Origin: Streptomyces fradiae
GTDB lineage: Bacteria > Actinomycetota > Actinomycetes > Streptomycetales > Streptomycetaceae
Direction: 5' to 3'
Length of the DNA stretch: 64,000 nucleotides
NCBI RefSeq assembly: GCF_041270065.1
Contig: NZ_CP065958.1
Span: 434,001-498,000, forward strand
The translations under genes and the position numbers were made by a program. The notes under the pieces were generated by a model. The model saw nothing but the letters and a program-made list of their open reading frames with translations, was not told where the DNA came from and made no database searches. This document shows, in pieces, positions 1-64,000 of this stretch; the stretch's first letter is position 1; each line of letters begins with the position of its first letter.

Positions 1-165
1 GTCACACACCTCAGCCCTGAGGGAGCCCTCCCACTGTTCCTCGCCGCCCGTGGGGCTCGCGGCCAAGGAGTCCGGTTCACCATCACCCACGCGGATCCAC
101 AGGCACAGGCCATGATGCATCGACTCGGCCTTGAGCGATATCTGTCGAACGGCGCCTCAAGCTAG
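1..165 (+). CDS. STAS-domain (anti-sigma factor antagonist-like) protein, 3' fragment
   Basis: The frame is open from the first base to a TAG at 163-165 and gives 54 residues. It reads like the last third of a STAS domain: 'LSPEGALPLFLAARGARGQG', a strand (VRFTITHA), then a helix ending HRLGLERYLS. STAS proteins of the RsbV/SpoIIAA type bind anti-sigma kinases in partner-switching cascades and are very numerous in Streptomyces. The phosphorylatable Ser/Thr and the start lie outside the window, so partner and activity cannot be judged. The family call is an inference from the C-terminal pattern only. Confidence 0.5.
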   Translation, partial: VTHLSPEGALPLFLAARGARGQGVRFTITHADPQAQAMMHRLGLERYLSNGASS

Positions 166-245
166 AGTTCCGTGACACTGCATCGGCCGGGGAGTCGGCT
201 CGCTACTTTCCGGGCAACAGGCCACCACGCACCTGCCTCGATGTC

Positions 246-788
246 GTGCCCCGCTTCTATGCTCCTGCGATGACGTCTCACGAAGGAACGCATCGCACCG
301 TTCTCGTCCGGGTGGGTAGCCGCCATGCCCAGATCGACGAACAGCTCGCACCCACGATCCAGGCGATCTGGGAGTGTGGCCTCGACACGTTCACCTGCTG
401 CCAGGACCTGGCAGAGAGCAACGCGGACTGGCCGGAGAAGCTGCCGCACATGGCGGAGTGGGTCGAGTCCCGCCGTGGGTGGATGCTCATCGACTTCCCG
501 GTCGACAGCGGCCTCGCCTTCCTCTCGGCCGCGGCGAACGCCGGCCCGCGAGACGCCTTCTACGTGCGGATGACTCACTGGGCCGCCCCGGACGCCTGGG
601 ATGTGAAAATCAAGCCGATGGACGCGGCGATGTTCCAGGAGGACCAGCCATCGCACTTCGGCCTGCGCCTCCTCCAGGTGAGCTTCCCCGCCTACGACCT
701 GCCGGAACTGACCCGCCGTCTCCGCGAACACGCCGCAGGCCGTACGGTGCCGCCCGCCCCCGCCGATTGGAGCAGCGTCGGCCGCTAG
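246..788 (+). CDS. Conserved hypothetical protein with CCQD motif
   Basis: This 180-codon frame (GTG at 246; an in-frame ATG at 270 is an alternative) has strong third-position GC bias. It has no signal peptide or membrane segment, so it is probably cytoplasmic. A short N-terminal strand is followed by an Ala/Ile-rich helix and a cysteine pair in 'LDTFTCCQDL', then charged and aromatic segments. The Cys-Cys-Gln-Asp stretch could bind metal or be structural. I do not recognise a function. Neither candidate start has a convincing ribosome binding site. The gene stands alone, with an IS701-like transposase wreck facing it downstream. Confidence 0.6.
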   Translation: MPRFYAPAMTSHEGTHRTVLVRVGSRHAQIDEQLAPTIQAIWECGLDTFTCCQDLAESNADWPEKLPHMAEWVESRRGWMLIDFPVDSGLAFLSAAANAGPRDAFYVRMTHWAAPDAWDVKIKPMDAAMFQEDQPSHFGLRLLQVSFPAYDLPELTRRLREHAAGRTVPPAPADWSSVGR

Positions 789-872
789 CTTCTGGGTCGG
801 GCCGGTCTGCACCGCAAGCTCCGGCTGAGTACCTGCGTGACCAGGCTGGCCAACTGCAGCGTTCAGTCACCG

Positions 873-2074
873 CTAGGTGGCCGCTTGCCGTTGGTAGTGG
901 CAGTTTCGGGCGCGGGCCTGGTGGCGGCGTCGCCAATGCGACCAGCGGAGTCGGTGCGCGAGGTCGTGGACCCGGCTGGTGAAGGTGGTGAACAGGCGCT
1001 GGATCTCGTTGCAGGTCAAGGGGATCAGGTCGTCTGGGGCGGGGTGGTCGCGGCCTTCGGCGGCCGCGGTGACGACGAGGAAGGCGAGGGCGAGCATCGC
1101 GAGGGTGACCCAGCGGTGCCAGGAGGTCCAGCGGCGGACCTGGTGCTCGTGCAGGCCCGCCAGGCCCTTGCCGGCCTGGAACGTCTCCTCGACCGTCCAA
1201 CGTCGTCCGGCCACCCGCACCAGGTCGGACAACGGGACGGGGCGGGCGAGAAGCAGCGGTAGAAGGCGAGTTCGCCACTTCGCCGATTGCGGGCGGACCA
1301 GCAGCCACCAGTGCCCGGGCCGATCGGCAGGGCCATGGATGTCGGCCTGGGCCCAGTCGTAGTACCGCTCGCCTAAGGCCCCCGCTCGGGCCGAGCGCCG
1401 CTGCCATGCCCGCCCCGGGATCTTCGCCACGATGGCCTTGGCCGGGAACTTCCCCGCCGCCGTGGTGACTTGGTGGTGCTGGAGACCGCCAGGACGTAGC
1501 CGGTCCAGCGTTTCCAGCGGGGCCCGCAGGTGCGGGTTGTCGCCGTAGACCTCGTCGCCCGCGACCCAGCGGGCGGGAGAGCCCGTGTCGAGGGCCCGGC
1601 CGATCATCCGGGCCGCCTGCACTGGCTTCGTCGCGAAGGCGAGGTCGTCGGGGATGCCGGCGGCCCAGCAGCGGTCGACATCGTCGGTCAACGGGCGCGG
1701 CACGTACAGGGCCGGTCGATCGCAGCGTGCCCGCAGGCGGCGGAGTAGACAAGGTAGACGGCGACCTGGGAGTTCTCGATCCGTCCGGCCGTGCCGGTGT
1801 ACTGGCGCTGGATGCTGACCGTGGCGGTGCCCTTCTTCAGGTCGCCGGTCTCGTCGACCACCAGCACGGCCGCGTCGTCGGCCAGGTGCTCGACCACGTA
1901 GGCGCGCACGTCGTCACGGACCGCGTCGGCATCCCACTTCGCGCGGTGCAGCAGGTGCTGCATGCCGTCAGGGGTGGCGTCGCCCGCGTGCTCGGCCAGG
2001 GTCCAGCAGTTCTTCCTCGGCAGGTCGGACAGCAGGCCCAGCACCAACGCCGCTGCGGAGACGGCTGCGGCCAC
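873..2074 (-). pseudogene. IS701-family DDE transposase, multiply frameshifted remnant
   Basis: On the minus strand two overlapping frames (1688-2074 and 873-1703) together read as an IS701-type transposase: 'VVDETGDLKKG', 'QRQYTGTAGRIEN', 'VAGDEVYG', 'RRWTVEETFQAGKGL' and 'LIPLTCNEIQRLF'. The three acidic positions expected of the DDE triad (Asp of DETG, Asp of GDEVYG, Glu of VEET) are all readable. The two frames are joined by a one-base loss near 1710-1713, where 'ALYVPRP' becomes 'PCTCRAR'. Further pairs of compensating shifts are visible: 'TGYVLAVSS' is read out of frame near 1480-1520, and 'RNRRSGELAFYRCFSP' near 1240-1320. The usual N-terminal 30-40 residues are missing. No terminal inverted repeats were found. 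This is a dead element. Confidence 0.85.
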
Positions 2075-2147
2075 CGTTGATCATCATGAGTTGTGTCGAC
2101 AAACGAGGATCAGGCGGTGGCCGCAGGTCACAGCTAGTACCTGCCCG

Positions 2148-2630
2148 ATGGCGGTCGATGTTCGACCAGCTGACGTTGACCTCCCGGCCCAGGACGAAGG
2201 CGTGCACGCCGAACAGTCCCAGGGCGAGCACGCCGATCAGCATCAGGGCGGAGAAGCCGGGTACCCGCATCCGCCTACAGAAGGAGGTCCGCAAGGCGTC
2301 GGATCGCGTCTCCCCCGCGGAATCGCCGTCGCCCGGGTCAGTGAGCGTCCTCGTCACGAGCGTGGTCGACGGCCGCTCCACCGTGATCTCCAGCACGCGT
2401 CCCGTCCCGGGTCTGCCGAAACGGAACGACGTCCCTGATCCGCCCGCCCCGGGACGCCGCCAGCACAGCGGAGTCCGATACGAAGCGGACCGGCGGGCGG
2501 TCGTTGCCTCGCGGCGGCGCGGGCGGACGGTGCGTCAGCGAGGCCCACGCTGACAGAGCCAGTGCGACGAGGATGAGGAGCGAGCCGGCAGCGGCGCGCA
2601 GCAGGAGGAGTTCGTCGCCTTGCGCACCAG
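2148..2630 (-). pseudogene. Frameshifted two-TM membrane protein fragment
   Basis: Two minus-strand frames appear to be halves of one protein. The upstream half has a hydrophobic helix ('[18 protein letters not shown]') followed by a polar loop ending 'VPFRQTRDGT'. The other frame continues 'VLEITVERPSTTLVTRTL', then a second hydrophobic helix ('FSALMLIGVLALGLFGVHA'). The shift lies near 2390-2397 and looks like a single base loss. There is no clear start codon. The 5' end abuts an NhaA remnant and the 3' end runs toward the transposase, so both ends may have been trimmed by rearrangement. The family is not recognised, and joining the two halves is inference. Confidence 0.4.
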
Positions 2631-2837
2631 TACGGCGGCGAGGGTGGCGGCGGTCAGGAATCCGATAGGGACCGCGGCGTTGACGTGTTCGGTCTCGGTC
2701 GGATCCGGGAAGGCGAGTTCGCCGATCAGGAGAGCGACGGTGAAACCGATGCCGGCCAGGACCGCGAGGCCGATCGCCCGGCGCTCCGGCCAGGAAGGCA
2801 CTCCGAGAAAAGCTCGTCGGGCGCGTGGCCGCGTCAT
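2610..2837 (-). pseudogene. Na+/H+ antiporter NhaA C-terminal remnant
   Basis: The minus-strand translation contains '[20 protein letters not shown]', then GELAF, an acidic stretch, and a last hydrophobic helix '[14 protein letters not shown]'. This matches the two final transmembrane helices of NhaA, the electrogenic Na+/H+ antiporter of the inner membrane. A full NhaA is about 400 residues or more; only about 65 matching residues remain, after a short Arg-rich lead-in. The catalytic aspartates of the central helices are absent, so it cannot transport. Its frame runs into an unrelated membrane-protein fragment, which suggests a deletion junction. Confidence 0.6.
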
Positions 2838-2960
2838 GGGCGGGCCTCCGGGGCGTGTCGGTGGGTGGGCACACGGCCCCTCAAACACCGACCAGGCTTC
2901 CCGGCACACCTGCGTCATCCTGACGTGCCCGTGGGCCTCACCAGGGCGGCTCCCAGCTGG

Positions 2961-3194
2961 TCAACTCTGTCCGTCCCGGGTCCGGTAGAGCCTGAGGCTG
3001 TTGTTGACGAACAGGTGGACGTACCCGCACGACCAGCAGAGGAGACCGGTCGCCGATTCGTTCGCCCAGGCGAGGTTGAAGAACTCCATCCCCGTGCTGT
3101 TGAGCTTCACCTCACGCTCCCAGAAGGTGTCACCGCCGCAGATGAGGCAGCGGACCGGCACTTCTCCGAGCTGTGCGTACACGGGCTTGGCCAT
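2961..3194 (-). CDS. Small zinc-ribbon protein
   Basis: This 77-residue protein starts at the ATG whose complement is 3192-3194. It carries two CxxC knuckles, 'CLICGG' near residue 16 and 'CWSCGY' near residue 53, separated by about 35 residues. That layout is a zinc ribbon. The segment between reads 'LNSTGMEFFNLAWAN', and the C-terminus is 'LRLYRTRDGQS'. The arrangement suggests a DNA-binding or protein-binding adaptor, but the target is unknown. An upstream in-frame start would add ten poorly conserved-looking residues, so I prefer the shorter form. The gene is single and sits among pseudogenes but appears intact. Confidence 0.7.
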   Translation of the reverse strand: MAKPVYAQLGEVPVRCLICGGDTFWEREVKLNSTGMEFFNLAWANESATGLLCWSCGYVHLFVNNSLRLYRTRDGQS

Positions 3195-3417
3195 GATTCC
3201 CCCAAGGTTTCCGGCATCCGGCATCGGGCACGCCCACGGCCGCCCGGGGCCTCATAGTGCTCCCGCACCGCTTGTCAGCGCATTGCCGTACATCGGCAGC
3301 CTGGACGCGAACTTGATGCCGATCGCTGTGTGTCGGGCTGCCGTGTCTGTGGGCAGGCTCCAACTAGCGGGCATCGCCGGGACTGCCGCGCCCTCCTGCT
3401 GGGCCAAGGAGGCTGCC

Positions 3418-3727
3418 ATGGGTCGCTTCGCCGACGACCAGCGTGCCTTCGCGGACATCGAGCGCCACCTCGTACAGGACGATCCCGTGCCTCGACACGC
3501 GGATGAAGACGCTGAACCAGCAGTTCCCGCAAGCTCAGGAAGCCCAGGAGAGCCGCAGCCGTCCACGCAGGAGCCGCCGGCGAGCGGTGGTGGTTGTCCT
3601 TGTGGTCATCGCCGTGCTCGGGCTGCTTCTGGCCGCGGTCCTGGGGACAGCCTCCGCGCCACCGGAAGGCGGCGACACAGGTCCCGCGGCCCGGTCCGTC
3701 TCCACGTCAGCCCGCCCAGCGACGTGA
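3418..3727 (+). pseudogene. DUF3040-like small membrane protein, frameshifted
   Basis: A clear ribosome binding site (AAGGAGG at 3406-3412) precedes ATG 3418. The first frame gives 'MGRFADDQRAFADIERHLVQ' then DDP, the usual start of DUF3040 proteins. About 70 bases later the homology moves by one base to the frame reading 'TRMKTLNQQFPQ', an Arg-rich patch, a membrane helix ('VVVVLVVIAVLGLLLAAVL') and a polar tail ending at 3727. The shift is around 3485-3492. It could be a real lesion or a sequencing error. If translation began at the internal ATG at 3503, a 74-residue membrane peptide would result. An intact DUF3040 paralogue lies at 43867-44211. Confidence 0.65.
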
Positions 3728-3790
3728 ACCGCCTCGCGCAACGCGACGCGAGCACAGAGGTCCCGGACTGCGGCGCGCCGGGGACCGCCC

Positions 3791-3822
3791 CGGTGACACG
3801 TGGGGGGGGTGAGGGGTCACCG
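3791..3822. terminator. Candidate terminator hairpin between convergent genes
   Basis: Arms CGGTGAC (3791-3797) and GTCACCG (3816-3822) are separated by an 18-base G-rich loop. The hairpin lies between the DUF3040 remnant (+) and the PucR gene (-), where a shared terminator would be expected. There is no U-tract, which is common in Streptomyces. Confidence 0.4.
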
Positions 3823-3858
3823 AGGCGGCGTGATCGGCGTAGGCGATTGATCCGCTGG

Positions 3859-4938
3859 TCAGGAGGCTGAGGAACCGCCAGGCCCGGGAGTTTCGTGGGG
3901 CCAGCCGAGGAGGCGGGCGCCGATCATGGCGGTCTGCAGGGTGTACCGGCTCGCGGGGTCGGCGGGATCGACGCCGGTGAGCCGGTGGATCCGGTCGAGG
4001 CGGTAGGAGACGGCGCGCACGGACAGGGTGAGGTGGCGCGCGGTCTGGGTGGTGACGCAGCCGGTGTCGAAGAACGCGGTGAGCGTGTCCAGGAGTGGTC
4101 CGGCACCTCCACGCGCCGTCCTGAGCGGGCCGAGCACGCTGTTCACAAGGTCTTCCATGGCCTGCCGGTCGCGGGTGAGGACCGGGTAGACGAGCAGGTC
4201 GGCGGCATGGAGGACAGGGGCGTCGAGGTCGAGCCGGTCGGCGAGTTCGAGGGCGCGCAAGGCTTCTTCGTAGGACTGGACGACGCCTCCGGGACCGGGC
4301 TGAGGGCGGCCGATGGCTGCCTGGCCGCCGCCGGTGGCGGCGAACGCCTGCTTGGCGAAGTAGGTGAGGACATCGCTCTGGTCGCCGGGAGCGACAGCCA
4401 CGATCCGGCCGCCCTTCGTCGTGAGCAGGATGTCCCGGTCGCCGAACCGGCCGATCAGGGCCCGCTCCACCTGCTGCGGGACCGGGTCTGCCTCGCTGTA
4501 CGCCTGCGGGCCACGCGCGACCGCGACCGCGTGGGTGTGGGAGAGACGCAGGCCGAACCGTTCGGCCCGCTGGGCGAGGCGTCCCAGGTCACTGCGCCCG
4601 TACAGCAGGTCGTCGATGAACTCCCGCCGCTCGGCCTCCTCCTGCCGTACCGCCAGGCGCTGGGCACGCTCGAAGCCCCCGGCGACAGCGTCCACCGACT
4701 GCTCGACGGCGGCCAGGAGGTCGAGGACGTCCCGCCGGTCCAGTGGGCCCTCGGGCCAGGCGGCCCGGGCGGCGGCCAGATGGCGGCCGATCAGGGCCCG
4801 CAGGCCCAGGGCTTCACGGGCAGCCGCCTGCTCACCGGCCTGCCGGCGGCCACGCACCTCCTCCCGGGTCAGCCGGCGCCCGCTCGCCGCGACATCCGCG
4901 AGCAGCGGCCCGTACTCCTCCAGATACGCGTACGACAT
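3859..4938 (-). CDS. PucR/CdaR-family transcriptional regulator
   Basis: This is a 359-residue cytoplasmic regulator. The N-terminal half (about 1-120) is helical and Arg/Ala-rich. The middle (about 125-270) matches the GGDEF-like effector region of CdaR/PucR proteins. The C-terminus (about 290-350) has the PucR helix-turn-helix, 'TARHLTLSVRAVSYRLDRI' followed by the TGxDP and TLQTAMI elements. Start ATG 4938 was chosen because a GGAGGAGGGGGAG tract lies directly upstream. Such regulators often control uptake or catabolism of nitrogen compounds, but no catabolic operon adjoins here. The nearest genes upstream on the same strand are two small membrane proteins ending 18 bases before it, so it may be co-transcribed with them. 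The ligand is unknown. Confidence 0.85.
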   Translation of the reverse strand: MSYAYLEEYGPLLADVAASGRRLTREEVRGRRQAGEQAAAREALGLRALIGRHLAAARAAWPEGPLDRRDVLDLLAAVEQSVDAVAGGFERAQRLAVRQEEAERREFIDDLLYGRSDLGRLAQRAERFGLRLSHTHAVAVARGPQAYSEADPVPQQVERALIGRFGDRDILLTTKGGRIVAVAPGDQSDVLTYFAKQAFAATGGGQAAIGRPQPGPGGVVQSYEEALRALELADRLDLDAPVLHAADLLVYPVLTRDRQAMEDLVNSVLGPLRTARGGAGPLLDTLTAFFDTGCVTTQTARHLTLSVRAVSYRLDRIHRLTGVDPADPASRYTLQTAMIGARLLGWPHETPGPGGSSAS

Positions 4939-4955
4939 CTCCCCCTCCTCCACGA

Positions 4956-5267
4956 TCACCGCCCCCTTCTGCCCGACCGAACCGCAAGAACGTCGTAGAG
5001 AACGACGCACGCCACCGCCGCACCCACAAGCCCCAGAGCGAGATACGAGCACTCGTCTTGCACCTGGGCTGAAGCCCCGGACGGACGCGGGGCCTCGTCC
5101 GCCACCACCGCCCCGTACAGGGTGAGTCCGGCCACGCCGAGCAGTCGCCTCGGGCGTCGCGCGGGCCGCAGCACGGCCGGCCACCAGCCCGCGAGTACGG
5201 CGGTGCTCGGCGCGAGGAGGGCGACGGCGCCGCCGGTCAGGAGCGTCCAGCCGGCCCAGCCGCTCAC
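4956..5267 (-). CDS. Small membrane protein (second of coupled pair)
   Basis: This 103-residue protein starts at GTG 5267, which overlaps the TGA of the upstream gene (GTGA), a sign of translational coupling. Three hydrophobic segments are visible: 'WTLLTGGAVALLAPSTAVLA', a middle stretch around 'LLGVAGLTLYGAVVA', and 'YLALGLVGAAVACVVLYDVL'. They are separated by Arg-rich loops, consistent with an inner-membrane protein. Nothing catalytic is evident and I do not recognise the family. Its position before the PucR gene suggests a shared transcript. Confidence 0.65.
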   Translation of the reverse strand: MSGWAGWTLLTGGAVALLAPSTAVLAGWWPAVLRPARRPRRLLGVAGLTLYGAVVADEAPRPSGASAQVQDECSYLALGLVGAAVACVVLYDVLAVRSGRRGR

Positions 5268-5563
5268 CTCGGCGCCCCTGGCGCGGCTCCGTCTGCCGAA
5301 CGGCGGGTGCGGTGCCGGTTCAGTTCGAACAGGCCGACCAGGGGGGCGGCCAGGTTCAGGGGGAAGGCGAAGGTCTCGGCCACGACGGTGGTGCCGGTGG
5401 CGCGGGTCATGCTGGCCGCGAGCCCGGCGCACAGCAGCAGCGTGGGCAGAGCCCGCCGCCAACGCGGCAGCTCGGTGAGCCACCACACGCGCACGCTGAC
5501 GACGATGCTGAACATCAGGAGGGCAAGCGCGAACAGGGCGATCAAAACCAGTGTGAGGGGCAT
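5264..5563 (-). CDS. Small membrane protein (first of coupled pair)
   Basis: This 99-residue protein has ATG 5563 preceded by GAAGGAA. An N-terminal helix ('LTLVLIALFALALLMFSIVV') is followed by a Trp/Arg loop, a second helix around 'ALPTLLLCAGLAASM' and a third around 'FPLNLAAPLVGLFEL', ending in a polar tail. With the next gene it may form a small two-subunit membrane assembly, since the pair overlaps by 4 bases and would be made in linked amounts. No family or enzymatic motif is recognised. Confidence 0.65.
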   Translation of the reverse strand: MPLTLVLIALFALALLMFSIVVSVRVWWLTELPRWRRALPTLLLCAGLAASMTRATGTTVVAETFAFPLNLAAPLVGLFELNRHRTRRSADGAAPGAPR

Positions 5564-5745
5564 GGTCGGTTCCTTCGAGGCAGGCGGAAGGATGTGCCGA
5601 CCAGACTTCCCGGCTCACCAGCGGACGATCCTAGCGGCGATGGCCCCGTTGTCACGTTTCCTCTCGCCGGCTGAAGCGGTGACGGACTGGGCGGCCCGCC
5701 ACAGACCGGCGGACAGCGGACATGTGACGATAGCGTCGGCGTCCC

Positions 5746-6465
5746 CTATGGCAGCTCGGTAAACGCTTCCACGGCCTGGGTCTTTCCGGTGACGATGATG
5801 ATGTCGCCCTTCTGGACGACCGTGTCGGCCGTGGCATGCGTGAAGGCCTCGCCCGGACGTTTGATGCCGACGACGGTGATGCCGTACCGGCTGCGTACCT
5901 GGGACTGGCCGAGGGGCCGTCCGGTGGCGATCTCGGGGGCGACGGTCTTGACGAGGGCGTAGTCGTCGTCGAACTCGATGAAGTCGAGCATGCGGCCGGT
6001 GACGAGGTGCGCGACGCGCTCGCCCATCTCGTGCTCGGGCAGGACGACGTGGTGGACGCCGAGGCGTTCGAGGATCTGGCCGTGCTGGCGGCTGACTGCC
6101 TTGGCCCAGATGTTCGGGACGCCGGCGTCGAGGAGGTTCGAGCTGATCAGGATGCTCGCCTCGATGGAGCTGCCGATGCCGACGACAGCGCTGGTGAACT
6201 CGTTCACGCCGAGCTGGCGCAGGACCTCCGGGTCGGTGGAGTCCGCGACGGCGGTGTGGGTGAGGGTGTCGCTGTACTTCTGGACGAGCCGGGTATCGGT
6301 GTCGATGCCCAGGACGTCCCAGCCGCGGCGCATCAGCTCGTTGGCGAGGGAGCTGCCGAAGCGGCCCAGGCCGATGACGGCGACCCTCTGGTCAGCGGTC
6401 GCCTTGTACTGGTGGGTGAGCCGCCCGCGGCGGCGCTTGCGCAGGTTGTGCAGGTAGTCAGCCAA
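5746..6465 (-). CDS. ktrA: K+ uptake regulatory subunit KtrA (RCK domain)
   Basis: This 239-residue cytoplasmic protein has a Rossmann nucleotide-binding RCK_N domain (about 25-145) with GLGRFG at 32-37 and an acidic residue at the end of strand 2 ('LGIDTD'). An RCK_C (TrkA_C) domain covers about 155-239. Octameric KtrA rings bind ATP/ADP or NAD and gate the KtrB ion-translocating subunit. Its start lies 8 bases inside the end of ktrB on the same strand, so the two are translationally coupled. The N-terminal basic segment ('LRKRRRGRL') is a modest extension. Family assignment is firm; the TrkA and CeoB/CeoC names are also used for such proteins. Confidence 0.9.
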   Translation of the reverse strand: MADYLHNLRKRRRGRLTHQYKATADQRVAVIGLGRFGSSLANELMRRGWDVLGIDTDTRLVQKYSDTLTHTAVADSTDPEVLRQLGVNEFTSAVVGIGSSIEASILISSNLLDAGVPNIWAKAVSRQHGQILERLGVHHVVLPEHEMGERVAHLVTGRMLDFIEFDDDYALVKTVAPEIATGRPLGQSQVRSRYGITVVGIKRPGEAFTHATADTVVQKGDIIIVTGKTQAVEAFTELP

Positions 6466-7831
6466 TGACAGGTCGCTCCTCGGGCAGTTCGTACCGTCGT
6501 GCGCGCTCGCGCAGGGCGAGCGCGGAGACCAGGGTGATCGGGCCGATGCGGCCGATGAACATCAGGCCGACGAGGACGAGCTGGCCGATGCCCGGCAGGT
6601 CGGCGGTGATGCCGGTGGACAGCCCCACGGTCGCGAAGGCCGAGACGACCTCGAAGAGCACCGCTTCGAACGATGCCTTGCTCACGGAGAGCAGCGTCAG
6701 CGTGGCGGCCATGACCAGCCCGACCCCGAGCAGGGCCACGGTCAAGGCCTGGCGCAGGACGTGCGGGGCGAGACGACGGCCGAGGACCACGGAGTGCGTC
6801 TCGCCGCGGACCTCGGCGAGGATCGCGGCGGCCAGAACGGCGAAGGTGGTCACCTTGATGCCGCCCGCGGTTCCCGCGCTGCCACCTCCGATGAACATCA
6901 GCACGCAGGTCATCAGCAGGGTCGAGGCGTGCATCGAGCCGACGTCGATCGCGTTGAACCCGGCCGTGCGGCTCATCGCCGAGTGGAAGAAGCTGTCGAG
7001 AATCTTCCCCCAGACGTCGTGGGTGCCCAGGGTTGCGGGGTTGGTCCACTCCAGCAGACCCGTGAGAACGGTGCCGATGAAGAGGAGACCCACCGTGGTG
7101 ATGACAGTGAGGCGGGTGTGCAGGGTCCAGTTCCTGCGGCCGGTCGTACGGACCCGGTTGCGGTGGCGCAGCATCTCCAGCAGGACGGGGAAGCCGATCC
7201 CGCCGAGGATGACCGCGAGGGCGATCGGCAGGGTCACCCAGGGGTCCTGGGCGTAGCGGGTCAGGCTGTCCGCGTGCAGCCCGAAGCCCGCGTTGTTGAA
7301 CGCGGACACCGCATGGAAGAAGCCGAGGTAGGCCGCGTCGCCGATCCCGTTCCCGTACCCGAATCGGAAACGCAGGGCCAAGAACGCGCCGACCGCCAGT
7401 TCCACCATCAGGGTCGTGCCGGCGACTCCCAGCAGGACCCGGCGTACGTCTCCGATGCCCAGGCTCTTCGTCTCGGCCTGCGCCGTCAGTTGCATGCGCA
7501 GGCGCAGGCGGCCCGAGACCAAGAGGGCGAGCATCGACGCCATGGTCATGATGCCGAAGCCGCCGACCTGAATCAGCGCGAGGATCACGCCCTCGCCGAA
7601 GCCGCTCCAATACGTACCGGTGTCCACAACGGCGAGCCCCGTAACGCAGACGGCGGAGGTCGAGGTGAACAGAGCGGTCAGCGGGCTGGTCGCAGAACCG
7701 TTCTCGGCGGCGGCCGGAAGCATCAGCAGGACGGTGCCGATCGCGACGACGCCCGCGAAGGAGAGCACCACCGTCCGGGCGGGGTGCGCCGAGAAGAACG
7801 AGCGGGCACGGCGACGCGCGGCGGTGACCAA
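6458..7831 (-). CDS. ktrB: K+ uptake membrane subunit KtrB/TrkH family
   Basis: This 457-residue polytopic membrane protein is built from four M1-P-M2 repeats. Filter-loop motifs around the conserved glycines are visible: 'STSAVCVTGL', 'SAFNNAGFG', 'SRTAGFN' and 'VGLSTGI'. It carries K+ (often Na+-coupled) into the cell under control of KtrA. The length fits KtrB rather than the larger Gram-negative TrkH. An Arg-rich cytoplasmic N-terminus (residues 6-20) precedes the first helix. The gene is transcribed away from the NfeD/flotillin operon, and the roughly 400-base divergent interval contains a 13-bp hairpin. Confidence 0.92.
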   Translation of the reverse strand: MVTAARRRARSFFSAHPARTVVLSFAGVVAIGTVLLMLPAAAENGSATSPLTALFTSTSAVCVTGLAVVDTGTYWSGFGEGVILALIQVGGFGIMTMASMLALLVSGRLRLRMQLTAQAETKSLGIGDVRRVLLGVAGTTLMVELAVGAFLALRFRFGYGNGIGDAAYLGFFHAVSAFNNAGFGLHADSLTRYAQDPWVTLPIALAVILGGIGFPVLLEMLRHRNRVRTTGRRNWTLHTRLTVITTVGLLFIGTVLTGLLEWTNPATLGTHDVWGKILDSFFHSAMSRTAGFNAIDVGSMHASTLLMTCVLMFIGGGSAGTAGGIKVTTFAVLAAAILAEVRGETHSVVLGRRLAPHVLRQALTVALLGVGLVMAATLTLLSVSKASFEAVLFEVVSAFATVGLSTGITADLPGIGQLVLVGLMFIGRIGPITLVSALALRERARRYELPEERPVIG

Positions 7832-8229
7832 GGCGCCTGGACTCCCTCCTGCCGGTGCGTCACACGCACGGTGTCTGCATCACGATCACGTCAAGAACGC
7901 GACTGCGACGCGTCAAGGCCGGCCGTCACCTTACCGGTGGTGACCCCGAGCTCGGCCGCAGGCAAGCGGGACGGGAAAGGGAGGGATGTCCGTGAGGCCG
8001 CACGGGGGGGGAGCGGCCTCACGGACTGGAACGCATGCTGCATCCCGCAACAAATCCGCCTCTATGACCGCGACACCTCACCTCCTGCAGTGACGCGACA
8101 GGCGCACGCATAGGAGGGCGGCATTAAGACGGTGTAAAGACTGCCGAGGTTCGGCAGTGAACCGGAGCGCGGTTCGGTGCGACGATGCCTCGGACGGCGG
8201 AGGTAGCCCGGCATCCGAGGGAGCGGGAC
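7832..8229. other. Divergent intergenic region, ktrB / nfeD
   Basis: These 398 bases hold no convincing gene. Besides the strong hairpin at 7989-8025 there is a nested palindrome with arms GTCACC (7925-7930) and GGTGAC (7939-7944) around a 6-bp ACCGGT. Both divergent promoters should lie here, and this palindrome is a candidate operator. I saw no c-di-AMP (ydaO-type) riboswitch consensus upstream of ktrB. Confidence 0.4.
7989..8025. terminator. Perfect 13-bp inverted repeat (hairpin)
   Basis: The arms are TCCGTGAGGCCGC (7989-8001) and its exact reverse complement (8013-8025), with an 11-base loop containing eight G. No T-run follows on either strand. Its place inside a divergent promoter region is unusual for a terminator. 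It could insulate the two operons, be a leader structure, or be a protein-binding site. Confidence 0.55.
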
Positions 8230-8736
8230 ATGGTCTGGTTTCTTGGTCTCGGCATCGTCGGTCTGGTCCTGCTCGTCCTGTGCCTGGTCTTCGACGGGGT
8301 GTTGGAAGGGGTCCTCGACGGACTCGGCGGGGGGCTTGACGGGTTTCTGTCGTTGCCGGTGATCGCCGGGTTCGTGTCGGCTCTGGGTTTCACCGGGGCG
8401 ATCGTGCTCGGGACCACGGGTACGGGGGTGGGGGCCGCCACCGGTGCGGGCGTGGTCGCGGGGGCCGGCGTGGGGTGGGTGACCTGGCGGTTCAGCCGGG
8501 CGCTCATGCGCGACGGCGGCGCGCCCGCACCGCGGGGCGAGGACCTGACGGGCAGCTCGGGATCGGTGGTCACGGCGATCCCGGCCGACGGGTACGGCGA
8601 GGTGCTGCTGTATCTCGCGGGCCAGCCGGTGAAGTACGCGGCGAAGTCGGCGTCGGCCGTCGCCCGTGGCAGCGACGTGTGGGTCGAATCCGTGCTCTCG
8701 CCGACGTCCGTCGTCGTCCGCCCGGTCGACCGCTGA
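8230..8736 (+). CDS. NfeD-like membrane protein
   Basis: This 168-residue protein starts at ATG 8230, with GAGGGAGCG upstream. An N-terminal membrane helix ('WFLGLGIVGLVLLVLCLVF') is followed by two Gly/Val-rich membrane segments (about 38-85). A cytosolic beta-barrel (OB-like) C-terminal domain spans about 105-168, including 'LTGSSGSVVTAIPADGYGEV'. That is the arrangement of short NfeD proteins, which partner SPFH/flotillin proteins in membrane microdomains (as YuaF with FloT in Bacillus). The flotillin gene begins 54 bases downstream on the same strand, supporting a two-gene functional unit. Confidence 0.8.
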   Translation: MVWFLGLGIVGLVLLVLCLVFDGVLEGVLDGLGGGLDGFLSLPVIAGFVSALGFTGAIVLGTTGTGVGAATGAGVVAGAGVGWVTWRFSRALMRDGGAPAPRGEDLTGSSGSVVTAIPADGYGEVLLYLAGQPVKYAAKSASAVARGSDVWVESVLSPTSVVVRPVDR

Positions 8737-8790
8737 CCAGGTGCCCCCTAGCTGTTCTTCAAGGTTCGTTTCTGATCGAAAGGGGTTCCG

Positions 8791-10221
8791 ATGAGCCCTG
8801 TCCTGATGTCCGTCGTGGGCATCGTCGTCCTCGTCGTGCTGCTGGCCCTCGCGGTCGTCACCCGCTACAAGGTGGCGGGCCCCAGTGAGGCGTTCATCAT
8901 CACCGGCCGGCGGGGGAAGAAGACCACCGACCCGGAAACCGGTCGCGTCTTCACGGACAACAGCGGGCAGAAGGTCGTGGTCGGCGGCGGAGTCTTCGTC
9001 GTGCCGTTCGTGCAGCAGAAGTTCAGCCTCGACCTGTCCAGCCGGCACATCCCGGTCGCCGTGCGCGGCGCGGTCACCCTGCGCGGCGTGAAGGCCAACC
9101 TCGAAGGCGTCGCGATCGTCAAGGTCGGCGGCACCGAGGACTCGATCCGGGCCGCCGCCCAGCGCTTCCTGATGCAGCAGAACGGCATCGTCGGCTTCAC
9201 CCAGGAAGTGCTGTCCGGAGCTCTCCGCTCCATCGTGGGCCGGATGTCGGTGGAGGACATCATCCGCGACCGGGCGGCGTTCGCCGGCCAGGTCGCCGAG
9301 GAGGCGGAGGCGAGCCTGTCCGGGCAGGGCCTGGTCCTCGACGCCTTCCAGATCCAGGACATCACCACCGAGGGCTCCTACCTGGAGGACCTGGGCCGGC
9401 CCGAGGCGGCCCGGGCCAAGCAGGAGGCCGACATCGCCGAAGCCGTCGCCCGGCGGGCCGCCGAGCAGGCCCGGCTGAAGGCCGAGGAGGAGATCGCCGT
9501 CGCGCAGCGGACCCTCTACCTGAAGCAGGCCGAGATCAAGGCGCAGACCGACGAGGCGGCCGCCCAGGCCAACGCGGCCGGACCGCTCGCCGAGGCGGCC
9601 CGCCAACAGGACATCCTCACCGAACAGGAGAAGGTCGCCACCCGGCAGGCCGCGCTGACCGACCGTCAGCTCGACACCGAGGTCCGCAAGCCCGCCGACG
9701 CCGCCCGCTATCAGGCCGAGCAGGAGGCCGAGGCTCGCCGCATCGCCCTGGTGAAGGAGGCCGAGGCCGCCGCCGAGCGGGCCCGGCTGACCGGTGAGGG
9801 CGAGAAGGCCCAGCGCGCGGCCCTCGCCGAGGCCGTACGGATCGAGGGCGAGGCCCAGGCCGCCGCCATCGCCGCCAAGGGCTCGGCGGAGGCCGAGGCG
9901 ATGCTCAAGAAGGCCGACGCCTTCGGGCAGTACGGCGACGCCGCCGTCCTGCAGATGCTGGTCGAGATCCTTCCCCAGGTCGTCGCCAAGGCCGCGGAAC
10001 CGCTCGCGGCCGTCGACAAGATGACCGTCATCTCCACCGATGGTGCGAGCCAGTTGACCCGTACCGTCACCGACAACGTCGCCCAGGGCATGGAACTGCT
10101 CTCCTCCACCACCGGAGTCGACCTCGCCTCGCTGCTTCAGGGCATCACCCAGAAGAAGCCGGCACCCGAGACCGCTCCGGCTCCGGCGGCCCCGAGCACG
10201 TCGGTCGAGATCACCGACTAG
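8791..10221 (+). CDS. floT: Flotillin-family (SPFH) scaffold protein
   Basis: This 476-residue protein has an N-terminal membrane helix (about 5-24), an SPFH/band 7 domain (about 30-200) and a long Ala/Glu/Arg coiled-coil region (about 205-370) rich in EAE repeats. A flotillin C-terminal domain and an Ala/Pro tail complete it. Flotillins oligomerise at the cytoplasmic face and organise lipid microdomains, transport and signalling complexes. The start is ATG 8791 with GAAAGGGG upstream. It follows the NfeD-like gene and precedes two small membrane-protein genes and a K+-channel-like gene on the same strand, so it may scaffold them. Symbol given by analogy with Bacillus FloT. Confidence 0.88.
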   Translation: MSPVLMSVVGIVVLVVLLALAVVTRYKVAGPSEAFIITGRRGKKTTDPETGRVFTDNSGQKVVVGGGVFVVPFVQQKFSLDLSSRHIPVAVRGAVTLRGVKANLEGVAIVKVGGTEDSIRAAAQRFLMQQNGIVGFTQEVLSGALRSIVGRMSVEDIIRDRAAFAGQVAEEAEASLSGQGLVLDAFQIQDITTEGSYLEDLGRPEAARAKQEADIAEAVARRAAEQARLKAEEEIAVAQRTLYLKQAEIKAQTDEAAAQANAAGPLAEAARQQDILTEQEKVATRQAALTDRQLDTEVRKPADAARYQAEQEAEARRIALVKEAEAAAERARLTGEGEKAQRAALAEAVRIEGEAQAAAIAAKGSAEAEAMLKKADAFGQYGDAAVLQMLVEILPQVVAKAAEPLAAVDKMTVISTDGASQLTRTVTDNVAQGMELLSSTTGVDLASLLQGITQKKPAPETAPAPAAPSTSVEITD

Positions 10222-10239
10222 AGGAAGGGCGGAGGCGCG

Positions 10240-10485
10240 GTGAGAACCAGTTTCAAGATCCACGCGGGGCTGCAGTTCCTCCTGTCCCTCGCGGGACTTC
10301 TCGCGGCGGCGTTCACCGCCGTGCCGCATGGGCGGCAGCGGATCGAGATCACCAGGAGCACGTACGAGGCCCTGCGCAAGGACAAGCAGACGTCGCTCTT
10401 CGCGGGATACGGCCTCATCGCAGCCGGCGGTGGCGGCCTGACGCTCGTGTTCGCGAAACTCGACACCTGGTCCGGCACACGATGA
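10240..10485 (+). CDS. Small two-TM membrane protein
   Basis: This 81-residue protein starts at GTG 10240, 18 bases after the flotillin stop, with GGAAGGGCGGAGG upstream. Two hydrophobic helices ('LQFLLSLAGLLAAAFTAV' and 'LFAGYGLIAAGGGGLTLVF') flank a basic loop ('RKDKQ'). Its stop overlaps the next start (ATGA), so it is coupled to the following membrane protein. Function is unknown; operon position suggests a role with the flotillin. Confidence 0.65.
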   Translation: MRTSFKIHAGLQFLLSLAGLLAAAFTAVPHGRQRIEITRSTYEALRKDKQTSLFAGYGLIAAGGGGLTLVFAKLDTWSGTR

Positions 10486-11249
10486 GCACGGGCACCCGGC
10501 ACGGGAAGCCCTACAGCTCCGTCAAGCGACGTCTCCAGAACATCCTGGTCACCATCGGCGGAGTCCTCGCCCTGCTCACGGGCACCGTACTGCTGACCAT
10601 CGTCCTGCCCCAGGCATCGGCGCAGGAACGGGCCTTCCTGTCCGCCACCGAATGCCGCGTGACGTCCGCACATGACTGCCTGCGAGCGGCCCCGTTCACC
10701 GTCGAGTCGGTCACCATCCACGACGGCAAGAACGCGGGTGGACGAATCCGGGTCTCGGGGACAGGAGCCGGCGCGGATCCGGTGGAGTTCAACGGAATCA
10801 GCGAGTTCCTGAAGCGGGTGCGCCCGGGGGACCGTGTCACGGGCACGGTGTGGCGGGGCGAGATCGTCGCGCTGTCGGATCGCGAAGGCGGTCAGCGCAC
10901 AGTCGACCACCCCGTGGGCGACACGGTGCTCGCCATCGGATTCGGCATCCTGCTGCTCGTGAGCGGAGCTCTCGGCACGTACGCCGCGTGGTGGTGGATC
11001 CGCTGTCCCGAACGCACCCGGCGAGGGCATCCGCCCGCCCTCGCCGCCGCCGGCTGGACGGCGACCGGCCTGATCGTTCATACCTTCGTAGTGATGGTCG
11101 CCCTGGGCAGCCAGGACGGGAACCTCACCCAGTTCCTCGCGTTCTGGGCACCCGGCGCCGTGCTGGCAGGCGTGTTGCTGGCCGGCCGACGAGCCCGCCG
11201 CAAGGCACCGCATAAGCCCGCTGTCGGCAGACGGCGGGCTGGGGGATGA
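10482..11249 (+). CDS. Membrane protein with extracytoplasmic domain
   Basis: This 255-residue protein overlaps the previous gene by 4 bases. TM1 (about 22-44) is followed by a roughly 100-residue probable extracytoplasmic segment with two cysteines ('ATECRVTSAHDCLRAAPF') that could form a disulfide. A beta-rich stretch including 'RPGDRVTGTVWRGEIVAL' follows, then three more hydrophobic helices (about 148-170, 187-206, 218-236) and a basic tail. It resembles actinobacterial membrane proteins with an OB-like exported loop. No enzymatic motif is seen. It lies between flotillin and an RCK protein on one strand, with only 36 bases to the latter. Confidence 0.65.
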   Translation: MSTGTRHGKPYSSVKRRLQNILVTIGGVLALLTGTVLLTIVLPQASAQERAFLSATECRVTSAHDCLRAAPFTVESVTIHDGKNAGGRIRVSGTGAGADPVEFNGISEFLKRVRPGDRVTGTVWRGEIVALSDREGGQRTVDHPVGDTVLAIGFGILLLVSGALGTYAAWWWIRCPERTRRGHPPALAAAGWTATGLIVHTFVVMVALGSQDGNLTQFLAFWAPGAVLAGVLLAGRRARRKAPHKPAVGRRRAGG

Positions 11250-11285
11250 TCAACCGCAACACATCTCGATGTCACGGGGGAAGAC

Positions 11286-13187
11286 ATGAGCGGGTTGCCC
11301 CGCCAGGGTGACGTGCCGGCACACGCCGGTGAGCACATGGTGGTCTGCGGCGACGACGGGCTGGCGCGCCGGCTCGCCGTCGAACTGCGGGAGGTCTACC
11401 GTCAGCGGGTCGTTCTGGTCGTGCCCGTCGAACATGCCGATGAACGGGCGGCCGACACGGGTGCGCCGAGCAACGACACCCTGAGCGGTGCCGCGGTCGT
11501 GCCCGTGCGGGTGGTGGCGGCTCCGGCTCCCACGACCGCGGCCCTGCTCCGTGCGGGAGTGGACCGGGCCGCAGCACTGGCGCTGGTGTACGAGGACGAC
11601 GAGACCAACCTGCGGGCGGCACTCGCGGCGCGCCGCCTCAGCCCCGGTCTGCGGCTCGTCGTCCGCATGTACAACCGCAAGCTGGGCCAGCACCTGGAGG
11701 AGCTCCTCGACCAAGGGGCCCTTGCGGCCGTTCCCGGACTGGACCGGGCCGCTCTGGACGCCTCCACGACCGTGCTCTCCGACGCGGACACCGCCGCGCC
11801 GGCACTGGTGGCCACCGCGATAGCCGACACCAACAAGGTCGTCCAGGCCGACGGGTTGCTGCTGCGGGCCGCCGAACGGCCGGTACCCAGCAGGGGTCAG
11901 GTGCCGCACCCGGGCCTGTGCACGCTGGCCCTGCTGTCCTCCACGGCCGCCGAACCGGCGGGCTTCGAGGGCTCGGACGCGGGTGGCGCGCCCGGCCCCG
12001 AGCTCCTTCCCGACGACCGCACCGTACGCGGTGCCGCGGCACGTGGCACCGTCGTCCTGGAGGCGGTCCGGCATGAGGGACCGGCCCTTCCGGCGCGGCG
12101 GCTGGCCCGGCGGGGCGCCCCACTCGGGGAGGTGTTCTCGGCCCGGCTGCGGTGGGCGCTCGCGGGCATCGTCGCCGCCGTTCTCGCCCTCTCCGTCACC
12201 TCGACCGTCCTCACTCACGCGGACCCGCTGCACGCCACGTACCTCACCCTGCTGGACCTGTTCTCCATCAACGACCCCGCCGTGGACGAGTCGACCACCC
12301 GTCAGGTCCTGCAACTCCTGTCCGGGCTGGTCGGTCTCGCCCTGCTCCCGCTGCTCGTGGCCGGCGCCCTGGAAGCCCTCGGCACCTTCCGTACCGCCGG
12401 AGCCCTCCGCCGACCGCCCCGCGGGCTCTCGGACCACATCGTGCTGCTCGGCCTCGGCAAGATCGGCGCCCGCGTCCTGGCCCGCCTGCGCGAACTCGAC
12501 ATCCCCGTCGTCTGCGTCGAGCAGGACCCCGACGCCCGCGGCATCGCCCTCGCCCGCGACCTGGGCGTCCCGGTGGTCCTCGGCGACGTCACCGAGGACG
12601 GTGTCCTGGACAGCGCCCGGGTCCACCGCGCCGCCGCGCTCCTCGCCCTGACCAGCTCCGACACCACCAACCTGGAGGCGACACTCGCCGCCCGGAGCCT
12701 CAAGAACGACCTGCGGGTCGCACTCCGGCTCTACGACGACGACTTCGCCACCGCCGTCTACCGCTCCCTGCGCTCCGCCCATCCTGGTGCCATCACCCGC
12801 AGCCGCAGCGTCTCCCACCTGGCCGCCCCGGCCTTCGCCGGCGCCATGATGGGTCGCCAGATCCTCGGCGCCATCTCCGTCGAACGCAAGGTCCTCCTCT
12901 TCGCCGCCCTCCCCGTCGCAGGCCACCCCCAGTTGGAGGACCGCACCGTGGCCGAAGCCTTCCGCCCCGGAGCATGGCGGGTGCTCGCCCTGGACACCGC
13001 GGCGCCCACGACGCGCCGTCCGGATCTGGCCTCCTCGCACCAAGCGGGAGAGAAACCGCAGCTCCTGTGGGACCTGCACCCCGGTTACGTCCTGCGCCCC
13101 CAGGACCGCGTGGTCGTGGCCACCACCCGCCGCGGCCTCGCCGAACTCCTGGGCGATTCGCCCCAGCCCCGGCCGGCCACCCCCTGA
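11286..13187 (+). CDS. Two-RCK-domain, two-TM K+-channel-like protein (copy 1)
   Basis: This is a 633-residue protein. The N-terminal Rossmann-like RCK domain spans about 17-190 ('MVVCGDDGLARRL'). Residues 289-309 form TM1, 313-335 a pore-loop-like segment and 340-365 TM2. A second RCK_N domain starts at 384 with GLGKIG at 389-394, and an RCK_C-like region with 'TRSRSVSHLAAPAFAGAMMG' follows. The layout resembles channel or transport regulators that bind NAD(H) or nucleotides. The pore-like loop reads 'YLTLLDLFSINDPAVDE' and lacks a TVGYG selectivity filter, so ion selectivity is uncertain. A close paralogue lies at 39643-41607. It follows the flotillin operon and is probably part of the same transcript. 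Confidence 0.8.
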   Translation: MSGLPRQGDVPAHAGEHMVVCGDDGLARRLAVELREVYRQRVVLVVPVEHADERAADTGAPSNDTLSGAAVVPVRVVAAPAPTTAALLRAGVDRAAALALVYEDDETNLRAALAARRLSPGLRLVVRMYNRKLGQHLEELLDQGALAAVPGLDRAALDASTTVLSDADTAAPALVATAIADTNKVVQADGLLLRAAERPVPSRGQVPHPGLCTLALLSSTAAEPAGFEGSDAGGAPGPELLPDDRTVRGAAARGTVVLEAVRHEGPALPARRLARRGAPLGEVFSARLRWALAGIVAAVLALSVTSTVLTHADPLHATYLTLLDLFSINDPAVDESTTRQVLQLLSGLVGLALLPLLVAGALEALGTFRTAGALRRPPRGLSDHIVLLGLGKIGARVLARLRELDIPVVCVEQDPDARGIALARDLGVPVVLGDVTEDGVLDSARVHRAAALLALTSSDTTNLEATLAARSLKNDLRVALRLYDDDFATAVYRSLRSAHPGAITRSRSVSHLAAPAFAGAMMGRQILGAISVERKVLLFAALPVAGHPQLEDRTVAEAFRPGAWRVLALDTAAPTTRRPDLASSHQAGEKPQLLWDLHPGYVLRPQDRVVVATTRRGLAELLGDSPQPRPATP

Positions 13188-13992
13188 CGCGGAGCTTTGG
13201 CACCTGTGACCAGGTCGCCTTGCGGCCCGGCCTCGGCGACCGCGGGTGTCCGTGTCCGCGTCGACCAGTCTGATCAGGACCGACGAGGGTCGACCGACGC
13301 CGGTGAGGGGTTCACGTGTCATGAAGAGGTTTCGGCCGGCCGACTGGGTGAGACTTCGCCGTGGGCCAGGCCGAGGCAGCGCTCTGGCGACGCCGCGCGA
13401 GGCCGCCCCGTCCTTGCGCGTGCCCGAGGCGAGGGGCCGCGGGATCGCATCGGCGCACGATCCTGTCGGCCCGCACAGACCCCGCGCGACGTCCCCGCAA
13501 TCTTTGCACAGAGCAATCGTCTGCGATGGGAACTCCCGCGCCGGGTGGCGTCGGCCCTTGCCCGCGCTCGCGCGATCGGGTCCGACATGGCGGGCCGCGC
13601 CTACGCTGAAGGTCGACCGGCCTGCGCGAGCTCGGCGACCCCGTGTCACCCCAGCCGACCTGCACGACTCCGCGGCCACGAAGGAAGTCCTCTACAAGCT
13701 GACCAGCGCACTCAACATGGCCCCCCACGCCTACCGCCTTCGAGATGGCACTGCGAGAGACGAACCTGGACCGGCCGCAGCCGCTATGGCCCGCGCCCTA
13801 TTCGTCACGGAGATGTGGACAGCCGCGGCAATCAACGCGAAGACCTGGCTGACGATGTGCATACCCGCATACCCGCATAGCCGTACGGGCCGAGGAGCCA
13901 GGGAACCCGTTGCGCGACCTATCCAGCCGTCCGAAGCAGCGACGGAGGCTCTCCGGTCCGAGGACCACACACGCCCCGCGCCCCTTGGTCTG
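13188..13992. other. 805-base interval without a convincing gene
   Basis: Several overlapping open frames exist on both strands, but none has a recognisable domain, a good start or consistent codon bias, and they overlap each other. A short direct repeat (GCATACCC, twice plus a partial copy) lies at about 13859-13879. The stretch may be degraded coding DNA, as elsewhere in the left part of the window. Confidence 0.4.
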
Positions 13993-14256
13993 TCAACCGA
14001 GCCAGTGGCGCCAGCGGGCGGCCGGCGGCTCGCAGCGCCCCGAAGCCACCATGTCCCGATAGGCGCGCTCCCTCAATTCGTCCCAGGTCACTTCCTCCCC
14101 GTTCACGGGAAGCGGCCGACCGTCGGCGTCGGTCAATGCGGAGACGGCGACCTTGCAGTCGGGAGGACGAACGGTCCGGGTGCCGTACCACGTGAACGAG
14201 GCGAGGGCGACGACGCAACAGGCCAGCAGTATTCGCGCGGGACGGGAGTGCTTCAC
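13993..14256 (-). CDS. Small membrane-anchored or exported hypothetical protein
   Basis: This 87-residue protein starts at GTG 14256 (an ATG at 14265 is the alternative). A basic N-terminus (KHSRPAR) and hydrophobic helix ('ILLACCVVALASFTWYG') form a signal anchor. The outside domain reads 'PDCKVAVSALTDADGRPL', then 'NGEEVTWDELRERAYRDMV' and a short Trp-containing C-terminus. The first cysteine pair lies inside the hydrophobic stretch and does not form a clear lipobox. I believe similar small proteins occur in Streptomyces, with no known role. Confidence 0.55.
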   Translation of the reverse strand: MKHSRPARILLACCVVALASFTWYGTRTVRPPDCKVAVSALTDADGRPLPVNGEEVTWDELRERAYRDMVASGRCEPPAARWRHWLG

Positions 14257-14326
14257 CCGGCACATCGTAGACACCGTGGAGCGGTGATAGGCGTCCGGCG
14301 TCGCGCACGCGCGCGGAGGGGCGGAC

Positions 14327-14357
14327 CCCAAGGCCCTGGATGATCCAGGGCCTTGGG
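14327..14357. terminator. Perfect 14-bp inverted repeat with 3-base loop
   Basis: The arm CCCAAGGCCCTGGA (14327-14340) is exactly complementary to 14344-14357, with loop TGA. It is an excellent RNA hairpin without a T-run. It lies upstream of both divergent genes (13993-14256 on minus and the PP2C gene on plus) rather than after a gene. It may be a relic terminator of lost DNA or a regulatory palindrome. Confidence 0.55.
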
Positions 14358-14445
14358 TGCGGTCCGGGCTACTTCGGCGCTGTCGAGGGTCTGCCGTGGG
14401 CATCAACGCCAGGGCGCGACATACAACCCTCCATCCACAGGATCG

Positions 14446-14459
14446 TTGCATAGACTAAA
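14446..14459 (+). promoter_or_regulatory. Putative MarR operator, site 1
   Basis: TTGCATAGACTAAA lies 82-95 bases before the TTG start of the PP2C gene. The same 14-mer with one change (TTGCATAGTCTAAA) occurs on the opposite strand at 16248-16261, before the DDN-family gene. Between the two lies a MarR regulator gene, the obvious candidate binder. Assignment as an operator is inference from repetition and position. Confidence 0.5.
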
Positions 14460-14540
14460 GGTCGTCGGGTGCGTCGACAGCCCGCCGCACGGTCGGTGAC
14501 GGGCAGCGCATCACCGCTTCCGGACCCACCGGGGAGAACC

Positions 14541-15611
14541 TTGTCCAACGAACAGCCGGCAGAAGCGCGCGCCCTGTCGCTCCTCCCCTATGCCGTGATG
14601 ACGGTCACCGCTGTCGCCGACATCACGGCCGGCCCCACCGTGGGTCTCCTGCCGCTGGTGGCGCTCGGGCCGGCGTTCGCAGGCCTCACGGGCGGGCCCC
14701 ACCGCACCGCCGCGATCGGGGCGGTGGCCCTCACCCTCTGTCTGGCGCTGGGCTGGTACGACGGCCTGTTTCCCGGGCGGCGGGGGACGACGGCGCTGGT
14801 CTCGGTCGCAGGGGTCACCGCGGCCGGTCTCGTCGCCGCGGTGATGCGCCGACGCAGGGAGGCAGAGCTGGCCAGCGTCCGCTCGATCGCCGAGGTGGCG
14901 CAGCGCGTTCTGCTGCGCCCCGTACCGCGGACCGCCGGGGAACTCAGCGCCGCCGTCTCCTACACGGCGGCCGTCGCCGAGGCGCGTATCGGCGGGGACC
15001 TGTACGAGGTCGTCACCTCACCCGGCGGAGTGCGGGTCATCGTCGGCGACGTCCAGGGCAAGGGCCTCGACGCGGTGGAGACAGCGGCCGACGTACTCGG
15101 GGCCTTCCGGGAGGCGGCCCATGACGAGCCCGATCTCACCGGCGTGAGTGCGCGACTGGAGCGGGCCATGAACCGGACGCTGGGCGGCGAGAGGTTCGTC
15201 ACCGCGGTCATCGCCGAGATACGGCAGGACCGGACGATGGCACTCCTCAACTACGGTCACCCCTCCCCTCTCCTCCTCCAGGCCGATGGAACCGCTCGGT
15301 TCCTGGACCCGGAGAAGCGGGCCCTGCCGCTCGGTCTGGGCCTCCACCGGACGGCCGGCCCCGAGGTCCTTGACACGGAATTCCGGCCGGGCGACCAACT
15401 CCTGCTGTACACGGACGGCGTCACCGAAGCCCGGGACCGCCGGGGCACGTTCTACCCGCTCGCCTCCCGGCTCCACCTGCTGAAGGCGAAGAGCCCCGAA
15501 GACGCGCTCGACGCCCTGCACGGCGACATCGTCGCCCACACCGGCGGACCGCTCGGCGACGACGCCGCCATGCTTCTGCTGCGCTACCACGCACACACGG
15601 AGCCGGGCTGA
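14541..15611 (+). CDS. PP2C-family (SpoIIE/RsbU-like) serine phosphatase, membrane-anchored
   Basis: This 356-residue protein takes start TTG 14541 because GGGGAGAACC precedes it; a GTG at 14469 would place the start within about 10 bases of the putative operator. N-terminal hydrophobic segments (about 12-90) form a membrane anchor. The PP2C/SpoIIE domain covers about 125-355, with metal-binding aspartates in 'ARIGGDLYEV' and 'VIVGDVQGKGLDA', then 'NYGHPSPLLL', 'LLYTDGVTEARD' and 'GDDAAMLLLRY'. Such phosphatases dephosphorylate STAS anti-anti-sigma factors and thus control sigma factors. No PAS or GAF sensor is present; the membrane part may sense. The gene lies 4 bases upstream of a MarR regulator. 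Confidence 0.85.
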   Translation: MSNEQPAEARALSLLPYAVMTVTAVADITAGPTVGLLPLVALGPAFAGLTGGPHRTAAIGAVALTLCLALGWYDGLFPGRRGTTALVSVAGVTAAGLVAAVMRRRREAELASVRSIAEVAQRVLLRPVPRTAGELSAAVSYTAAVAEARIGGDLYEVVTSPGGVRVIVGDVQGKGLDAVETAADVLGAFREAAHDEPDLTGVSARLERAMNRTLGGERFVTAVIAEIRQDRTMALLNYGHPSPLLLQADGTARFLDPEKRALPLGLGLHRTAGPEVLDTEFRPGDQLLLYTDGVTEARDRRGTFYPLASRLHLLKAKSPEDALDALHGDIVAHTGGPLGDDAAMLLLRYHAHTEPG

Positions 15612-15615
15612 GCCG

Positions 15616-16182
15616 GTGCCGACCATGAATCTCTCAGACGGTACAAAGGTCCGTATGCGAGAGCACGAAGGACCCGAACCGGACCAGGACGACATCGAGG
15701 CCGTCACGCGCGCCGTACTGACGGCGTCGCGGCTCCTCGTCGCGATCTCGGCCCGGTCGCTCGCGACGGTCGAGGACACCATCACCCTGCCCCAGTTCCG
15801 GATGCTGGTCGTGCTCTCCACGGGCGGCCCCACGAAACTGGTGGCCCTTGCGGACCAGCTCGGCGTGCAACCCTCCACCGCCATGCGGATGGTGGACCGC
15901 CTGATCGCCTCCGGCCTGGTGAACCGGCGCATCAACCCCGACAACCGCCGAGAGACCTCACTCAGCCTCACCAGCGAGGGCGAGCGGGTGGTCGAGGACG
16001 TGACAGCCCGTCGCCGGCAGGAAGTGACCGCTGTCTTGCGCCGCCTCGAACCCTCCCAGCGCCAGGCCCTCGTAGAAGCACTCGACGCCTTCACCGCCGC
16101 CGGCAGCGAACCGGCCCTCGACGAGGGCAGCCTCGACGCTCACCCCCTGGGCTGGTCCGATCCCGTGGAGAACGCCCGGTAG
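15616..16182 (+). CDS. MarR-family transcriptional regulator
   Basis: This 188-residue protein starts at GTG 15616 (ATG 15625 also possible), 4 bases after the phosphatase stop, so probably one transcript. The winged helix-turn-helix spans about 50-135: 'LPQFRMLVVLSTGG', 'ALADQLGVQPSTAMRMVDRL', and the wing 'RRINPDNRRETSLSLT'. The long N-terminal and C-terminal arms should form the dimer. MarR proteins bind short palindromic operators and respond to small phenolic or oxidant ligands. The near-identical 14-mers at 14446-14459 and 16248-16261 flank this gene and are probable targets, giving autoregulation and control of the DDN gene. Confidence 0.88.
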   Translation: MPTMNLSDGTKVRMREHEGPEPDQDDIEAVTRAVLTASRLLVAISARSLATVEDTITLPQFRMLVVLSTGGPTKLVALADQLGVQPSTAMRMVDRLIASGLVNRRINPDNRRETSLSLTSEGERVVEDVTARRRQEVTAVLRRLEPSQRQALVEALDAFTAAGSEPALDEGSLDAHPLGWSDPVENAR

Positions 16183-16247
16183 GACCGTACGACGGCTAGG
16201 AGGCGGCTCACAGGAGCGTGTCCGCCAGGCGTTGCCTCACCCTCACA

Positions 16248-16261
16248 TTTAGACTATGCAA
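16248..16261 (-). promoter_or_regulatory. Putative MarR operator, site 2
   Basis: On the minus strand this reads TTGCATAGTCTAAA, 13 of 14 bases identical to the site at 14446-14459. It lies 89-102 bases before the DDN-family start codon and about 66 bases after the MarR gene. Confidence 0.5.
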
Positions 16262-16349
16262 TAGTTCACCCTCGATACGTAACCCGCCGTCACGATCCGT
16301 TACCGAACCGAGGCCGCCAGGTACGCCAGCCGTTGCGCCAGGAGGACCC

Positions 16350-16829
16350 ATGCAGCCCGCGACCCGCCGCCCACACCCTCCGACGGGCTGGCGACGCCGC
16401 CTCGCCCGGCTCCCGATCCACCTCTTCCGCGGAGGCTGGGGACCCCTCTTCAGAGGGCGGCTGCTCCTGCTCATCCACACGGGCCGGACTTCCGGACGAC
16501 GACGCGAGGTGGTGCTGGAAGTGGTCGCCCGCGAGCACGACGGCTGGATCGTCGCCAGCGGCTTCGGCCCGGATGCACAGTGGTACCGGAACCTCCGCAG
16601 CACCCCCGCGGCGACGGTCCAGTCCGGCCGCCGGTACCACGCGGTCACCGCACAGTTCCTCACACCGGCGGAGGGCGGCCGGGTCATGACCGACTACGCC
16701 CACCGACACCCCCGAGCCGCACGGGCGCTGTGCCGCTTCATGGGCTTCCCGGCCGACGGCTCCGCTTCCGCCTTCCGCACCGCGGGCGAGCACATCCCCT
16801 TCGTCCGGTTGGAGCAAACCGACCGCTGA
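16350..16829 (+). CDS. DDN-family (F420-dependent nitroreductase-like) protein
   Basis: This 159-residue protein has ATG 16350 preceded by AGGAGG. An N-terminal helix ('LARLPIHLFRGGWGPLFRG') leads into the split beta-barrel motifs of the family: 'LLLIHTGRTSGRRREVVLEV' and 'WIVASGFGPDAQWYRNLRST'. Members bind deazaflavin F420 and reduce quinones or nitro compounds; Mycobacterium Ddn activates pretomanid. In context it is a likely MarR-controlled quinone or redox-stress reductase. The F420 contacts (GRTSG, WYRNL) are present. The substrate cannot be predicted from sequence. Confidence 0.82.
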   Translation: MQPATRRPHPPTGWRRRLARLPIHLFRGGWGPLFRGRLLLLIHTGRTSGRRREVVLEVVAREHDGWIVASGFGPDAQWYRNLRSTPAATVQSGRRYHAVTAQFLTPAEGGRVMTDYAHRHPRAARALCRFMGFPADGSASAFRTAGEHIPFVRLEQTDR

Positions 16830-16981
16830 CGGGATCTCGCCCCCGCGAGAAGGCGCACCGTCCGGGAACGACCGCCCGTTCGCCGCCTCAGCCCCACACG
16901 TACCCCGTGGGTGCCGGTCGGCCGTGACGCCGACGGCCTGATCACACCCGTCGGCGGCTCGCCCGTACCGCAGCCCCTGCC

Positions 16982-17416
16982 CGACCATGGCCGCAGGACC
17001 TCCATCCCGTCGTCGACACGTTCCTCGCGCACGCCGTCGATCTCACGGTGCTCGGCGCACCCCTGAGCGAGATGGTCATCTTCCGCATCGGACACGGCGT
17101 CGCGGCGGTGCCCGACGAGGCGACCGCGTTCTCCCACCGCGACGCCCGGTATCTGTTCCATCCGATCTGCATGTGGGCGGACCCCTCCCAGGACAGCCAG
17201 ATGATCACGGTCGGCCGCGCGTTCGCGACCGCCATGCGCCCCTTCAGCACCGGTGCCTCGTACCTCAACTTCACCCCGGAGACCGACCGGGTCCGCGACG
17301 CTTAGGGCGACGACACGTACGCGCGCCTCGTCGCGCTCAAGAACATCTACGACCCGGCCAACCTCTTCCGGCTCAACCAGAACATCCGCCCCAGCCACTC
17401 GGCCCTCGTCGGCTGA
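16982..17416 (+). pseudogene. Berberine-bridge-type FAD-linked oxidase, C-terminal remnant
   Basis: The frame reading 'QDLHPVVDTFLAHAV', 'PLSEMVIFRIGHGVAAVPDE', 'FLHP'-like 'YLFHPICMWADP' and 'STGASYLNF' matches the C-terminal substrate and BBE domain of FAD-linked oxidoreductases. It is interrupted at 17303-17305 by TAG, then continues in the same frame: 'GDDTYARLVALKNIYDPANL' and 'FRLNQNIRPS', the hallmark BBE C-terminus. The stop replaces an expected Tyr (TAC to TAG). The FAD-binding N-terminal part (about 300 residues) is missing. The frame before about 16982 is disrupted. It is non-functional. Confidence 0.75.
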
Positions 17417-17627
17417 AGCGACCCGCCCGCGGGGCCAGGGGCCGCGAGGAGCGCGACGTGTCGGGGCAGCGTCAGGAGGGGCGCCGGTCCCCCGGCCCTC
17501 GGTCAGCCGGTCACCCTCATGGCTGTCATGCCTGAGCCCGAAGTGGTGGCAGGGAAGGGCGAACCGGCGTGGCCGCTGCCGCTCCACTCCTCTTCCGGGA
17601 CACCCTCTTGGACTCAAGGAGGATGCC

Positions 17628-18020
17628 ATGACCGAACATCCCGACATCGCGGTATTCAGGCGCGCCATGGACGCCTTCTCGGCGGGTGACATGGATGCTT
17701 TGGCGGAGGTGTTCCACCCGGACGTGCGGTGGCACCTCGCCGGCCAGTCCCCGCTGGCCGGGGATTTCCAGGGGCGTGACGCCGTCTTTGCCACATTCGA
17801 GCTCGACTTCCGACTGTCCGGCGGTACCTACCGCCCGCAGCTCCGCGATGTGCTCGCCAATGACGCGCATACCGTCGCCCTGCTGCACGCCACGGCATCC
17901 CGAGAAGGCAGGGAGCTCGACATGGACTACGTCATCGTCTTCCACATCACCGACGGAATGATCACCGAGGGCTGGGAGCTGTGGGCTGACCAGAGGGCGT
18001 ACGACGCCTTCTGGTCCTAG
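17628..18020 (+). CDS. SnoaL-like / NTF2-fold protein
   Basis: This 130-residue protein has ATG 17628 behind a good AAGGAGG (17616-17622). The N-terminal helix 'FRRAMDAFSAGDMDALAEVF' and 'HPDVRWHLAGQSPLAGDFQG' are the classic opening of the SnoaL/NTF2-like alpha+beta barrel. The C-terminal strands 'MDYVIVFHITDGMITEGWEL' complete it. Members are ketosteroid-isomerase-like enzymes or ligand-binding proteins. His and Asp in 'HPDVRWH' could line the pocket. It is intact although flanked by pseudogenes. The substrate is unknown. Confidence 0.8.
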   Translation: MTEHPDIAVFRRAMDAFSAGDMDALAEVFHPDVRWHLAGQSPLAGDFQGRDAVFATFELDFRLSGGTYRPQLRDVLANDAHTVALLHATASREGRELDMDYVIVFHITDGMITEGWELWADQRAYDAFWS

Positions 18021-18082
18021 CGTCCCCGATCCCAGGCGCGGGGACTGGTCCTCTTGTGGACAGCAAACATGGACCACCCATG

Positions 18083-18215
18083 GCCCTGACCAACGGAGTG
18101 TCCATTCACGAGGTGTCTCGCTGGCTCGGACATCGTTCGGTCAGGTCACGGGGACCGGTACGGCCACCTCACGCAGGACGGCCAGGAGGGCTGCCGTCAG
18201 GGCGTCGAGACGGCC
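18083..18215 (+). pseudogene. Tyrosine site-specific integrase, C-terminal remnant
   Basis: The plus frame reads 'ALTNGVSIHEVSRWLGHRSV', matching the H-x-x-R region of phage-type tyrosine recombinases. After a one-base shift around 18141-18155, the next frame reads 'DRYGHLTQDGQEGCRQ', containing the nucleophile-Tyr region (YGHL). Only about 45 residues of a 350-450 residue enzyme remain. The rest of the catalytic domain and the core-binding domain are absent. No tRNA or attachment repeat was found nearby. It suggests a former integrated element whose boundary lay near here. Confidence 0.65.
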
Positions 18216-18680
18216 GTCGGGCCGCAAGAGTCTCCAGCGCGGCCACGGCTGCGTCCTCGTCGATGGGATGGATGGTGGTGATCCCCGGCTCGACGGCCGG
18301 CGGCAAGTTCACGTGGTGGTCGTCCACGAACACGCACCACTCGGCGGGCAACCCGATGCGCTCCAGGGCGGACACGATGTGCACGTCGAACGAGTCCCAG
18401 ATGCCGACGTGCTCCTACGGGTTGAACGGATCGAGACCGAAGCTGTTCGACAGCAGCGCGAGACGGTGACGGCCGTCCGCGCGGCACGCGCCGGCGCGAT
18501 CATCCGACGCGCCGGAGGCACCTCGGCCCACGCCCGCCCCATCAGGTTCACCGAATCCACATGCTGGCCAAGGAGCGCCGCCGTTCCTCGGTTCCACTGT
18601 GCCTGCCCGATCTCCCCGATCTCCAAGGCCGCGTACAGACTCCGGCCCTCAGGGTGATCGTTGAGGGTGGCCCCTCACAG
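18169..18680 (-). pseudogene. HAD-superfamily hydrolase, frameshifted and with amber codon
   Basis: On the minus strand the upstream part reads 'LYAALEIGEIGQAQWNRG' and 'VNLMGRAWAEVPP' in one frame. Near 18500 it shifts to 'RLALLSNSFGLDPFNP', then meets TAG (complement 18415-18417), then continues in frame with 'EHVGIWDSFDVHIVSALERI' and 'CVFVDDHHVNLPPAVEPGIT'. These are HAD motif II (LLSNS) and the motif III/IV region (FVDD). The stop stands where Tyr is expected (NPYEH). The N-terminal nucleophile motif (DxD) is missing. The last 20 codons overlap the integrase remnant on the other strand and are not HAD-like. Confidence 0.7.
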
Positions 18681-18918
18681 GGACCGTACCCCGTGGCCAC
18701 GGCGGGAACCGCAACGCCAGAGCACCGAGCTGTGCATGGTGCGCAGAACATGGATCGTCTCCCCCAGGCCGGGAGCATCACGAACCAGCAGGCCATGCGT
18801 CTTGCTCTCCTGCCGTCACCGCCCCCGAACGGGCATCTGTCAGATCTGCGTGAACTTCACCAACCCAAGGTCGATACTGCCGAAGGGACCGCCTGCCAAC
18901 TCTCCCGAGGAGACACCG

Positions 18919-19911
18919 TTGAGGATGTTGATCAATGTTCCGGAGACCGTCGTCGCCGACGCGCTGCGCGGCTTCGCCGCCGCGCACCCCGAGCTGACCG
19001 TGGACGTAGAGAACCGGGTCGTGCTGCGGCGGGACGCGCCGGTGGCCGGGCAGGTGGCGCTGGTCTCCGGCGGGGGTTCGGGGCACGAGCCGTTGCATGC
19101 CGGGTTCGTGGGGCCGGGGATGCTCGCGGCGGCGTGTCCGGGCGAGGTGTTCACCAGCCCGGTGCCCGATCAGATGGTGCGGGCGGCGGCCGCGGTGGAC
19201 AGCGGGGCCGGGGTGCTGTTCGTCGTCAAGAACTACACCGGTGACGTGCTGAACTTCGAGATGGCGGCGGAGCTCGCCGAGGACGAGGGCGTCCAGGTCG
19301 CCAAGGTGCTCGTCGACGACGACGTGGCGGTGACCGACTCACTCTACACGGCGGGGCGGCGGGGCACCGGCGCCACCCTGTTCGTGGAGAAGATCGCGGG
19401 CGCGGCGGCGGAGGCCGGAGCGCCGCTGGAGCGGGTGGAGGCGATCGCCCGCCGGGTGAACGAGCGCTCGCGCAGTTTCGGGGTGGCGCTGAGTGCCTGT
19501 ACGACGCCGGCGAAGGGCTCGCCGACCTTCGAACTGCCGGAGGGCGAGCTGGAGTTGGGCATCGGCATCCACGGGGAGCCGGGCCGTGAACGGCGGCCGA
19601 TGATGACCTCGCGGGAGATCGCGGACTTCGCGGTGGACGCGGTCCTGGACGACCTGCGCCCGCAGGGGCCGGTGCTCGCGCTGGTGAACGGGATGGGGGC
19701 GACGCCGCTGCTCGAACTGTACGGGTTCAACGCGGAGGTGCAGCGGGTGCTCGGCGAGCGCGGGGTGCCGACCGCCCGGACGCTGATCGGCAACTATGTG
19801 ACCTCGCTCGACATGGCGGGCTGCTCGGTGACGCTGTGCGAGGCGGACGAGGAGCTGCTGCGGCTGTGGGACGCGCCGGTGAGCACGCCGGCGCTGCGCT
19901 GGGGACGGTGA
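18919..19911 (+). CDS. dhaK: Dihydroxyacetone kinase subunit DhaK
   Basis: This 330-residue protein starts at TTG 18919, with CCGAGGAG upstream, giving the usual '(M)RMLINVPET' N-terminus; ATG 18925 is the alternative. GGGSGHEP lies at 51-58. The substrate-binding histidine that forms a hemiaminal with dihydroxyacetone is in 'GIGIHGEPG', at residue 218, the same number as in E. coli DhaK. DhaK presents Dha to the ADP-charged DhaL, which transfers phosphate to form DHAP. dhaL follows 10 bases later and dhaM overlaps dhaL, so this is a complete PTS-dependent dhaKLM operon. It is the first intact gene right of the pseudogene zone. Confidence 0.95.
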   Translation: MRMLINVPETVVADALRGFAAAHPELTVDVENRVVLRRDAPVAGQVALVSGGGSGHEPLHAGFVGPGMLAAACPGEVFTSPVPDQMVRAAAAVDSGAGVLFVVKNYTGDVLNFEMAAELAEDEGVQVAKVLVDDDVAVTDSLYTAGRRGTGATLFVEKIAGAAAEAGAPLERVEAIARRVNERSRSFGVALSACTTPAKGSPTFELPEGELELGIGIHGEPGRERRPMMTSREIADFAVDAVLDDLRPQGPVLALVNGMGATPLLELYGFNAEVQRVLGERGVPTARTLIGNYVTSLDMAGCSVTLCEADEELLRLWDAPVSTPALRWGR

Positions 19912-19921
19912 GGGGGCGCCC

Positions 19922-20584
19922 ATGAGCGACCAGGAGAACGACCAGGAGAAGACGTACGGCGCGGAGTTCTTCCGCGACTGGCTGACCGCCGTGGCGGCCG
20001 CCGTGGACCGGGAGGCGGACCGGCTGACCGAGCTGGACTCGGCGATCGGGGACGCCGATCACGGGGCCAATCTGAAGCGGGGGTGCGCGGCGGTGACGGC
20101 GGCCCTGGAGAAGGAGCCGCCCGCGACGCCGGGCGCGGTGCTCGTCGCCGCCGGACGGCAGCTGATCTCCACGGTCGGCGGGGCGTCCGGGCCGCTGTAC
20201 GGGACGCTGCTGCGCCGTACCGGCAAGGCGCTCGGTGACGCCGAGCAGGTCTCGCGGACCGCGCTGGCCGAGGCGCTGGCGACGGGGGTGGCGGCGGTGG
20301 CCCAGCTCGGCGGCGCCCAGGTCGGCGACAAGACGATGCTGGACGCGCTGACACCCGGGGCCGAGGCGCTCGGGACCTCGTTCGCGGCGGCCCGGGAGGC
20401 GGCGGAGGCCGGCGCGCTGGCGACCGTACCGCTGCGGGCGCGCAAGGGCCGGGCGAGCTATCTGGGCGAGCGGTCGATCGGGCACCAGGATCCGGGGGCG
20501 ACCTCGTCGGCGCTGCTGTTCGCGGCGCTCGCGGAGACGGCGGAGACGGCGGAGACGACGGAGTCCGGGGAGGTGGCGGGATGA
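19922..20584 (+). CDS. dhaL: Dihydroxyacetone kinase subunit DhaL
   Basis: This 220-residue protein carries the nucleotide/Mg-binding loop 'DSAIGDADHGANLKRG' (aspartates coordinate the two Mg ions) and 'STVGGASGPLYGTLLRR'. The C-terminal 'GHQDPGATSSALL' completes the fold. DhaL keeps ADP bound as a cofactor, is re-phosphorylated by DhaM and passes phosphate to Dha on DhaK. An acidic tail (AETAETAETTES) is a local expansion. The dhaM start overlaps its stop (ATGA), indicating coupling. Confidence 0.95.
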   Translation: MSDQENDQEKTYGAEFFRDWLTAVAAAVDREADRLTELDSAIGDADHGANLKRGCAAVTAALEKEPPATPGAVLVAAGRQLISTVGGASGPLYGTLLRRTGKALGDAEQVSRTALAEALATGVAAVAQLGGAQVGDKTMLDALTPGAEALGTSFAAAREAAEAGALATVPLRARKGRASYLGERSIGHQDPGATSSALLFAALAETAETAETTESGEVAG

Positions 20585-20985
20585 CGGCCCGGGTGGGGAT
20601 CGTCCTGGTCTCGCACAGCGCGGCCGTGGCGGCGTCGGTCGCCGAACTCGCCCGCGGCCTGGCGGGCGGCGGCGAGACGGCGCCGGTCCTTCCCGCCGGC
20701 GGCACCCCGGACGGCGGCCTGGGCACCAGCGCCGAGCTGATCACCGCGGCCGCGAAGGCGGCGGACGCTGGCGCCGGGGTGGCGCTCCTGGTGGACCTGG
20801 GGAGCGCGGTCCTGACCGTGAAGGCGCTCCTCGCGGAGGGCGACGAGCTCCCGGAGGGCGCGCGTCTGGTGGACGCGCCGCTCGTGGAGGGCGCGGTGGC
20901 CGCGGTGGTCACGGCGAGCGCCGGGGGCGACCTGGACGCGGTGGTGGCGGCGGCGTCGGAGGCGTACGCGTACCGCAAGGAGTGA
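20581..20985 (+). CDS. dhaM: PTS-dependent dihydroxyacetone kinase phosphotransferase DhaM
   Basis: This 134-residue EIIA-Man-like protein has the phosphorylatable histidine in 'GIVLVSHSAAVAASVAEL', and 'LGTSAELITAAAKAADAGAG' and 'LLVDLGSAVLTV' behind it. It takes phosphate from HPr (via EI and PEP) and recharges the ADP on DhaL. Only the EIIA domain is present, without the fused HPr and EI-like domains of E. coli DhaM, as is usual in Gram-positive bacteria. It is the last gene of the operon and is followed by a strong hairpin. Confidence 0.93.
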   Translation: MTARVGIVLVSHSAAVAASVAELARGLAGGGETAPVLPAGGTPDGGLGTSAELITAAAKAADAGAGVALLVDLGSAVLTVKALLAEGDELPEGARLVDAPLVEGAVAAVVTASAGGDLDAVVAAASEAYAYRKE

Positions 20986-23217
<2,232 letters not shown>

Positions 23218-23287
23218 GCACGGGAGGTCCGGCGGGGCCTACGGGCGCCCGCCGAGCCGCCCACCGAGCCGTCCGACCGGTCGAACC

Positions 23288-23293
23288 TAGGAT
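23288..23293 (+). promoter_or_regulatory. -10 element TAGGAT of a probable leaderless promoter
   Basis: TAGGAT ends exactly 6 bases before ATG 23300 of the PadR gene, and no Shine-Dalgarno sequence is present. In actinobacteria TAnnnT about 6 bases before a start codon marks leaderless transcripts. Confidence 0.5.
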
Positions 23294-23299
23294 GCGTCC

Positions 23300-23836
23300 A
23301 TGTCCCTCCCGCACGCGATCCTGACGGCGCTGCTCGAGAAGCCGTCCTCCGGCCTCGAACTGACCCGCCGCTTCGACCGGTCCATCGGCTACTTCTGGTC
23401 GGCCACGCACCAGCAGATCTATCGCGAGCTCGGCAAGCTGGAGCAGGCCGGGTACATCCGTGCCCTGCCCGCCCCGGTGCCCGCGCGCGGGCAGAAGAAG
23501 GAGTACGAGGTGCTGCCGGCGGGCCGCGCCGAGCTGGCCGCGTGGGTGGACACCGCCGAGGACCCCAAGCCGATGCGGTCCGGGCTGCTGCTGCGGATGC
23601 GGGCCGCGGCGGTGGTCGGCGGCACGGGGCTCCGGGCCGAGCTGGAACGCCATCTCGCCCTGCACCGGCGGCAGCTGGACGAGTACCTCGAGATCGAGAC
23701 CCGCGACTTCCCGCCGGAGCGGCGCGCGACCGAGCCCGGCCGGCTGCGCCATCTGGTGCTGCGCGGCGGGATCGACCTGGAGCGCTTCTGGGTGGAGTGG
23801 CTGACCCACGCGATCGGCGAGCTCGCCGCGGAGTGA
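23300..23836 (+). CDS. PadR-family transcriptional regulator
   Basis: This 178-residue protein has an N-terminal winged helix with 'SLPHAILTALLEKPSSGLEL' and 'SATHQQIYRELGKLEQAGYI', and a wing ending 'KKEYEVLPAGRAEL'. A C-terminal helical dimerisation domain (about 95-178) is of the VirR/AphA type. PadR repressors respond to small aromatic or lipophilic ligands. It follows fadH on the same strand and may regulate it through the palindrome at 21114-21141; a feed-back pair is a reasonable inference. Its own promoter looks leaderless. Confidence 0.88.
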   Translation: MSLPHAILTALLEKPSSGLELTRRFDRSIGYFWSATHQQIYRELGKLEQAGYIRALPAPVPARGQKKEYEVLPAGRAELAAWVDTAEDPKPMRSGLLLRMRAAAVVGGTGLRAELERHLALHRRQLDEYLEIETRDFPPERRATEPGRLRHLVLRGGIDLERFWVEWLTHAIGELAAE

Positions 23837-23977
23837 GGGGGCCCGGGCGACCGTCCCGGTCCGGGCCTGCGCCAAGTTGGCCGGATACGCCCCCGTGCGC
23901 CCCCGTGCCGCCCGCGACGCGCTCCCGGCCCGGGTGGATACTGGTGGGTCAACATCTCCATACGCGAAAGGGCGAGG

Positions 23978-25372
23978 ATGACCGACGAGTTGGGACCTCG
24001 CAGGACACGTCATGCGGTGGTCGTCGGGGGAAGTCTCGCGGGTCTGCTGGCCGCGCGGGTGCTGAGCGAGCACGCCGAGCGGGTCACCGTCGTCGAGCGC
24101 GACCGTTTCCCCGAGCAGGCGGAGGCGCGGCCCGGGGTGCCGCAGGGCCGGCACCTCCATGTGCTGATCGAGGGCGGTCAGCAGGCGCTCGACGAGCTGC
24201 TTCCCGGGTTCATGAGCGAGCTCGCGGGGCTCGGGGCACCGAAGGTCGGGATGCCCGCGGACATGGTGCAGTGGCAGAACGGGCAGTGGTACGCGCGGAC
24301 CGAGGCCTCGGTGCACTTCTTCGCCGGGCCGCGCGACCAGCTCGAATGGCTGGTCCGCAAGCGGGTGTTCGCGGATCCCCGGATCGAGCGGATCGAGGGG
24401 ACCGAGGCGGTGGGCCTGGTCGGCGATGCTGAGCGGGTGCGCGGTGTGCTGCTGCGCGAGCGCGGTGCGGGCGCGTCGAAGGAGCCGTATCCGCTGGAGG
24501 CCGATCTGGTGGTGGACGCCTCGGGGCGGTCGACCCGTGCGGCGGACTGGCTGGCGGGGATCGGCGCGGAGGCGCCGCACGAGGAGACCCTGGACACGGG
24601 GCTCGCGTACGGCACGCGGATCTTCCGCTCCCCTGAGCCGGATCCGTCCGTGGACGCGCTCGGCTACTACATCGTGCCGCACCCGGGCCAGGTGTACGGC
24701 GGGGTGATCCTGCCGCTGGGCGACGGGCGGCACGTGGTCACCCTGTCCGGCCTGCGCGGCGACGAACCGCCCACGGACGAGGCGCTGTTCGAGGAGTACG
24801 CGCGCCGGCTGCCGCACCCGGTGATCGGCGACTGGATCGCGAAGGCGGAGCCGCTGACCCCGGTCTACGGCTTCCGCAAGACGGCGAACATCCGCCGCCG
24901 CTACGACCGTCCGGGCCGCCGCCCGGCCGGTTTCCTGGCGACCGGGGACGCGCTGTGCTCCTTCAATCCGATCTACGGGCAGGGCATGGCGGTCGCCGCG
25001 ATGAGCGCGGTCGCCCTGCGCAAGGCCCTCGCGGACCCGCGGCGCACACCGACGACGCGGCGCGTCCAGCGGGCCCTCCTCGACGCCTCCCGCCAGGCCT
25101 GGGACATCTCGGCCGGAGCCGACAAGAAGATGCCGGGCGCGACCGGTGACGCGGCCCGCAGCGGCGCGCTGGACCGCGTGACCGGCTGGTACCTGAAGCG
25201 CGTCCAGCAACGCGCCTCCGGCGACCCGGTGGTCGGCACCGCCTTCCGCAAGGCCCTGACCCTGACGTCCCCCCTGACGGTCCTGTTCGCACCCCCGATC
25301 CTCCGCTCGGCACTCTTCGGCCCGGTCCCGGAGACCCCGGCGGAGCCGCCGATGATGCGGACGGAGGGCTGA
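23978..25372 (+). CDS. FAD-dependent monooxygenase / dehydrogenase-like oxidoreductase
   Basis: This 464-residue protein has ATG 23978 with AAAGGGCGAGG upstream. The dinucleotide-binding motif 'VVVGGSLAGLLAARVL' is at about 14-29 with Glu at the end of strand 2 ('VVERD'). 'DLVVDASGRSTRAADWL' and the GD motif in 'FLATGDALCSFNPIYGQGM' are typical of group A flavoprotein monooxygenases and geranylgeranyl-reductase relatives. No membrane anchor is evident. Neighbours (PadR upstream, DUF2252 convergent) do not reveal a pathway. Epoxidation or hydroxylation of a hydrophobic substrate is possible. Confidence 0.8.
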   Translation: MTDELGPRRTRHAVVVGGSLAGLLAARVLSEHAERVTVVERDRFPEQAEARPGVPQGRHLHVLIEGGQQALDELLPGFMSELAGLGAPKVGMPADMVQWQNGQWYARTEASVHFFAGPRDQLEWLVRKRVFADPRIERIEGTEAVGLVGDAERVRGVLLRERGAGASKEPYPLEADLVVDASGRSTRAADWLAGIGAEAPHEETLDTGLAYGTRIFRSPEPDPSVDALGYYIVPHPGQVYGGVILPLGDGRHVVTLSGLRGDEPPTDEALFEEYARRLPHPVIGDWIAKAEPLTPVYGFRKTANIRRRYDRPGRRPAGFLATGDALCSFNPIYGQGMAVAAMSAVALRKALADPRRTPTTRRVQRALLDASRQAWDISAGADKKMPGATGDAARSGALDRVTGWYLKRVQQRASGDPVVGTAFRKALTLTSPLTVLFAPPILRSALFGPVPETPAEPPMMRTEG

Positions 25373-25414
25373 CGGCAGGAGGCTCGACGGGAGGATGAGG
25401 GCGGCTCCGGGTGT

Positions 25415-26755
25415 TCAGACCCCCGGGGCCGCCGTCACCACGCCCGAGGCGATGGCGGCGCTGAGGGTGGTGTAGTCGTCGGCGTTCTGGCCGGCGTAGC
25501 GGAGGGCGAAGTCGGCGATGGCGCGGTCGAAGACGTCGGAGGTGCCCAGGTAGGCGGCGATGGCTATGCGGTCGCCGGAGCGGGCGTGGGCGCGGGCGAG
25601 GGCGCGGCCGCAGAGGCGGGCGTACTCGCGGAGGAGGGACGGGGACATGGTCTCGACCTCGGCGGAGCCCTTCATGTCGCGCAGCTGGCGCCAGTAGAAG
25701 TGGCGTTGTTCGGGGCCGGTCATCCAGCCGAGGAAGATGTCGCTGGCGGCCTGGGTGAGGCGCTGGCCGCAGACGACCCGGCGGCCGTGGTGCGTGAAGG
25801 CGCTGGGGGCGAGGTACTGCTCCAGGACGGAGGCGCCGGCCTCCTTGATCTGGAGGAAGAGCGGGTCGCCGTCGTCGCGGCCCTCCAGGAGGAGGATGAA
25901 GCAGCGGGTGCCGACGCTGCCGACGCCGACGACCTTGCGGGCGGCGTCGACGAAGTGGAAGCGGTCGAGCAGCAGCCGGCGTTCCTCGGAGAGGGAGCTG
26001 CGGTAGTCGCTGAAGATCTTGCCGAGGGTGACCCGGTCGAGGTCGGTGACGCGTTCCAGGAGCGGCGGGTCCTCGATGATGTGCCGGCGGCCGGAGTCGT
26101 CCTTGGCGGTGAGCTTGTCGAGGGCCTGGAGGCTGTTGCGGCGGCGGGCGCGGGCGATCCGGCGTTCCATGCGGGTCCGGTCGGCGCCGCGGACCAGGGG
26201 GACGAGGTCGTCGGCGGCGATCCGCTCGTACCAGACGTCGAGTTCGCCGAGTCCGGCGAGGCGGCGCATGGCGTGCCGGTAGGACTCGGCGGCGACCTGG
26301 GCGGCGCGGTGCGCCTTGGGCTTGCTGGTGCCGTTCTGGAGGGCCGCGACGGCGACGGAGGCGGCGAGCCGTTTCACGTCCCATTCGAAGGGTCCGGGCA
26401 GGGTCTCGTCGAAGTCGTTGACGTCGAAGAGAAGCGTCCGTTCGGGTGAGGCGAAGACGCCGAAGTTCAGCAGATGGGCGTCGCCGCACAGCTGGACGGT
26501 CAGTCCGGTGTGCCGCTGGGCGGCGAGGTCGGCGGCCATGACGGCCGCGGCGCCGCGCAGGAAGGCGAAGGGTGAGACGGCCATGCGGCCGTAGCGGATC
26601 GGGACGAACTCGGGGATCCGGTCCACGGACTCGCGTTCCAGGACGGTGAGCGCGTCGGGGCGCTGGGACGAGGGGATCCAGCGGCCGTGGGAGGAGCGGG
26701 GCACCCGCTTGCGGGCCGTCTTGCCCGCCTCGGCCCGCTCGGACGGTGTCGCCAT
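25415..26755 (-). CDS. DUF2252 protein
   Basis: This 446-residue protein belongs to DUF2252, which has a kinase-like look. Motifs seen: 'FLRGAAAVMAADLA', 'VQLCGDAHLLNFGVFASPER', 'FDVNDFDETLPGPFEWDVKR' and 'DPLFLQIKEAGASVLEQY', with the C-terminal 'ALARAHARSGDRIAIAAYLG'. GDxHxxN plus DxND resemble the catalytic and metal loops of protein-kinase-like or aminoglycoside-phosphotransferase folds, so a small-molecule kinase is possible but unproven. The gene is divergent from the GntR regulator across a 214-base interval containing a DasR-like palindrome. Confidence 0.85.
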   Translation of the reverse strand: MATPSERAEAGKTARKRVPRSSHGRWIPSSQRPDALTVLERESVDRIPEFVPIRYGRMAVSPFAFLRGAAAVMAADLAAQRHTGLTVQLCGDAHLLNFGVFASPERTLLFDVNDFDETLPGPFEWDVKRLAASVAVAALQNGTSKPKAHRAAQVAAESYRHAMRRLAGLGELDVWYERIAADDLVPLVRGADRTRMERRIARARRRNSLQALDKLTAKDDSGRRHIIEDPPLLERVTDLDRVTLGKIFSDYRSSLSEERRLLLDRFHFVDAARKVVGVGSVGTRCFILLLEGRDDGDPLFLQIKEAGASVLEQYLAPSAFTHHGRRVVCGQRLTQAASDIFLGWMTGPEQRHFYWRQLRDMKGSAEVETMSPSLLREYARLCGRALARAHARSGDRIAIAAYLGTSDVFDRAIADFALRYAGQNADDYTTLSAAIASGVVTAAPGV

Positions 26756-26874
26756 CCGGCCTCACCCGCCTTCCCGCCGCGCTGCTCCGCTGCTGCCGGT
26801 CCGATACCTGACCGGTGCGATCCATTACACGGCCCGGTGCTCGTTTCGGCCACTCTCAGCGGCTGGACTTCCCG

Positions 26875-26890
26875 AATGGTTTAGACCAAT
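26875..26890. promoter_or_regulatory. dre-like palindrome (GntR/HutC operator candidate)
   Basis: The core TGGTTTAGACCA (26877-26888) matches the known DasR-responsive element core TGGTCTAGACCA at 11 of 12 bases. It lies between the divergent DUF2252 gene (start 26755) and the GntR gene (start 26970). Either local autoregulation by the GntR protein or control by a genomic DasR would explain it. Confidence 0.5.
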
Positions 26891-26969
26891 GATAGGAATG
26901 ATCACCCACACGGCTCGGGCGATCACACCGAGCAATGGTTGAACGATGCATGACAGAGAGGGTCGAGAC

Positions 26970-27803
26970 ATGGCCGAGCCCGTTCCCGAGCACCGGTCGA
27001 GCGCGACGCTTCCGCTCTACCTCCGGGTCGCCTGCGCGCTGCGGGACGACCTCACCCACCGCCGCATCTCCCCCGGTAGCCGGCTGCCGTCCGAACGCCT
27101 CCTGGCCCACCGCTACCACGTCAACCGGCAGACGGTGCGCAGCGCGCTCCAACTCCTGCGCGACGAACGCCTGGTGGTGACCGACCGGCGCGGCACCTTC
27201 GCCGCCGTCCCGGCGCACGAGGGCGGACACGAAGGCGCGTACGAGGGCGGACACGAGACCGGACACGAGGCCGCGTACGAGCCGCGCTTCCCGGCCCGCG
27301 AGCCGCGCCGGCGCACCTTCCCCGGCGGGCCGCGGGCCGCCGACGCGCTGGTGCGCGCCGCGCTCTCCTGGGAGGCGCCGCCCGCGGCGCTCGCCGGACG
27401 GCTGTGCCTGGCGCCCGGGGAACCGACCCTGGTCCACCGCCATCTGGTGCTCACCCCGGCCGGCGAGCCGATGCAGCAGTCGGTGACCTGGTTCTCCCGG
27501 CCCGCCCTGACGGAGATCCCGCAGCTCGCCCGGTACCGGGGCTGCCACGAGCGGCGCGGCCAGCCCGACCTGCGGCTGCTCTACCACTGGATGCGGCAGG
27601 CCGGCCTTCGCACCACCCACCGGGAGTCGGTCGGCGTACCGGCCGCACCGCCGCACCCGGCGCCGGACGGGGCGCATGAGACGGGCGCGGCCCGGCTGTC
27701 CGTCCACCGGGTGGTGTGCGACCAGCATGGGCACGCCCTGGAGATCACGGACATCGAGTTCGCGGCCCGGACGGGCGCCTGGACCTACGAGTTCGGCGGC
27801 TAG
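26970..27803 (+). CDS. GntR-family (HutC subfamily) transcriptional regulator
   Basis: This 277-residue protein takes start ATG 26970, with GAGAGGGTCGAG upstream; an in-frame ATG at 26946 would add 8 residues. The winged helix covers about 12-80: 'LPLYLRVACALRDDLTHRRI', 'GSRLPSERLLAHRYHVNRQT' and 'DRRGTFAA'. A UTRA ligand domain spans about 115-277 (APGEPTLVHRHLVL, 'TDIEFAARTGAWTYEFGG'). The linker (about 84-105) is an unusual His/Glu/Gly repeat, HEGG-HEGA-YEGG-HETG-HEAA, that could bind metal. HutC-type regulators sense sugars, amino acids or their derivatives. Candidate targets are its own promoter, the convergent permease and the glycerol operon. Confidence 0.88.
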   Translation: MAEPVPEHRSSATLPLYLRVACALRDDLTHRRISPGSRLPSERLLAHRYHVNRQTVRSALQLLRDERLVVTDRRGTFAAVPAHEGGHEGAYEGGHETGHEAAYEPRFPAREPRRRTFPGGPRAADALVRAALSWEAPPAALAGRLCLAPGEPTLVHRHLVLTPAGEPMQQSVTWFSRPALTEIPQLARYRGCHERRGQPDLRLLYHWMRQAGLRTTHRESVGVPAAPPHPAPDGAHETGAARLSVHRVVCDQHGHALEITDIEFAARTGAWTYEFGG

Positions 27804-27851
27804 GCCGGGCCCGAACCCGAGCCCGGCTGCGCCCCGGACGGCGCGGGCGCC

Positions 27852-27873
27852 CCCGTGGCCCTTCGGGCACGGG
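27852..27873. terminator. Bidirectional terminator between GntR and permease genes
   Basis: CCCGTG-G-CCC, loop TTC, GGG-CACGGG: a 9-bp stem with one bulged G, between the convergent GntR gene (+) and APC permease gene (-). Confidence 0.55.
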
Positions 27874-27968
27874 AGGTGCCCCCACCGCCAGGGCCCGCCC
27901 TCCGTTTCGCCCGGCCGTGAACCCGGCCGCTCGCCCGGCCGCAAAGCGGGCCGCGAACCGGGCCGCCG

Positions 27969-29501
27969 TCAGACGATGCCCTCGGCGATCTCCGCCTCCT
28001 CGCGGGCGTTGCCGTAGGACTGCGGGGTGCCGTACGAGCGGCGGGCCACGTACCACCAGACGCTGGCGAGGACGAGCACCACGGCCAGGGCGATCACCGA
28101 GTAGTTCATCTTCTCCCAGGTGACCGGCGAGCTCTGCGGCAGGCAGAAGAGCACGGTCACGAAGGCCACCCACACCACCGCGATCCAGCCGATCGGCTTG
28201 CTCCAGCGGCCCAGGTTCCAGGGCCCGGGCACGAAGCGGTCGCCCGCGCGCAGCCGCAGCAGGATCGGGATGGCGTAGGCGGGGGTGATGCCGATGACGT
28301 TGATGGCGGTCACGGCGCCGTAGGCGGTCGCCGAGTAGAGCGAGGGCAGCGCGAGGACCCCGGCGACCACGACCGACAGCCAGACCGCCGGAACCGGCGT
28401 GTGGGTACGGCTGTTGACGCGGCGCCAGAGCGCGGAGCCCGGCAGGGCGTTGTCGCGGCTGAACGCGAAGACCATCCGGCTGGCGGCGGCGACCTCGGCG
28501 TTGCCGCAGAACAGCTGGGCCACGATCACCACGAGCAGCAGCGCCTTGGCGCCGCCCTCGCCGAGCGCGTCGAGCAGGATCTGGGCCGGCGGGACGCCGG
28601 TGGCGGTGGCCTGGGTGCCCGCGTAGTCCTGGATGGCGAAGGTGAGTCCGGCGAGCAGCGCGAAGCCGGCGAGCCAGGACGCCCAGATGGAGCGGACGAT
28701 GCCCTTGGCGGCGGCCACGGAGGCGTTGGAGGTCTCCTCCGAGAGGTGGGCGGAGGCGTCGTAGCCGGAGAAGGTGTACTGGGCGAGCAGCAGGCCGATT
28801 GCGGCGACGTAGAGCGGGTTGCTCCAGCCGGTGTCGTTGACGAACTCGGTGAAGACGAACTTCGCGGACTGGTGGTGGTCGGGGACGATCGCGAGCGCGC
28901 CGACGATCAGGGCGACACCGGCGAGGTGCCACCAGACGCTGATCGAGTTGAGCAGGCTGACCACGCGGACGCCGTTGAGGTTGAGCAGGGCGTGCACCAG
29001 CAGGATCGCCAGGAAGATCAGGAAGGTCGACTGGGCGGTGGGCTCGAAGCCCCACTGGAGGTTGAGGAAGGCGCCGGTGAACATCGCGGCGCCGTAGTCG
29101 ATACCGGCGATGGCGCCGAGCAGACCGAGCAGATTCAGCCAGCCGGTGTACCAGCCCCAGCGGCGCCCGCCGAGCCGGTCGGCCATGTAGTAGAGCGCTC
29201 CGGAGGTCGGGTACGCGCTGGTGACCTCGGCGAGCGCGAGGCCGACGCAGAGCACGAACAGGCCGACGCCGGCCCAGCCCCAGAGCATGACGGCGGGGCC
29301 GCCGGTGCCCAGGCCGAAGCCGTACAGGGTCATGCAGCCGGACAGGATGGAGATGACCGAGAAGCTGATGGCGAAGTTGCCGAAGCCGCCCATGCGGCGC
29401 GCGAGGACGGGCTGGTAGCCCAGCTCTCTGAGCCGGGCCTCCTCGTCCCGTGCGGCCGGTGGCGGCTTGCGTATCGCGTCGGTGGGAGCGGTGCGTGACA
29501 T
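27969..29501 (-). CDS. APC-superfamily amino acid permease
   Basis: This 510-residue protein has about 12 membrane helices. The N-terminal 'LGYQPVLARRMGGFGNFAIS' and 'GPAVMLWGWAGVGLFVLCVG', then 'SAYPTSGALYYMADRLGG', are typical of the GABA/amino acid permease branch. The helix-6 region 'AQYTFSGYDASAHLSEET' carries the conserved Ser-Gly-x-(D/E) substrate site. A cytoplasmic N-terminus and an acidic C-terminus (REEAEIAEGIV) are short. It would import amino acids or amines by proton symport. It is downstream of and co-directional with a hypothetical gene, and convergent with the GntR regulator, which may control it. Confidence 0.88.
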   Translation of the reverse strand: MSRTAPTDAIRKPPPAARDEEARLRELGYQPVLARRMGGFGNFAISFSVISILSGCMTLYGFGLGTGGPAVMLWGWAGVGLFVLCVGLALAEVTSAYPTSGALYYMADRLGGRRWGWYTGWLNLLGLLGAIAGIDYGAAMFTGAFLNLQWGFEPTAQSTFLIFLAILLVHALLNLNGVRVVSLLNSISVWWHLAGVALIVGALAIVPDHHQSAKFVFTEFVNDTGWSNPLYVAAIGLLLAQYTFSGYDASAHLSEETSNASVAAAKGIVRSIWASWLAGFALLAGLTFAIQDYAGTQATATGVPPAQILLDALGEGGAKALLLVVIVAQLFCGNAEVAAASRMVFAFSRDNALPGSALWRRVNSRTHTPVPAVWLSVVVAGVLALPSLYSATAYGAVTAINVIGITPAYAIPILLRLRAGDRFVPGPWNLGRWSKPIGWIAVVWVAFVTVLFCLPQSSPVTWEKMNYSVIALAVVLVLASVWWYVARRSYGTPQSYGNAREEAEIAEGIV

Positions 29502-29606
29502 GCGTTCCTCCGGGGGAAGGGGGGACGGATCGTGCCGTACGGGGGGTGGACACGGCGTGCTGAAGGGCGCGGCGCCTCGGGGCGCGCGCCGGAGGGCGGG
29601 CGGGCG

Positions 29607-30602
29607 TCAGGGGCCGCCGCGGGCCCCGGGGCCGCCGAGGCAGCGCGCCCGGGCCCGCAGGAAGACCTCCTCGGCGGGGCCGCGCTCATCGGGACGGTCG
29701 GTGCGGTACGCCCAGGGCTGCGGGGTCCAGTACGGGCCGAGGGCCTCGAACACCCGGGCCGCGTCGGGGAACTTGAGCGCGCCGTACAGCCCGTGCGCGA
29801 GGTGGCTGAGGTCGAGCAGGCTGGCCTCGTCGGTGGCGCAGAAGAGGAACCAGGCGTCCATCGCCCGGTCGGCGTCGCGCACCGCGTCCTCGGCGACCCA
29901 GTGCAGGTCGAGGGCGCGCTCGTGGCCGCGCTCCCGGCGGTAGCGCTCGACCCTGACGTACAGCGGGAGGGCGTGCAGGGCGGAGCCGACGGGGGCCATC
30001 GACGCCGCCCACTGGGCGTAGTTGACGGCCTCGGAGAGGGGTCCGGGGCGGCGCGCGTAGACGAACTGGAGCATCCGGTGGTGCGCCTCGCGGTTGTACG
30101 GGTCGCGCTTCTCGGCCTCGGCAAGCAGGCCCCAGGGGCCTGAGGGCAGCATCGGCGCGGGCGGCGCGGCGCGGTGCTCCTCCATGCGCTGCTGGGCGTC
30201 GAGTACGGAGAGGGCGAGCCGGCACACCCAGGGCACGGGGTCGGCGGGGGCGCGGTCGGCGGCCTCCAGGCAGGCGGTCCAGGCCTCCTGCCAGAGTTCG
30301 CGGGTGCGCGGGTGGCCGGTGCGGTGGGCGCGGACGGCGCGTTCGACGGACACGCGCGCGTGCATGACGCCGGCGGCGGCGGAGTCGGGCTGTTCGATCC
30401 GCCATGCCTCGACGACATCGGTGCCGGCGGCCACGGCGGCGAGGACCTGGGTGCGCCGGGTCCAGGCGGTCCAGCCGGAGGTCTCGTCGAGTAATCGGGC
30501 CATCACCACCCAGCGTCCGGTGCGCAGCTCCTGGACGGCGCCGCGCAGGGCGTGGTCGTGGCCCGCGGGATGATAGACGGGCCGGAAGCCTTGCGCGGCC
30601 AT
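29607..30602 (-). CDS. Hypothetical helical-repeat protein
   Basis: This 331-residue soluble protein is helical throughout with many Ala, Trp and Arg residues: 'VEAWRIEQPDSAAAGVMHAR', 'LWQEAWTACLEAADRAPADP', 'LLAEAEKRDPYNREAHHRML' and 'FPDAARVFEALGPYWTP'. The spacing resembles TPR-like repeats, which mediate protein-protein contacts. No catalytic motif is visible. It lies 105 bases upstream of the permease on the same strand and divergent from the glycerol kinase operon, so it may share the operator-rich interval at 30603-30931. The function is unknown. Confidence 0.65.
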   Translation of the reverse strand: MAAQGFRPVYHPAGHDHALRGAVQELRTGRWVVMARLLDETSGWTAWTRRTQVLAAVAAGTDVVEAWRIEQPDSAAAGVMHARVSVERAVRAHRTGHPRTRELWQEAWTACLEAADRAPADPVPWVCRLALSVLDAQQRMEEHRAAPPAPMLPSGPWGLLAEAEKRDPYNREAHHRMLQFVYARRPGPLSEAVNYAQWAASMAPVGSALHALPLYVRVERYRRERGHERALDLHWVAEDAVRDADRAMDAWFLFCATDEASLLDLSHLAHGLYGALKFPDAARVFEALGPYWTPQPWAYRTDRPDERGPAEEVFLRARARCLGGPGARGGP

Positions 30603-30698
30603 CAGAAGGCAGGGCGGGGGGTGGGCGACATGATTCCTCGGTGCGGTGGCGGAGGGGGGTGGTCAGTCCCCCGGGGGCGTCCCGGCCGACCCGGCCGT

Positions 30699-30890
30699 TG
30701 ATCGGCGATCACTATAGAGGTAGCCGGACGTGACCGATCCATTTTTCTCCGTGATCGTAAGTATCAAGCCAACGACTGAATTTGACTTGTGGTCAGCAAG
30801 AGGTCCAGACCTGACGCCTTCCCCCGGGAGCCCTTGACGCGGGGCTCCCGCACCGACAGGCTGACCGGTTCCACGCTCAGGATCGCGATC
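30699..30890. promoter_or_regulatory. Paired GATC palindromes in the divergent promoter region
   Basis: TGATC-GGC-GATCA (30699-30711) and GATCGCGATC (30881-30890) are similar palindromes at the two ends of the 329-base interval between the hypothetical/permease genes and the glycerol operon. The second lies about 40 bases before the kinase start. This AT-richer interval contains no gene. The sites may bind one regulator, possibly by looping; that is inference. Confidence 0.35.
30801..30812. promoter_or_regulatory. dre-like palindrome upstream of the glycerol operon
   Basis: AGGTCCAGACCT shares GGTnnAGACC with the site before the GntR gene (26877-26888) and with the DasR consensus. It lies 120-131 bases before the kinase start, just after a TTGACT (30782-30787) that could be a -35 element. 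It is a candidate GntR or DasR target. Confidence 0.4.
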
Positions 30891-30931
30891 AAGGAACTTC
30901 AACCACCCATGAACGGCAGGGAGTCGCACAC

Positions 30932-32389
30932 ATGACGGGCCCGGTACTCGCCGTCGACCAGGGCACGTCGGGCACCAAGGCCCTCGTCGTCCATCCCGAG
31001 CGGGGGGTGCTCGGCACCGGCTTCGCCCCCGTCCACCCCCGCGCGCTGCCCGGCGGTCGGGTCGAGGTCGACCCCGGTGAGCTGTACGACTCCGTGGTCG
31101 CCGCCGGCCGGGCCGCCCTCGCGGAGGCCGGCGAACCGGTCGTCGCAGTCGGCCTCGCGAACCAGGGCGAGACCGTGCTCGCCTGGGACCCCGCGACCGG
31201 CGCGCCGCTCACCGACGCCCTCGTCTGGCAGGACCGCAGAGCCGCCAGCATCTGCGCCGAACTCGACGCGCAGGCACGGGAGTTGACACGGATCACCGGT
31301 CTGCCGGTCGATCCCTACTTCGCCGCCCCGAAGATGGCTTGGATCCGCCGCCATCTGACCGGCGCGGGTGTCGTCACCACCAGCGACGCATGGCTCGTAC
31401 ACCGTCTCACGGGCGCCTTCGTCACCGACGCGGCCACCGCGGGCCGCACCGGACTGCTCGATCTGGACACCCTCGCCTGGTCCGAGACGGCGCTCGACGC
31501 GTACGGCCTGGGCGGCGAGCGGATGCCCCGGGTCGTGGACGCCGACACCCCGGTCGGCACCACCACCGCCTTCGGCCCGCCGCTCCCCCTCACCGGGCTG
31601 CTCGTCGACCAGCAGGCCGCCCTGCTCGCGCAGGACGTCACCGCGCCCGGCAGCGCCAAGTGCACGTACGGCACGGGGGCGTTCCTGCTCGCCCAGACCG
31701 GGTCCGCGCCGCGGCGCAGCGACACCGGCCTGGTCGCCTGCGTCGCCTGGCGGCTGGCCGGCCGCACCGCGTACTGCCTGGACGGGCAGGTCTACACCGC
31801 CGCGTCCGCCGTGCGCTGGCTCACCGGCCTCGGCGTGATCGCCGGCCCCGAGGAGCTCGACCCGGTCGGCGGCGCCGTCCCGGACGCGGGCGGCGTCACC
31901 TTCGTCCCCGCACTCGCCGGTCTCGCCGCCCCCTGGTGGCGCGGCGACGTGCGCGGCGCGGTCACCGGACTCGGCCTCGACACCGGGCCGGGCCACCTGG
32001 TGCGCGCCCTGTGCGAGGGCATCGCCGCCCAGGTCACCGAGCTCGCCGGGGCAGCCGCGGCCGACCTCGGCGCACCGCTCACCACGCTCCGGGTCGACGG
32101 CGGACTGACCCGCTCGACGCTCCTCATGCAGACCCAGGCCGATCTGCTCCAGCGCCCCGTCGAGGTCTCCGCGCTCCCCGACGCCACCGCCCTCGGCGTC
32201 GCGGCGGTCGCCCGGCTCGGCCACGAGCCCGGCCTCGCCGTCCACGAGGCCGTGCCCGACTGGAAGCCGTCCGCCGCCTACGAGCCGCAGGTGTCGGCCG
32301 ACGAGGCCGCCGAGCGCCTCGGCCGGTTCCGTACGGCCGTGGCACGGCTGCTCGCGGACAGGGAGGGTTCCGGAGGAGGGGCCGCGTGA
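30932..32389 (+). CDS. glpK: FGGY carbohydrate kinase, glycerol kinase-like
   Basis: This 485-residue protein starts at ATG 30932 behind CAGGGAG. The phosphate-1 loop is 'LAVDQGTSGTKALVV'. Glycerol-kinase-like features include 'TGLPVDPYFAAPKMAWIRRH', 'SDAWLVHRLTG', 'GLLVDQQAALLAQD' (catalytic Asp region), 'KCTYGTGAFLLAQTG' and the C-terminal 'LRVDGGLTRSTLLMQTQADL'. These fit GlpK better than xylulokinase. It converts glycerol to sn-glycerol 3-phosphate in the cytoplasm, feeding the two oxidoreductases coupled downstream. No glpF facilitator is present. The GlpK name is by pattern; another polyol is not excluded. Confidence 0.8.
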   Translation: MTGPVLAVDQGTSGTKALVVHPERGVLGTGFAPVHPRALPGGRVEVDPGELYDSVVAAGRAALAEAGEPVVAVGLANQGETVLAWDPATGAPLTDALVWQDRRAASICAELDAQARELTRITGLPVDPYFAAPKMAWIRRHLTGAGVVTTSDAWLVHRLTGAFVTDAATAGRTGLLDLDTLAWSETALDAYGLGGERMPRVVDADTPVGTTTAFGPPLPLTGLLVDQQAALLAQDVTAPGSAKCTYGTGAFLLAQTGSAPRRSDTGLVACVAWRLAGRTAYCLDGQVYTAASAVRWLTGLGVIAGPEELDPVGGAVPDAGGVTFVPALAGLAAPWWRGDVRGAVTGLGLDTGPGHLVRALCEGIAAQVTELAGAAAADLGAPLTTLRVDGGLTRSTLLMQTQADLLQRPVEVSALPDATALGVAAVARLGHEPGLAVHEAVPDWKPSAAYEPQVSADEAAERLGRFRTAVARLLADREGSGGGAA

Positions 32390-33807
32390 GCGTCACCCGG
32401 ACCGGAGCGCTTCCGGACACCTCGGCGCCCGACGACGCGTACGACGTCACCGTGGTCGGCGCGGGCGTGGTCGGCTGCGCCATCGCCCGTGAACTGGCCC
32501 GCCACTCCCTGCGGGTGGCGCTCATGGAGGCGAACGGGGACATCGGCGAGGGCAGTTCCAAGGCCAACACCGCGATCCTGCACACCGGCTTCGACGCCGT
32601 GCCAGGCTCGCTCGAAGCCCGACTGGTCCGGGAGGGCGGGCAGTTGCTCGCCGCCTACGCCGAGGAGACCGGCATCCCGGTCGAACCCGTGGGCGCGCTG
32701 CTCGTCGCCTGGGACGAGCAGCAGCTCGCGACGCTCCCCCGGCTCGCCGACAAGGCCGTACGGAACGGACACCACGGCACCCGCCCGCTGTCGGCCGCCG
32801 AACTGTACGCCCGCGAACCGCACTTGGGTCCCGGCGCGCTCGGCGCCCTTGAGGTGCCCGGCGAGTCGATCGTCTGCCCGTGGACCACCCCGCTCGCCTA
32901 TGCCACCCAGGCCGTGCGCTCCGGGGTCGACCTGCATCTGAACTGCCCGGTGGAGAAGGTCCGTCCGGGCGAGGGCGACGCCCCGCACCGGCTCGTCACC
33001 CGGCGCGGAGTGCTGCGCACCCGCTTCCTGGTCAACGCCTGCGGCCTGTACGCGGACGCCTTCGACGCGCTGCTCGGGCGCGAGGACTTCACGGTCGCCC
33101 CGCGGCGGGGCCAGCTCCTGGTCTTCGACAAGTTCGCCCGCCCGCTCGTCCGACACATCCTCCTTCCGGTGCCGGGCCCCCTCGGCAAGGGGGTGCTGGT
33201 CGCGCCGACGGTGTACGGCAACGTACTGCTCGGCCCGACCGCCGAGGACCTCACCGACAAGACCGCGACCAGCTCGACCGCCGAAGGGCTCGCGGGGCTG
33301 CGGGCCCAGGGCGGGCGGATCCTGCCCGCGCTCCTCGACGAGGAGGTCACCGCCGCGTACGCGGGGCTGCGGGCCGCGACCGGCGCCGAGGACTATCGGA
33401 TCGCCGCCCATCCCGAGCTGCGGTACGTCACCGTGGGCGGCATCCGCTCCACCGGGCTCACCGCCTCGCTCGCCCTCGGCCGGCACACGGTCGGGCTGCT
33501 CGCCGACGCCGGCCTGGAGCTCGGCCCGGAGCGGCCGCTCGCCCCGGTGCGGATGCCGAACCTCGGCGAGGCCTTCCCCCGCCCGTACCGCGACGCCGGA
33601 CTGATCGCCCGCGACCCGGCGTACGGCACCCTCGTCTGCCACTGCGAGCGGGTCACCCTGGGCGAGATCCGCGACGCGCTCGCCTCCACCGTGCCGCCGG
33701 CCTCCCTGGACGGGCTGCGGCGCAGGACCCGGGCGCGGGCCGGGCGCTGCCAGGGCTTCTCCTGCGGGGCGACGGTGCGGGCACTGTTCGAGGAGGGCGT
33801 GCGATGA
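32386..33807 (+). CDS. GlpA-like FAD-dependent glycerol-3-phosphate dehydrogenase with [2Fe-2S] C-terminus
   Basis: This 473-residue protein has GTG 32386 overlapping the kinase stop (GTGA). The FAD-binding DAO fold begins 'YDVTVVGAGVVGCAIARELA' and continues with 'GEGSSKANTAILHTGFDAVP', characteristic of GlpA/L-2-hydroxyglutarate-oxidase relatives, then 'NACGLYADAF' and 'TVGGIRSTGLTASLALGRH'. The C-terminus is a BFD-like iron-sulfur domain: CxC in 'LVCHCERVTLGEI' and Cx4C in 'RCQGFSC'. It would oxidise glycerol 3-phosphate to dihydroxyacetone phosphate and pass electrons through the cluster to its partner. Its start is coupled to glpK and its end to the next gene. Confidence 0.82.
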   Translation: MSVTRTGALPDTSAPDDAYDVTVVGAGVVGCAIARELARHSLRVALMEANGDIGEGSSKANTAILHTGFDAVPGSLEARLVREGGQLLAAYAEETGIPVEPVGALLVAWDEQQLATLPRLADKAVRNGHHGTRPLSAAELYAREPHLGPGALGALEVPGESIVCPWTTPLAYATQAVRSGVDLHLNCPVEKVRPGEGDAPHRLVTRRGVLRTRFLVNACGLYADAFDALLGREDFTVAPRRGQLLVFDKFARPLVRHILLPVPGPLGKGVLVAPTVYGNVLLGPTAEDLTDKTATSSTAEGLAGLRAQGGRILPALLDEEVTAAYAGLRAATGAEDYRIAAHPELRYVTVGGIRSTGLTASLALGRHTVGLLADAGLELGPERPLAPVRMPNLGEAFPRPYRDAGLIARDPAYGTLVCHCERVTLGEIRDALASTVPPASLDGLRRRTRARAGRCQGFSCGATVRALFEEGVR

Positions 33808-35009
33808 AATCCGTGCACCCGGTGGAGCGTACGGTCGATGTCCTGGTGGTCGGCGGCGGACCCGCCGGCCTGGCCGCGGCGGCCCGGCTCGCGGCGGCCG
33901 GCGCGGGCCGGGTGGAGGTCCTGGAGCGGGAGCGGGCGGCCGGCGGGGTGCCGCGGCACTGCGCGCGCGGCGGGTTCGGCGGGCTGACCGGACCCGCGTT
34001 CGCCCGCCGGGCGGTGCGCGCGGCGGTACGGGCCGGGGCCGTGCTCCGTACCGGCGTGAGCGCGACCGGCTGGGCCGGGCCGCTCGCCCTGGAGGTCACC
34101 GCGCCGACCGGCCTCGAGCGGATCACCGCACGGGCCGTGGTCCTCGCCACCGGCGCGCGCGAACGGCCGCGCAGCGCCCGGCTCGTACCGGGATCGCGCC
34201 CCGCCGGGGTGCTGAGCACCGGCGAACTCCAGCAGTCCGTCGAGCTGTTCGGGCTGCGGCGGGAGCGGATCGGGCGCCGCGCGGTCGTGGTCGGCTCCGA
34301 CCCGATCGCCCGGCACGCGGTGCGCACCCTGCGCCGGGCCGGGGTGCCGGTGGCCGCGGTCGTCGCCGACCGGCCGTACGGGCCGCGGCTGCCCGGCCCG
34401 GTGCTGCGGGGCGCCACCGTCCTCGAACTCGTGGGCCGGGGACGTCTGTCGGGCGTCCTGGTGCGGGGCGCCGACGGGCGCACCGGGCTGTTGCGCTGCG
34501 ACACGGTCGTCTTCACCGGCGACTGGCTGCCGGACCACGAACTGGCCCGCTCGGGCGGGGTGCCGCTCGATCCGGCGACCCGGGGTCCGTCGGTCGACGG
34601 CGGGCTGCGGACGCTCGTCCCGGGGGTGTTCGCGGCGGGCAATCTGCTGCGCGGCGTGGAGCCGGGGACGGTCGCGGCGGCGGAGGGCCGGGCGGTCGCC
34701 GACGCGGTGCTCGCCCACCTGGCGGGCGCGCCGTGGCCTGCGCCCGGCCTCACGCTGGAGACCGCGGGCGCGCTGCGCCGGCTGACCCCCGGCCGCCTCC
34801 ACCCCGCCGGCCCGGCGCCCACGCTGCTGCTACGCCCGGAAGTCCGTCTCGTACGGCCTATTCTGATGGTCCGCCAGGACGCGCGACTGCTGTACGAGCG
34901 CCGCCTCCCTGTCCTCCTCGAACCGCACCGCTCGCTCCGGCACCCGGCGGTATGGGCGCCGGACGCGGACGCGGCGGGCGGTCCGGTGGTGGTGACGCTG
35001 ACGCCGTAG
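33804..35009 (+). CDS. GlpB-like NAD(P)/FAD-dependent oxidoreductase
   Basis: This 401-residue protein has ATG 33804 overlapping the previous stop (ATGA). The FAD motif 'VLVVGGGPAGLAAAARLAAA' opens the chain. A cysteine stands in 'GVPRHCARGGFGG', then 'AVVLATGARERPRSARLVPG', a second nucleotide site ('GRRAVVVGSDPIARHAVRTL') and 'VFAAGNLLRGVEPGTVAAAE' near the end. This is the layout of small flavoprotein subunits paired with GlpA-like dehydrogenases, which relay electrons to quinone or NAD. The separate DUF1667 subunit of some GlpA/GlpB sets is not seen; the GlpA-like protein carries its own Fe-S domain. Confidence 0.75.
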   Translation: MKSVHPVERTVDVLVVGGGPAGLAAAARLAAAGAGRVEVLERERAAGGVPRHCARGGFGGLTGPAFARRAVRAAVRAGAVLRTGVSATGWAGPLALEVTAPTGLERITARAVVLATGARERPRSARLVPGSRPAGVLSTGELQQSVELFGLRRERIGRRAVVVGSDPIARHAVRTLRRAGVPVAAVVADRPYGPRLPGPVLRGATVLELVGRGRLSGVLVRGADGRTGLLRCDTVVFTGDWLPDHELARSGGVPLDPATRGPSVDGGLRTLVPGVFAAGNLLRGVEPGTVAAAEGRAVADAVLAHLAGAPWPAPGLTLETAGALRRLTPGRLHPAGPAPTLLLRPEVRLVRPILMVRQDARLLYERRLPVLLEPHRSLRHPAVWAPDADAAGGPVVVTLTP

Positions 35010-35012
35010 CCT
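35007..35012 (+). promoter_or_regulatory. -10 element TAGCCT overlapping the upstream stop codon
   Basis: TAGCCT begins with the TAG stop of the GlpB-like gene and ends 6 bases before GTG 35019. This is leaderless-promoter spacing with no ribosome binding site. Confidence 0.5.
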
Positions 35013-35018
35013 CTCGGG

Positions 35019-35684
35019 GTGGACGACAACGCTCTGAACGCCGAGCAGGACTGGCTCGCCGATACCCGCACCTCGTACGACACCGTGGCCGCCGACTACG
35101 CCGACCTCGTGCGCGGCCTGCTCGACCGGACGCCCTACGAGCGGGCGATGCTCGCGCTCTTCGCCGACGCGGTACGGGCCTCCGGGGGCGGGCCGGTCGC
35201 GGACCTGGGGTGCGGGCCCGGGCGGATCACCGCGCATCTGGGCGGGCTCGGTCTGGACGTCCTGGGCATCGACCTGTCCCCCGCGATGATCGGCGTGGCC
35301 CGCCGCGAGCACCCCGGCATCGACTTCCGGGTCGGCTCGATGACCGAGCTCGACCTGCCCGACGGCTCGATGGCGGGCCTGGTCGCCTGGTACTCCCTCA
35401 TCCACGTCCCCGACGCCGAGCTCGACCGCACCCTCGCCCACTTCCACCGCGTCCTGCGCCCCGGCGGCCCGCTGCTCCTCGCCTTCCACGCGGGCGACGA
35501 GAACCGGCTGAAGACGGAGGGCTACGGCGGCCACCCCATGCGCCTGCACGTCCATCTGCGCGAGCCGGAGCAGCTGGCCGGGCGGCTCGCCGCGGCCGGT
35601 TTCGCGGTGGAGGCGCGGATGACGCTGACCTCGGCGGAGAGCGCACTCGGCGCCCTGGTGGTCGCCCGGCGGGCCGCGGCCTAG
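35019..35684 (+). CDS. SAM-dependent methyltransferase (class I)
   Basis: This 221-residue protein starts at GTG 35019. Motif I is 'VADLGCGPGRITAHLGGLGL', followed by 'VLGIDLSPAMIGVARREHPG' (acidic end of strand 2), then 'GSMTELDLPDGSMAGLVAWY' and 'VLRPGGPLLLAFHAGDENR'. This is a complete UbiE/Methyltransf_11-type fold. The substrate cannot be inferred. It begins a series of short plus-strand genes with leaderless-looking starts, and its own stop TAG forms part of the next gene's -10 hexamer. Confidence 0.87.
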   Translation: MDDNALNAEQDWLADTRTSYDTVAADYADLVRGLLDRTPYERAMLALFADAVRASGGGPVADLGCGPGRITAHLGGLGLDVLGIDLSPAMIGVARREHPGIDFRVGSMTELDLPDGSMAGLVAWYSLIHVPDAELDRTLAHFHRVLRPGGPLLLAFHAGDENRLKTEGYGGHPMRLHVHLREPEQLAGRLAAAGFAVEARMTLTSAESALGALVVARRAAA

Positions 35685-35687
35685 CCT
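35682..35687 (+). promoter_or_regulatory. -10 element TAGCCT overlapping the upstream stop codon
   Basis: TAGCCT starts with the stop TAG of the methyltransferase gene and ends 6 bases before ATG 35694. It is the same arrangement as at 35007-35012. Confidence 0.5.
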
Positions 35688-35693
35688 GAGGGC

Positions 35694-36521
35694 ATGGCTG
35701 TCGTACGGACGGGCGGCGTCGACGTCGTCTACGCGCGGGCGGGACGCGGGCCGCTGCTGGTCCTTGCGCACGGGGCCGGGCTCGACGGGCGGATGTGGCA
35801 GCCGCAAGTCGAGGCGCTGGCGGACGAGTTCACCGTGGTGGCCTGGGACGAACCGGGGTCCGGCCGGTCCGGCGACCTGCCGGCCGGTTTCGGCCTCGCG
35901 GACTTCGCGCGCGCCCTCGCCGCCGTGATCGAGGACGTCGGGCTCGGGCCGGCCCAGGTGGCGGGCCTGTCCTGGGGCGGCACGGTGGTCCTGGAGCTGT
36001 ACCGGCTGCGGCCGGACCTGGTGCGGTCGCTGCTGATGGTGGACACGTACGCCGGATGGAAGGGCTCACTGCCGCCGGAGGAGGTCGCGGCGCGGGTCGC
36101 CGGCGCGCGGCGGATGCTCGCGGCGCCCCGCGAGGAGTTCGACCCGACCCTGCCGGGCCTCTACGCCGACGGCCCGCCGGAACGGTTCGCGGCAGTGCTC
36201 GACGCCATGAACCGGGACGTGCGGCCGGAGACCATGGGCGCCCAGCTCTCCCTGATGGCCGAGGCCGACGAGACCGACCTGCTCCCCCGGATCACGGTGC
36301 CGACCCTCCTCCTGTGGGGCGAACGCGACGCCCGCTCCCCCCTGGACATCGCCCACGCCTTCCAGGCCGCGATCCCCCACGCCGACCTGGTGGTCATCCC
36401 GCAGGTCGGACACATGAGCAACCTGGAGGCCCCGGAGGCCTTCACGACGGCGGTCCGCGCCTTCTGCCGCGCGCACGCCCCGGGCGCGGCGCCGCCCGGG
36501 GCGGTCGGCTCTGCCGGCTGA
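35694..36521 (+). CDS. Alpha/beta hydrolase
   Basis: This 275-residue protein has the oxyanion region in 'LVLAHGAGLDGRMW', the nucleophile elbow 'VAGLSWGGTVVLEL' (Ser in GLSWGG), the acid Asp in 'LLWGERDARSPLDIAH' and the His in 'VGHMSNLEAPEAF', so the catalytic triad is complete. A helical cap lies at about 130-205. It is cytoplasmic with no signal peptide. The family includes esterases, haloperoxidase-like enzymes and 3-oxoadipate enol-lactonase; the substrate is open. It ends tail to tail with the SRPBCC gene, with no bases between the stops. Confidence 0.87.
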   Translation: MAVVRTGGVDVVYARAGRGPLLVLAHGAGLDGRMWQPQVEALADEFTVVAWDEPGSGRSGDLPAGFGLADFARALAAVIEDVGLGPAQVAGLSWGGTVVLELYRLRPDLVRSLLMVDTYAGWKGSLPPEEVAARVAGARRMLAAPREEFDPTLPGLYADGPPERFAAVLDAMNRDVRPETMGAQLSLMAEADETDLLPRITVPTLLLWGERDARSPLDIAHAFQAAIPHADLVVIPQVGHMSNLEAPEAFTTAVRAFCRAHAPGAAPPGAVGSAG

Positions 36522-36941
36522 TCAGGCGGTTTCGTCCAGGAGGGCGGCCAGGCCGTCCAGAACGTGCGGCCAGCCTTCGCCCATGCCCTCGATCGCCTTG
36601 CGGCCCATGGGGGAGTCGAGGTCGAAGCCCGCGTGGGTGAGGAAGAGGCGGGTGCCGCGGCCCTCGGGGGTGAGGCGCCAGGTGATGGTGGTGTCGAGGG
36701 TGCCCTTGGCGAAGCGGTAGGCGAGGAGGCGTTCGGGGTCGACGTCGGTGACCTCGCAGGGCTGGAGGCCCCAGTTCCCCATGTCGAGGGTGAAGCGGTG
36801 GCCGACGACCGGCTTGACGTCGCCGGCCGCCCACCAGCGGGCGTGCAGCGCCGGGTCGGTGAGGGCGGCCCAGACCGCGGCGGGCGGGTGCGGCAGGAAC
36901 CGCGCGAGCTCGATGGTGTCGGTGGCGGGCTTGTCGGTCAT
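36522..36941 (-). CDS. SRPBCC (AHSA1-like) domain protein
   Basis: This 139-residue protein has the START/AHSA1 pattern: 'IELARFLPHPPAAVWAALTD', 'ARWWAAGDVKPVVGHRF', 'LLAYRFAKGTLDTTITWRL', 'GTRLFLTHAGFDL' and the C-terminal helix 'GWPHVLDGLAALLDE'. Such proteins have a deep ligand-binding cavity. Its start overlaps the stop of an ArsR regulator (ATGA). ArsR-SRPBCC pairs are common in actinobacteria and the two are presumably co-regulated. The ligand is unknown. Confidence 0.85.
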   Translation of the reverse strand: MTDKPATDTIELARFLPHPPAAVWAALTDPALHARWWAAGDVKPVVGHRFTLDMGNWGLQPCEVTDVDPERLLAYRFAKGTLDTTITWRLTPEGRGTRLFLTHAGFDLDSPMGRKAIEGMGEGWPHVLDGLAALLDETA

Positions 36942-37252
36942 GGGTGGTTCTCCTCGTCCAGCAGGTCGGCCAGGGCGTCCAGGCGCTGTTTCCAGTAGTG
37001 CTCGAAGGGGTGCAGCCAGTCGCTGACCTCTTCGAGGCCCGCCGCCCTCAGGTGGTAGTAGCGGTGCCGGCCGCGCGGCTCCTCGCGGACCAGGCCGGCG
37101 GCCTTGAGGACCGCCAGGTGTTCGGAGACGGCGGGGCGGCCGAGCTCGAAGAGCCCGGCGAGCTCGCCGGTGGAGCGGGGCCCCGTGCGGAGGGCTTCCA
37201 GCAGTCTGCGGCGCACCGGACTGGCCAGCACGCCGAACACGTCGGTGGGCAT
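36938..37252 (-). CDS. ArsR-family transcriptional regulator
   Basis: This 104-residue winged-helix protein opens 'MPTDVFGVLASPVRRRLLEA' and continues with 'STGELAGLFELGRPAVSEHL', the recognition region 'LAVLKAAGLVREEPRGRHRY' and 'YHLRAAGLEEVSDWL'. No cysteine metal-binding motif is present, so it is not an arsenic or metal sensor of the classical type. It probably represses its own two-gene operon with the SRPBCC protein. The start ATG 37252 sits 6 bases after a TATCGT -10-like hexamer, suggesting a leaderless transcript. Confidence 0.87.
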   Translation of the reverse strand: MPTDVFGVLASPVRRRLLEALRTGPRSTGELAGLFELGRPAVSEHLAVLKAAGLVREEPRGRHRYYHLRAAGLEEVSDWLHPFEHYWKQRLDALADLLDEENHP

Positions 37253-37258
37253 GCCGCC

Positions 37259-37264
37259 ACGATA
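37259..37264 (-). promoter_or_regulatory. -10 element TATCGT of a probable leaderless promoter (ArsR gene)
   Basis: On the minus strand TATCGT is followed by GGCGGC and then the ATG at 37252, which is leaderless spacing. Confidence 0.5.
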
Positions 37265-37275
37265 CGTCGGGATTC

Positions 37276-37304
37276 TCCGACGCGTCAAAGATTTCCGACG
37301 CGTC
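37276..37304. repeat. Direct repeat TCCGACGCGTC upstream of ArsR
   Basis: Two identical 11-mers, 37276-37286 and 37294-37304, have an 18-bp period. They lie just upstream of the ArsR -10 element and before the divergent NUDIX gene. They are a plausible operator for ArsR. Confidence 0.45.
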
Positions 37305-37356
37305 GGGTGCCGAGGCGGGGGTGTGCGGGCGGGCACGCTCCGCCACACTGGGCGGT

Positions 37357-37833
37357 ATGCCCGACAAGCGCAGCGCCGGACTCCTGCTCTTCCGCCGCAC
37401 CCCGGACGGCGGCGGCCCGCAGGTGCTCATCGGCCACATGGGCGGCCCGTTCTGGGCCGCGCGTTCCGAGGCCGCCTGGTCGATCCCCAAGGGCGAGTAC
37501 GAGTCCGACGAGGCACCCGAGGACGCGGCGCGCCGGGAGTTCGCCGAGGAGCTGGGGCTGCCCGCGCCGGACGGCGCGTGGCTCGCGCTCGGCGAGAACC
37601 GGCAGCGCAACGGAAAGCTCGTCACCGTCTGGGCGGTGGAGGCGGATCTCGATCCGGAGCGGGTGGTGCCGGGGACCTTCACCATGGAGTGGCCGCGCGG
37701 TTCGGGCGTGCTGACGGAGTTCCCGGAGATCGACCGGGTCGGCTGGTTCGGCCTCACCGAGGCGGAACCGCTCCTGGTGGCCGGGCAACGGGTGTTCCTC
37801 GAACGGCTCGCCGCGCACCTCGCCGGGACCTGA
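37357..37833 (+). CDS. NUDIX hydrolase
   Basis: This 158-residue protein starts at ATG 37357. 'KRSAGLLLFRRTP' and 'WSIPKGEYESDEAPEDAA' lead into the NUDIX box, G-x5-E-x7-REFAEELGL, with all catalytic Glu residues present (RREFAEELG). The longer C-terminal half ('GSGVLTEFPEIDRVGWFGL' and 'AEPLLVAGQRVFLERL') matches the bacterial NUDIX type that hydrolyses dinucleoside polyphosphates or nucleotide sugars. It is cytoplasmic and Mg-dependent. It is divergent from ArsR; a weak -10-like CACACT lies 7 bases before the start. Confidence 0.87.
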   Translation: MPDKRSAGLLLFRRTPDGGGPQVLIGHMGGPFWAARSEAAWSIPKGEYESDEAPEDAARREFAEELGLPAPDGAWLALGENRQRNGKLVTVWAVEADLDPERVVPGTFTMEWPRGSGVLTEFPEIDRVGWFGLTEAEPLLVAGQRVFLERLAAHLAGT

Positions 37834-37927
37834 TCGGGCGGGCGCCGCGGGCCGCTTCACCCCGATTGTCAGACCCGTGCGAGAGGGTGGGATGAGACAG
37901 CCTCAGACCGTCGAGAGGGAGCCCGAC

Positions 37928-38173
37928 ATGACGCCCGTCACCGGCCGCGAGCGCGCGGCAGCGCAGGCCTATCTCCGGCTGCTCGAGTCCACCCAGGCCG
38001 TGCTCTCCGACCCGCGGCTCGAGCCGTACGCGGCGGCGATGCTGACCCACCCGATGGCGGAGGCCGACGCGGCGCTGCGGGACGCGGGCCTCGCGGGGAA
38101 CGAGGCGCATCTGCTGCGCCTGGTCGCGGCCTTGCGGGCCTCCCCCGCCGCGGAGCGGGGAAGGACCGCGTAA
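37928..38173 (+). CDS. Small hypothetical helical protein
   Basis: This 81-residue protein has ATG 37928 preceded by GAGAGGGAG; longer in-frame starts exist at 37877 and 37892. It is all-helical and Ala/Leu/Arg-rich: 'ERAAAQAYLRLLESTQAVL' and 'AEADAALRDAGLAGNEAHLL'. There is no membrane segment or metal motif. It ends with TAA, rare in this GC-rich context. It is convergent with the P450 gene. The function is unknown. Confidence 0.55.
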   Translation: MTPVTGRERAAAQAYLRLLESTQAVLSDPRLEPYAAAMLTHPMAEADAALRDAGLAGNEAHLLRLVAALRASPAAERGRTA

Positions 38174-38186
38174 GGGCCCCGGCCGG

Positions 38187-39434
38187 TCAGCCGAGCCGGA
38201 CGGGCAGGGCGCGCACGCTGTTGCCGACGAAGCTCGCGTGCCGGGTCAGTTCGGCCTCGGGGACCGCGAGGGCGAGGTCCGGGAAGCGGGTGAAGAGCGC
38301 CTCCAGGGCGAGGGTGGCCTCCATACGGGCGAGCGGCGCGCCCAGGCAGTAGTGCGGCCCGTGCCCGAGCGAGAGGTGCTTGACGGACTGGCCGCGGGTG
38401 ACGTCGAAGCGGTCGGCGTCGGGGCCGTACGCCTGGGGGTCGCGGCCCGCCGCCGAGTAGCCGGCGAGCACCGGGGTGCCGCGGGGGATCAGGGTGCCGT
38501 CGACGACGAGGTCGCGGACGGGATAGCGGAACGGGAAGTAGCTGACCGGGCTGTCCCAGCGCAGGGTCTCCTCGACCACGTCGGCCCACTCCGCGCGGCC
38601 CTCCCGGACGTGCGCGAGCTGCTCGGGGTGCGCGCACAGGGCGCGTACGGCGTTGGTGACGAGGTTCAGGGTGGTCTCGTGGCCCGCGATGATCAGCAGC
38701 ACCAGGGTGCCGATCAGCTCGGCCTGGTCGAGCCGGTCACCGCCCTCGTCGCGGGCCGCGATCAGACCGCTGATGAGGTCGTCGCCGGGGGCGGCGGCCT
38801 TGTCGGCGGCGAGGGCGGCGAGCAGTCCGACCAGTTCGCGGTTGGCGGCGACGGCCTGCTCGGGGCCGATGTCGGTGGCGACCACCTGGCTGGAGAGGTG
38901 GTGCAGCCGGTCCTGGTGCTCCTCGGCCACGCCGAGGAGTTCGCAGATGACGCCGAGCGGCAGCGGCAGGGCGTAGTGGCGGCGCAGGTCGGCGACGCCG
39001 TCGCCGCCGCGGGCCGCCGCGTCGAGTCCGTCGAGCAGGGTGGCGGTCACGGCCTGGACGCGCGGGCGCAGTTCCTCGATCCGGCGCGGGGTGAAGGCCT
39101 TGCTGACCAGGGAGCGCAGCCGCCGGTGGTCGGCGTCGTCGGCGGTGGTCATGCCCTGCACGGTGGCGAAGGTGCGCAGCGGCCAGCCCTCGGGTATGCG
39201 GCCCTCGGCGAGCGCGGTGAAGTGCCGGGCGCCCTTGGCGACGTCGGGGTGGGAGACGAAGTCGCGCAGGGCGTCGTGGCCGAGCACCGCCATGCCCTCG
39301 ATGCCGCCGGGGAGCAGCACGGGGGTCACCGCGCCCTGGGCGAGCAGCCGGGCGTTGTCCGCGTGCGGGCAGCCGCCGGCCGGGTCCAGGCGGTGCGGCG
39401 GTCTGCCGCCGGCGGCGGCGTGCGGGGTGTTCAC
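38187..39434 (-). CDS. Cytochrome P450
   Basis: This 415-residue soluble bacterial P450 has the I-helix oxygen-activating motif AGHETT at 250-255, the K-helix ExxR at 289-292 (ETLR) and the heme-binding loop 'LGHGPHYCLGAPLARME' with the proximal Cys at 363. It resembles CYP105/CYP107-type Streptomyces enzymes that hydroxylate natural products or xenobiotics. No ferredoxin or reductase gene is adjacent, so electrons must come from elsewhere. The N-terminus has no membrane anchor. Confidence 0.93.
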   Translation of the reverse strand: MNTPHAAAGGRPPHRLDPAGGCPHADNARLLAQGAVTPVLLPGGIEGMAVLGHDALRDFVSHPDVAKGARHFTALAEGRIPEGWPLRTFATVQGMTTADDADHRRLRSLVSKAFTPRRIEELRPRVQAVTATLLDGLDAAARGGDGVADLRRHYALPLPLGVICELLGVAEEHQDRLHHLSSQVVATDIGPEQAVAANRELVGLLAALAADKAAAPGDDLISGLIAARDEGGDRLDQAELIGTLVLLIIAGHETTLNLVTNAVRALCAHPEQLAHVREGRAEWADVVEETLRWDSPVSYFPFRYPVRDLVVDGTLIPRGTPVLAGYSAAGRDPQAYGPDADRFDVTRGQSVKHLSLGHGPHYCLGAPLARMEATLALEALFTRFPDLALAVPEAELTRHASFVGNSVRALPVRLG

Positions 39435-39642
39435 GGGCGGGGCACTCCTGACTGCGGAAGCGGGACCGGACGGTCGTGGCCCGGTCCGGTCACGAACGGT
39501 CAGATCCTAGGCTCAACCCGACGGAATACGTATGGAGTTGTACGGTCCTGCACCGACACCGACCCGGTCGCCGCCCGGCGTCGGCCCCGCGGCCGCACCG
39601 CGCCCGCACTGCGCCCACCCCTGCCCCCCCGGTGCCCGTCCG

Positions 39643-41607
39643 TCAGGGCACCGGCTCCTCCACCGGGCCGCCGCGCGGCCGGGTGCGGCGGCCGTGGAGG
39701 GCGGCGAGGCCGCGCCGGGTGGCGGCCACCACGACCCGGTCGCCGGGGCCGAGGGCCCGGTCGCCGGGGAGCTCCGGGAGTGCGGCGTAGCGCGAGCGGT
39801 CCAGTGGCACACCCGCGTCGCCGCGCGCGATGACCCGCCAGGCGCCCGGCTCGAACGCCTCGGCCGGGGTGCGGCCCTGGAGCAGCGGGTGGTCGGCGAC
39901 GTCGAGCGCGGCGAACAGCAGCACCCGCCGCTCGACGGGGATGGCGCCGAGCACCTGGCGGCCCATCATCGCCCCGGCGAACGCGGGCGCGGAGAGGTGG
40001 GAGACGCTGCGGCTGCGGGTGAGGGCGCCGGGGTGGACGGTGCGCAGGGTGCGGTAGACGGCGGTGGCGAAGTCGTCGTCGTAGAGGCGGAGCGCCACCC
40101 GCAGGCCGGGGCTGACGGAGCGGGCGTGCAGCGCGGCCTCCAGATTGGTGATGTCGACGCTGGTGAGGGCGAGCAGGGCGCGGGCGCGGTGGATCCGGGC
40201 GGCCTCCAGGACGCCTTCCTCGGTGACGTCGCCGAGCACGATCGGCACCCGCAGCCGGCGGGCGAGCGCGAGGCCGCGGGCCTCGGGGTCGGCCTCGACG
40301 CAGACCACCGGGATGTTCATGCGGCGGAGCCGGGCGAGCACCCGGGTGCCGACCTTGCCGAGGCCGAGCAGCACCACGTGTCCGGAGAGGCCGCGGGGCG
40401 GGCGGCGCAGGGTGGTGGCACTGCGCAGCGTGCCGAAGGCCTCCAGGAGCGCGGCGATCACCACGGGCAGCAGGAGCAGTCCGACGAATCCGGCGAGGAT
40501 CTGGAGGAGTTGGCGGCTGGTGGGCTCGTCGACGGCCGGGTCGCCGATGGCGAAGACGTCGAGGAGGATCAGATAGGCCGCGTGCAGCGGGTGGTCGCCG
40601 GTGGTGAAGGTGGAGGCCACGGTCAGGGCGAGGACCGCGGCGACGACCCCGGCGAGCGACCAGCGCAGCCGCCGCGAGAACAGCGAGCCGACCGGAAGGC
40701 CGGACCCGCCGAGCCAGCCGGTGGTCTGCGCGGGCCCCTCGTAACGCACCGTCTCGAGCGCGACGATGCCGCGCCCGGTGGCGGCGGCGACCTCGGCGTC
40801 CCCGGGCAGCAGCCTCGGTCCCTGCGGCCCGCTGCGCTCGGAGCCCTCGCAGCCGGCCGGGTCGCTGGCCGTCGAGGAGAGCAGCGCGAGGGTGCACAGG
40901 CCGGGGTCGGCGACCTCTCCGGGCGCGGACGGGGTGCGGTCGACGGCGTGCAGGAGGAGTCCGCCCGCCTGGATGATCTTCTTGCTGCCGGCCACGGCGG
41001 TCGCCGCGAGCGCGGGCGCGGCGGTGTCCGCGTCCGAGAGCACGGTGGTGGTGGCGTCCGGCTTCTCGGGGTCGAGGCCGGGCTCGGCCACGGCCGCCGC
41101 CTGGTCGAGCAGGGTGGCCAGGTGCTGGCCGAGGCGCCGGTTGTAGAGCCGGATGACCAGGCGCAGGCGCGGGTTGAGCCGGCGGGCGGTGAGCGCGGCG
41201 CGGATGTTGCGCTCGTCGTCCTCGAAGACCAGGGCGAGCGCCGCGGCCCGCTCGACGCCCGCGTCGAGCAGGGCGGTGTCGTCGATCTCCGCGGTCTCCA
41301 CGACCCGGATCGGCGGAACGTCCGGCGTTTCACCGGCCGCGCTCGCCGCCGGCGGGACCGCGGTGCGGGTGACGGCCGCGGTGACCCGCCCGAAGAGGGC
41401 CATCGCCCGTCCGGTGCGCCCGACGGGCCGGTCGGGCGCGTCGCCGGGGCCCGGCACGAGCAGGGTGACCCGCGCGTCGTACATCTCGTGGAGTTCGGCC
41501 GACAGCCGGTGGGCGAGGACGTCGTCGCCGCAGACGATCATGTGATCGGCGGGCGCCGGGGCACCGCCGGGGGCAACGGGCCTGCTCTGGTACGGGAGTG
41601 AGGACAC
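39643..41607 (-). CDS. Two-RCK-domain, two-TM K+-channel-like protein (copy 2)
   Basis: This 654-residue protein starts at GTG 41607, chosen because the N-terminus (VSSLPYQ...ADHMIVCGDDV) then aligns with copy 1 (MSGLPRQ...GEHMVVCGDDG at 11286); a GTG at 41700 would add 31 residues. The domain order matches copy 1: N-terminal RCK, TM1, pore-like loop ('YLILLDVFAIGDPAVDE', again without TVGYG), TM2, a second RCK with GLGKVG, and 'TRSRSVSHLSAPAFAGAMMG'. It has a roughly 40-residue insertion after the first strands and a different C-terminal stretch. It probably binds NAD(H) or nucleotide and gates ion flow or regulates a transporter. Confidence 0.8.
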   Translation of the reverse strand: MSSLPYQSRPVAPGGAPAPADHMIVCGDDVLAHRLSAELHEMYDARVTLLVPGPGDAPDRPVGRTGRAMALFGRVTAAVTRTAVPPAASAAGETPDVPPIRVVETAEIDDTALLDAGVERAAALALVFEDDERNIRAALTARRLNPRLRLVIRLYNRRLGQHLATLLDQAAAVAEPGLDPEKPDATTTVLSDADTAAPALAATAVAGSKKIIQAGGLLLHAVDRTPSAPGEVADPGLCTLALLSSTASDPAGCEGSERSGPQGPRLLPGDAEVAAATGRGIVALETVRYEGPAQTTGWLGGSGLPVGSLFSRRLRWSLAGVVAAVLALTVASTFTTGDHPLHAAYLILLDVFAIGDPAVDEPTSRQLLQILAGFVGLLLLPVVIAALLEAFGTLRSATTLRRPPRGLSGHVVLLGLGKVGTRVLARLRRMNIPVVCVEADPEARGLALARRLRVPIVLGDVTEEGVLEAARIHRARALLALTSVDITNLEAALHARSVSPGLRVALRLYDDDFATAVYRTLRTVHPGALTRSRSVSHLSAPAFAGAMMGRQVLGAIPVERRVLLFAALDVADHPLLQGRTPAEAFEPGAWRVIARGDAGVPLDRSRYAALPELPGDRALGPGDRVVVAATRRGLAALHGRRTRPRGGPVEEPVP

Positions 41608-41753
41608 GTCACCAGGATGCCCTGCCGCACCGACAGCCCGGCCGGCCGGGCGCACCGCACCCTCACCGGACCGCCCCGATCCGGCGCCGCCGTCCGACAC
41701 GCCGCGCTACGCCGGTCGGCGCACTCCGTCCTGCGCACACGGGGCGGTGTTCC

Positions 41754-41759
41754 TACGGT
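41754..41759 (+). promoter_or_regulatory. -10 element TACGGT of a probable leaderless promoter
   Basis: TACGGT ends 6 bases before ATG 41766 of the D-Ala-D-Ala carboxypeptidase gene. No ribosome binding site is present. Confidence 0.5.
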
Positions 41760-41765
41760 GGCTGA

Positions 41766-43076
41766 ATGATCGTCACGCCAGCTGTCCGTCATACCGCCGC
41801 CGGTGCCGCGGCGCTGCTGCTCGCCCTGCCGGTCCCGTACGCCCCGGCGGCCCTCGCCGCACCGGTCAATGCGCCGGTCAATACGCCGGTCACCACACCG
41901 GTCACCGCGCCGCTCGACGCCTCGGGCCGGGTCGCCGAGCCCACCCCGCCGGCCCGGCACTTCGTCGATCCGGCGCGGCTCGGGCGCCCCGGCACCCAGG
42001 TGCAGACGCTGCGGGGCGCGCCGGCGGTGCCGTCCCTGAGCGCGCTCTCCTGGGTGGTGGCGGACGCCTCAACGGGTGATGTCCTGGCGGCCCGCAACGC
42101 GCACAAGCCGCTGCCGCCGGCCAGCACCCTGAAGACGCTGTTCGCGCTCACGGCGCTGCCCGGTCACGACCCCGACGAGCGGCACCTGGTCAGCGACGCC
42201 GAGCTGACCGGCATCGGCGAGGGCAGCAGCCTGGTGGGGCTGAAGGAGGGCTACACCTACAAGGTGTCGGACCTGTGGAACGGGGTGTTCCTCAGCTCAG
42301 GGAACGACGCCGTGCACGTCCTCGCCGCCATGAACGGCGGCTGGTCGGCGATGTCGAAGAAGATGCAGGCGAAGGCCCGCGCCCTGGGCGCCCGCGACAC
42401 CCACGTGGTCTCCCCGGACGGCTACGACGCGCCGGGGCAGGTCTCGTCCGCGTACGACCTGGCGCTCTTCGGCCGGGCCGGGCTGCAGGATCCGCAGTTC
42501 ACCCGCTACTGCTCGACCCGGTACGCCGACTTCCCGGCCGGCTCGTGGTCGTACGGCATCGCCAACACCAACCGGCTGCTGACCGGTGAGAGCGGGGTGG
42601 ACCGCTATCCGGGTCTCATCGGGGTGAAGAACGGCTACACGAGCAATGCCGGCAACACCCTGATCGCGGCGGCCAAGCGCGGTTCGCGGACCCTGGTGGT
42701 GTCGGTGATGAACCCGCAGGGCGGCGGCGGGCTCGCGGTGTACGAGGAGGCCAGGGAGCTGCTCGACTGGGGCTTCGCGGCGGCCGGGAAGGTGGAGCCG
42801 GTCGGCTCGCTGCAGCCCGCGGCCCGGGAGTCCGCCCGGCCGGCGAAGGCCGGGGAGCGGCCGGTCCTGCGCGCGCAGGCCGGTCCGCAGGCGAAGGACC
42901 CGCTGCGCACGCTTGCCGCGAGCGGCGGGGCGCACGGCGCGGCCGCCCGTACCGCCGCCAAGGACGCCGCACCGTCCGGCACGGCGGCCGGCCTGCCCCT
43001 CGCCCTGGTCGGGGCGGCGCTCGGCGGCGCGCTCTCGCTCTGGCTGTGGCGCCGCTTCGGGGCCCGCGGCAACTGA
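41766..43076 (+). CDS. dacA: D-alanyl-D-alanine carboxypeptidase (penicillin-binding protein 5-like)
   Basis: This 436-residue exported protein has a signal peptide (about 1-31, cleavage after 'PAALAA'), then a short repeat PVNAPVNTPVTTPVTAP. The serine peptidase S11 domain has active-site SxxK in 'PASTLKTLFALTAL', SxN in 'VFLSSGNDAVHVLA' and a KNG box ('GVKNGYTSNAGNTLI') in place of the usual KTG. A Pro/Ala/Lys linker and a C-terminal helix ('LPLALVGAALGGALSLWLW') with basic tail (RRFGARGN) anchor it to the membrane. It trims the terminal D-Ala of peptidoglycan stem peptides. Confidence 0.9.
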   Translation: MIVTPAVRHTAAGAAALLLALPVPYAPAALAAPVNAPVNTPVTTPVTAPLDASGRVAEPTPPARHFVDPARLGRPGTQVQTLRGAPAVPSLSALSWVVADASTGDVLAARNAHKPLPPASTLKTLFALTALPGHDPDERHLVSDAELTGIGEGSSLVGLKEGYTYKVSDLWNGVFLSSGNDAVHVLAAMNGGWSAMSKKMQAKARALGARDTHVVSPDGYDAPGQVSSAYDLALFGRAGLQDPQFTRYCSTRYADFPAGSWSYGIANTNRLLTGESGVDRYPGLIGVKNGYTSNAGNTLIAAAKRGSRTLVVSVMNPQGGGGLAVYEEARELLDWGFAAAGKVEPVGSLQPAARESARPAKAGERPVLRAQAGPQAKDPLRTLAASGGAHGAAARTAAKDAAPSGTAAGLPLALVGAALGGALSLWLWRRFGARGN

Positions 43077-43098
43077 CCCGCCCACCGCGCCCGCCCCC

Positions 43099-43138
43099 GT
43101 CCGGCACGGTTCGGCACTGTCCGGCACAGTTCGGCGGG
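43099..43138. repeat. Two copies of a 20-bp direct repeat
   Basis: GTCCGGCACGGTTCGGCACT is followed at once by a near-copy (43119-43138) differing at three positions at most. It lies in the short gap after dacA. The role is unknown. Confidence 0.45.
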
Positions 43139-43224
43139 CGCCGTACGGTCCGGGCCCCAGCATGTCCGGAGGCCGCCGGGACGAACCCGCGCGGCCCCGG
43201 ACGGAGTGGGGAGCGGGAAGGGGA

Positions 43225-43848
43225 ATGGGAATGGGAATCGGGATGCGGACGGACACGTACGCGGCGGAGGTGGCGGACCGGTTCCGGGCGGTGAACGGGG
43301 TCCATCCGATGACGGCCGAGGACGACGCCTATGTGGACCGGCAGTTCGTGCCGCTCGATCGGCTGTGCGCCGCGCTCGGCCGGGACGCGGACGAGGCACG
43401 GCGGCTGATGCTGGACGGGCTGCTGCCGCTGCCCGGCTATCTGCGTTCGGACGGTACGCAGATGGTGCCGCGCGATCTGTTCGCGCTCGCGGCGGAGGCG
43501 GGCGGGCCAGAGCGGCTGCGGGCCTGGTTCACGGCGCACTGGGCGGACCCCGCCGAGGGCGAGGAGGAGTGGGCGGCGTATCTGAGCGGTCGGTACGTGT
43601 GTCTGCACCGGGTCGCACCGGACACGATCCGCCGCAAGGGCGAGCTGACGGCGGCGATCGCCTCGGCCGTCGCGGCGCCGCGGCCGGACGTACCGCTGTG
43701 GGCGGCGGCGCTGCACGCGCTGGTGGACGAGCTGGACGCGCTCGAACCGGACTTCGCGCCCTACGACCGGCTCCGCTTCGGCGGCCCGACCTCACGCGAC
43801 ACCTGCGTGGACGCCGTACGTGCCCGCTTCCCGCGCGCCGCGGTGTGA
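43225..43848 (+). CDS. DUF6058-family protein
   Basis: This 207-residue cytoplasmic protein has start ATG 43225 following GGGAAGGGGA; ATGs at 43231 and 43243 are alternatives within a GGGAAT triplet-repeat-like run (MGMGIGM). Motifs: 'YAAEVADRFRAVNGVHPMTA', 'YVDRQFVPLDRLCAALGRDA', 'LPLPGYLRSDGTQMVPRDLF' and 'GRYVCLHRVAPDTIRRKGEL'. I recognise it as the DUF6058 type, annotated in natural-product contexts but of unknown activity. It is convergent with a DUF3040 gene. Confidence 0.7.
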   Translation: MGMGIGMRTDTYAAEVADRFRAVNGVHPMTAEDDAYVDRQFVPLDRLCAALGRDADEARRLMLDGLLPLPGYLRSDGTQMVPRDLFALAAEAGGPERLRAWFTAHWADPAEGEEEWAAYLSGRYVCLHRVAPDTIRRKGELTAAIASAVAAPRPDVPLWAAALHALVDELDALEPDFAPYDRLRFGGPTSRDTCVDAVRARFPRAAV

Positions 43849-43866
43849 CCGCGGGAAGGCTCCCCC

Positions 43867-44211
43867 TCAGGCGTCCCGCTCGTCCGGGCGCGGCCGTTCG
43901 TCGCCCCGCAGATGACGGCGCGACCAGCGCACGAGGAGCCGGAGCAGACAGAGCAGGGTGAGGATCCATACGGCGGCGAAGGCCCAGACGAGGGCCGTGG
44001 CACCGTTGGCGACCGCGACGACGAGGAGCACCATCGCCATGGGCCCGAGCAGGGCCGCCGCGGGCGCCGCGAACCGTCCCGATCCGAGCCGGGCCCGCAG
44101 CCGGGTGCGGCCGGCCCCGAGGGCCCGGGCGAACCCGGAGTCCGCGGCGAGGTCCTCCTCGATCTCCGCGAGGATCCGCCGCTCGCGGGGCGAGAGCTGT
44201 GCGCCGCCCAT
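43867..44211 (-). CDS. DUF3040 membrane protein
   Basis: This 114-residue protein has ATG 44211 with GGGAGG eight bases upstream. The N-terminus 'LSPRERRILAEIEEDLAAD' is the DUF3040 signature. Two adjacent membrane helices follow ('AALLGPMAMVLLVVAVANG' and 'ALVWAFAAVWILTLLCLLRL'), ending in a basic-acidic tail. The function of the family is unknown. An inactivated relative lies at 3418-3727. Confidence 0.82.
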   Translation of the reverse strand: MGGAQLSPRERRILAEIEEDLAADSGFARALGAGRTRLRARLGSGRFAAPAAALLGPMAMVLLVVAVANGATALVWAFAAVWILTLLCLLRLLVRWSRRHLRGDERPRPDERDA

Positions 44212-44246
44212 CCTCGACACCTCCCGCAGGGTAGCCGCGCATGACG

Positions 44247-44519
44247 CTACTCGGCGGCTACCCCACGGCTCCGCGCCGAACCGCACGCCTTCATCGCCTT
44301 CATCAGCGGCCCGGGAGGCGCCGGCGGCGCCGTGTACCGCTCGGCGGCGCGGACGGCCGCGACGGCGTTGCGCTCCCCCATGAGGACACACAGCGTGTAC
44401 GCCGTGTCCTCGAACCGCCGGCGCGCCGCGAGGTCGTGCGGCCGGGCCAGGACCAGCCGTTCCTGCGTGCGGTAGCTGCGCAGCAGACGGGCGATCGTGT
44501 TGCGGTCGGGGAGCAGCAT
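44247..44519 (-). CDS. DUF5133 protein
   Basis: This 90-residue protein has ATG 44519 preceded by AGGAGG. 'MLLPDRNTIARLLRSYRTQE' and 'YTLCVLMGERNAVAAVRAAE' form the compact helical DUF5133 domain, found in many copies in Streptomyces. No function is established. It lies upstream of DUF3040 on the same strand with a 35-base gap, so the two may be co-transcribed. Confidence 0.8.
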   Translation of the reverse strand: MLLPDRNTIARLLRSYRTQERLVLARPHDLAARRRFEDTAYTLCVLMGERNAVAAVRAAERYTAPPAPPGPLMKAMKACGSARSRGVAAE

Positions 44520-44666
44520 CCGGTCCTCCTGGTGCGTGCCTGGCCCCCCCGTGATTCCCCCATGGTGGGGGCACTCGGTCACCCGCGCGAGCGAAGTCGT
44601 CACCGTCCGTCACGGGCGGTGGTTCGCCCGGGTGCGCGGGCCCCGGGATTGGCGGAAGGTCGAGAC

Positions 44667-45704
44667 ATGAACCCGAGCGAGCGGCTGCGCGTGGTGGTCA
44701 CCGGCGCCACCGGGAACGTGGGGACGAGTGTGGTGCGCGCCCTGGTGCGCGAGTCCCGGGTCGGTTCGGTGCTCGGCCTGTCCCGGCGCCGGCCCGGGCT
44801 CGACCTTGAGCGCGCCGAGTGGGCCGAGGCCGACCTCTCCCTGGAGGGTGACGAGCCGCGTCTCGCGCAGTACGTGGCGGACGCCGACGCAGTGGTGCAC
44901 CTGGCCTGGCGGTTCGGGCCGACGCACGATCCGGTGACGACCTGGCGCACCAATGTGCTCGGCACGGTGCGGGTGCTCGACGCGGTGGCGGCGGCCCGGG
45001 TGCCGGTTCTGGTGTGCGCGTCGTCGGTGGGCGCCTACTCCCCGGGGCCGGGCGACGGGGCTCCGGTGTCGGAGTCGTGGCCGACGCACGGCTGGCCGGG
45101 CGCCGCGTACACCCGCGAGAAGGCGTACGTGGAACGCCTCCTGGACACCTTCGAGCGGGACCATCCGCAGACCCGGGTGGTGCGGATGCGGCCCGCCTTC
45201 CTCTTCAAGGAGGAGGCGGCGAGCGAGCAGCGGCGGATCTTCGCGGGCCGCTGGGTGCCGGGGCAGCTGTTCCGGCCGGAGCTGCTGCCGCTGCTCCCCG
45301 AGGTGCCGGGGCTGCGCTTCCAGACGCTGCACACGGAGGACGCGGCGGACGCGTACGTACGGGCGCTGCTGCGCGATGTGCGGGGCGCGTTCAACCTGGC
45401 CGCCGAGCCGGTGGTGGACGGGAAGCTGCTCGGCGCCCTGTTCGGGGCGCGGCGGGTGCGGGTGCCGGTCCCCGCGGTGCGCGGGGCGCTCTCGGCGGCC
45501 TGGCGGCTGCGGGTGGCGCCGGCCGATCCGGGGCTGCTCGACGCGGTGCTGCGGCTGCCGCTGATGGCGACCGACCGGGCCCGCCGGGAGCTGGGCTGGG
45601 TGGCGGCCAGGACCTCGGTGGAGGCCTTGGAGGCGTTCCTGCGCGGGGTACGGGCCGGGGGCGGCGACGCGACCGAGCCGCTGGCCGGCCGCCGCTTCGG
45701 CTGA
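44667..45704 (+). CDS. NAD-dependent epimerase/dehydratase (extended SDR)
   Basis: This 345-residue protein has ATG 44667 with GGAAGG upstream. The nucleotide-binding motif is 'VVVTGATGNVGTSVVRALV', the strand-3 Asp is in 'WAEADLSL', and 'DAVVHLAWRFGP' follows. The catalytic set is Ser in 'VLVCASSVGAYSPG' and YxxxK in 'AAYTREKAYVERLL'. The C-terminal part is shorter and more divergent than in sugar epimerases. It is probably a nucleotide-sugar or general NAD(P)-dependent oxidoreductase; the substrate is not evident. It is convergent with the GST-like gene, 19 bases apart. Confidence 0.85.
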   Translation: MNPSERLRVVVTGATGNVGTSVVRALVRESRVGSVLGLSRRRPGLDLERAEWAEADLSLEGDEPRLAQYVADADAVVHLAWRFGPTHDPVTTWRTNVLGTVRVLDAVAAARVPVLVCASSVGAYSPGPGDGAPVSESWPTHGWPGAAYTREKAYVERLLDTFERDHPQTRVVRMRPAFLFKEEAASEQRRIFAGRWVPGQLFRPELLPLLPEVPGLRFQTLHTEDAADAYVRALLRDVRGAFNLAAEPVVDGKLLGALFGARRVRVPVPAVRGALSAAWRLRVAPADPGLLDAVLRLPLMATDRARRELGWVAARTSVEALEAFLRGVRAGGGDATEPLAGRRFG

Positions 45705-45723
45705 GCTCGCCCGCGACGTCCGT

Positions 45724-46626
45724 TCAGGCGGCGCGGGCGGCCGCCCAGTCGACGATCCGGATGGCGGCGCCGGCCGCCTCCCGGCCCCGGCAGTGGGCGT
45801 GGTGCCGGGCGAGCAGGGCGTCGATGTCGAGGTGCCGGCCGAAGGCGGGGTGTCCGGCGAGCCGGGCGGCGTAGGCCCAGAGCGCGGGGTGGCCGGCGAT
45901 CCGCTCGGTGGCGGCGGCGTCGAGGTGCCAGCGGTGGACGGTGTCGAGCTGGACGAGGGTGACCCAGACGGTGATGTCGGCGGCGGTGAGCGCGTCGCCG
46001 AGGACGTACGGGCGCCGGGCGAGGCGCCGTTCCAGGGCGCCGAGGGCGGCGAAGAGCACGGTGAGCGGGTCGTGGTGGGCGGCGGTGTCGTCGAGGCCGA
46101 GCTCGCCGGCGCGCTGGGCGGCGGCGCCGACGCCGCGGGCGCACAGGTCGGCGACGGCGCGGAGCTCGTCCGCCCGGTCCTCGGGGAGGAGTTCGGGGCC
46201 GTCACCGCGGAACCGCAGGGCGAGGTCGCGCCGGATGTCGGGGGTGTGGGTGGACACGATCCGGCCGGTCCAGCCGTCGCTGAGCACGGGCGCGGCGGCG
46301 GGTCCGCGATAGAGGTGGGCGCTGGCCTCGTAGAGCGGGCGGAGCGCGGTGTAGCCGCCGTCGGGGGTGTCGGGGAGGGCGGGCAGCAGCCGCAGCGGGA
46401 GGGTGGCGTCGAGGCCGAGGAGGGCGTGGGTGACGGCGACGCCCAGACAGTCGGGGTCGGCGGGGGCGAGGTGCAACCGGTAGCGGTGCGGGACGGGGTA
46501 GTGGCCGCTGCGCACGTCGCGGCCGATCCGGCCCCGGAAGTCCCGGTCGGCGGTGGCGGGGACGATCGACGGCACGGCGGAGGAGATGGCGGAGGGGACG
46601 GCGGAGGGCGGGACGACGGCGGACAT
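45724..46626 (-). CDS. Xi-class glutathione transferase-like protein (glutathionyl-hydroquinone reductase family), altered active site
   Basis: This 300-residue protein has the Xi-class/ECM4 layout: an N-terminal thioredoxin-like region (about 40-130) and an all-helical C-terminal half with 'RRPYVLGDALTAADITVWVT' and 'HPALWAYAARLAGHPAFGRH'. In canonical members a CPWAH motif supplies the catalytic cysteine. Here the matching place reads 'HLAPADPDCLGVAVTHALLG', so CPWA is replaced and the only nearby Cys is shifted. Activity may be changed or mycothiol may be used. ATG 46626 has AGGGAGA upstream. A 36-codon leader peptide of the type found before sulfur genes lies 123 bases upstream. Confidence 0.78.
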   Translation of the reverse strand: MSAVVPPSAVPSAISSAVPSIVPATADRDFRGRIGRDVRSGHYPVPHRYRLHLAPADPDCLGVAVTHALLGLDATLPLRLLPALPDTPDGGYTALRPLYEASAHLYRGPAAAPVLSDGWTGRIVSTHTPDIRRDLALRFRGDGPELLPEDRADELRAVADLCARGVGAAAQRAGELGLDDTAAHHDPLTVLFAALGALERRLARRPYVLGDALTAADITVWVTLVQLDTVHRWHLDAAATERIAGHPALWAYAARLAGHPAFGRHLDIDALLARHHAHCRGREAAGAAIRIVDWAAARAA

Positions 46627-46749
46627 GGTTCTCCCTGGGTGCTCGGTGCTGGGTCACGGCGCGGCGCACGCCGGAGGCAGCACAGGTACGGGAAGGAGGT
46701 GGTGCGGGAAGGGGTGTGGAACCGAAGGACCGTGTGAGGGCGGCGGGCT

Positions 46750-46860
46750 CTACACCGCGCTGCACACCCGCAGCAGGTCGATGTGGCGGCGCGAGGTCAG
46801 GTCCAGGGGGCGGGGCGGGCGGACGGTGTGCGTCCGGTGCTGCGCGGTCGCGGCTCCCAT
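46750..46860 (-). CDS. Putative sulfur-type leader peptide (36 aa)
   Basis: A short minus-strand reading frame starts ATG 46860 behind GGTAGGGA and ends TAG 46750-46752. It encodes MGAATAQHRTHTVRPPRP followed by LDLTSRRHIDLLRVCSAV. The C-terminal pattern (R-R-H-I/V-D-L-x-R-V-x-S-A) matches the short leader peptides annotated upstream of sulfur-assimilation and thiol genes in actinobacteria. Translation of its Cys and Arg codons may control expression of the gene 123 bases downstream, here the GST-like protein. This supports thiol or sulfur regulation. The peptide itself need not have a function. Confidence 0.7.
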   Translation of the reverse strand: MGAATAQHRTHTVRPPRPLDLTSRRHIDLLRVCSAV

Positions 46861-46979
46861 GGTTCCCTACCTGTTCGCTCGGGTTTCCCGCTCCCGAGCC
46901 TGGGAGCGGCGGCACCCGCGCGTCAAGGGGTGGGAAGGCGGCGCTCGGAGCACGGCGAGGGCGAGGGGGCGCGCCTATG

Positions 46980-46985
46980 CATAAT
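46980..46985 (+). promoter_or_regulatory. -10 element CATAAT of a probable leaderless promoter
   Basis: CATAAT is followed by GCGCGT and then ATG 46992 of the Rrf2 gene. No ribosome binding site is seen. If this promoter is used, the longer ATG at 46977 is excluded. Confidence 0.45.
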
Positions 46986-46991
46986 GCGCGT

Positions 46992-47450
46992 ATGCGCATT
47001 TCAGCCAGGGCCGACTACGCGGTGCGGGCCGCCCTCCAGCTCGCCGCGGCCCGGGACTCCGGGCCGGTGAAGGCCGAGGCGATCGCCGAGGTCCAGGGGA
47101 TCTCCCACAAGTTCCTGGAGGGCATCCTCGGCGACATGCGCAAGGGCGGTCTGGTGCAGAGCCAGCGCGGCGGCAAGGGCGGCTACTGGCTGGCGAAGCC
47201 GGCCGAGGACATCTCCGTGGCGGACGTGATCCGCTGCGTCGAGGGGCCGCTGGTGTCGGTGCGCGGGGTCCGGCCGCCGGAGCTGTCGTACACCGGACCC
47301 GCGGAGTCCCTGCTCACCCTGTGGGTCGCGCTGCGGGCCAACGTGCGCCAGGTGCTTGACGGCGTCTCGCTGGCCGAGCTCGCCTCCGCGCAGCTGCCGC
47401 CCGAGGTGGTGGCGCTCGCGGAGGACCCGGAGGCCTGGACCAACCCCTGA
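46992..47450 (+). CDS. Rrf2-family transcriptional regulator (CymR/IscR-like)
   Basis: This 152-residue protein starts 'MRISARADYAVRAALQLAAA', the canonical Rrf2 N-terminus. The winged helix includes 'AEVQGISHKFLEGILGDMRK' and 'GLVQSQRGGKGGYWLAKPAE'. The C-terminal region has a single Cys ('VIRCVEGPL') and lacks the three clustered cysteines of IscR or NsrR, so it probably has no Fe-S cluster, like CymR, the cysteine-metabolism repressor. It is divergent from the leader-peptide/GST unit and upstream of a DszC-like monooxygenase whose promoter has an Rrf2-like inverted repeat. It probably represses that gene. Confidence 0.87.
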   Translation: MRISARADYAVRAALQLAAARDSGPVKAEAIAEVQGISHKFLEGILGDMRKGGLVQSQRGGKGGYWLAKPAEDISVADVIRCVEGPLVSVRGVRPPELSYTGPAESLLTLWVALRANVRQVLDGVSLAELASAQLPPEVVALAEDPEAWTNP

Positions 47451-47484
47451 CGAGGGACCTTCGGTACCGCTCGTCCACTCTCCG

Positions 47485-47532
47485 CGATCCCGATCCCGAT
47501 CTCGGTCCCGGTCCCGGTCCCGGTCCCGGTCT
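47485..47532. repeat. Hexanucleotide tandem repeat, 8 units
   Basis: CGATCC x2, CGATCT, CGGTCC x4 and CGGTCT form an uninterrupted 48-base array with a 6-bp period. It lies between the Rrf2 stop and the terminator-like hairpin. Copy number may vary between strains by slippage. Confidence 0.75.
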
Positions 47533-47542
47533 CCGAGATTCC

Positions 47543-47563
47543 GGCGTCCGCGATGCGGACGCC
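47543..47563 (+). terminator. Terminator of the Rrf2 gene
   Basis: A perfect 9-bp stem GGCGTCCGC / GCGGACGCC with loop GAT is followed by TGTT, 93 bases after the Rrf2 stop. Confidence 0.6.
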
Positions 47564-47590
47564 TGTTGGGGCCCGGGCGGACCCTCTGCC

Positions 47591-47619
47591 AGTATCCCTA
47601 CTAATCCAGTGGGGATACT
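47591..47619. promoter_or_regulatory. Rrf2-type operator upstream of the DszC-like gene
   Basis: The arms AGTATCCCTACT (47591-47602) and AGTGGGGATACT (47608-47619) pair at 11 of 12 positions around AATCC. The CCnACT-n5-AGTnGG core recalls IscR/CymR-class operators. The site lies 20-48 bases before GTG 47639, over the expected promoter. The Rrf2 protein encoded just upstream is the natural candidate. Confidence 0.65.
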
Positions 47620-47638
47620 AGGGATCATGTGAGGTGAC

Positions 47639-48898
47639 GTGAGAACGCCGAAGAAGTCCGCACTGCGCACCGCCTCCGTGCCGGCCGGGGGCCTGCCCGC
47701 CGACCGCCGCGCCGACGACGCGATCTGGCCCCGCGTCACCCACGAGGTCGCCGACGACCTGGCCGTGGACGCCGTGGCCCGGGACCGGGCCGGCCTCGCC
47801 CCGTACGACGAGGTCGCCCGGCTCCAGGAGGCCGGACTGCCCGCGCTGCTCACCGCGCCCGGGCCGCTCGGCCGCGGCGCCGACTGGCGCACCGCCTGCG
47901 CGGTGGTCCGGGAGATCTCCGCCGCCGACGGCTCGGTGGGCGAACTCCTGGCCCACCACTGCGTGTTGTCCTGGACCTCCCGTTTCCTCGGCGCCCCGGC
48001 CGGACCGCGCTCGCTCGACTCCCGTACCGCCAAGGAGCGTTGGCTGCTCGCGGGCGCCGTCGAGCCGCCGCGCCCGGAGCCCGGCCGGCCCGGACTCGCC
48101 CTCACCCCGGCGGGCGGCGGCGGGTATCTGCTCGACGGACGGGGTGCCTTCGCCTCCGGCGTCACGGTGGCCGACCGGCTCGTCGTCGGGGCCCGCTGTA
48201 CGGAGACGGGCGACCTGCTCCTGGTCCTGGCCGACCCGGCCCACCCCGCCGTGACCGCCGAGCCGTGCGCCGAACGCGTGGGCCAGCGCCTCGCCGGCGC
48301 CGGCACCGTCGCCTTCGAGCGGCTGCCGGTCGGCCCCGGGAACGTCCTCGGCACCCTCCCCCGCGACGAGCACACCGTCGCCCCCTACGCGACCCTCGCC
48401 CCGCTCGCCCTGCGGCTCCTCCTGGTCCATGTGGCGCTCGGCATCGCCGAGGGCGCGCTCGCCGAAGCTCGCGACGTGAGCCGGGCCGGCCTGGCGGCCG
48501 CGCCGCACGCGGCCGATCCGGCGGCCGGCGACGACCCCTATCTGCTGCGTGCCTACGGGGAGTTGGCCACCTCCGCGCACACCGCGGCGGCGGTGGTCGA
48601 GCGCGCGACCGACGCCCTGGCGCGCGGGCTGCTCGCCGAACGCCTCCTCGACGTCGAGGAGCGCTCCGACATCGCCGTCCTCGTCGCCGCGGCCGAGACC
48701 GTCGCACACCCCGCGGCCCTCGACATCACCACCCGGATACTCCAGCTCGTCGCCCCGGCCGGCCCGCCCCCCGGCTTCGACCGCTTCTGGCGCAACGCCC
48801 GCGCCCTCACCGCCCCGGTCCCACCCGACCACCGCCTGCGCGACATCGGCGACCACTACCTGAACGGCACGCACGCCAGGCTCACCCTTCTGGCGTAG
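47639..48898 (+). CDS. Acyl-CoA-dehydrogenase-fold flavin monooxygenase (DszC/SfnB-like)
   Basis: This 419-residue protein starts at GTG 47639, with GAGG upstream. It has the ACAD-type fold: 'AGLAPYDEVARLQEAGLPAL', 'ADGSVGELLAHHCVLSW', the middle beta domain ('GYLLDGRGAFASGVTVADRL') and the C-terminal helical bundle ('LLLVHVALGIAEGALAEARD', 'LEERLLDVEERSDIAVLVAA'-like stretch and 'HPAALDITTRILQLV'). Instead of the catalytic Glu of true dehydrogenases, this branch (DszC, SfnB) uses reduced flavin to oxidise sulfur or related substrates. With the Rrf2 operator and leader-peptide neighbour, a sulfur-scavenging role is likely. No flavin reductase is adjacent. Confidence 0.75.
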   Translation: MRTPKKSALRTASVPAGGLPADRRADDAIWPRVTHEVADDLAVDAVARDRAGLAPYDEVARLQEAGLPALLTAPGPLGRGADWRTACAVVREISAADGSVGELLAHHCVLSWTSRFLGAPAGPRSLDSRTAKERWLLAGAVEPPRPEPGRPGLALTPAGGGGYLLDGRGAFASGVTVADRLVVGARCTETGDLLLVLADPAHPAVTAEPCAERVGQRLAGAGTVAFERLPVGPGNVLGTLPRDEHTVAPYATLAPLALRLLLVHVALGIAEGALAEARDVSRAGLAAAPHAADPAAGDDPYLLRAYGELATSAHTAAAVVERATDALARGLLAERLLDVEERSDIAVLVAAAETVAHPAALDITTRILQLVAPAGPPPGFDRFWRNARALTAPVPPDHRLRDIGDHYLNGTHARLTLLA

Positions 48899-48902
48899 GC
48901 CG

Positions 48903-48934
48903 GGTCCGCCGGATCCGGCCGGATCGGGCGGACC
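48903..48934. terminator. 32-bp near-perfect palindrome after the DszC-like gene
   Basis: Outer arms GGTCCGCC / GGCGGACC enclose the perfect 14-bp palindrome GATCCGGCCGGATC, with one mismatched pair between. It begins 5 bases after the stop codon. Most likely a terminator. Confidence 0.65.
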
Positions 48935-49077
48935 GCACCGGGCCGCGTCGGGACCGATGGCACGGCGGGTCGGGCCGTCCGGCCCTGTCGGGGGGCGGAC
49001 GATAGGCCCCAAGCTGGAGTCAGCGGGTCGCCGACCGGCGGCGGGCCGCACGCCGAACCGATGACGGAGGCAGCCTG

Positions 49078-49965
49078 ATGAGTCGTGAGATCGTCGCGGG
49101 AGTGGACGGTTCCCCGGAGAGCCTGGCCGCGGCGGACTGGGCCGCGCGGGAGGCCGTGCACCGGGACCTGCCGCTGCGGCTCGTGCACGCCTGGCGGTGG
49201 GAGCCGCTCGACCTCCCGCTGGTGCAGGATCCGACCGATCAGCTGAAGGCCGCGCGGGAGGTGCTGAGCACGGCGGGCGCGCGGGTCACGGAGCGCTTCC
49301 CGGACGTCGCGCTGGCCACCGAGCTCATCGGCGACACCCCGGTCGCCGCGCTGCTCGGCACCCTCGGGCGGGCCGAACTCCTCGCCCTCGGCTCGCGCGG
49401 GCAGGGCGCCATCGCGGGCTTCCTGCTCGGCTCGTACGGCCAGCAGGTCATCGCCTCCGCCACCGTCCCGGTGGTCGCGGTCCGCAGCCGGGACGGCGAA
49501 CCGGTCGAGCCGCCGGCCGGGGAGGTCCTGGTGGGCCAGCACGGCACGCCGGAGGACAGCGCGGCGGCGCTGGGCTTCGCCTTCGCGGCGGCGGCCGCGC
49601 GCGGGGCCTCGGTGCGGGCGGTGCGGGCCTGGAGCCTGCCGCCGCTGTTCGCGTTCAGCCCGGGTTCGCTGGCGCTCGCCGACGAGGCCGGCGGGCTCGA
49701 ACCGTACGAGAGGAAGGCGCTGCGCGAGGCCCTAGCCCCGTGGCGAGAGCGCTTCCCCGAGGTGGCGGTGACCGAGCACGTGGAGCTGGGCAGCGCAGGT
49801 CAGGTGCTGTTGTCCGGGGCCGGATCCGCTCAGCTGCTCGTGGTCGGCCGGCGGGCCCGGCGCGGCGCGATCGGCCCGCGGATCGGCTCCGTGGCGCACG
49901 CGGCGCTGCACCTGGCGCCGTGCCCCGTCGCGGTGGTGCCGCAGGAGGTTGACGCGCAGGATTGA
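49078..49965 (+). CDS. Universal stress protein, tandem UspA domains
   Basis: This 295-residue protein has ATG 49078 preceded by GGAGG. Domain 1 (about 1-140) has 'IVAGVDGSPESLAAADWAAR' and the ATP-binding loop 'LLALGSRGQGAIAGFLLGSY'. Domain 2 (about 148-290) is more divergent ('LVGQHGTPEDSAAALGFAF', 'LLVVGRRARRGAIGPRIGSV'). The G-2x-G-9x-G(S/T) motif is intact in domain 1 and partly kept in domain 2. Such proteins bind ATP and help stress and dormancy responses. It is upstream of the CAP-protein gene on the same strand (73-base gap). Confidence 0.92.
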   Translation: MSREIVAGVDGSPESLAAADWAAREAVHRDLPLRLVHAWRWEPLDLPLVQDPTDQLKAAREVLSTAGARVTERFPDVALATELIGDTPVAALLGTLGRAELLALGSRGQGAIAGFLLGSYGQQVIASATVPVVAVRSRDGEPVEPPAGEVLVGQHGTPEDSAAALGFAFAAAAARGASVRAVRAWSLPPLFAFSPGSLALADEAGGLEPYERKALREALAPWRERFPEVAVTEHVELGSAGQVLLSGAGSAQLLVVGRRARRGAIGPRIGSVAHAALHLAPCPVAVVPQEVDAQD

Positions 49966-50038
49966 CGAGGTGTGTCGCGCTCTCCCCGGCCGGACAGTAT
50001 GACCGCCGGCACCATCGGCCACGAGAGAGCGGAGCTCC

Positions 50039-50602
50039 ATGCAGCACGACACGTACGACAGGTCCCGGCACACATTCCGTACGAGGGTCACGGCGGCCGG
50101 CGCACTGGCCGCCGCGCTCACCGTGCTCACCGGGATGTACGCGGCGGGCCAGGCCCATCCGGCGGCCTCCGACCGGGCGGCCGCACCGGTGACCGCGGCA
50201 GCGGCCTCGGCCACCGCCGCGCAGGACGTCGCGCAGGTCGTACAACTCGTCAACGCCGAGCGGAGAAAGGCCGGTTGTGCCCCGCTGCGGTCCGATCCCA
50301 AGCTGCGGACCGCGGCGCAGGGCCACGCCGACGACATGGCCGCGCGCAACTACTACGCGCACGCGGGCCGGGACGGCCGGAACGCGGGTGACCGGATCAA
50401 GGCGGCCGGTTACGCCTGGTCGGCCTGGGGCGAGAACATCCACCGGGGGCCGCACTCGGCCGCGCAGGCGGTGGACGAGTGGATGAACAGCGCGGCGCAC
50501 CGGGAGAACATCCTCGACTGCTCCTTCGAGGACATCGGGGTGGGGGTCAACCTCACCGGCAACGGGCCCTGGTGGGTGCAGGACTTCGCCTCCGGGCGCT
50601 GA
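50039..50602 (+). CDS. Secreted CAP-domain (SCP/PR-1) protein
   Basis: This 187-residue protein has an N-terminal signal (basic start, then 'VTAAGALAAALTVLTGMYAA') followed by an Ala-rich stretch. The CAP domain is at about 64-187: 'VVQLVNAERRKAGCAPLRSD', 'YYAHAGRDG', 'AAGYAWSAWGENIHRGPHSA' and 'SAAHRENILDCSFEDIGVGV'. The His/Glu residues of the CAP cavity (H in YYAHAG, E in GEN, H in AHREN) and a Cys pair are present. It is secreted. It is convergent, 25 bases away, with a sigma factor carrying a homologous CAP domain. Confidence 0.9.
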   Translation: MQHDTYDRSRHTFRTRVTAAGALAAALTVLTGMYAAGQAHPAASDRAAAPVTAAAASATAAQDVAQVVQLVNAERRKAGCAPLRSDPKLRTAAQGHADDMAARNYYAHAGRDGRNAGDRIKAAGYAWSAWGENIHRGPHSAAQAVDEWMNSAAHRENILDCSFEDIGVGVNLTGNGPWWVQDFASGR

Positions 50603-50627
50603 GCCGCCGGGTCAGGACCGGCCGCGG

Positions 50628-52148
50628 TCAGGACCGCAGCGGGGTGCCGAGCTCCTGTACCCACACGGTGCCGTCCGGGCCGGGCACGGCGGCGACGCCG
50701 GTGTGCCGGTAGCGGCAGTCCAGGAGATTGGCCCGGTGCGGCGGGTCGGCCATCCAGTCGGCGACGACGGCCGCCGGACCGCTCTGGCCCCGGGCCAGGT
50801 TCTCCGCCCAGGCGCTCCAGGCGTAGCCCTCGCCGGTGAGGCGGGTGCCGGAATCGGTGCCCTCGGGGTCGGTGTGGGCGAGGTAGCGGCGCTCGGCCAG
50901 GTCCGCGCCGAAGGTGCGGGCCACGGCCGAGAGCCGGCGGTCGATGCGGAGCGGCCCGCAGCCCGCCTCGGCCCGGTGCCGGTTGACCAGTGCGGTGACC
51001 TGCTCCTCCGTGGTCGGGCGCGGTACCCGGGTGCGGGTCGGCGTGGGCGACGGCGTCGGGGGCGGGGTGGTGGCCGGCGGCGGTGCGGCGCTGCGGGTGG
51101 CGGCCGGCGCGGCAGGCGCCGGGGCCGGCGGGCGGGCGACCGCGCGGTCGGCGGGCCCGCTCGGCACCAGCAGGATCAGCGCGGCACCGAGGGCGACGAC
51201 CGCGCCACCGCCGACGAGCAGCCCGGGCCGGACACCGGCCCCGGCGGCAGAACCGGACCCGGACGCCGTCCCGCCTCCGGCCCCTGCTCCAGACTCGGGC
51301 CCGCTCCCGGCCCCGGCCCCCGCCCCCGGCGTCGTCGCCGCGACCGTCTCCAGGGCCGGTCCCCCGCTCCCCCGCCCCGCCCACACCAGGAGCGGCGGCA
51401 CCAGGGCCAGGCCCACCAGCAGGCCCTCGGCCGGGGCGAGGCCGGAGCGGGTGGGGGCGCAGTGCGGGCAGCCGTCGAGGTGCCGGGCCAGGCGTTTGCG
51501 CCACAGCGGGGAGGGCGCGCCGTCCCAGCGGGCGGTGGTGTCGGCGAGGCCCGGGCAGGGCGGCACGGCGGCGAGCGCCCGGACGATGGCGCGCCCGCTC
51601 TCCAGGCGTTCCTTCATCCGCTGGACGCGGACGGCCGCGTGCCGGGGCGGGATGCCGAGGGAGGCGGCGAGCTCGGCGCGGGTCAGCTCGCCGGCGGCCT
51701 CCAGCCACCACAGGGAGAGCACCTCGCGGTCGTCCTCGTCGAGCCAGCGGGTGGCCCGGGCGACCTCGCGGCGCTGGCCGGTCAGGCCGAGGCGCAGGAT
51801 GGCGAGCTCGGTGAAGTCGCCGGCCGGGTCGGCGAGGGCGGCGGCCCGGTCCAGGCCGGGAAGCGGTGCCTGCTGACGTTCGCGCCAGCGGTGCCGTATC
51901 CGGTTCATCGCGATGGCGACCAGCCAGGACCGGAAGCGCGCCGGGTCGCGCAGCGCGGGCAGCCCGTCGAGGGCGCGGACCATGGTCTCCTGGACCAGGT
52001 CGTCGACGTCGGCGTGCCCGTCGAGGGCGCGGCCCACGATGTTGTAGACGAGCGGCAGGAAGGTCCGTACGAGCTCGTCGCCGGCGCGTGCGTCACCCGC
52101 CCGCGCCGCCTCGACGAGTGCGGCGGTGCGGTGCTCGTCGCTCTGCAA
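50628..52148 (-). CDS. ECF sigma factor fused to zinc-finger-like motif, TM region and C-terminal CAP domain
   Basis: This 506-residue protein starts at TTG 52148, with AAGGA close upstream. Sigma-2 spans about 28-92 ('DVDDLVQETMVRALDGLPAL', 'FRSWLVAIAMNRIRHRWRER'). Sigma-4 spans about 133-185 ('LTRAELAASLGIPPRHAAVR'). An anti-sigma-like HxxxCxxC (H223, C227, C230) is followed by hydrophobic segments at 242-258 and 309-329 with a Gly/Ala/Ser loop between. A Pro/Thr linker covers 337-380 and the CAP domain 381-506 ('HTDPEGTDSGTRLTGEGYAW', 'HRANLLDCRY'). It would be a membrane-tethered sigma factor with a built-in sensor. With two membrane helices the CAP domain would be inside; with one, outside. 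Confidence 0.85.
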   Translation of the reverse strand: MQSDEHRTAALVEAARAGDARAGDELVRTFLPLVYNIVGRALDGHADVDDLVQETMVRALDGLPALRDPARFRSWLVAIAMNRIRHRWRERQQAPLPGLDRAAALADPAGDFTELAILRLGLTGQRREVARATRWLDEDDREVLSLWWLEAAGELTRAELAASLGIPPRHAAVRVQRMKERLESGRAIVRALAAVPPCPGLADTTARWDGAPSPLWRKRLARHLDGCPHCAPTRSGLAPAEGLLVGLALVPPLLVWAGRGSGGPALETVAATTPGAGAGAGSGPESGAGAGGGTASGSGSAAGAGVRPGLLVGGGAVVALGAALILLVPSGPADRAVARPPAPAPAAPAATRSAAPPPATTPPPTPSPTPTRTRVPRPTTEEQVTALVNRHRAEAGCGPLRIDRRLSAVARTFGADLAERRYLAHTDPEGTDSGTRLTGEGYAWSAWAENLARGQSGPAAVVADWMADPPHRANLLDCRYRHTGVAAVPGPDGTVWVQELGTPLRS

Positions 52149-52274
52149 TGTCCTTGTGCTCCCTCGTCGCCCGCTGCGTCCCCCGCAGCGGCGGCCGCCG
52201 GATGCGGTCCGCGGTCAGGAGACCGCCGGGAGCGGTCCGGATAACACTTTTCTCGCCCGCGCCCAGGCCCAGGC

Positions 52275-52565
52275 CTATGGCGACAGGTAGGGCAGGGAGG
52301 GCACGGTGGCCCCGCCCCCTTCCCGTACGGCTGCCACGACCGCGTCGTGCAGGTCGCGGCTCTCCTCCTCCGTTCCGCAGGGGACCGGACTGCCCGACAT
52401 GGTGAACCAGTCGGATGCGCCGCTGTACTGCACGGCCACACGTGCCTCGCCGTCGGCATAGGTGGTGTGCACGGTCAGATCGCCCGTGACGACACCGCCC
52501 TCGTCGGTCAGCACCCCGCCACGCCCGGTGTAGACACCGGCGGTCGTCCATGATGCCCAGCTCAT
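52275..52565 (-). CDS. Hypothetical protein (96 aa)
   Basis: This small soluble protein starts at ATG 52565. It is beta-rich at first ('WTTAGVYTGRGGVLTDEGGV', 'LTVHTTYADGEARVAVQYSG') and ends in an amphipathic helix ('ESRDLHDAVVAAVREGG'). The single Cys in 'SPVPCGTEEE' has no partner. There is no signal peptide or known motif. It lies between icd and the sigma-CAP gene, all on the minus strand. The function is unknown. Confidence 0.6.
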   Translation of the reverse strand: MSWASWTTAGVYTGRGGVLTDEGGVVTGDLTVHTTYADGEARVAVQYSGASDWFTMSGSPVPCGTEEESRDLHDAVVAAVREGGGATVPSLPYLSP

Positions 52566-52682
52566 CTGTCCAGACTCACACCGGGGCCGCGGATGCGCCA
52601 CCGACGGGACCGCCCCGGCCGGAAAGCTTCCGGCCGGGGCGAAACCTGTCAGCGCAGGGTCAGCGCGGTGTCACCGCGGGGT

Positions 52683-54959
<2,277 letters not shown>

Positions 54960-55997
54960 TCAAGATATCTCGTGATCGTGCTCCTCGGGAAAGGGGTCCT
55001 CGGCTACGGGGTGCGTGATCCGGTACGGGGCGGTGCCCGGGTCCAGGTCGACGTGGCGGAGCAGCCCGAGCAGGACGAGGGCGACGGCGGCACCGGTCCC
55101 GGCGGCGAGCGCCTGGCCGCAGCGGTGGGCGGTGCGGGGCAGGTCGACGGGGAGCGGGCCGGTGGCGGCGGGCAGGCAGTCGCCGAGCAGATAGGCGCCG
55201 GCGGCGAGCCCGCCGAGGGCGAGCAGCGCCAGGGGCACGGTGACGAGGAGCCGCTGCGGCGGGAGGCCGTGCCGGGGCGCGGGCCGGACCCGGCCCTTGC
55301 GGGCGAGCAGGGCGACGAGCGCGGCGAAGGCGGCGAGCACGAGCAGGTCGGCGGCGATCACGTCGCCGGGGCGGTGGCGGCCGGAGGCGATGGAGTACGC
55401 GCCGAGGGCGATCGCCCACAGGGTGCCGAGTCCTACGGCGGCGCCGCGCAGCCGGTGCGGCACGACGAGCGCGAGGCCGAGGGCGAGGCCCGCGGCGAGG
55501 ACGGCGGGGCTGCTGGGGAAGCCGCCGGGGGCGGTGAGGCCGGCGGCGTCGACGTAGCGGGGGCCCGGTGCGTAGCGCTGGAGGAGCTCGGCGGCGAGCA
55601 GCGCGGCGGCGACGGTGCCGAGGGCGGCGCCGAGGTACGCGTACCGCTTGCGGAGGACGCCGAGGGCGACGATCAGCAGGACGGCGAGGGCGAGCGAGAG
55701 GGTGCCGATGCCCTGGAGCGAGGGGTGCTCGCGCAGGAAGCGGGCGACGGCCGGGTCGGTCAGCCGGCCGGCGAGGGCCGCGTCGCCCCAGCGCCGGCCG
55801 GTCGTGGTGAGCACGAGTCCGGCGTAGGCGACGGTGAGCAGGACGACGGCGGCGAGGCAGGCGCGCCGCATGCGTATGCGGATACGGGCGCTGAACGATC
55901 CGGCGGCCTCACCGGCGACGGCGGCGTACCACCAGGTGTCGCCGGCGGCGATGGCTGGTGGGGAGCCGCCGGTACGGGGCCTGTCGAAGGGTGCCAT
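54960..55997 (-). CDS. PAP2-like integral membrane protein with degenerate active site
   Basis: This 345-residue protein has about six membrane helices; ATG 55997 is preceded by a weak GAGG, and an internal ATG at 55871 is possible. The order of elements matches PAP2 phosphatases: 'QRYAPGPRYVDAAGL' (KxxxxxxRP region), 'GGFPSSPAVLAAG' (where PSGH is expected) and 'YSIASGRHRPGDVIAADLL' (SR-x5-H-x3-D region). The PSGH His is missing and the first Arg of motif 3 is displaced, while HxxxD is retained. It may be a non-catalytic or altered phosphatase. icd follows 51 bases downstream on the same strand. Confidence 0.65.
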   Translation of the reverse strand: MAPFDRPRTGGSPPAIAAGDTWWYAAVAGEAAGSFSARIRIRMRRACLAAVVLLTVAYAGLVLTTTGRRWGDAALAGRLTDPAVARFLREHPSLQGIGTLSLALAVLLIVALGVLRKRYAYLGAALGTVAAALLAAELLQRYAPGPRYVDAAGLTAPGGFPSSPAVLAAGLALGLALVVPHRLRGAAVGLGTLWAIALGAYSIASGRHRPGDVIAADLLVLAAFAALVALLARKGRVRPAPRHGLPPQRLLVTVPLALLALGGLAAGAYLLGDCLPAATGPLPVDLPRTAHRCGQALAAGTGAAVALVLLGLLRHVDLDPGTAPYRITHPVAEDPFPEEHDHEIS

Positions 55998-56072
55998 GCC
56001 TCGATTCGAACCCGGCGGCGCCGGGTCCGCCCGCTGGACTCACCCGAACGACACGCCGGGGGTCCCGGGGGG

Positions 56073-57935
56073 TCACACGGCGGCGGCGCGGCGGGCGGGG
56101 GTGCGGGCCGTGGCGTGTGCGGCGGTCCTGGGCGGGGTCCGGTCGTGGCGGCGGGTGCCGTCGAGGGTGAAGGCGGTGTTGACGAGGGCGACGTGGCTGA
56201 GGGCCTGGGGCATGTTGCCGAGCTGGCGTCCTGCGGCGGGGTCCCATTCCTCGGCGAGCAGGCCGACGTCGTTGCGCACGTCCAGGACGCGTTCGAAGGT
56301 GGTGCGGGCCTCGGCGGGGCGGCCGGTGAGGGCGAGCGCGTCGGCGTACCAGAAGGTGCAGGCGAGGAAGGCTCCTTCGGCGCCGTCGACGCCGTCGATC
56401 TCGTGCACCTCGCCGTTGCTCACCTCGTCGTAGCGGCGCAGGAAGCCGCGGTCGCCGAGGGCGGCCATGGCGCGGACGGTGCCGAGGACCCGGGGGTCGT
56501 CGGCGGGCAGGAAGCCGAGGCGCGGGATGAGCAGGGCGGTCGCGTCGACCCGGCGGCTGCCGTAGTACTGGGTGAAGGAGCCGCGTTCCTCGCTCCAGCC
56601 CGACCGGCAGACCTCGTCGTGCAGTTCGGCGCGCAGCGCCTGCCAGCGGCGGAGCTGGCCGCGCAGTCCGGCGACCCGGGCGAGCCGCAGCGCGCGGTCG
56701 GCGGCGACCCAGGCCATCACCTTGGAGTGGACGAACTGGCGGCGGGGGCCGCGGACTTCCCAGATGCCCTCGTCGGGTTCGCGCCAGCGTTTGGCGACGT
56801 ATTCGAGGAGTGCGGCCAGCAGGCTCCACAGGTGCGCGTCGAAGGGCACGCCGGCCCGGACGGCCGAGTAGACGGTGTTGAGGACCTCGCCGTAGATGTC
56901 GAGCTGGAACTGGTCGACGGCCGCGTTGCCGAATCTGACGGGGCGTGAGTTCTCGTAGCCGGGCAGCCAGTCGGCGTCGGTCTCGGGCAGCCGGCGCTGT
57001 CCGGCGACGCCGTACAGCGGCTGGAGGTCGGCGGGGTCGCCGGCGGCGGCGCGCACCAGCCAGTCGGTCCAGGCCAGCGCCTCGCGGCGGTAGCCGCTGC
57101 GCAGCAGGCAGGACAGGGTGAAGGTGGAGTCGCGCAGCCAGCAGAAGCGGTAGTCCCAGTTGCGGCGTCCGCCGATGCACTCGGGCAGGGAGGCGGTGGC
57201 GGCGGCGATGACGCCGCCGGTGGGCTCGTAGGTGAGGGCCTTGAGGGTGACCAGGGAGCGGATGACGGCCGCACGGGCGGGGCCCTCGTAACGCAGCCCG
57301 GTGGCCCAGTCGTTCCAGAAGGCGAGGGTCTCGTCGAGGGCGGCGGGCACGTCGGGCGCGGCGGGCGCCGGGGCGTGCGAGGGGTGCCAGCCGAGCACGA
57401 AGGTGACGCGCTGCCCCGCGGTGACGGGGAAGGCGAAGCTCGTACGGTCGGGGGTGACGACCGGTTCGCCGGCGCCGGGACCGCAGGTCAGCCGGGTCGC
57501 GTCGGGCCCGGCGACGCAGGCGACGGTGCGCCGGTCGAGGGCGTACGTCCAGGGGCGGACGCTGCCGTGGTCGAAGCGGACCGCCAACTCGCCCTGGATG
57601 TCGACCCGTCCGGCGATGCCCTCGACGATCCGGACGATCCGCGGGCCCTGTTGACGGGGCGGCATGAAGTCGGTGATGCGGACGGTGCCGCCGGTGGACT
57701 CCCAGACGGAGTCGAGGACGAGGGTGTCGCCGCGGTAACTCCTGCGATTGCAGACCCGGTTGCCGGCCGGGGCGAGGGCGAAGCGGCCGTGGCCGGGGTC
57801 GCCGAGGAGGGCGGCGAGGCAGGCGGGCGAGTCGAAGCGCGGGGCGCACCACCAGTCGATCGAGCCGTCCCGCCCGACGAGGGCCGCGGTCTCCAGATCG
57901 CCGATGAGGGCGTAGTCCTCTATTCGCCCTGCCAT
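56073..57935 (-). CDS. Glycoside hydrolase family 15 protein (glucoamylase/trehalase-like)
   Basis: This 620-residue protein starts at ATG 57935. The N-terminal beta-domain opens 'IEDYALIGDLETAALVGRDG' and 'SIDWWCAPRFDSPACLAALL'. The (alpha/alpha)6 barrel carries 'GGRRNWDYRFCWLRDSTFTL', 'GYRREALAWTDWLVRAAAGD', the first catalytic-acid region 'WREPDEGIWEVRG' and the second 'LLAEEWDPAAGRQLGNMPQA'. There is no signal peptide, so it is intracellular. Related actinobacterial enzymes act as trehalases (with phosphate) or glucoamylases. It stands beside, and divergent from, a GT2 gene and the exopolysaccharide-type cluster. Confidence 0.9.
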   Translation of the reverse strand: MAGRIEDYALIGDLETAALVGRDGSIDWWCAPRFDSPACLAALLGDPGHGRFALAPAGNRVCNRRSYRGDTLVLDSVWESTGGTVRITDFMPPRQQGPRIVRIVEGIAGRVDIQGELAVRFDHGSVRPWTYALDRRTVACVAGPDATRLTCGPGAGEPVVTPDRTSFAFPVTAGQRVTFVLGWHPSHAPAPAAPDVPAALDETLAFWNDWATGLRYEGPARAAVIRSLVTLKALTYEPTGGVIAAATASLPECIGGRRNWDYRFCWLRDSTFTLSCLLRSGYRREALAWTDWLVRAAAGDPADLQPLYGVAGQRRLPETDADWLPGYENSRPVRFGNAAVDQFQLDIYGEVLNTVYSAVRAGVPFDAHLWSLLAALLEYVAKRWREPDEGIWEVRGPRRQFVHSKVMAWVAADRALRLARVAGLRGQLRRWQALRAELHDEVCRSGWSEERGSFTQYYGSRRVDATALLIPRLGFLPADDPRVLGTVRAMAALGDRGFLRRYDEVSNGEVHEIDGVDGAEGAFLACTFWYADALALTGRPAEARTTFERVLDVRNDVGLLAEEWDPAAGRQLGNMPQALSHVALVNTAFTLDGTRRHDRTPPRTAAHATARTPARRAAAV

Positions 57936-58149
57936 GTCGGGATTGTATTCCCGCCGTGGCCGGGGCGCAGGGGCGGCGGCCGGCGGCGGAGATCGGCGCG
58001 GTCCGGCCCGGGCAGATGGTTTCGCCGCCGCCCGCATACTCTTGCCGGCCGCCGGGCCGCCGGTCGTCGGCGCGGTTCCGGCCCTCCTTGACCCGGGTGC
58101 CGGGCGCGCTCGATCCTGGGAGGGTCCGCGGAGATCCGGAGGGCGACCC

Positions 58150-58923
58150 ATGTGTGCCACGAGCGGGGAACCGCATCCGATGCGCCGGGCCACGGACCGC
58201 GCCCCGGCCGGCCCGGAAGCCACGGCGAGCCTGGTGGTCGCGGTGCGGCCCGGTGACCGCGATCCGGAGTGGATGTTCGACCGGCTCCCGCCCGCCGTGC
58301 GGGAGGTCGTGCTGGTCGGCGCGGGTCCCGCCGTCTCCGGGCGGGCGGCGCCGACCGGGGTGGCGGTGCGCCGGCTCGGCCGCTGGGACTGCGCGGGGGG
58401 CGACGTCCCGCACGCCGGTCTGCTCGCCGCCACCGGCGACCGGCTGGTCCTGATGGGCGCCGACGGCAGCATGTCGCCCCGGGAGATCCCGCACTACCTG
58501 CACTATCTGGACAGCGGATTCGACTTCGTGAAGGGTTCGCGGTTCATCGCGGGCGGCGACAGCGCCGACTATCCGCTGCTGCGCCGGTGCGGCCACCGCG
58601 CGCTGCTCCGGCTGGCCCGGCAGCTGTACGGGCAGCGGCTCACCGATCTCTGGTTCGGATTCTGCGCCTTCCGGCGGGAGTTCCTCGGCCTGCTCGACCT
58701 GCGGGCGGACCGGGTGGAGCTCGGCGCCGAACTCGTCACCCACGCGCTGCACTACGGGCTGCGGGTGGCCGAGGTGCCGAGCCTCGAACTCCCTTCCCAC
58801 CACGGCCCGTCGCACCCCCGCACGGTCCGTGACGGCAGTCGCATCTTCGGCACGCTGCTCGACGAGCGCCCGCACAACGCGCTGCTGCGGTTCCGGCCCG
58901 CCCTGCGCATCCGGGCCGGCTGA
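58150..58923 (+). CDS. Family 2 glycosyltransferase-like protein
   Basis: This 257-residue protein has ATG 58150 behind GGAGGG. It resembles the second half of polyprenyl-phosphate sugar transferases: 'RLVLMGADGSMSPREIPHYL', 'FDFVKGSRFIAGGDSADYPL', 'RQLYGQRLTDLWFGFCAFRR' and 'LGAELVTHALHYGLRVAEVP'. The acidic motif at the nucleotide-sugar site is MGADGS (DxD-like ADGS). The N-terminal Rossmann part is shorter and divergent (VVAVRPGDRD). It is cytoplasmic or membrane-peripheral and would use UDP- or GDP-sugar. It is divergent from GH15. Confidence 0.8.
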   Translation: MCATSGEPHPMRRATDRAPAGPEATASLVVAVRPGDRDPEWMFDRLPPAVREVVLVGAGPAVSGRAAPTGVAVRRLGRWDCAGGDVPHAGLLAATGDRLVLMGADGSMSPREIPHYLHYLDSGFDFVKGSRFIAGGDSADYPLLRRCGHRALLRLARQLYGQRLTDLWFGFCAFRREFLGLLDLRADRVELGAELVTHALHYGLRVAEVPSLELPSHHGPSHPRTVRDGSRIFGTLLDERPHNALLRFRPALRIRAG

Positions 58924-59604
58924 AACGTACCGAACGAACATTTCCCAGCACGTGGGTTGACGAACCTCATATCGGATGCTAAGCAGGGAAGTCAGTGCAT
59001 TGCACGCGGCAACGCACCGCAGACCCTCGGCAGGGTCGGTTGTCGGAAGAGGCGCACCATGACCTCCCTCCCCATCAGCCGAACGCCGGTGGCACCCGCC
59101 CCGCATCCGTTGCGCCGGGTGACCGACTGGCCCGCCGAGACCTGCCGCCGCTCCCCCCGTGAGCGCACCGCCCCGCACGGCCCGGCCGCCGGCACGGCGC
59201 GTCCGGGGCACCCGGCCCACCCCGCCCGGCGTGCCTCCGACCGCGTACGGGTCGCGGCCCGGCCCGGCCGCCGCCGCTCCGGGATCCACCGGCCCCGCAC
59301 GGCCCCCCGCCGCCGGCGCTCCCGCGCGGTCCGCACCCGCACCGGGGGCGGCCGCCGGTCGGCGAGCCCGGCCGGCCCAGCGGCCCACCGGCCCGGCCAC
59401 GGAGGCACCCGTACCGACCCGCACGACGGCGCCCCGCCCCGCAACACCCGTAGCACCCGTGTGTCCGGGCGACCCCGGGTGCCCGTGCGGGTCACCCGTC
59501 CGACGCCCGTGCCGGTGCCCGCGCCCGTGACGGCGCCGGCACCGCTCCCCCGCACTTCCGCGCGACCCGCTCGTTCGCGCCTTGCCCCGAGGAGGCGAGG
59601 CGCG
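58924..59604 (+). other. Arg/Pro-rich open stretch upstream of a GT2 gene
   Basis: This 681-base interval stays open in the frame of the next gene from 58957, with an ATG at 59059 behind AAGAGG ('MTSLPISRTPVAPAPHPLRR'). Codon third-position bias is strong, but the translation is low-complexity (Arg, Pro, Ala, Gly) and a second frame is also open. It may be a disordered N-terminal extension of the glycosyltransferase or a GC-rich non-coding leader. No hairpin or promoter stood out. Confidence 0.35.
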
Positions 59605-60366
59605 ATGACGACCGCCCCCGCCCATGCCCCGCTGCCCCGCTCGCTCACCCGGCCGCCGGTCGAACTCGAGCTGATCATCCCGGCCTTCAACGAGCGCGAG
59701 CGGCTGCCCGGCACCGTCGCCGCGGCGCTGCGCTTCCTCGCCCGCCGCCCGTGGTCCTCGGCCGTGGTCGTGGTCGACAACAACAGCGTGGACGGCACCC
59801 CGGACTGCCTGGACCGGTTCGCCGCCTCCGCCCTGGGGCGGGCCGTGGGCCTGCACGTCATCGGCTGCGGCGACCGGGGCAAGGGCGCGGCCGTGCGGCG
59901 CGGCATCGAGACCTCCGCCGCCACGTACCTCGGCTTCGCCGACGCCGACAACGCCACACCCGTCGAGACCCTGGACCGGGTGATGGAGCTGCTGCGCCGG
60001 GGCCACGGCGCCGTGATCGCCTCCCGGCACGCCCCCGGCGCCCATCTGGCCGTCGAGCAGGGCGCCCTGCGGCGCGGCGGCGGCGCCCTGTTCCGTGGCC
60101 TCGCGCATCTGACGCTGCCGGAGATCGCGGACACCCAGTGCGGGTTCAAGTTCTTCCCCGGACCGCTGGCCCGGGAGATCGTGCGCGACTGCCACATCGA
60201 CGGCTTCGCGTTCGACGTCGAGCTCCTCGCGCATGTCGTCAAGGCCGGCCGGGACGTGGTGGAGGTGCCGGTCGACTGGACCGACCAGGCGGGATCCACC
60301 TTCTCGGCCCGCCGTGACGGGCTGCGCTCCATGGCCGATCTGCTGCGCATCTCGCTGGCCAGGTGA
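59605..60366 (+). CDS. Family 2 glycosyltransferase (dolichol-phosphate-glucose synthase-like)
   Basis: This 253-residue protein takes start ATG 59605, because GAGGAGGCGAGG precedes it; an in-frame ATG at 59059 would add 182 Arg/Pro-rich residues. 'LELIIPAFNERERLPGTVAA' opens the GT-A fold. 'VVVVDNNSVDGTPDCLDRF', 'RGKGAAVRRGIETSAATYLG', the metal-binding 'FADADNATPVETLDRV' (DAD) and 'ADTQCGFKFFPGPLAREIV' follow. It would load a sugar onto a polyprenyl phosphate at the membrane. Its stop overlaps the GT4 start (GTGA), so the three downstream genes form a coupled operon. Confidence 0.88.
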   Translation: MTTAPAHAPLPRSLTRPPVELELIIPAFNERERLPGTVAAALRFLARRPWSSAVVVVDNNSVDGTPDCLDRFAASALGRAVGLHVIGCGDRGKGAAVRRGIETSAATYLGFADADNATPVETLDRVMELLRRGHGAVIASRHAPGAHLAVEQGALRRGGGALFRGLAHLTLPEIADTQCGFKFFPGPLAREIVRDCHIDGFAFDVELLAHVVKAGRDVVEVPVDWTDQAGSTFSARRDGLRSMADLLRISLAR

Positions 60367-61874
60367 GGACCGTGACCGCCGCCGCCCCGGCCCCCGCGCC
60401 CACCGCACGCCCCCGCGCGGGCGGCGCGCTGGCCCGGATCGCCCTGCTCGACATCGCCTTCCTCAACTGGCGCGACCCGTGGCACCCGGAGGCCGGCGGA
60501 GCGGAGGCGTACGCGCACGAGATCGCCCGCCGCTTCTCGGCGGCCGGCGCGCACCTCACCTTCGTGTCCGCCCGCTACCCCGGCGCGCCCGCCCGCGAGT
60601 ACCGCGACGGGCTGCGGATCGTGCGGGCCGGCGGCACCTTCGGCGTGTACGCGGCGGCCGCGGCGCATCTGCTGCGCAACCGGCACGCGTACGACGCCGT
60701 CGTCGACTTCCAGAACGGCATCCCGTTCTTCTCGCCGCTCTTCACCCCGCGCTGGACCGCCGACCTGTGCGTCATCCACCACGTGCACCAGGAGCAGTTC
60801 GACGTGCGCTTCCACTGGCCGCTGAACGCGCTGGGGCGGCTCCTGGAGAAGCAGGTCAGCCGGCGCGTCTACCGGGGCCGGCCGATCGTGGTGGTCTCCC
60901 CCTCCACCCGGGAGGGCGCGCGCCGCGAACTCGGCTTCGGCAACCCCCTGCACATCGTGCCCAACGGGCGGCCCGCCGGAGCGTCCGCGGAGCCGCCGGG
61001 GGCGCGCAGCGCCACGCCCGCGCTCACCGTGGTCAGCCGCCTTGTGCCGCAGAAGCGGGTGGACCTGCTCCTTCGGGCGCTGCCCGCGCTGCTGCGCCGG
61101 TTCCCCGCGCTGCGGCTCGACCTGTGCGGCGACGGGCCCGAACTGCCCGCGCTGCGCGAGCTGGCGGCGCGGCTCGGGGTGGCGCAGGCGGTGGTCTTCC
61201 ACGGGCATGTGAGCGACGCGCGCCGCGCGGAGCTGTTCCACCGGGCGTGGCTGACCGTGGTGCCCTCGGTCGCGGAGGGCTGGGGCCTGACCGTGATCGA
61301 GGCGAACGCGGTCGGCACGCCCGCCCTCGCCTACGACGTGCCCGGTCTGCGTGACGCGATCCAGCCCGGCGTCAACGGGCGGCTGCTCGACCCGTCGGCC
61401 GACCTCGCGGACGGCGTGGCCGCCGCGCTCGCCGAACTCGCCGACCCGGCCGCCATGCAGCGGGCCGCGGCCCGCTGCCGGGCCTGGGCCGCCGCCTTCT
61501 CCTGGGACGCCAGCGCGGAACGGCTCGCCGAGGTGGTCCTGGAGGAGCTGCGCCGCGTCCACCGGCACCGCCGCTCCCGGCGCGGCGCCAACGACCTCGC
61601 CGTCCTGGGCCGGTTCACCGCCCTCGACGCGGAGGCCACCGAGCGGGTGGTGGCCGAGGCCCTGCGCCAGACCGACACCTGGTCCCGTGAGGGCGACGCC
61701 TTCCAGGTGCTGCTGCACGGCTGCGACGAGGTCCAGGCCCTCGCCGCCCTGGCCCGGCTCGGCGTCCACGACGCCACCGTCTCCCTGGCCGGCGGCCGGG
61801 ACGTCCTGGTGGGCGGGCCGTCCCGGCGCCTCGCGGAACGGGGCGGGCGGGGGACTCCAGAGGACCGGTCATGA
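60363..61874 (+). CDS. Family 4 glycosyltransferase with C-terminal extension
   Basis: This 503-residue protein starts at GTG 60363. The GT-B fold has an N-domain opening 'ARIALLDIAFLNWRDPWHPE' and 'GGAEAYAHEIARRFSAAGAH', and the C-domain nucleotide-sugar site 'LTVVSRLVPQKRVDLLLRAL', 'LCGDGPELPALRELA' and the EX7E motif 'SVAEGWGLTVIEANAVGTPA'. Residues about 395-503 after the normal end form an extra acidic/Ala-rich domain with a Cys ('QVLLHGCDEVQALAALARLG') that I do not recognise. The gene overlaps both neighbours by 4 bases. It probably extends a cell-surface polysaccharide. Confidence 0.88.
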   Translation: MRTVTAAAPAPAPTARPRAGGALARIALLDIAFLNWRDPWHPEAGGAEAYAHEIARRFSAAGAHLTFVSARYPGAPAREYRDGLRIVRAGGTFGVYAAAAAHLLRNRHAYDAVVDFQNGIPFFSPLFTPRWTADLCVIHHVHQEQFDVRFHWPLNALGRLLEKQVSRRVYRGRPIVVVSPSTREGARRELGFGNPLHIVPNGRPAGASAEPPGARSATPALTVVSRLVPQKRVDLLLRALPALLRRFPALRLDLCGDGPELPALRELAARLGVAQAVVFHGHVSDARRAELFHRAWLTVVPSVAEGWGLTVIEANAVGTPALAYDVPGLRDAIQPGVNGRLLDPSADLADGVAAALAELADPAAMQRAAARCRAWAAAFSWDASAERLAEVVLEELRRVHRHRRSRRGANDLAVLGRFTALDAEATERVVAEALRQTDTWSREGDAFQVLLHGCDEVQALAALARLGVHDATVSLAGGRDVLVGGPSRRLAERGGRGTPEDRS

Positions 61875-64000
61875 CCGCCGAGCCGCTCGCCCGTCGCGCC
61901 GCCGTCCTGCCGGACGAGGTCACGGCGGTGCACGGGGCGCGCTGGATCGCGACGGGCGCGGTGCTTGTCGGGGTGCTCAACTACGTGTACGCGCTGGCGC
62001 TCACCCGGCTCCTCGACGTCGGCTCGTACGCGGTGTTCGCGGCCGGGCAGGGGCTCGTGGTGTGCACGGCGGCGGTGGCCGTGGTGACCGTGCCGTGGAT
62101 GCTGGCGCAGGCGCTGGCCCGGGCGCGGTCGGAGGCCGAGCGGGGCGAGGCGGTGCGGTTCGCGATCGTCACCGGGTTCGCGGGCGGTCTTGTCGCCGCC
62201 CTGGTGGTCGGCGGGGTGGCCGCGCAGTTCGCCGGGGCGACCACCACCCTGGTCGTCGCCGGCGCGACCTTCCTCATCTATGCGACCCGGATCAGCGCGG
62301 GCTGGCTGCAGGGCACCGAACGACTGCGCACCCTCGGAATGGTCACCACCGCGGAGGCGGTCCTGAAGCTGGTCGTGGGGCTGTTCTTCGTCGCCGTGCT
62401 CGACCTCGGACCGGCCGGCGCGCTGGCGGCGTTCGGCGTCGCCGTGCTGCCGTACGCCTTCTTCCGGCCGCGCCGGTTCCGCGGCGGCCGGACCGCCCGG
62501 CCCTGGCTGTCCGCCACCGCCGACCGCGCGCTGTGGCGGCGGGCCGTCGGCGTCGCCTCGCTGCAGGGCGTCGTGGCGATGATGGCGGCCGTCGACGTGA
62601 TCCTGGTGGCGGTGCTGCCCACCGACCGTGCGGCGGCGGCGAGTTACCAGGCCGCCGTGATGCTCGGCCGGGTCCCGCTCTTCCTGGCGGGCGCCGTCTC
62701 CATCGCCTTTCTGCCCGCGCTGTCCCGGCGCCGGGCCGGCACCCCGCTCGCGGGCGACGCGCTGCGCATGTATCTGACGGTGGCGGTGCCGCTGACCGCG
62801 GTGGCGGCGACCGTGCCGCAGGCCGTCCTGGACCGGGTCTTCCCCGCCGGGTACGCGCAGGTCGGCACGCTGCTCGCGCTGACGGCCGTCACCGGTCTCG
62901 CACTCGGCGCGCTCGCCCTGCTCGTGACGTTCTGCCAGGCGGTGAACGACTACGCGTGCCTGGGCCCGCTGCTCGCCGGCCTTGTGCTGTACGTGACGGG
63001 GCTCGCGGCCGGCTGGTCGGCGGCCGGCGTCCTCGGCATGGCGGTCGGCGGCATGTGCGGCACCCTGGCGGCCCTGCTGCTGCTCGCCGTGCGCCAGGCC
63101 CGGCACCACGGCTTCGGCGCCCCGCGCGCCCGGCTCGGAGTCCGGCCCGTCTGGTGCCTGTTCGTCGTGGGCGGCCTGGTGGCGCTGAAGCCGCTGCCGG
63201 TGGCGTGGTTGTGCGCCGCCGTCGTGGTCGCCGGGGCGGCGCTGTGGTGGTTCTTCGGCAGGCGCAGCGAACCGACGGGCGACGGCCCGCTCCCGGCCAC
63301 CACCGGTGAACCCGCGCCCGCCCCCGTACGCCGGAGCCCCGGTCCGCCCGACGAACGGCGGTCCGTACGGCTCCTCGTGGACGCGGTGTGGCGCGGGCGG
63401 CCCGCGCCCGCCACGGACGCCGAGCTGCTCGGCGCGCTCGCCGTGGCCCGGCGCAACCAGGTCGAGGGCGTGCTCGCCCGCGCGTACCCGGAGCGGCTCG
63501 CCGCCACCCGGGCCGAGGTGGTGGCGGCGACCGGGCTGTTCCGGCGCAATCTGACCGAGTCGACCGCCCGGCTGCGGGCCGCCGGCATCCCCGCCGTGCT
63601 CATCAAGGCGGACCTGTCGGGCGACTACGTGTACGGCAACTTCGACCTGGTGGTGCCCACCGGACGGTGGCGGCAGGCGCAGCGGGCCCTCGCGGGCTGG
63701 TACGTGCGGCGCGAGACGTACTGGCTGGAGCGGTCCACCAAGGTGCTGCTCGATCCGGTGAGCGGGCCCGCGGCCCATCTGCACACCGCCGTCTCGTGGT
63801 TCGGGGTCCCGGTGGTGCCGACCGACCGGCTGTTCGCGCGGGCCCGCCCGGCCGACGGCCCGGACGGCGACGGACCGGCCGGCTGGCTGGTGCCGTGTCC
63901 CGCCGACCGGCTGCGGATCTGGCTGGCGCACGCCCTCTTCCAGAATCTGACGCTCGATCTGTCCGAACTGCTCGCGCTGCGCGAGCTGCTGAGCCCCGCC
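61871..64000 (+). CDS. Wzx-like polysaccharide flippase fused to a nucleotidyltransferase-like domain (3' end outside window)
   Basis: ATG 61871 overlaps the GT4 stop (ATGA), and the frame is open for 710 codons to the last base. Residues about 1-460 form some 12 membrane helices typical of the polysaccharide-transporter/MATE superfamily ('LNYVYALALTRLLDVGSYAV' and 'LVAVLPTDRAAAASYQAAVM' are examples). After a Pro-rich linker (about 465-492), a soluble domain follows: 'LGALAVARRNQVEGVLARAY', 'LRAAGIPAVLIKADLSGDYV', 'YGNFDLVVP' and 'HLHTAVSWFGVPVVPTDRLF'. It resembles the nucleotidyltransferase_5 (PF14907) type, with NFD where DxD is usual. It would move lipid-linked glycans across the membrane. 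Confidence 0.75.
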   Translation, partial: MTAEPLARRAAVLPDEVTAVHGARWIATGAVLVGVLNYVYALALTRLLDVGSYAVFAAGQGLVVCTAAVAVVTVPWMLAQALARARSEAERGEAVRFAIVTGFAGGLVAALVVGGVAAQFAGATTTLVVAGATFLIYATRISAGWLQGTERLRTLGMVTTAEAVLKLVVGLFFVAVLDLGPAGALAAFGVAVLPYAFFRPRRFRGGRTARPWLSATADRALWRRAVGVASLQGVVAMMAAVDVILVAVLPTDRAAAASYQAAVMLGRVPLFLAGAVSIAFLPALSRRRAGTPLAGDALRMYLTVAVPLTAVAATVPQAVLDRVFPAGYAQVGTLLALTAVTGLALGALALLVTFCQAVNDYACLGPLLAGLVLYVTGLAAGWSAAGVLGMAVGGMCGTLAALLLLAVRQARHHGFGAPRARLGVRPVWCLFVVGGLVALKPLPVAWLCAAVVVAGAALWWFFGRRSEPTGDGPLPATTGEPAPAPVRRSPGPPDERRSVRLLVDAVWRGRPAPATDAELLGALAVARRNQVEGVLARAYPERLAATRAEVVAATGLFRRNLTESTARLRAAGIPAVLIKADLSGDYVYGNFDLVVPTGRWRQAQRALAGWYVRRETYWLERSTKVLLDPVSGPAAHLHTAVSWFGVPVVPTDRLFARARPADGPDGDGPAGWLVPCPADRLRIWLAHALFQNLTLDLSELLALRELLSPA

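What the first reader, a model, noticed from the sequence alone, without database searches (positions are those of the whole stretch)
50628..52148. Membrane-tethered ECF sigma factor with its own zinc-finger-like motif and a C-terminal CAP domain
One 506-residue chain contains sigma-2, sigma-4, an anti-sigma-like HxxxCxxC, hydrophobic segments, a Pro/Thr linker and a full CAP (SCP/PR-1) domain. The sigma factor, its inhibitor-like motif and a putative sensor are thus in one molecule. Some ECF groups are known to carry C-terminal membrane extensions; a CAP domain as the sensor is, to my knowledge, little explored. Release might need proteolysis, or the motif may mask the sigma domains until the CAP domain meets a lipid, peptide or metal.
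Basis: partly seen in the sequence, partly recalled or inferred. Interest (0 to 1): 0.85.

Follow-up and report, generated by a model that had tools for sequence, protein, structure and literature searches.

The report
Membrane sigma factor carrying CAP sensor
One Streptomyces protein joins a transcription factor, its own inhibitor motif, a membrane anchor and a CAP domain predicted to lie outside the cell; it belongs to a large family in which the outer domain is swapped and which seems to switch on its own gene and, in relatives, genes for secreted proteins, some with the same outer domain.

Summary
One 506-codon frame encodes sigma-2/sigma-4, an invariant zinc motif (C198, H223, C227, C230), a membrane helix, a Pro/Thr linker and a CAP domain with its conserved residues. 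It is no assembly artefact: of 80 loci fetched from other genomes 65 are closed single frames (63 CAP, 2 AbfB), and this genome has a second copy. The chassis is known in kind (ECF48/52/53; ECF52 SCO4117 is studied). Less expected: (1) the outer domain is exchanged on one chassis (CAP, AbfB, ricin lectin, two glycosidase-like domains, unknowns). (2) A promoter-like motif precedes these sigma genes (GTTATC-N17-TCTCC in 57 of 120, relaxed form in 89 of 120); in this 7.88-Mb genome its core occurs twice, upstream of the two sigma-CAP genes only. (3) In relatives it also precedes secreted-protein genes, including free CAP proteins in five genomes, all with CAP-sigma; in one clade sigma and -35 element differ together. 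Best reading: an autoregulated one-protein surface sensor, probably freed by proteolysis, whose outer domain relates to the proteins it induces. Ligand, protease and transcription are untested. New variant of a known kind.

The parts
50628..52148 (-). sigma-ZAS-TM-CAP gene, 506 aa, TTG start at 52148
   Evidence: Open frame; start position agrees with the six homologues printed; nearest relative L012 keeps the same TTG
51873..52073 (-). sigma-70 region 2 (residues 26-92)
   Evidence: PF04542, E 8.9e-16; models resemble ECF sigma chains such as E. coli sigma-E
51600..51743 (-). sigma region 4 helix-turn-helix (residues about 136-183)
   Evidence: TIGR02937 spans 23-183; Pfam region 4 alone is sub-threshold; helices 138-193 in the model
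51459..51557 (-). ZAS-like zinc motif C198-x24-H223-x3-C227-x2-C230
   Evidence: Invariant in 120/120 and 79/79 sequences; zf-HC2 sub-threshold; segment modelled at pLDDT 83-93
51384..51440 (-). first hydrophobic segment (residues 237-255), conserved, probably not membrane-spanning
   Evidence: Hydropathy, L237, P239, E241, L243, L244, G246 invariant in 20 sequences, low-confidence and not a long helix in the models
51165..51227 (-). trans-membrane helix (about residues 308-328), N-terminus inside
   Evidence: Hydropathy 2.6; in the paralogue's group preceded by net +7 to +11 and followed by -6 to 0 in 119 of 119 usable sequences; in the focal group more positive before than after in 102 of 120, equal in 11 (this protein among them), less in 7
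51015..51158 (-). Pro/Thr-rich linker (residues 331-378)
   Evidence: Sequence; variable in relatives
50652..50993 (-). CAP domain (residues 386-499)
   Evidence: PF00188 E 3e-18; Foldseek: 4ifa E 2e-5, Borrelia BB0689 4d53 TMt 0.77
52218..52245 (-). promoter-like motif GTTATC-N17-TCTCC, 96 nt upstream of the start codon
   Evidence: Conserved in the aligned upstream regions of this gene and 14 A-type relatives; expected 0.02 in the window by chance; only two copies of the GTTAT-N18/19-TCTCC core in the genome
50039..50602 (+). lone secreted-type CAP protein, 187 aa, convergent neighbour
   Evidence: PF00188 E 4e-23; a lone CAP gene lies nearby in 15 of 15 loci labelled CAP_A; its own motif is degenerate here but kept in part of the clade

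Best explanation
A one-protein trans-membrane signalling device. SHOWN (sequence): an ECF-type sigma unit, a C-terminal anti-sigma-like zinc (ZAS) motif, a hydrophobic helix, a Pro/Thr linker and a CAP domain; the outer domain is exchangeable across the family. SHOWN (statistics): a promoter-like motif sits in front of 57 (strict) or 89 (relaxed) of 120 family members examined, one clade has another -35 half, and in this genome the motif core stands only before the two sigma-CAP genes. INFERRED: sigma inside and CAP outside (from charge in relatives); the ZAS segment holds the sigma domains inactive at the membrane; an envelope ligand bound by CAP (or a change in the wall) triggers cutting outside and then in the membrane; the sigma fragment, once its ZAS part is removed, drives its own gene and its paralogue's and, in relatives, genes of free secreted CAP proteins. 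There secreted CAP proteins could mop up the same ligand and switch the system off. In this strain the predicted direct output at the exact motif core is the pair of sigma-CAP genes alone.
For: Domains and invariant residues; structure models; topology by charge; recurrence; outer-domain swaps, e.g. L128 (ricin lectin) and L129 (CAP) on one contig, 62% identical over the first ~380 residues; motif in 57 of 120 (strict) and 89 of 120 (relaxed) dereplicated upstream regions against shuffled means 0 and 0.34; two copies of the core in the own genome, both upstream of sigma-CAP genes, reversed control 0; 2.13 motifs per same-genus genome with the sigma unit (n = 96) against 0.83 without (n = 36), p = 1e-7, reversed control 0.78 and 0.61, p = 0.08; TGTGAC-type -35 in 6 of 6 family-f3 sigma genes of the CAP_c kind (one of them, L126, truncated before its tail) and 0 of 120 regions outside f3 (pattern chosen after seeing them); motif in front of free CAP genes in 5 genomes, all with CAP-sigma; lone CAP near 15 of 15 CAP_A-labelled loci. 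Precedent: ECF52 SCO4117 and proteolysis model (PMC5826349, passages; PMC8999054 section 16).
Against: No expression, ChIP or protease data. The free CAP gene beside the focal gene lacks a good motif, and with two mismatches the window has no more copies than chance (4, expected 4.9). CAP genes are in 101 of 101 genomes of the genus, so most free CAP genes are not known to carry the motif; I saw 6 that do. CAP target versus CAP-sigma alone is p = 0.067, not corrected for relatedness. 56 of 93 motif copies fetched precede none of the recurring gene families. The relaxed motif is absent upstream of 5 of 5 AbfB-type and 18 of 18 f3 sigma genes of L122-L141, and in G124 a 655-aa target has the motif while the AbfB-type sigma typed there does not. 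In 8 of 92 CAP tails conserved His/Glu are lost, so ligand binding need not use them. A profile of the zinc segment alone found no solved anti-sigma. The charge rule gives no answer for this protein itself.
Confidence: 0.62

Rival explanations
1. The CAP part is the output, not a sensor: the sigma half serves only to keep up the amount of a surface CAP protein, so that loss or shedding of the outer domain frees sigma, which makes more of the same protein (self-replacing surface protein).
For: In this genome the exact motif core occurs only before the two sigma-CAP genes, so at this stringency the only predicted product of the regulon is the protein itself and its paralogue.
Against: In relatives the same motif precedes other secreted proteins; binding domains such as AbfB and ricin lectin sit in the same place.
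Confidence: 0.2
2. The motif is the site of another regulator or another sigma factor, and the CAP-sigma acts on different promoters.
For: No binding data; AbfB-type and most sampled f3 sigma genes lack the motif; ECF promoters cannot be assigned with certainty by sequence.
Against: Motif content of genomes follows presence of the sigma unit; in one f3 clade the -35 half differs together with the sigma; two half-sites spaced as in an ECF promoter (the comparison is recalled).
Confidence: 0.15
3. No envelope sensing: the extension is cytoplasmic (two membrane passes bring CAP back inside) and controls sigma by direct contact, as in ECF41/42.
For: Two hydrophobic segments; the charge rule is undecided for the focal protein.
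Against: Strong basic cluster before segment 2 in the paralogue's group (119 of 119), long Pro/Thr linker, CAP cysteine pair kept in 84 of 92 CAP tails, outer domains that are usually extracellular.
Confidence: 0.07
4. Gene fusion of no consequence or assembly artefact.
For: Four of 80 loci show the CAP part in another frame or broken by Ns (L041, L058, L079, L084).
Against: 65 closed single-frame loci, 240 listed proteins of the same build, one of them the window's own, invariant residues in both halves.
Confidence: 0.01

Closest known systems
ECF52 sigma factors (SCO4117, Streptomyces coelicolor)
   Same: Sigma, zinc finger, membrane region, Pro-rich stretch, outer binding domain in one chain; autoregulation and proteolytic release proposed (PMC5826349, passages)
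   Different: Outer domain is a carbohydrate-binding module; the own genome has a separate such gene (L010, NPCBM E 5e-29), only 32% identical over a weak match (E 6e-9); CAP instead here
ECF53 (and ECF48) sigma factors
   Same: C-terminal ZAS plus one or two membrane helices, extension up to 400 residues, Actinobacteria (PMC8999054 section 16); some ECF52/53 are said to carry glycosidase or carbohydrate-binding domains (PMC10766802, one passage), as do sisters of the focal protein
   Different: No passage that I read mentions CAP; the group's model and its named member were not available to test
RsgI anti-sigma/SigI pairs of Clostridium thermocellum
   Same: Outer carbohydrate-binding module, wall-spanning segment, sigma autoregulation, secreted enzymes as targets (PMC4711584, passages); membrane protease RseP cuts RsgI (PMC12203970, start of abstract in the listing)
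   Different: Sigma and anti-sigma are two proteins, of another sigma class
IutY (ECF243, Pseudomonas putida)
   Same: Sigma fused to its membrane anti-sigma, activated by proteolysis (PMC8999054)
   [quoted passage not shown] no CAP mentioned
Bacterial YkwD-type CAP proteins
   Same: CAP domain scores 81 bits to TIGR02909
   Different: Below that family's cut-off (171 bits); fused to sigma

Membership tests
ECF sigma factor | ECF superfamily model over cut-off | tested here: met
   TIGR02937 69.9 bits against cut-off 42.9
Fused ZAS (class I anti-sigma) extension | Cys plus HxxxCxxC zinc motif after sigma-4 | tested here: met
   Invariant 120/120 and 79/79; that this pattern defines ZAS is recalled
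Fused ZAS (class I anti-sigma) extension | Recognisable homology or fold to a known anti-sigma | tested here: inconclusive
   zf-HC2 17.3 bits, cut-off 22.2; no solved structure by profile; best Foldseek hits are sigma chains
ECF52 | Carbohydrate-binding outer domain / closeness to SCO4117-like protein | tested here: not met
   CAP instead; the genome's ECF52-like protein is separate
ECF53 | Group model or closeness to WP_030276194.1 | not testable with these tools
   Model and sequence not held; only the general layout agrees
CAP (PF00188) | Domain model over cut-off | tested here: met
   67.2 bits, cut-off 21.1
Proteolysis-activated membrane sigma | Cut by site-1/site-2 proteases on signal | not testable with these tools
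   Inferred from layout and literature only

The most novel reading that the evidence does not exclude
A family-wide 'mirror code': an actinobacterial sigma chassis whose outer domain is swapped in evolution, and which switches on secreted proteins that share or suit that domain. CAP-sigma drives free CAP proteins (even of the same subtype, G196), GH_cc-type sigma genes stand beside thaumatin-family genes, and a sigma with an undescribed outer domain drives alginate-lyase-like and 655-aa secreted proteins. Free proteins would compete with the sensor for one ligand, giving feedback. It would make CAP a bacterial ligand sensor and give such sigma factors a readable promoter.
Probability: 0.35. 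Interest if true: 0.82.

Novelty: new variant of a known kind. Interest (0 to 1): 0.66.

Why it matters
CAP proteins are widespread yet what they bind in bacteria is largely unknown (general knowledge). A sigma factor that carries a CAP domain as its probable sensor, with a short and almost unique promoter-like motif, turns that into a reporter assay: any condition or ligand that fires the promoter is a lead to what CAP domains recognise. The exchange of CAP with lectin, AbfB and glycosidase-like domains on one chassis suggests an envelope or polysaccharide ligand, and the motif offers predicted regulons for sigma factors that databases mostly name only 'sigma-70 family'.

Tried and rejected
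Assembly error or chance fusion: rejected by recurrence. Two membrane passes: the first hydrophobic segment is not modelled as a long helix and the basic cluster before the second in relatives fits one pass. Motif before the neighbouring free CAP gene: none within two mismatches; the aligned region is degenerate here. Sequence link of the unknown outer domain (L142 type) to its targets: none; no solved structure. Sequence link of the zinc segment to solved anti-sigma factors: none. Literature for a CAP-sigma fusion: none found in ten paper searches (term sets as printed there), in an open-licence library that lacks most subscription papers and, by its DOI as I recall it, the 2021 ECF reclassification. 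The SCO4117-like row used as outgroup in the tree has an overlong branch, so I claim no rooted history.

Limits of the target survey: one search prints only part of its hits, so absence of a target in a genome is not evidence. The stretches to fetch were picked by eye from the printed list; copies directly upstream of a sigma match, and genomes without the unit, were left out; the first two batches were picked for looking promoter-like or lying near a sigma gene, the last three took the remaining listed ones that I found. The motif patterns were written after looking at the sequences.

Full report
WHAT IS THERE. The stated stretch holds one open frame of 506 codons on the minus strand. Pfam gives Sigma70_r2 (26-92) and CAP (386-499) well over cut-off, with sub-threshold zf-HC2 at 206-231 and region 4; the NCBIfam ECF model spans 23-183. 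The TTG start agrees with the starts of six printed homologues and of the nearest relative. Among 120 sequences (the protein and 119 listed homologues), C198, H223, C227, C230 in the zinc segment and C397, H425, H471, C478 in CAP are each 120 of 120; mean sequence entropy is low in sigma-2 and sigma-4 (0.34, 0.41), moderate in CAP (0.81) and high in the loop and linker (2.13, 1.79); E449 is 120 of 120. C198, H223, C227 and C230 are also invariant in 79 of 79 sigma-ZAS units from the window and other genomes.

STRUCTURE AND TOPOLOGY. A model of the whole chain (20-row alignment) has pLDDT 68 and pTM 0.33, so domain placement is not informative, but the domains match: Foldseek finds CAP structures (4ifa; 4d53, TMt 0.77) and ECF sigma chains. 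A model of residues 1-255 (79 rows) has pLDDT 83, with the zinc segment at 83-93; its best PDB matches are sigma chains, most from sigma/anti-sigma complexes. Hydropathy finds two segments. In the paralogue's group the second is preceded by net charge +7 to +11 and followed by -6 to 0 in 119 of 119 sequences (one of 120 lacked the anchor motif); in the focal group before exceeds after in 102 of 120, is equal in 11 (the focal protein among them) and less in 7; in 65 loci 62 exceed and 3 are equal. I read this as one membrane pass at about 308-328, sigma inside and CAP outside; the first segment (237-255) is conserved and may be part of the inhibitor. This topology is inferred.

HOW COMMON. The 120 proteins listed (one the window's own; 3965 matched among 7993 scored) all carry both Pfam domains, as do the 120 listed for the paralogue. 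Over the class it is found in 27 of 197; of the 15 outside the order two are strong (E 3e-113, 4e-95) and 13 weak. CAP itself is in 101 of 101 genomes of the genus. The own genome has the focal gene, a paralogue (55% over the sigma part) at C1:632775-634448, two lone CAP genes, and a separate ECF52-like gene (L010) with an NPCBM domain.

SWAPPED OUTER DOMAINS. I fetched 40 further stretches around paralogues and scanned representatives: the same chassis carries CAP (several subtypes), AbfB, GH99-like, GH catalytic core (PF11790), ricin-type lectin, and two undescribed tails; the rest were typed by BLAST to these. Of 124 typed proteins, 92 have CAP. On a tree of 99 sigma-ZAS units the eight tail types need 10 changes where 7 is the minimum. 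L128 (ricin) and L129 (CAP) lie on one contig and are 62% identical over the first ~380 residues. In 8 of 92 CAP tails one or more of H425, E449, H471 is lost; the cysteine pair is kept in 84 of 92, the exceptions being CAP_c/CAP_e types.

PROMOTER-LIKE MOTIF. Aligned upstream regions of the focal gene and 14 A-type relatives share AAGTGTTATCC...GTCTCC (L013 has GTTGTC and L036 GATCTCC). Over the family, GTTATC-N17-TCTCC is in 57 of 120 dereplicated upstream regions (shuffled mean 0, reverse strand 0), and a relaxed form in 89 of 120 (shuffled mean 0.34, maximum 2; reverse strand 3). In the own genome GTTAT-N18/19-TCTCC occurs exactly twice, upstream of the focal gene and of its paralogue; the reversed control occurs 0 times. 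With two mismatches the window holds 4 copies against 4.9 expected, so weaker sites cannot be called. Over 132 same-genus genomes there are 2.13 copies per genome with the sigma unit (n = 96) and 0.83 without (n = 36), p = 1e-7; the reversed control gives 0.78 and 0.61, p = 0.08. Without the relaxed motif are, among others, the S. griseus-type group, 5 of 5 AbfB-type genes and 18 of 18 f3 genes of L122-L141, although GH_cc-type sigma genes of f3 found through the motif have it (L222, L223, L225, L227). Six f3 sigma genes (five with CAP_c tails, and L126, truncated) have TGTGAC-N17..20-TCT[CG]C instead, against 0 of 120 regions outside f3 (pattern written after seeing them). Such joint change is what a sigma factor and its own promoter should show.

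WHAT ELSE THE MOTIF PRECEDES. Of 93 motif copies in 92 fetched stretches, 7 precede sigma genes of the family, 13 alginate-lyase-like proteins (PF05426 for L201), 10 a 655-aa secreted protein, 6 free CAP proteins, 1 a thaumatin-family protein (PF00314), and 56 none of these. A TTT within 8 nt upstream is present in 31 of the 37 and in 0 of the 56; the A-type sigma genes have an AAA-type context instead. Free CAP targets were seen in 5 genomes, all with a CAP-type sigma (p = 0.067); alginate-lyase-like targets in 13, all with the L142-type tail (p = 8e-8); the 655-aa protein in 10, nine with that tail and one, G124, with AbfB, whose typed sigma gene itself lacks the motif (not corrected for relatedness, lists and typing incomplete). 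In G196 sigma tail and one free CAP are of the same subtype. The thaumatin gene of L218 lies beside a GH_cc sigma gene, and in L138 the frame directly upstream of a GH_cc sigma reads like the end of that thaumatin (by eye). Lone CAP genes lie within the fetched flanks in 20 of 80 loci, including all 15 labelled CAP_A; truncated loci could not be judged. For the neighbour of the focal gene the motif is degenerate; 5 of the 12 aligned A-type lone-CAP upstream regions keep GTGTTA[CT]C followed by GGCTCTCC.

HOW IT MOST LIKELY WORKS. See Best explanation; the steps after anatomy and motif are inference. Compared with known systems it works like ECF52/53 and, in logic, like RsgI/SigI of C. thermocellum, where outer carbohydrate-binding modules control autoregulated sigma factors and secreted enzymes (PMC4711584, passages). 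It fails the outer-domain criterion of ECF52 and could not be tested against ECF53.

VERDICT. New variant of a known kind, interest 0.66.

Noticed in passing
L128 and L129 (one contig of G107): Two sister sigma-ZAS genes about 39 kb apart carry different outer domains, ricin-type lectin and CAP: a recent sensor exchange.
   Followed up: partly
L142 family (L142-L150, L152-L156) tails: An undescribed outer domain of about 175 residues; for L142 no Pfam, NCBIfam or PDB match to the tail.
   Followed up: partly
L207-L209, L211, L213, L214, L231, L233, L234, L238: A 655-aa-type secreted protein (weak, sub-cut-off PATR repeat hit for L207) immediately downstream of the motif in genomes with L142-type or AbfB-type sigma; function unknown.
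   Followed up: partly
L201 and relatives: Alginate-lyase-like proteins with a weak Tat-signal hit and, in L201, a C-terminal LAATG-like sorting end, downstream of the motif.
   Followed up: partly
L138 upstream region; L218: Thaumatin-family genes next to sigma genes with a glycosyl-hydrolase-core tail, in two families (L138 read by eye).
   Followed up: partly
L059, L061, L068, L069, L076, L080 (S. griseus-type group): CAP lacks the conserved His (H471 to R) and the sigma gene lacks the forward motif where tested; GGATAACAAAA upstream looks like the -35 half in reverse.
   Followed up: partly
window 52275-52601, minus strand: A 108-codon frame upstream of the focal gene whose end is conserved beside A-type sigma genes in relatives (alignment).
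   Followed up: no
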